A stretch of DNA of 13,736 bases from Pseudomonadales bacterium. Its GTDB lineage: Bacteria; Pseudomonadota; Gammaproteobacteria; Pseudomonadales; Litorivicinaceae. The stretch is taken from NCBI GenBank assembly GCA_012269655.1, contig JAAXJV010000222.1, positions 1-13,736 of the forward strand, written 5' to 3'. Shown piece after piece: positions 1-13,736 of the stretch (its first letter is position 1; every line of letters starts with the position of its first letter). The translations under genes were made by a program, and so were the position numbers. The notes beneath the pieces are model-generated. The model worked only from the letters and a program-made list of their open reading frames with translations. It did not search any database and was not told the origin of the DNA.

Positions 1-2040
1 CTTCAATCCGCTCGACCGTTGATGATTGCGTCCTTCTTCGTCTCTCAAGCAGTCTTATTGATCGGTGGGTACTTCACGATTCGGGATGTGCATCAAGAGG
101 TTGAATTCACCCGGGCCGAAGTTGATGCGTTGGTGCCCGCCCAACAGACACTTAACACGCTCATCAACTTGGGTGAATTCCGTGGTTCCTGCAGCGCAAC
201 CGCACACAATTACTTTTTCGGTTTGCCCAAATTAGAGCGACGTTGCCGAGAATCCTTGGAATCCTTGGAATCCTTGGAATCCTTGGATTACGCCGGCGGT
301 GCTGAGCTATTTGAGCAGGTCAGCCAACTTATTGCTGAGCTGCAGGAAGATTTATCACAACGCCACGCTTCATCAAACGTGCTGCTAGACCCAGTGCTCG
401 AAACCTATGGGCTGGGTTATTTGATCTTTGAAACCTACCCCAGGCTGGCTGAATTATTAGGTCAGGTTCGCGGAGAGCGGGCCATTCGGGCGAGTTCTGG
501 CACTGCGGTATTTGTAAGCAATTACTATCGTTCGCAACGGGCGGCCTTGGAGCGCTCCATTGGGGATTTGTTGAGTAATCCCAATTTGCCTCCAGCCAAG
601 TCTGCGATGACCTCGGATTTTCTGACGTCCGTCCGCGCTTATTTGATTAATCTGCCGGCCATCCCGATTGGTGAAACCGACGCTGTGCAGGCGGAATGGG
701 ACGAAGTTACAGGGCTAATACAATCACTGGCGGCGGCTGCAGCGGCGGACAACGAGGCGGCTACTAAACTGTTGCAAGCGCGTCTTGCACGGCAAACAAG
801 CCAACGAAATGCGCTGATCGGGTTATTTTTGGTGCTCAGTTTGCTGGTGTTTATCGGCCATTGGCTGGCGGCGGCCGCACAGCATCGTCAAGATAAGGCG
901 CTGGCGGAGGCTCGCATGGCCCGTCACGAATTGACCGATTTGTTAGCTAAACAGAAGCATATGTTTGCGGTGGTGGGGCATGAGCTGCGGACGCCCGTGT
1001 CTTTAATCAACATGATGTCAGAGAATCGAGAGCGGATCGCCGAGGACTTGCTTGATGATATCGGCTCCACGTCAGAACAACTCTTGGCCGTTTTAGAGGA
1101 TTTACGCTTTGTGGTCGCGCCTGAGCGTGCCCTTGAAGTCGCAAAAAATATCGCGGTGCCAACGAACTTGATTGAGCGTGCGTTGAGCCCTTTGATGCCG
1201 TTGTCATCGGCTAAAGGCATCGCCCTTACCATTGCAGTACCAGAACAAACCGAAGCATTTGAGATGCATGACCAAGCGTTGCGTCAGGTGATTAACAACC
1301 TCGTTAACAATGCAATCAAACACTCTGGAGGCTCACAGATTTCAGTTCAATTTGATTACCGATGGCAGTCAACCGACCACGCAACCGCGGTTTTACGCGT
1401 TGAGGACAACGGCATTGGAGTTCCTGAAACTGCCCGAGACTCTGTCTTTGAACCCTTTGTCAAAGGCGTCAGCGGGCACAGCGATGGCACTGGACTCGGA
1501 TTGAGTATTGTTCGGCAGTTCAGTGAACTGATGCAGGGTCAGTTGGCATATTTCGACAGCGATCTGGGCGGCGCGGGCTTTGAACTAACTTTTCCAATTC
1601 AGGCCGCGGAACTTGAGCTGCAGAAAACAAAGGTATCTATGGATGCGTTAAGCGGTCTGCGGATTCTTTTTGCGGAGGATGATTCGATGTTGCGAATCAT
1701 GACGCAGCGTATCTTGGAAAAGCGGGGCGCACAGGTCACGGCCATGGAGGATGGCCAAAAAGCACTCAACGCTTATGACCCAAACGAGTATGACCTGGTC
1801 CTCACCGACCTGATGATGCCTAATCTAGACGGGCTGGGATTGGTAAAGGCTGTACGTGAACAGGGCGGTACGACATCCATTGTGGCCGTAACGGCCGCCG
1901 TGATTGGCAACGAAACCCAGCAGTTGCTAAGCGCCGGCGCAAACCATGTGATGCCTAAGCCCATCAAGCCGGATGAATTGGCCGACTGGTGGGTCGAGAA
2001 TTACGAATCCGGTGAGTTATCGGCTGCGATTCGCGATTAG
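1..2040 (+). CDS. Hybrid sensor histidine kinase with C-terminal receiver (5' partial)
   Basis: Membrane-bound hybrid two-component kinase. The frame is open to the first base of the window, so the true start is probably upstream; the first in-window starts are TTG 19 and ATG 22, right at the first membrane helix. Numbering from TTG 19: helix 1 at about 2-21, a mostly helical periplasmic region at 25-260, helix 2 at about 265-287, HisKA with the phosphoacceptor H321 in a HELRTP motif, then HATPase_c with an N-box (NNLVNNAIKHS), a G1 box (DNGIG) and a G2 box (GTGLGLS). The receiver at about 548-665 has the acidic pair D554/D555, phosphoacceptor D597 (LTDLMMP) and the KP lysine. No DNA-binding output or HPt domain is attached, so a separate partner must take the phosphate. 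The ligand is unknown. A 9-bp repeat lies in the sensor domain. The 3' end overlaps the convergent gene by 24 bp. Confidence 0.93.
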   Translation, partial: LQSARPLMIASFFVSQAVLLIGGYFTIRDVHQEVEFTRAEVDALVPAQQTLNTLINLGEFRGSCSATAHNYFFGLPKLERRCRESLESLESLESLDYAGGAELFEQVSQLIAELQEDLSQRHASSNVLLDPVLETYGLGYLIFETYPRLAELLGQVRGERAIRASSGTAVFVSNYYRSQRAALERSIGDLLSNPNLPPAKSAMTSDFLTSVRAYLINLPAIPIGETDAVQAEWDEVTGLIQSLAAAAAADNEAATKLLQARLARQTSQRNALIGLFLVLSLLVFIGHWLAAAAQHRQDKALAEARMARHELTDLLAKQKHMFAVVGHELRTPVSLINMMSENRERIAEDLLDDIGSTSEQLLAVLEDLRFVVAPERALEVAKNIAVPTNLIERALSPLMPLSSAKGIALTIAVPEQTEAFEMHDQALRQVINNLVNNAIKHSGGSQISVQFDYRWQSTDHATAVLRVEDNGIGVPETARDSVFEPFVKGVSGHSDGTGLGLSIVRQFSELMQGQLAYFDSDLGGAGFELTFPIQAAELELQKTKVSMDALSGLRILFAEDDSMLRIMTQRILEKRGAQVTAMEDGQKALNAYDPNEYDLVLTDLMMPNLDGLGLVKAVREQGGTTSIVAVTAAVIGNETQQLLSAGANHVMPKPIKPDELADWWVENYESGELSAAIRD
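250..285 (+). repeat. In-frame 9-bp tandem repeat, four copies
   Basis: Four perfect consecutive copies of GAATCCTTG, each encoding Glu-Ser-Leu, sit in the periplasmic sensor domain of the first hybrid kinase. The unit is a multiple of three, so gain or loss of copies would change domain length without a frameshift. Perfect nucleotide identity among copies suggests recent slippage-type expansion. Confidence 0.9.
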
Positions 2041-2628
2041 ACGCGGCGCTGTTTGGTTGGCTGGAGCCGGCAGGTTTTGCTCGGTCGGACTGTTTAGATA
2101 GCGATCCGGATAAAAGTCCACGGCATAAAAACTAAAGCGACCGGTCTGGGTGATCACTTTTAAGGTGTCGTCGATGCCTAGCTCGTGCTGCATCACTCGT
2201 ACGTAGGCCTTTCGAATCTCTTCTAGGTGAGCCCTGGCCTCGTGGCTTTTTTCAAGTGCCGACAACTGGGGCATATGAAAGGCGAGACGGCCTTGGACGG
2301 TTCGTCCGCCCAATCCGGCGATCGCGCAGGCCGACTGGCAGCGCTGAAATAACGTCCTAGGTGCTTTGATATGGGCTTGATGCGCTTTGATAACTTGGTA
2401 TAGACGCAGGCCCTCAAGTGCATCTCCCCCGCGGGAATTCATGAAAACGGTTTCACCCTGACTTATAATTGATGCCAGCTTTTGGGCATCGCCAGACACG
2501 ATATCGCCGGTTAGCTGTATGTGATCGCCAAGGTGCACGATGCGCGCAGACTCAGCGTTTAAGGATGTCAGGGCCAGTGAGATGATAAGAAAACGTTTCC
2601 ATCCACTGGTGGTAAGGCCCCAACTCAT
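2017..2628 (-). CDS. Exported ClpP/crotonase-fold protein (COG3904-like)
   Basis: A predicted periplasmic protein of 203 aa. I chose ATG 2628 over upstream in-frame starts (to 2685) because GAGGA lies 7 nt before it and a signal peptide follows at once: basic WKR at 10-12, hydrophobic 13-23, cleavage near 25-28. The mature part resembles the ClpP-like fold of the COG3904 group: LTGDI at 39-43, an oxyanion-type NSRGG at 64-68, and a C-x-S-A-C motif at 97-101 with S99 at the ClpP serine position. A GRLAFHMP stretch places H118 like the ClpP histidine. These matches suggest a serine hydrolase or degenerate relative; substrate and true activity are unknown. The two cysteines flanking S99 could form a disulfide. 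It is convergent with the upstream kinase and divergent from the DUF1289 gene. Confidence 0.8.
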   Translation of the reverse strand: MSWGLTTSGWKRFLIISLALTSLNAESARIVHLGDHIQLTGDIVSGDAQKLASIISQGETVFMNSRGGDALEGLRLYQVIKAHQAHIKAPRTLFQRCQSACAIAGLGGRTVQGRLAFHMPQLSALEKSHEARAHLEEIRKAYVRVMQHELGIDDTLKVITQTGRFSFYAVDFYPDRYLNSPTEQNLPAPANQTAPRLIANRSR

Positions 2629-2635
2629 TTTAGAG

Positions 2636-2640
2636 TCCTC
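2636..2640 (-). promoter_or_regulatory. Ribosome binding site fixing the start of the ClpP-fold gene
   Basis: On the minus strand GAGGA lies 7 nt upstream of ATG 2628. It favours this start over the longer reading, whose extra 19 residues would bury the signal peptide. Confidence 0.7.
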
Positions 2641-2646
2641 ATACAT

Positions 2647-2675
2647 AATTAAATATATCAAAAATATACTTAATT
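2647..2675. repeat. AT-rich inverted repeat, possible operator
   Basis: Two 12-bp arms (2647-2658 and 2664-2675) are reverse complements at 11 of 12 positions and flank a 5-nt spacer (CAAAA). The dyad covers the -10 box and spacer of the candidate promoter for the ClpP-fold gene, which is where a repressor dimer would block transcription. It contains no G on the plus strand. Confidence 0.55.
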
Positions 2676-2680
2676 GTCTT
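2652..2680 (-). promoter_or_regulatory. Candidate sigma70-type promoter for the ClpP-fold gene
   Basis: On the minus strand AAGACA (2680-2675) and TATATT (2657-2652) are separated by exactly 17 nt, matching TTGACA/TATAAT at 4 and 5 of 6 positions. Transcription would begin near 2645, giving a leader of about 17 nt before ATG 2628. The call is by eye and unscored. Confidence 0.45.
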
Positions 2681-2760
2681 TGCAAGTTTATGACGGAATT
2701 GGCGTTCGAATGGAATGCGGTTTTGAGATAATGTGAGCCGATCCATAGAGCGCATACCTT

Positions 2761-2946
2761 TTGAAATCACCGTGCAACCAACAATGTCGATACGAAGCAG
2801 ATAAGGGCTGTTGTGTTTCCTGCTGGCGCACGTTGGATGAAATTGCACGATGGAGTCAGATGAGTGGCGCTGAACGTGAGTGCGTCATAGGGCAATTAGA
2901 TGAGCGCCATAAACGGAATTCAGCAGGGCGTGAACTGAAGTCTTAG
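2761..2946 (+). CDS. DUF1289 family small cysteine-rich protein
   Basis: A 61-aa protein matching the DUF1289 pattern: an N-terminal SPC, a second cysteine four residues on (C5, C9), a C-x-x-C pair (C18, C21), then RTLDEIARWSQMS and the acidic ER stretch typical of the family. Family members are short and annotated as probable Fe-S or metal-binding proteins of unknown function; the metal is inferred from the cysteines only. TTG at 2761 is the only usable start, because the frame has a TAG at 2746-2748 and no ATG or GTG between. No convincing ribosome binding site precedes it, so translation may be weak. The extra cysteine C17 is unusual. The ORF extends only about 25 residues past the motif. 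It is followed 60 bp later by an exported protein gene on the same strand. Confidence 0.8.
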   Translation: MKSPCNQQCRYEADKGCCVSCWRTLDEIARWSQMSGAERECVIGQLDERHKRNSAGRELKS

Positions 2947-3006
2947 GTCTGTTTGCTTTCTAAGGATTAACTGGCAGGCTGATGGTTTAATGCGGCGAGG
3001 TCAGGT

Positions 3007-3378
3007 ATGCGTTTTATCAGTTTGATGTTCTTAGGGGCGATTTCGTTATCCGTCCAGGCACAGTCTCTGTGCGAGGGCTTCTTAGTTCTGCAGGCCGATA
3101 TCAATCCCACACTGCCTAGGCAAATTGATTCCGCAACAGACATGCTTAGGTTGCAGACAAATTGCGATGAACAGAGTTTGACCCTGGTTAAGCGTTTGCG
3201 ATTGCCCTCCACCGAGTTGCCGGCGAATTGGCAGGTCGAAAAACAAGCCGAGCATCAGGCGCTGCATTGCAACGCAGATGGTCTGGCCTCCCGACAGGGT
3301 TGGACAGCGATTGATGTCTTTTTAGATGAGCAGGATCAAGAGGTTGGGCGGTTGGTGACCCGTCCTGGCGATTGTTGA
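3007..3378 (+). CDS. Hypothetical exported protein with four cysteines
   Basis: I do not recognise this 123-aa protein. ATG 3007 is preceded by a purine-rich GAGG at about 2997-3000, a good ribosome binding site. Residues 1-19 look like a Sec signal peptide (basic R2, hydrophobic core, cleavage after VQAQ-like residues). The mature chain has four cysteines (about C22, C53, C88 and the C-terminal C123), an even number consistent with two periplasmic disulfides. There is no membrane helix after the signal peptide and no known catalytic motif. It follows the DUF1289 gene by 60 bp and could share its transcript, although no functional link is evident. A secreted, disulfide-stabilised small protein is the most that can be said. 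Confidence 0.75.
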   Translation: MRFISLMFLGAISLSVQAQSLCEGFLVLQADINPTLPRQIDSATDMLRLQTNCDEQSLTLVKRLRLPSTELPANWQVEKQAEHQALHCNADGLASRQGWTAIDVFLDEQDQEVGRLVTRPGDC

Positions 3379-3383
3379 TCGAT

Positions 3384-3521
3384 TCACTGCCGAAAGGATT
3401 CGATGCGGTCCTCACTGATCCCTTGTACTTGTAGTCGTCCAGTGCAGCGATCCTTGACCCAGTAAAAGGTCTCGCCATACCTAAAGAAGCGTGCTTTCGA
3501 TCTAAATTGAAGGGTTGGATT
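3384..3521 (-). pseudogene. Start-less coding-like remnant (C-terminal fragment)
   Basis: On the minus strand a 45-codon open stretch lies between an in-frame TAG and a TGA at 3386-3384. Its translation is protein-like (for example RFFRYGETFYWVKDRC followed by a basic and polar tail ending SFRQ), with aromatic and charged residues in a believable pattern. No ATG, GTG, TTG or CTG codon occurs in it, so it cannot be translated conventionally as it stands. It ends 5 bp from the convergent exported-protein gene, which is normal spacing for a genuine 3' end. I read it as the tail of a decayed gene or one with an upstream frameshift. The parent family is not recognised. Confidence 0.35.
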
Positions 3522-3610
3522 CTAGTACCCCCAAAACGACGTGGTTCAATGCGATCTAGTTATCGTTGTCGTACTTTTAATCATCAAAACTGCGTAAAGA
3601 GAAGCGACGA

Positions 3611-5338
3611 ATGCTTTCGGGCTTGAAACAAAGCTACATACAACACTACGAGGCGCGGCAGAATTTTCTGATCCGTTTCCAATGGTTTACCTTGTTACTC
3701 GGTAGTGGGATCTTCATCGCTTTGCTCTGGTCCGGATCCCACGTGGCCGCAGTCTCGACCGGCTTTTTTTCGCTCTGCGTGCTTGTAACCTTTCCACTAA
3801 GAACCCGTGGATACTCCGTCCTTTGCGCCGTTTCACTCTCGATAATTATGCTGGCAGAACCAACGACCGCCATCGTTTTCAGCCGCGGTATTGAGTCGCC
3901 TTATTTAATTTGGCTGGTGGTGCCCATGTTTGCGGCTACCGGTCTATTGGGGGCTCGCGGTGGAATCTTGACGGGCATCACAGCGGTTGTTACCTACATT
4001 GTGCTGTATATCTGGTCGGAGCCGATCAATCGGCTGAACGAACTCGCTCCCGAGTATTACGAAGGGATGTTTTTTCTCTCCTTTGTATCGGCCGTGGCCT
4101 ACTGTGCGGCCATTGCATGGATCGCGGTGTCAGCCATCGAAAAGGAATCCACTCAAGCATCTGAGCAGGCCGCAATAAGCGCCTTAAAGGCCACTCAACT
4201 GGCCGATTCAGAAAAGCAGTTGACTCGTCAGATTGATGAGCAAAAGAACTTGCAGGCGATTATTGCGCACGAACTTCGAACCCCCGCGGCCACACTGAAG
4301 ATGCTATTTGATGATCATTTATCTGCACAATTGGCGGAATCCGAACGCAGCACAGTGAATGATTTGCTGGAGCATCTGCACTCGGTTATGGACGACATGC
4401 AACTGGTGCGTGAGCCAGACCGGCTTGCGCAAGCGACCCGGACGAAGGGTGAGTTCAGCGCAGTCATACAGGCCTCCGTCCACATGGCGGATCGATTTGT
4501 GAAAGACGCTGAGCTCGAGATTGAACTGCTGCCCGCACAAGACGAGGTCGCCGTGCTATTACCCAAACAAGTCCTTCGGCAGATCACCATTAACCTCGTC
4601 AAGAACTGTGCAGTGCATGCCAATGCTACTCGTCTTCGGATCAGCATGGCTTATGAGGTTCGTGAGCAGCAAGTCCATTACCAAGTTCTGTTCGAAGACG
4701 ATGGTTCGGGTGTTCCCGCTGACTATCGAAGTCAAATTTTCGAGCCTTTCGGTCGTGGTACTTCAGAGGCGGACGGAAGTGGGATCGGCTTATCGGTTTG
4801 CCGTGATTATGCCAGATCTGCCTTATCAGGTGATCTCGCGTATGTTGACAGCGAACTAGGCGGAGCAGGATTCCGCTTAACTGGGGTGTTAGAGCTTGCG
4901 AAATCTGATAAGCCGTATCGAGCCGGTGAGTTGCCCAAGGCAATCGAAGGCCAATCTGTTTTGTTGGTGGAAGACTCACTGGTCTTGCAAACCCTCACCA
5001 AAAAAATGTTAGAGGCGCAGGGCGCGCGGGTACAAGTCGCGGATGATGGGATCAACGCCATGAAAGCCCTAGGCGACTCGTCATTCGATCTAATTTTGAC
5101 CGATTTGCACATGCCCAAAATGGATGGGATTGAACTGACTAAGACGCTTCGGGCTTTGGATCATAACGTGCCAATTTTTGGACTCACGGCGGCCTTTGGC
5201 GATGAATCCAAATTGCTGATGGCGGCGGGTGCCAACGCCATTTTGGGTAAGCCTCTGTCGGTTCAGGCGCTAAATAAGGCGATCATCGAGCTTGATTCGA
5301 CAAAACCGCCGTTGTCGCTAGTGTCGAGCCGCGGATAG
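3611..5338 (+). CDS. Hybrid sensor histidine kinase, multi-pass membrane sensor, C-terminal receiver
   Basis: A 575-aa hybrid kinase. ATG 3611 is preceded by AGAGAAG about 6 nt upstream. About six hydrophobic helices span residues 20-175 (near 20-41, 45-63, 68-90, 97-114, 115-135, 152-175), so sensing is within or near the membrane; I could not assign a named MASE or 7TM family. A helical linker at 176-213 leads to HisKA with H220 in AHELRTP. HATPase_c has an N-box (NLVKNCAVHA), G1 (DDGSG) and G2 (DGSGIGLS). The receiver at about 449-565 has E454/D455, phosphoacceptor D498 (LTDLHMP) and the terminal KP. It has no DNA-binding domain. Its HATPase end and receiver closely resemble those of the kinase at 1-2040 while the sensors differ, suggesting paralogues. 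No response regulator gene adjoins it. The terminator that follows mainly serves mmsA but could act for both. Confidence 0.94.
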   Translation: MLSGLKQSYIQHYEARQNFLIRFQWFTLLLGSGIFIALLWSGSHVAAVSTGFFSLCVLVTFPLRTRGYSVLCAVSLSIIMLAEPTTAIVFSRGIESPYLIWLVVPMFAATGLLGARGGILTGITAVVTYIVLYIWSEPINRLNELAPEYYEGMFFLSFVSAVAYCAAIAWIAVSAIEKESTQASEQAAISALKATQLADSEKQLTRQIDEQKNLQAIIAHELRTPAATLKMLFDDHLSAQLAESERSTVNDLLEHLHSVMDDMQLVREPDRLAQATRTKGEFSAVIQASVHMADRFVKDAELEIELLPAQDEVAVLLPKQVLRQITINLVKNCAVHANATRLRISMAYEVREQQVHYQVLFEDDGSGVPADYRSQIFEPFGRGTSEADGSGIGLSVCRDYARSALSGDLAYVDSELGGAGFRLTGVLELAKSDKPYRAGELPKAIEGQSVLLVEDSLVLQTLTKKMLEAQGARVQVADDGINAMKALGDSSFDLILTDLHMPKMDGIELTKTLRALDHNVPIFGLTAAFGDESKLLMAAGANAILGKPLSVQALNKAIIELDSTKPPLSLVSSRG

Positions 5339-5344
5339 CTTAGA

Positions 5345-5374
5345 AATAAAAAAGGCGACCCGAGAGCCGCCTTT
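5345..5374 (-). terminator. Rho-independent terminator of mmsA
   Basis: AAAGGCG (5351-5357) pairs with CGCCTTT (5368-5374) across a 10-nt loop. Read on the minus strand the hairpin is followed by a T-rich run (TTTTTTATTT), a classic terminator 15 bp past the mmsA stop codon. On the plus strand only a short T run follows, so it may also act weakly for the kinase gene ending at 5338. Confidence 0.8.
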
Positions 5375-5389
5375 GTCGATCATTTCCGC

Positions 5390-6889
5390 TTACTTCATCG
5401 TGGGCATGGTGAACTCAGGCCCAGCACTTAGACCGGTAGGCCAACGCGCCGTGATGGTCTTCATGCGGGTGTAGAAACGAACGCCGTCGGGTCCATGCAT
5501 GTGCAAGGGACCGAACAACGAGCGCTTCCACCCGCCGAAGCTGTGGAATGCCATGGGCACCGGAATCGGTACGTTAACGCCGACCATGCCGACTTGGACG
5601 TTTGCGCAGAAATTCCGCGCGGTGTCGCCATCACGGGTAAAGATCGCGGTTCCGTTGCCATACTCGTGTGCGTTAATCAGGTTCAATGCTTCTTCGTAGC
5701 TGTTGACTCGGACGACCGCTAACACGGGGCCAAAGATTTCTTCTTCGTAGATACGCATGCCAGCTTTGACGTTATCAAACAGCGTCGGTCCAACGAAGTA
5801 ACCCTGATCGTGATCTGTCACCTTGAAGCCACGGCCATCGACCACCAAGGTTGCGCCTTCTTCGACGCCAGAATCAATGTAACCCAGTACCTTGTCTGCA
5901 TGGACTCGGCTGACCAGAGGGCCCATGTGTGGCTCGGGCTGGCTCATGCCATTGCCGACCGACATCTTCTCAATCTCGCTCTGCAGGTCTTTGATCAGGT
6001 TGTCAGCGACTTCATCACCCACGCAGACGGCTACCGAGATCGCCATGCAACGCTCGCCGGCACTGCCGTAGGCGGCGCCAATCAAAGAATTGACGACCTG
6101 CGAGGGCTCAGCATCGGGCATCACAATCATGTGATTCTTCGCGCCGCCTAGGGCCTGTACGCGCTTACCGTTAGCGCTGGCGGTCGAGTAGATGTATTCC
6201 GCGATGGGTGTAGAGCCTACAAAGCTGACGGCTTGAATGGCTTCGTCAGACAGCAGAACGTCAACCGCTTCTTTGTCACCGTTGACGATGTTGAACACGC
6301 CATCGGGTAGACCCGCTTCAGTCAGCAGTTCAGCCAAACGCATGGTGCTGGTCGGGTCCTTTTCTGAGGGCTTCATGACGAAGGTGTTGCCGCAGGCAAT
6401 CGCGACCGGGAACATCCACATGGGTACCATAGCGGGGAAGTTGAACGGGCTAATGCCTGCGCACACGCCTATCGGCATCATTTGGCTGAAACTATCGACG
6501 CCACGGCCAACGTTCAGGCTGTGTTCGCCTTTTTGCAGGTGCGGGATACCGCAGGCAAATTCGACGACTTCCAAACCGCGGGTTAATTCGCCCTTGGCGT
6601 CTGAAAACACCTTGCCGTGCTCGGCAGTAATCAGCTCGGCCAGCTCGTCCGCATGCTCTTCAACCAGCGCTTTGAATTTGAACATAATACGAGCGCGATT
6701 AAGCGGGGTAACCTGGCTCCAGGTTTTGAACGCTTCTTGAGCATTGGCAATGGCTGCACGAGTTTCGTCCGCTGACGACAGCGCGACTTCTTTGCTTTGG
6801 GCGCCGGTAGCGGGGTTAAAGACGGGCGCAGTGCGACCGGATTGTGAGGCCACGTGTTGGCCGCCGATGTAATTTCCTAGAACGCTCAT
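5390..6889 (-). CDS. mmsA: Methylmalonate-semialdehyde dehydrogenase (CoA-acylating)
   Basis: CoA-dependent aldehyde dehydrogenase that turns methylmalonate or malonate semialdehyde into propionyl-CoA or acetyl-CoA with NAD+, in breakdown of valine, myo-inositol or beta-alanine. ATG 6889 gives 499 aa, the usual family length, and has AGGAG 6 nt upstream; the frame runs back to 6973 but the extra 28 residues are not family-like. Diagnostic signs are the N-terminal YIGG, the Rossmann region ISPFNFPAMVP, the LGGAKNHM motif (where most ALDHs have ELGGK) and the catalytic cysteine at about C281 in GSAGERCMAIS. The C-terminal half contains EEEIFGPVL and the PMAFHSFGGWK stretch. It is cytoplasmic, monocistronic as far as seen, closed by a hairpin terminator, and divergent from a LysR regulator that probably controls it. 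No other valine-pathway genes are in the window. Confidence 0.96.
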   Translation of the reverse strand: MSVLGNYIGGQHVASQSGRTAPVFNPATGAQSKEVALSSADETRAAIANAQEAFKTWSQVTPLNRARIMFKFKALVEEHADELAELITAEHGKVFSDAKGELTRGLEVVEFACGIPHLQKGEHSLNVGRGVDSFSQMMPIGVCAGISPFNFPAMVPMWMFPVAIACGNTFVMKPSEKDPTSTMRLAELLTEAGLPDGVFNIVNGDKEAVDVLLSDEAIQAVSFVGSTPIAEYIYSTASANGKRVQALGGAKNHMIVMPDAEPSQVVNSLIGAAYGSAGERCMAISVAVCVGDEVADNLIKDLQSEIEKMSVGNGMSQPEPHMGPLVSRVHADKVLGYIDSGVEEGATLVVDGRGFKVTDHDQGYFVGPTLFDNVKAGMRIYEEEIFGPVLAVVRVNSYEEALNLINAHEYGNGTAIFTRDGDTARNFCANVQVGMVGVNVPIPVPMAFHSFGGWKRSLFGPLHMHGPDGVRFYTRMKTITARWPTGLSAGPEFTMPTMK

Positions 6890-6895
6890 GATGGG

Positions 6896-6900
6896 CTCCT
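6896..6900 (-). promoter_or_regulatory. Ribosome binding site of mmsA
   Basis: AGGAG on the minus strand, 6 nt before ATG 6889, decides the start against the longer open frame. Confidence 0.75.
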
Positions 6901-6968
6901 GTTTTTGATGACGGGAGTCTGCATGGTCAAATTTGTTTTCACAATAGAAAATAATTCGTTGCTGATGT

Positions 6969-6983
6969 TGCATTTCTGATGCA
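6969..6983. promoter_or_regulatory. Candidate LysR-type operator in the mmsA / regulator intergenic region
   Basis: TGCAT (6969-6973) and ATGCA (6979-6983) form a perfect 5-bp dyad with a 5-nt centre, 11 bp before the regulator's ATG. Interrupted dyads beginning with T and ending with A in divergent promoters are typical LysR-family sites. The arms are short, so chance is not excluded, and I could not place convincing -35/-10 boxes in this 105-bp gap. Confidence 0.3.
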
Positions 6984-6994
6984 TCTTGGCAGTC

Positions 6995-7873
6995 ATGAAT
7001 CCAGTGAAATTTAATTGGGAAGATGCGCGATACTTTTTGGCGGTTGCCCGTGCCGGCCAGTTAGGCCGGGCGGCTGAACGTTTGGGGGTGTCTAACGTGA
7101 CATTGTCACGACACCTAGCGCATTTGCACAGTCGAGTCGGCAGCGCCTTATTTGTGCGCCACAGTCGAGGCCTGAACCTGACAGACGAGGGGCATCGATT
7201 GATGCGCTACCTCGAGCGCGCCGAGGCCGAGATTGAAGCGGCGAGCGAGATCTTTGGAAGTTCAGATCGGCAAGTCAGTGGAACGGTCCGAATTGCGGCA
7301 CCCGAAGGGTTTGCCCTGCGGGTCCTGACGCCTCAGTTGCAGGGTTTGATCCAGCAGCATCCAGACCTGAATGTCGAGGTGGTCCCACAATCCAGAGGAT
7401 TCTCGTTGTCTCGACGTGAAGCGGACATCGCGGTTATGGTCGGCCGGCCTGACGAGCCCAAACTGGATTCGATTAGCCTAGGTACCTACCGTTTGGGTTT
7501 GTATGCTGCGCCTGAGTATTTGCAGCGTCATGGTAATCCCGAGGCAGTGGAATCACTCAGATCGCACCGCCTAATTGGCTACGTCGAGGATCTATTGTTC
7601 TCCGAGCGGCTCAATACACCTAAATCTCTTTGGCCTCAGTGGTCCTCTCAAGTCGCGGTGTACTCGCCTATAGGACAGGTCGAGGCGGTCAAGGCCGGGT
7701 TGGGCATTGGAATGTTGCACCGGTTTTTGTTATCCGAATCCGATGGCTTGGTACATCTGTTACCCGAGCACGACATGCACCGAGAGTTCTTTTTGGTCTA
7801 TCACCAAAGCACCGAAAAGATTCCACGTATTCGGGCGGCCATCGATTTTTTGCAACGCTTAACGGTCGAATAG
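6995..7873 (+). CDS. LysR-family transcriptional regulator, divergent from mmsA
   Basis: A 292-aa regulator of standard LysR length. I chose ATG 6995 because the only longer start, TTG 6986, adds three residues. The N-terminus carries the winged helix-turn-helix (DARYFLAVARAGQLGRAAERLG then SNVTLSRHLAHL), with the usual FVRHSRGLNLTDEG wing, then a helix linker and an effector-binding domain beginning at about residue 87 (SGTVRIAAPEGF). The VGIGMLHRFL-like stretch (GLGIGMLHRF) near residue 235 is a common feature of the effector domain. Known LysR proteins often control the divergent neighbour, so mmsA is the likely target, with an intermediate of the pathway as coinducer; both are inferred. 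The ribosome binding site is weak. It converges on the DUF3833 lipoprotein gene with only 4 bp between stop codons. Confidence 0.93.
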   Translation: MNPVKFNWEDARYFLAVARAGQLGRAAERLGVSNVTLSRHLAHLHSRVGSALFVRHSRGLNLTDEGHRLMRYLERAEAEIEAASEIFGSSDRQVSGTVRIAAPEGFALRVLTPQLQGLIQQHPDLNVEVVPQSRGFSLSRREADIAVMVGRPDEPKLDSISLGTYRLGLYAAPEYLQRHGNPEAVESLRSHRLIGYVEDLLFSERLNTPKSLWPQWSSQVAVYSPIGQVEAVKAGLGIGMLHRFLLSESDGLVHLLPEHDMHREFFLVYHQSTEKIPRIRAAIDFLQRLTVE

Positions 7874-7877
7874 AACC

Positions 7878-8390
7878 TCAATCCCGTTGCATAAAGATCG
7901 TGACCTCAGCAAAGGTTAGGCCGAATTTCTTGATCTCGGACCGGTTGAAAATACGCCGGTCATCCATGGCATAGAACCAATCATCAAAGTTCACAGCATA
8001 TTGTGTGTCACCAACCGGTAGATCCATGGTGTAGCGAAAACGGAATGCATTGCCGTATGCCTGACCTATGGCAGGCCCAGGGACATCGGTTGCGCTGCCG
8101 GAAAATGCTTCTCCTTGTCGCTCGATGGTCCAGACCCGATTCGCGGGTCCTTCGCCCAACGTATAAACAAAATCCTCATCTAAGGTGAGGACGTTATCTT
8201 GAACCGTGCCTTGAATATCGACTTCAAATCGCTGAATGACCTGACCTGCGCGGTTTTGCACGATGCCGTAGGCCGTAACCTGACCGTCGAAAAACTCGAA
8301 CAGGTCAAAGGTCGGCTGTTGGTCGCGATAGGCGTTAGGATTAAGTGTTGAACACCCCATCAGCAATAGGCTGAGCAGTAGAACGCGCAT
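7878..8390 (-). CDS. DUF3833 family outer-membrane-type lipoprotein
   Basis: A 170-aa lipoprotein. ATG 8390 has AAGGAG 7 nt upstream. The first 13 residues form a short lipoprotein signal peptide ending in a lipobox, LLMGC, with lipidation at C13. Residue S14 next to the cysteine would favour outer-membrane sorting by the Lol +2 rule. The rest fits DUF3833: the FEFFDGQVTAYG start, a beta-rich body with LTLDEDFVYTLGEG, the DVPGPAIGQAYGNAF segment, DDWFYAMDD and a KFGLTFAEVTIF end. The family has no assigned function, but the beta-rich lipocalin-like appearance hints at a small-molecule carrier; that is a guess. It stands alone, convergent with the LysR gene and divergent from the STAS operon. 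I see no terminator in the 4-bp gap at its end. Confidence 0.88.
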   Translation of the reverse strand: MRVLLLSLLLMGCSTLNPNAYRDQQPTFDLFEFFDGQVTAYGIVQNRAGQVIQRFEVDIQGTVQDNVLTLDEDFVYTLGEGPANRVWTIERQGEAFSGSATDVPGPAIGQAYGNAFRFRYTMDLPVGDTQYAVNFDDWFYAMDDRRIFNRSEIKKFGLTFAEVTIFMQRD

Positions 8391-8537
8391 GGATTATCTC
8401 CTTAATAAGCCCTGTGTGGGGAACAATTCGGCGCATTAAACCCCCAAAACATCGAACGATCGGCATCTGGGACATAAGGCCATGGTCCGGACGCGCTCCT
8501 AGCGTTAACTTAAAAGTCTAAGGAAGGAAGTTAAAAC

Positions 8538-8543
8538 AGGGAG
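8538..8543 (+). promoter_or_regulatory. Ribosome binding site of the STAS gene
   Basis: AGGGAG ends 6 nt before ATG 8550 and only 3 nt before the alternative GTG 8547, so ATG 8550 is preferred. Confidence 0.6.
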
Positions 8544-8549
8544 TACGTG

Positions 8550-9017
8550 ATGTGTCCAACCGATGTGGCCATGAGTCGGCGCCAAGTCGGAGCCGAAGTT
8601 CCAATGGTGGCTTCAGAATTAACGGATAACTCTATTTATACCGGGTTATTCGGCTCGATTGACTCAGCCCGGATGGCCAGCATTACAGAGTCTCTCATAC
8701 AGCTGGCTGACGAGCGTCAGGTCCAAATCGCAATTATCGATCTTAGCAATGTCGACGCCATTGATTCGTCAGTGGCGGCCTACATGGTTAAGCTGGGAAA
8801 AACCTTAGAGTTGGTTGGCGTTTCTTCAGTTTTTTGCGGTATTTCGGGCCCATTAGCCAGCACCATGATCGGCGCAGGGCTTGATCTGGGTCGTTTCAGA
8901 GCGGTGCGCGATCTAAAGGCTGCCCTCCAGTATTCGTTCGAAGCGACAGGGTACCGTCTCGTGCGAATGGATCCGCACAATAACGGGTCCAATGCTGTTC
9001 GGAAGGACCCGGGCTAA
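8550..9017 (+). CDS. RsbS-like STAS-domain protein (partner-switching antagonist)
   Basis: A 155-aa single-STAS protein. After a loose N-terminus of about 25 residues, it follows the RsbS/RsbR STAS pattern: IIDLSNVDAIDSSVAAYM at 62-79, LELVGVSSVFCGI at 86-98, then PLASTMIGAGLDLG. S73, in the IDS motif, aligns by eye with Ser59 of Bacillus subtilis RsbS, and T105 with Thr205 of RsbR. In that system these residues are phosphorylated by the RsbT kinase to release it. Here the kinase gene follows directly, overlapping by 26 bp or starting 25 bp later depending on its start codon. There is no sensor domain as in RsbR, so it is closer to RsbS. A roughly 25-residue polar tail is extra. It is the first gene of a three-gene operon and probably sequesters the kinase until phosphorylated. 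Confidence 0.85.
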   Translation: MCPTDVAMSRRQVGAEVPMVASELTDNSIYTGLFGSIDSARMASITESLIQLADERQVQIAIIDLSNVDAIDSSVAAYMVKLGKTLELVGVSSVFCGISGPLASTMIGAGLDLGRFRAVRDLKAALQYSFEATGYRLVRMDPHNNGSNAVRKDPG

Positions 9018-10017
9018 ACCTTTGTCTGCAATAGGGGACAGTGTGGCCAATCCGATAGAGACGATCACTCTTGATTCAGAAAACGGCATAGCACCAGCGG
9101 TTCACGCGATCAAATTGGTTGGATTAGAGATTGGCTTTCAAAGCTATGATCTGGCCGAGGTCTGTCTTGCTGCATCTGAAATATTGACCAACGCCATACG
9201 CTATGCTGGTCAGGCGGAACTTCAGATTGATCCGACCATTAATGGAAAAGGGATCGAGCTGACGATCCGGGATCATGGACCGGGTATCAAGGATTTGGCT
9301 TGGGCGGAAATAGACGGCAACACCTCTTGGCGAGGTAAAAGCCTAGGGCTTGGTTTGGGAGCAGCACGTCGATGCGTTGACGACATGCGGATCGAAACAA
9401 ATAATTCAGGAACCGTCGTTCAGTTGCGATCCTTCTTGCCCCTCGGGTCACAGGATATCGAGACTTCGGTCATCAGTTTTCCAGCGGTCAACAAATCCAT
9501 CAATGCCGATAGCGTGTTATTAACAGAGTTTAATGGTGATTGTTTGTTGGCAGCGTTGATTGTGGGTGCATCCTCTGAAAGAACCCGAGATGAAATACGA
9601 AATTTCCTGAATAACGCGAAGTATCAAACATTGGCACAGGGTTTGATTCAAACCCATGAATATTTGAAAAGCATCCAAGAAGCGGGGATTTCGGTAGGGT
9701 TGATTCGGGTTACACCCGACCGAATACAAGCGCGATCTGTTGGGGATGTTGCCGTCCAAATTTGGGCAGAGCAAACCATCCAAAATGTGGATTCCGCTGG
9801 AACCTTAGGGGTGTTTTTTGACGCAACGTTTCCCGAGATCGACGTTGAGCGTAGACCCAATGCGCAGATATTGATGTGTTCGCCGGGGCTTCCATCTCCG
9901 GCGTGGCCTGATCAGCATGAAAGTTTGTCCGCGCAAGCTATCGCACGCCTGTTATTCAACCGTTATGAACAGGCTGATCGGGACAGCAGTGTTGTGGTAG
10001 TGAGGTGTGTTTCATGA
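8992..10017 (+). CDS. RsbT-like serine kinase fused to degenerate RsbX-like PP2C domain
   Basis: A 341-aa two-domain protein. Residues about 20-150 are an RsbT-type HATPase: N-box E63xxxN67 in SEILTNAIRYAG, G1 DHGPG at 94-98, G2 GLGLG at 119-123, and GTVVQ near 140. RsbT phosphorylates STAS antagonists. Residues about 160-341 follow the order of RsbX-type PP2C phosphatases (LLAALIVG, SVGDVAVQIW at 249-258, SAGTLG, QILMCSPGL, DSSVVVVR), but the acidic metal-binding residues appear replaced: the DG pair by V191-G192, TDG by S297-P298-G299, and the terminal DD by D331-S332. The half may be catalytically dead. ATG 8992 overlaps the STAS gene by 26 bp; GTG 9043, with AGGGGA just upstream, is a credible alternative that keeps the kinase fold. 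The next gene begins within its stop codon. Confidence 0.85.
   Translation: MLFGRTRAKPLSAIGDSVANPIETITLDSENGIAPAVHAIKLVGLEIGFQSYDLAEVCLAASEILTNAIRYAGQAELQIDPTINGKGIELTIRDHGPGIKDLAWAEIDGNTSWRGKSLGLGLGAARRCVDDMRIETNNSGTVVQLRSFLPLGSQDIETSVISFPAVNKSINADSVLLTEFNGDCLLAALIVGASSERTRDEIRNFLNNAKYQTLAQGLIQTHEYLKSIQEAGISVGLIRVTPDRIQARSVGDVAVQIWAEQTIQNVDSAGTLGVFFDATFPEIDVERRPNAQILMCSPGLPSPAWPDQHESLSAQAIARLLFNRYEQADRDSSVVVVRCVS
9033..9038 (+). promoter_or_regulatory. Possible ribosome binding site for alternative start GTG 9043
   Basis: AGGGGA ends 4 nt before GTG 9043, codon 18 of the longer reading. It is stronger than anything before ATG 8992, so the fusion protein may start here, 25 bp after the STAS stop. 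Confidence 0.4.
10002..10007 (+). promoter_or_regulatory. Ribosome binding site of the GGDEF-EAL gene
   Basis: GAGGTG ends 6 nt before ATG 10014, inside the end of the preceding gene. It favours ATG 10014 over GTG 10005, and the resulting ATGA overlap implies translational coupling. Confidence 0.65.
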
Positions 10018-11651
10018 GTGCCTTTGATGCGGTTCATTTGCGCAAAATACTAGAAGGCATAGTCGGTAACGCTCCCTTTGGGATCGTCACCCTATCCTCT
10101 GGGCATGAAGTGGGAATCTTGAATCGCATTGCATCCGAGCTACTCGGTTTTGTTAATGGTCCGCTAGACGACTTGGTTGATAACGACGTCGGGTATTTAT
10201 TCGCACGGTTGCCTGAAGTGACAGAATACGTTGCAACGCAAAAATCCTTTGAGGTCATTGAGGCGAAGGATTTACCCAAGCTTAACCTGGGCAATCGAAT
10301 AGTGGACGTCAAGATCAGGCCGCTGTTTAACGGTGTTCTGATTTTGTTAGACGACGTGACGAAAACAGCAGAATTGGCTGAACGACTGCGGCACGCCGCC
10401 GCGATTGATTCGCTTACTCAGTTACTCAATCGTGCTGAATTAGAGACGATCGCTTCGCGGACAATTGAAACAGCGATCAATCAAAAAAAAACAGGTGCAG
10501 TTCTATTCATTGATTTAGATAAGTTTAAGTTGGTTAATGATCAGGGCGGACACGAGGCGGGAGATCAATTGCTGATCGATATCGCTAGTTTGTTAAGAGG
10601 TGTCGTTCGACAGCGAGACGTGGTGGCTCGAATAGGTGGCGATGAGTTCACGGTTCTGCTTGAGGACTGTTCCATTGCTAAAGCGACGTCGATCGCTCAA
10701 CAACTGTGTGTACAAATTAACCAATATCGATTGGTGCGGAAGGGCAAAGGTTTTGCCGTGGGCGCTTCGGTCGGCGTCGCAGGCTTTGGGAGAGACGGCG
10801 ATACCCTCGAGGCTGTGCTGAATGCAGCGGACAATGCCAGTGCAATTGCGAAGCGCGCTGGGGGTAAACGCGTGCATGTTGCGGATGAAAACTACTCGGA
10901 ATACAAACAATATTTGTCAGAAGTCAGTTGGCTTCCTCGGCTAGAAGCAGCCTTGTCGGAAAATCAGTTCACCTTATATCGGCAGGCCATTCGCCCATCA
11001 GGCCCAGAAAATGAGTTAATCAGCGAAGTGCTGATTCGATATATAGACCCAATTCGAGGGGTGGTGTCGCCTAGCGAATTCATCCCCCCGTCCGAGCGAT
11101 ACGGGTTAATTGGGCAGATTGATCGTTGGGTCATACATGAGTCGCTTGCAAGCGCACAGATTGATCAGACCTACAGCATTAACCTCTCCGGCGCGACTAT
11201 TACCGAGCCGGATATGGTTGATTTTATCAAGCGTGAGTTTGCCCAAAGCTCGGTATCGCCAACAAACATCGTGTTTGAAATAACGGAAACAGCAGCGATC
11301 AATAACTTCGCAACGGCTCAGCAATTTATACAGCAAATTACCCAGTTGGGATGTCGATTTGCTTTAGACGATTTTGGTGCTGGCTTAAGTTCATTTGCAT
11401 ATCTGCGTGAATTACCGGTCGATTTTATAAAGATCGATAAATCCTTGATCGATGGTGTGTGTGCGGATAAACGCTCGTTTGCCATCGTGCAATCTATTGC
11501 AGCGATGGCAAAGGCGATGCAGATTCGCACGATTGCCGAGGGAGTCGAGGAAGGCCCCGCCGCAAACCGTTTAGTCGAGGCTGGAATCGACTATTTGCAG
11601 GGCTACCTATTCGATCGCCCCAGCCTACTCAAAGAGGCTGCTTTGCATTGA
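10014..11651 (+). CDS. PAS-GGDEF-EAL cyclic-di-GMP protein
   Basis: A 545-aa soluble protein with no membrane helix or signal peptide. An N-terminal PAS-like domain (about 5-120) leads through a helix (TAELAERLRHAAAIDSLTQLLNR) into GGDEF. The GGDEF site is intact at 208-212, with LFIDLDKFKLVND upstream and an RxxD inhibitory site (RQRD) five residues before it. The EAL domain starts with E338-V-L in place of EAL but keeps the expected residues: an NLS, EITET, D452/D453 in DDFGAGLSSFAYL, the KIDKS lysine, E509 in AEGVEE, and the QGYLFDRP end. Both diguanylate cyclase and phosphodiesterase activities look possible. It overlaps the RsbT/X gene by 4 bp (ATGA), so it is the likely output of that module, perhaps via PAS binding of the kinase. 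No terminator follows; its stop is 12 bp from the convergent betB stop. Confidence 0.94.
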   Translation: MSAFDAVHLRKILEGIVGNAPFGIVTLSSGHEVGILNRIASELLGFVNGPLDDLVDNDVGYLFARLPEVTEYVATQKSFEVIEAKDLPKLNLGNRIVDVKIRPLFNGVLILLDDVTKTAELAERLRHAAAIDSLTQLLNRAELETIASRTIETAINQKKTGAVLFIDLDKFKLVNDQGGHEAGDQLLIDIASLLRGVVRQRDVVARIGGDEFTVLLEDCSIAKATSIAQQLCVQINQYRLVRKGKGFAVGASVGVAGFGRDGDTLEAVLNAADNASAIAKRAGGKRVHVADENYSEYKQYLSEVSWLPRLEAALSENQFTLYRQAIRPSGPENELISEVLIRYIDPIRGVVSPSEFIPPSERYGLIGQIDRWVIHESLASAQIDQTYSINLSGATITEPDMVDFIKREFAQSSVSPTNIVFEITETAAINNFATAQQFIQQITQLGCRFALDDFGAGLSSFAYLRELPVDFIKIDKSLIDGVCADKRSFAIVQSIAAMAKAMQIRTIAEGVEEGPAANRLVEAGIDYLQGYLFDRPSLLKEAALH

Positions 11652-11663
11652 ATTACATTGGTT

Positions 11664-13130
11664 TTAATACGGGGCTTCAACCTCGTTGATCGAAACATAT
11701 ACAGATTTAACCTGCGAGTAGTGCGATAGGGCATGTTTTGAGTTCTCACGCCCTAGGCCTGAATGCTTCATGCCGCCAAAGGGCGCCTCAACCGGGGTTA
11801 GGTTGTAGGTATTGATGTAACAGGTGCCGGCCTCAAACTGAGCGGCCACCCGATGGGCTCGGGCTAAGTCCTGAGTAAAGACGCCGGCAGCTAAGCCAAA
11901 TTCAGTTGCGTTGGCTCGGCAGACTGCTTCTTCTTCGGTGTCAAAGGTCAAGACAGACATAACGGGGCCAAAAATTTCTTCTCGGGCAATCGTCATATCA
12001 TCGGTCACATCGGCAAACACGGTGGGTTGTAGGAACAGCCCGCCGGCATCGGTGGTGCTGCCGCCGCATACCAATCGCGCGCCATCAGCGAGGCCACTTC
12101 GAATGTAGTCTTTGACGATGTCGAGTTGGGTTTGACTGATCATGGGGCCGTAGTTCACGGACTCATCCAACGGATTCCCCATCACAACATGTTCTAGCCG
12201 CTCTGTCAGTCTGTTCAAGAAGGGCTCAAGCATCTGGCGTTGGACAAATACCCGAGTCCCGTTCGAGCAAATTTGGCCTGAAGAATAGAAATTGCCGTTG
12301 ATGGCGCCGCCGACGGCATTGTCCAAATCGGCGTCATCAAAAATGATGATCGGCGACTTTCCACCCAGCTCCAGCGTGACGGGCTTTAAAGAGGCTGCCG
12401 CATGTTGATACACCTTTTTGCCAGTCGGCACCGAGCCTGTGATTGAGATCTTTGCGATGTCGGGATGATCAATCAGCTTGGCGCCCACTGCGCCGCGGCC
12501 CTGCACGACATTGAATAGGCCAGCCGGTGCCCCGGCATCAATGAAGATTTCAGCCAGTTTCAATGCCGATAGAGGCGTGGTTTCGGACGGCTTAAAGATC
12601 ATCGCGTTGCCTGCAGCCAATGCAGGCGCGGCTTTCCACGAGGCAATTTGGATCGGATAGTTCCAAGCCCCAATGCCCAGACAAACGCCCAGTGGACAGT
12701 GTTCGGTCACCACAAAGTCGCCGTTAGGCAATCGAACATGCTCGCCGGTTAAGCCGGCTGAAATTGAGCCAAAATATTCCAGCGCCTCAGCCCCTGACGC
12801 AGCATCCGCCACCAGCGTTTCCTGCAGTGGTTTGCCCGTGTCGAGTGTTTCTAGTTGCGAAAGTTCATGATTTCGCTCGCGCATCAACTCGCTGGCTTTG
12901 CGTAACACCGCGCCGCGCTCAACACCGGATAGCGTTGCCCAGGCTTGATGTGCGCGAACCGCACTGGCCATGGCCTGCTCGATAATGGCATCGGTGGCTT
13001 CATGGACTGTCGCAATGACCTCGCCGGTATAGGGGTAGGTCACTTCAATCACAGCGCCCGCGCTGTCTTCAATGTATTGCCCGTCGATGAAGTGACTGGC
13101 CTTGGGCTGTGTGGGAATAGGGTAAGTCAT
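11664..13130 (-). CDS. betB: BetB-type aldehyde dehydrogenase (betaine aldehyde or 4-trimethylaminobutyraldehyde)
   Basis: NAD(P)+-dependent aldehyde dehydrogenase of 488 aa, the BetB length. Family marks are the N-terminal HFIDGQYIE, the [23 protein letters not shown]ossmann region, [10 protein letters not shown] with the general-base glutamate, catalytic C288 in [24 protein letters not shown], and the C-terminal [14 protein letters not shown]. BetB oxidises betaine aldehyde to glycine betaine. However, ALDH9-type 4-trimethylaminobutyraldehyde dehydrogenases are close relatives and make gamma-butyrobetaine. The gene is translationally coupled to a gamma-butyrobetaine-hydroxylase-type dioxygenase (stop TGA overlaps this ATG) and betA and betI are not seen, so the second substrate is a serious alternative. 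ATG 13130 has AAGGA 6 nt upstream. It is convergent with the GGDEF-EAL gene. Confidence 0.9.
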
Positions 13131-13736
13131 GCGGTTTCCTTGTTCGCCCTAGAGAGTACTCGGATTTTGCTATCCCATTCACCCCGATCGACATAACAGC
13201 CTCGAAAGTGGCGACGGCCGGTTTGCGGGTCAAAGGCCTGCCGACCATGCAGCACTCGGCGGTTGTCAAACACGGCCATTTGGCCGGCCTGAAGTTTGAT
13301 TTCAAAATGATGATCGGGGTCGCGAATCAGCTTCATTAGCTGGCGGTACGCTCGGTAATAGGCGGCCATGTTTTCCGGAGCGATATCTAAAATGCCAGCC
13401 AAGTGCGCATTAAAGCGAAGCTCGACAATGGCGCCAAATGGGTCGGTTCGAATAACCGTTTGATGGGTGCCTAGGTCGTAGTCCTGATCGTGAAAGCGCA
13501 TCGGAACATAGGTCGTCGACAACACTTCGAAGGCCTCCGGATCGATCCGGCGGAGCTCCTCGGCCATGGCAAACCCGTCACAGAATACCGAGCCGCCGCC
13601 CTCAGCCTCATTCGCGAGGCAATGCAGGAATTGAAAGCCCGGTGGCATTTCTTGATTCGGCAGATCCGTATGCAGGGGCAAGTGAATCGAGGTGTACGCC
13701 AGATTGTTCGGATCGGGCTTAGAGACGACTTCGAAT
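13127..13736 (-). CDS. Gamma-butyrobetaine/trimethyllysine dioxygenase-type Fe(II)/2-oxoglutarate enzyme (5' partial)
   Basis: The C-terminal 202 codons of a TauD/TfdA-superfamily oxygenase; the gene continues beyond the window. The frame is open to the last base and reads on upstream into [18 protein letters not shown], so the in-frame TTG near 13681 is not the true start. The iron ligands are visible: H and D of the HTD motif (codons 13672-13670 and 13666-13664) and the distal H of VLHGR (13249-13247). The C-terminal [14 protein letters not shown] followed by SKIRVL is typical of gamma-butyrobetaine hydroxylase and trimethyllysine dioxygenase. The missing N-terminus, which usually carries a zinc-binding DUF971-like domain in these families, would help separate them. 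The stop overlaps the betB start as ATGA, so both are one transcript, dioxygenase first. Gamma-butyrobetaine to carnitine is the favoured reaction, by inference. Confidence 0.85.

Follow-up and report, generated by a model that had tools for sequence, protein, structure and literature searches.

The window, a stretch of 13,736 nucleotides from a Pseudomonadales bacterium (contig JAAXJV010000222.1), carries three co-directional and tightly packed genes that encode a STAS protein, a HATPase fused to a PP2C-like domain, and a PAS-GGDEF-EAL protein. This arrangement, first described in a sequence-only reading, was recovered by both the open reading frame list (8547-9017, 8992-10017 and 10005-11651, + strand) and Pfam. 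Table 1 presents the features of the cassette. By comparison with relatives of the same length, the STAS protein begins at the ATG at 8550. The kinase may begin at the ATG at 8992 or the TTG at 9022, the latter position being the start in two of the three closest kinase relatives (P0002 and P0003). The ATG of the enzyme overlaps the kinase stop codon as ATGA. In the region where the promoter of the cassette would be expected, a consensus scan lists no promoter. In the scan as a whole, promoter-like sites are rarer than in shuffled sequences and terminator-like sites fall within the spread of the shuffles. As the sequence-only reading had stated, no gene for an RsbR with a sensor domain, a sigma factor or an anti-sigma factor was seen in the window, judging from the open reading frame list and Pfam searches of 12 of its ORFs.

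Table 1. Features of the three-gene cassette and its upstream region.
Feature	Position	Strand	Basis
Intergenic region between divergent DUF3833 gene and cassette	8391..8549	.	ORF list, consensus promoter scan
STAS protein, RsbR-class without sensor domain, 155 aa	8550..9017	+	Pfam STAS, PDB profile comparison
HATPase (RsbT/SpoIIAB-type) kinase domain fused to PP2C/RsbX-like domain	8992 (or TTG 9022)..10017	+	Pfam, family profile vs PDB
PAS-like, GGDEF, EAL enzyme, 545 aa	10014..11651	+	Pfam; motif residues

Domains and motifs of the three proteins

The first protein contains a STAS domain (Pfam, E 1.1e-11). Counted from its ATG, S73 is the serine of the motif AIDSS, as previously placed, and this predicted phosphosite column holds Ser or Thr in 47 of 47 rows. 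Motif row counts given here include near-duplicates (P0043 and L019; P0033-P0035 resemble L035). A conserved N-terminal extension reads A7-x-S9-R10...E16-x-P18, with A7, S9 and E16 invariant in 41 rows. The earlier description of this protein as RsbS-like was rejected on three comparisons: the STAS profile scores 74.6 bits against RsbR in the PDB, 48.5 against the best RsbS and 24.8 against SpoIIAA; hhalign gives 2.1e-20 over 144 columns for RsbR versus 2.7e-7 over 82 for the non-RsbR reference; and a tree, albeit with long branches, supports the split from RsbS at 91/86. By these measures, the trio STAS protein is of the RsbR class; it has no sensor domain.

The second protein matches HATPase_c_2 (Pfam, E 9.5e-15), with a HATPase domain at approximately residues 20-150 and a PP2C/RsbX-like domain at approximately 158-341. 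The N-box residues E63 and N67 are invariant in 22 rows, and an RsbT-type HATPase with N-box Glu and Asn, as found in stressosomes, is therefore present. In a tree that carries a long-branch warning, the trio HATPase domains group apart from RsbT and beside those of stressosome loci. Taken alone, the C-terminal half of the window protein has no PP2C match in Pfam; the family profile of the fusion (A4, which excludes a true stressosome fusion) matches the SpoIIE-named entry 3zt9 (1.3e-18) and RsbX entry 3w40 (1.6e-14) in the PDB. At the profile level, the RsbX-like half keeps the PP2C fold. The columns that are presumed to hold the metal-binding aspartates of PP2C read D,V,P,R in the window protein instead of D,D,D,D, a loss of three of the four predicted ligands. 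The full set occurs in 12 of 16 relatives (12 of 17 trio proteins counting the window). In three loci scored as D,D,D,D (L021, L026 and L031) the glycines that follow the second Asp are changed, making their phosphatase activity unsure, and the Shimia locus lacks the phosphatase domain. In the window, the RsbX-like half looks catalytically dead from its residues, and with three predicted ligands missing a working fused phosphatase was rejected here. The proposed fusion of an RsbT-like kinase to RsbX stands as to the HATPase and the PP2C fold, but the kinase domain groups apart from RsbT and three of the four predicted metal aspartates are gone. Since stressosome-type loci carry the same kinase-RsbX fusion, it is not a special feature of the trio.

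The third protein matches GGDEF (2.6e-38) and EAL (8.7e-59) in Pfam. The GGDEF motif, the I-site (RxxD) and the active-site residues of the EAL domain are all kept (RQRD-5-GGDEF; E338, N390, E422, D452-D453, K473, and a downstream Glu and Gln), residues which we take to have their usual catalytic roles. Of the 25 enzyme rows that could be read, 24 have GGDEF. The PAS-like region of the window protein has no Pfam match at E<=1, and among 18 family members PAS_9 and PAS are each matched weakly by eight. No RsbU_N-type domain is found among the Pfam matches of the enzyme N-terminus in family members.

Conservation and spread of the trio

Scanning genome contigs with the STAS profile identified 18 loci from scattered marine and sulfur bacteria of the Pseudomonadota and Campylobacterota. 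All three genes occur in the same order in 16 loci, and in the remaining two a contig end truncates the locus. The linkage on which the sequence-only reading depended therefore holds, with the GGDEF gene beside the STAS/kinase pair in every locus with enough sequence. In a set of 390 genomes from the same taxonomic order, only three hold the strongest STAS matches (2.6e-60 or better), and those three also contain the strongest kinase matches (1.8e-80 or better) and every PAS match at E<=1e-10. The window is itself a row of the STAS, kinase and PAS profiles (A2, A4, A6), and the other two positive genomes, those of loci L021 and L025, contribute rows to the kinase and PAS profiles; the informative part of this result is consequently the lack of further strong matches. 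The kinase profile matched another 12 genomes at 6.2e-39 or weaker, and the neighbourhoods read, those of G052, G083, G115, G335 and G368, are all stressosome-type; the other seven genomes are G180, G227, G265, G284, G293, G316 and G318, and G116 has a second, weak match. Scanning genomes with just the kinase sequence gave no matches. The parts, their conservation as a unit, the phosphosite, the ATP-binding residues and the loss of phosphatase residues can be read from the sequences, and the trio is a real unit.

No flanking family occurs in more than 4 of the 18 loci under crude gene calling (longest non-overlapping frames), giving no sign of a fourth member. In two genomes of the same genus, the left neighbour has no match at E<=1e-3 and the right neighbour none at E<=1e-100. 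A trio tree built without L024 and L035, and subject to a long-branch warning, splits the Pseudoalteromonas units; together with the lack of widely shared flanks, this makes transfer of the cassette between hosts likely. Carriage by plasmids or phages was rejected, the matches listed being distant: 136 plasmid records matched, with all of the 20 listed at or below 31.3% identity, and the single phage match was at 28.8%. The one plasmid match opened was a five-gene stressosome-type locus.

Comparison with stressosomes and known partner switches

The stressosome core is a large, pseudo-icosahedral assembly; components of that of Moorella thermoacetica include MtS, MtT, MtR and MtX. By the gene content used here, a stressosome has two STAS proteins, one an RsbR that carries a sensor domain and the other an RsbS. 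The unit has one STAS gene, the same single-STAS order is found in 16 loci, and no second STAS match was found on this contig. Judged by gene content, the trio is therefore not a stressosome. Nor does the trio, earlier described as stripped down, look like the recent remnant of a stressosome: in trees with a long-branch warning, its STAS domains and its HATPase domains each cluster separately, next to those from stressosome loci.

Several described systems share features with the trio. In the Moorella system, STAS and an RsbT-like kinase act on a GGDEF enzyme, and the kinase MtT is reported to bind and attenuate the cyclase MtG (PMC7647112, PMC12143880). That system is a stressosome in which an RsbS-like protein serves as scaffold, and its GGDEF protein has the N-terminal domain of RsbU, whereas the trio has one RsbR-class STAS protein, a PAS-like N-terminus, GGDEF plus EAL, and a kinase fused to PP2C. 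The rsbRSTX modules of Proteobacteria (Vibrio vulnificus type), with histidine-kinase outputs or outputs proposed to be c-di-GMP (PMC9237108), have related STAS, kinase and RsbX-like parts; they comprise RsbR with a sensor, RsbS and RsbT, while the trio has neither a second STAS protein nor a sensor half. In HsbR-HsbA-HsbD of Pseudomonas aeruginosa, kinase and PP2C lie in one protein that operates with an anti-sigma-antagonist and a diguanylate cyclase partner (PMC6482189). HsbR differs in having a receiver domain and a tie to sigma factors. In SiaABCD (P. aeruginosa) and BgrUWVR (Sinorhizobium meliloti), a cyclase is gated by whether a STAS-type protein is phosphorylated, with the difference that kinase and phosphatase are separate proteins and the outputs are described as cyclases. 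The cyclase-binding state is unphosphorylated for SiaC and phosphorylated for HsbA. As in Hsb, Sia and Bgr, a phosphorylatable STAS protein, a HATPase kinase and a GGDEF protein are encoded together here. What stands of the earlier proposal is the unit, in which partner-switch genes are linked to an enzyme of c-di-GMP turnover, but with an RsbR-class instead of an RsbS-like STAS protein.

A candidate switch for c-di-GMP

The trio is most likely a dedicated partner switch that sets c-di-GMP, in the manner of Hsb, Sia, Bgr or the Moorella stressosome. The tentatively favored version is a self-contained cassette that does so through the STAS protein. The phosphotransfer, binding, direction of control and signal that we infer would operate as follows. 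The HATPase domain would phosphorylate the STAS protein on S73, and the state of S73 would decide whether the STAS protein partners with the kinase or the PAS-GGDEF-EAL protein. This choice may shift the cyclase/phosphodiesterase balance of the enzyme, as SiaC, HsbA and BgrV do for cyclases. For most relatives, removal of the phosphate is probably the work of the fused PP2C domain. In the window and its closest relatives the metal ligands are lost and the domain may be a structural or phospho-STAS-binding part only; resetting in this genome would then need another phosphatase, and two SpoIIE-type phosphatases are encoded elsewhere in it. The STAS domain is the most conserved of the six domains (52% mean identity). 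Counted against this explanation is that the genome is 78% complete.

A real possibility is a stressosome-like output, the logic of the sequence-only reading, in which the unphosphorylated STAS protein holds the kinase until phospho-S73 frees it to bind PAS or the PAS-GGDEF linker. RsbR-class STAS proteins and RsbT-class kinases come from a lineage in which the kinase, once released, is the known messenger, which favors this route, as does the behavior of MtT towards MtG. In addition, RsbT is reported to order the RsbU linker, and related linkers to join sensors to GGDEF domains. The kinase may bind the enzyme; against this, the enzyme N-terminus is PAS-like and lacks an RsbU_N-type match, and the HATPase is less conserved than the STAS domain and, weakly, tracks GGDEF divergence less. 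Across 17 genomes and with no significance test, the partial correlation of divergence with GGDEF is 0.37 for STAS and -0.10 for HATPase, that with EAL is 0.12 for STAS and 0.15 for HATPase, and that of STAS with PAS is -0.05. These correlations are too weak to choose between the STAS and kinase models. In an improbable alternative, the cassette plugs into a larger switch: its kinase or STAS protein would swap partners with RsbS, other SpoIIE phosphatases or sigma regulators encoded elsewhere, and control of c-di-GMP would be just one output. The apparently dead phosphatase half would fit, as would three more STAS matches, on other contigs of this genome, and the two SpoIIE phosphatases mentioned above; against it, the trio is found in unrelated hosts without widely shared neighbours, suggesting self-sufficiency. 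That the genes are neighbours by chance and their products have no joint function can be given almost no weight: no supporting point was found, all 16 loci with enough sequence, from two phyla, retain the gene order and the packing, and the strongest matches of all three kinds are confined to the same 3 of 390 genomes.

A broader and rather doubtful proposal is that the trio represents a c-di-GMP switch of three genes that has not been described before, has spread horizontally and is based on an RsbR-class STAS protein without a sensor. Its phosphatase would have decayed repeatedly to a pseudophosphatase or, in Shimia, been lost, the domain usually being kept. If true, the dead domain would be a reader of phospho-STAS, and a reversible switch would have become a latch, or a gate with two signals, dependent on an outside phosphatase. 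As a candidate Ser/Thr partner switch for c-di-GMP the cassette is very small, since the unit comprises three genes and includes neither a sigma factor nor another STAS protein. Named marine isolates carry it; cultured relatives include Colwellia psychrerythraea GAB14E, Litorivivens lipolytica and Thiomicrorhabdus sp. Milos-T2 (L033), the last with all four phosphatase aspartate columns. It may illustrate how parts of the RsbR class function away from a stressosome. The versions with intact, decayed and absent phosphatases that exist in nature offer a direct test of the role of the domain, and also allow one to ask whether the STAS protein or the kinase signals to the GGDEF-EAL enzyme.

Organization of the trio

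Three genes on the + strand encode a STAS protein, a protein with HATPase and PP2C-like domains (the kinase protein) and a PAS-GGDEF-EAL enzyme, flanked by a divergent DUF3833 gene and a convergent aldehyde dehydrogenase-family gene. The genome comprises 1.6 Mb in 310 contigs (estimated completeness 78%), and the window is its contig 61. When checked against the ORFs and the alignment, the span (8550-11651) and the STAS phosphosite (S73) proposed by the sequence-only reading are both correct.

Coordinates of the trio, neighboring genes and comparison loci
Feature	Source	Position	Strand	Description
STAS protein gene	window	ATG 8550	+	155 residues
Second trio gene	window		+	HATPase domain, then second domain
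Third trio gene	window	ATG 10014	+	GGDEF-EAL protein; overlaps stop of second gene
Hybrid histidine kinase	window	19-2040		HATPase + receiver; HisKA match
Hybrid histidine kinase	window	3611-5338		HATPase + receiver; no HisKA match
Aldehyde dehydrogenase-family gene	window	11664-13130	minus	overlaps TauD-family gene
TauD-family dioxygenase gene	window	13127-13681	minus
SpoIIE phosphatase, then overlapping STAS protein	L060 (own genome, contig 308)	83-1664		adjoins PilZ gene
HATPase + receiver + SpoIIE protein	L061 (own genome, contig 42)	580-3418		overlaps sigma-54-type response regulator gene
Stressosome-type locus	L045	3-7511
Trio variant, Shimia	L035	7356-8237		kinase protein is HATPase domain only

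The trio is conserved as a unit. Searches at the protein level returned 29 STAS relatives, 6 kinase relatives and 9 relatives of enzyme residues 1-130, the window's own proteins counted, and several of these link pairwise through contigs of identical length, two of them from Candidatus Thiodiazotropha. A STAS profile searched against genome contigs gave 18 loci; the hosts are Pseudoalteromonas, Colwellia, Glaciecola, Shewanella, Vibrio, Litorivivens, Oleiphilus, Oleiphilaceae, one further gammaproteobacterium, Thiomicrorhabdus, Sulfurimonas, Hydrogenimonas and Shimia. The order STAS-kinase-enzyme is complete in 16 of the 18; the contig stops directly after the STAS gene in L024 and within the enzyme gene in the Shimia locus, where the kinase protein lacks a phosphatase domain and has no room for one. 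By crude gene calling, no gene family is common to more than four loci in flanks of up to 7 kb.

Upstream of the trio, the two hybrid histidine kinases are co-directional and about 1.6 kb apart. The aldehyde dehydrogenase/TauD pair resembles trimethylaminobutyraldehyde dehydrogenase and butyrobetaine hydroxylase, presumably pointing to carnitine-related metabolism. Two SpoIIE-type phosphatases are encoded elsewhere in the genome, one of which also carries receiver and HATPase domains; the genome further contains nine GGDEF matches (trio enzyme included) and two PilZ matches. The L060 pair is likely a second partner-switch pair of this genome.

The three proteins

Called RsbS-like in the sequence-only reading, the STAS protein is, by its sequence relationships, RsbR-class. 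Its best solved relative is 7o0i_B (5.9e-13), deposited as 'Anti-anti-sigma factor', which we take to be a stressosome RsbR; chains named RsbR follow from 7.2e-10, ahead of RsbS at 3.3e-5. The family profile likewise scores RsbR at 74.6 bits, the photoreceptor 2mwg at 49.2, RsbS at 48.5 and SpoIIAA at 24.8. In profile-profile alignment, the trio STAS family matches RsbR-like proteins from six stressosome-type loci over 144 columns (2.1e-20), pairing its N-terminal extension with the segment directly preceding the RsbR-like STAS domain, and RsbS-like proteins from five of those loci over 82 columns (2.7e-7). A tree splits trio STAS and RsbR from RsbS (91/86) on very long branches. The sensor half of RsbR is missing. 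Within the extension, A7, S9 and E16 do not vary across 41 rows, and the predicted phosphosite is Ser/Thr in 47 rows out of 47. A stressosome-type locus, L045, pairs RsbR with a divergent RsbS-like STAS protein without the usual Asp-Ser site; it holds a HATPase-SpoIIE fusion, with no separate RsbT seen at the locus, and a GGDEF gene further along.

In the kinase protein, N-box residues E63 and N67 are invariant across 22 rows, and the trio HATPase domains form one group (90/75), to which neither stressosome RsbT nor RsbT-X fusions nor histidine-kinase-linked domains belong. The second domain of the window protein alone gave no PP2C match in Pfam; among the 22 family members, however, 10 match SpoIIE, and a search with the family profile retrieves 3zt9 (1.3e-18) and RsbX (1.6e-14). 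Four columns of this domain we take to be the PP2C metal-binding aspartates. They read D,V,P,R in the window and its relative P0002, E,V,P,Q in P0003 and E,A,P,Q in P0004. All four are kept in 12 of 16 full loci, three of which (L021, L026, L031) have altered glycines beside the second Asp, and at least one is missing in the other four: L019 (DDDN), L022 (DDND), L025 (DDDE) and L027 (NDLL). Two further proteins, read without their gene neighborhoods, P0005 and P0006, have all four and DDDG, respectively. Single substitutions are weak evidence of phosphatase loss; the strong putative cases are the window group and L027. On the combined tree, the state of these columns requires a minimum of three changes. 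In the window group, the PP2C-like domain remains full-length with 59-73% identity to the three relatives, versus 80-84% for the HATPase domain, and is therefore faster-evolving, yet not deleted.

The window enzyme retains GGDEF, the RxxD I-site and all examined EAL residues. GGDEF is kept in 24 of 25 readable rows, window included (L027 has GSDQF), RxxD is absent from L025 and L027, the EAL-loop surroundings are altered in L033 (EVPQT, DDFCRG), and P0042 has lost one Glu. Both activities are therefore predicted for the window enzyme, while either may be weakened in some relatives. The N-terminus is PAS-like by weak matches in relatives only (PAS_9 in 8 of 18 members, PAS in 8 of 18).

A candidate switch and its precedents

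HATPase kinases of this class phosphorylate a STAS protein at a conserved Ser/Thr, and partners are exchanged according to whether that residue is phosphorylated. The trio kinase would act likewise on its STAS protein, and the resulting partner exchange would control the GGDEF-EAL enzyme. That the trio is a dedicated switch for this enzyme is very probable.

Contact of the STAS protein with the enzyme is a reasonable but tentative proposal, not quite an even prospect, and contact by the kinase is somewhat doubtful. The ancestry of the trio parts leans to the kinase; the lack of an RsbU_N-type Pfam match in the enzyme leans to the STAS protein, as does a weak divergence correlation (STAS-GGDEF 0.37 vs HATPase-GGDEF -0.10), though STAS-PAS stands at -0.05. 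Precedents exist for each. Partner switches are tied to c-di-GMP in HsbRA-HsbD (PMC6482189), SiaC-SiaD and BgrV-BgrR (PMC8457831, PMC7647112) and Moorella MtT-MtG (PMC7647112, PMC12143880, PMC4976288); the cyclase is the target of a STAS-type protein in the first three systems and of the kinase in Moorella. Published work also covers rsbRSTX loci of Proteobacteria for which c-di-GMP outputs have been proposed (PMC9237108).

Partner switching to c-di-GMP is, as a kind, already known. In our searches of open-access literature, with subscription journals mostly outside their scope, we found no description of the STAS/kinase-PP2C/PAS-GGDEF-EAL trio, nor of the variant combining a sensorless RsbR-class STAS protein, a fused kinase and decaying phosphatase, and GGDEF-EAL output in a portable three-gene unit.

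Distribution among hosts

Among 390 same-order genomes, the STAS profile matches eight at E<=1e-20, three of them at 2.6e-60 or better. The remaining five (1.8e-21 to 3.4e-21) lie in longer frames of 293-328 residues, and their loci show an RsbR-like gene adjoining a second STAS gene. The PAS profile matches three genomes at E<=1e-10. The kinase profile matches 15 at E<=1e-20: three of them reach 1.8e-80 or better, and the other 12 are no stronger than 6.2e-39. The strong matches of all three profiles fall in the identical three genomes. Since both the kinase profile and the PAS profile already include all three among their rows, the information added is that no other of the 390 comes close. 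A class-level search of 369 genomes (E<=1e-25) matched the window's own genome only. By these counts, the unit is rare and patchy in distribution.

In the combined tree, which is unrooted, carries long-branch warnings and does not resolve the placement of Campylobacterota units relative to the rest, the unit of Pseudoalteromonas denitrificans forms a pair with Colwellia (100/100) and two other Pseudoalteromonas units cluster with Oleiphilaceae (100/100). This split among Pseudoalteromonas units suggests that the trio has moved between hosts by transfer.
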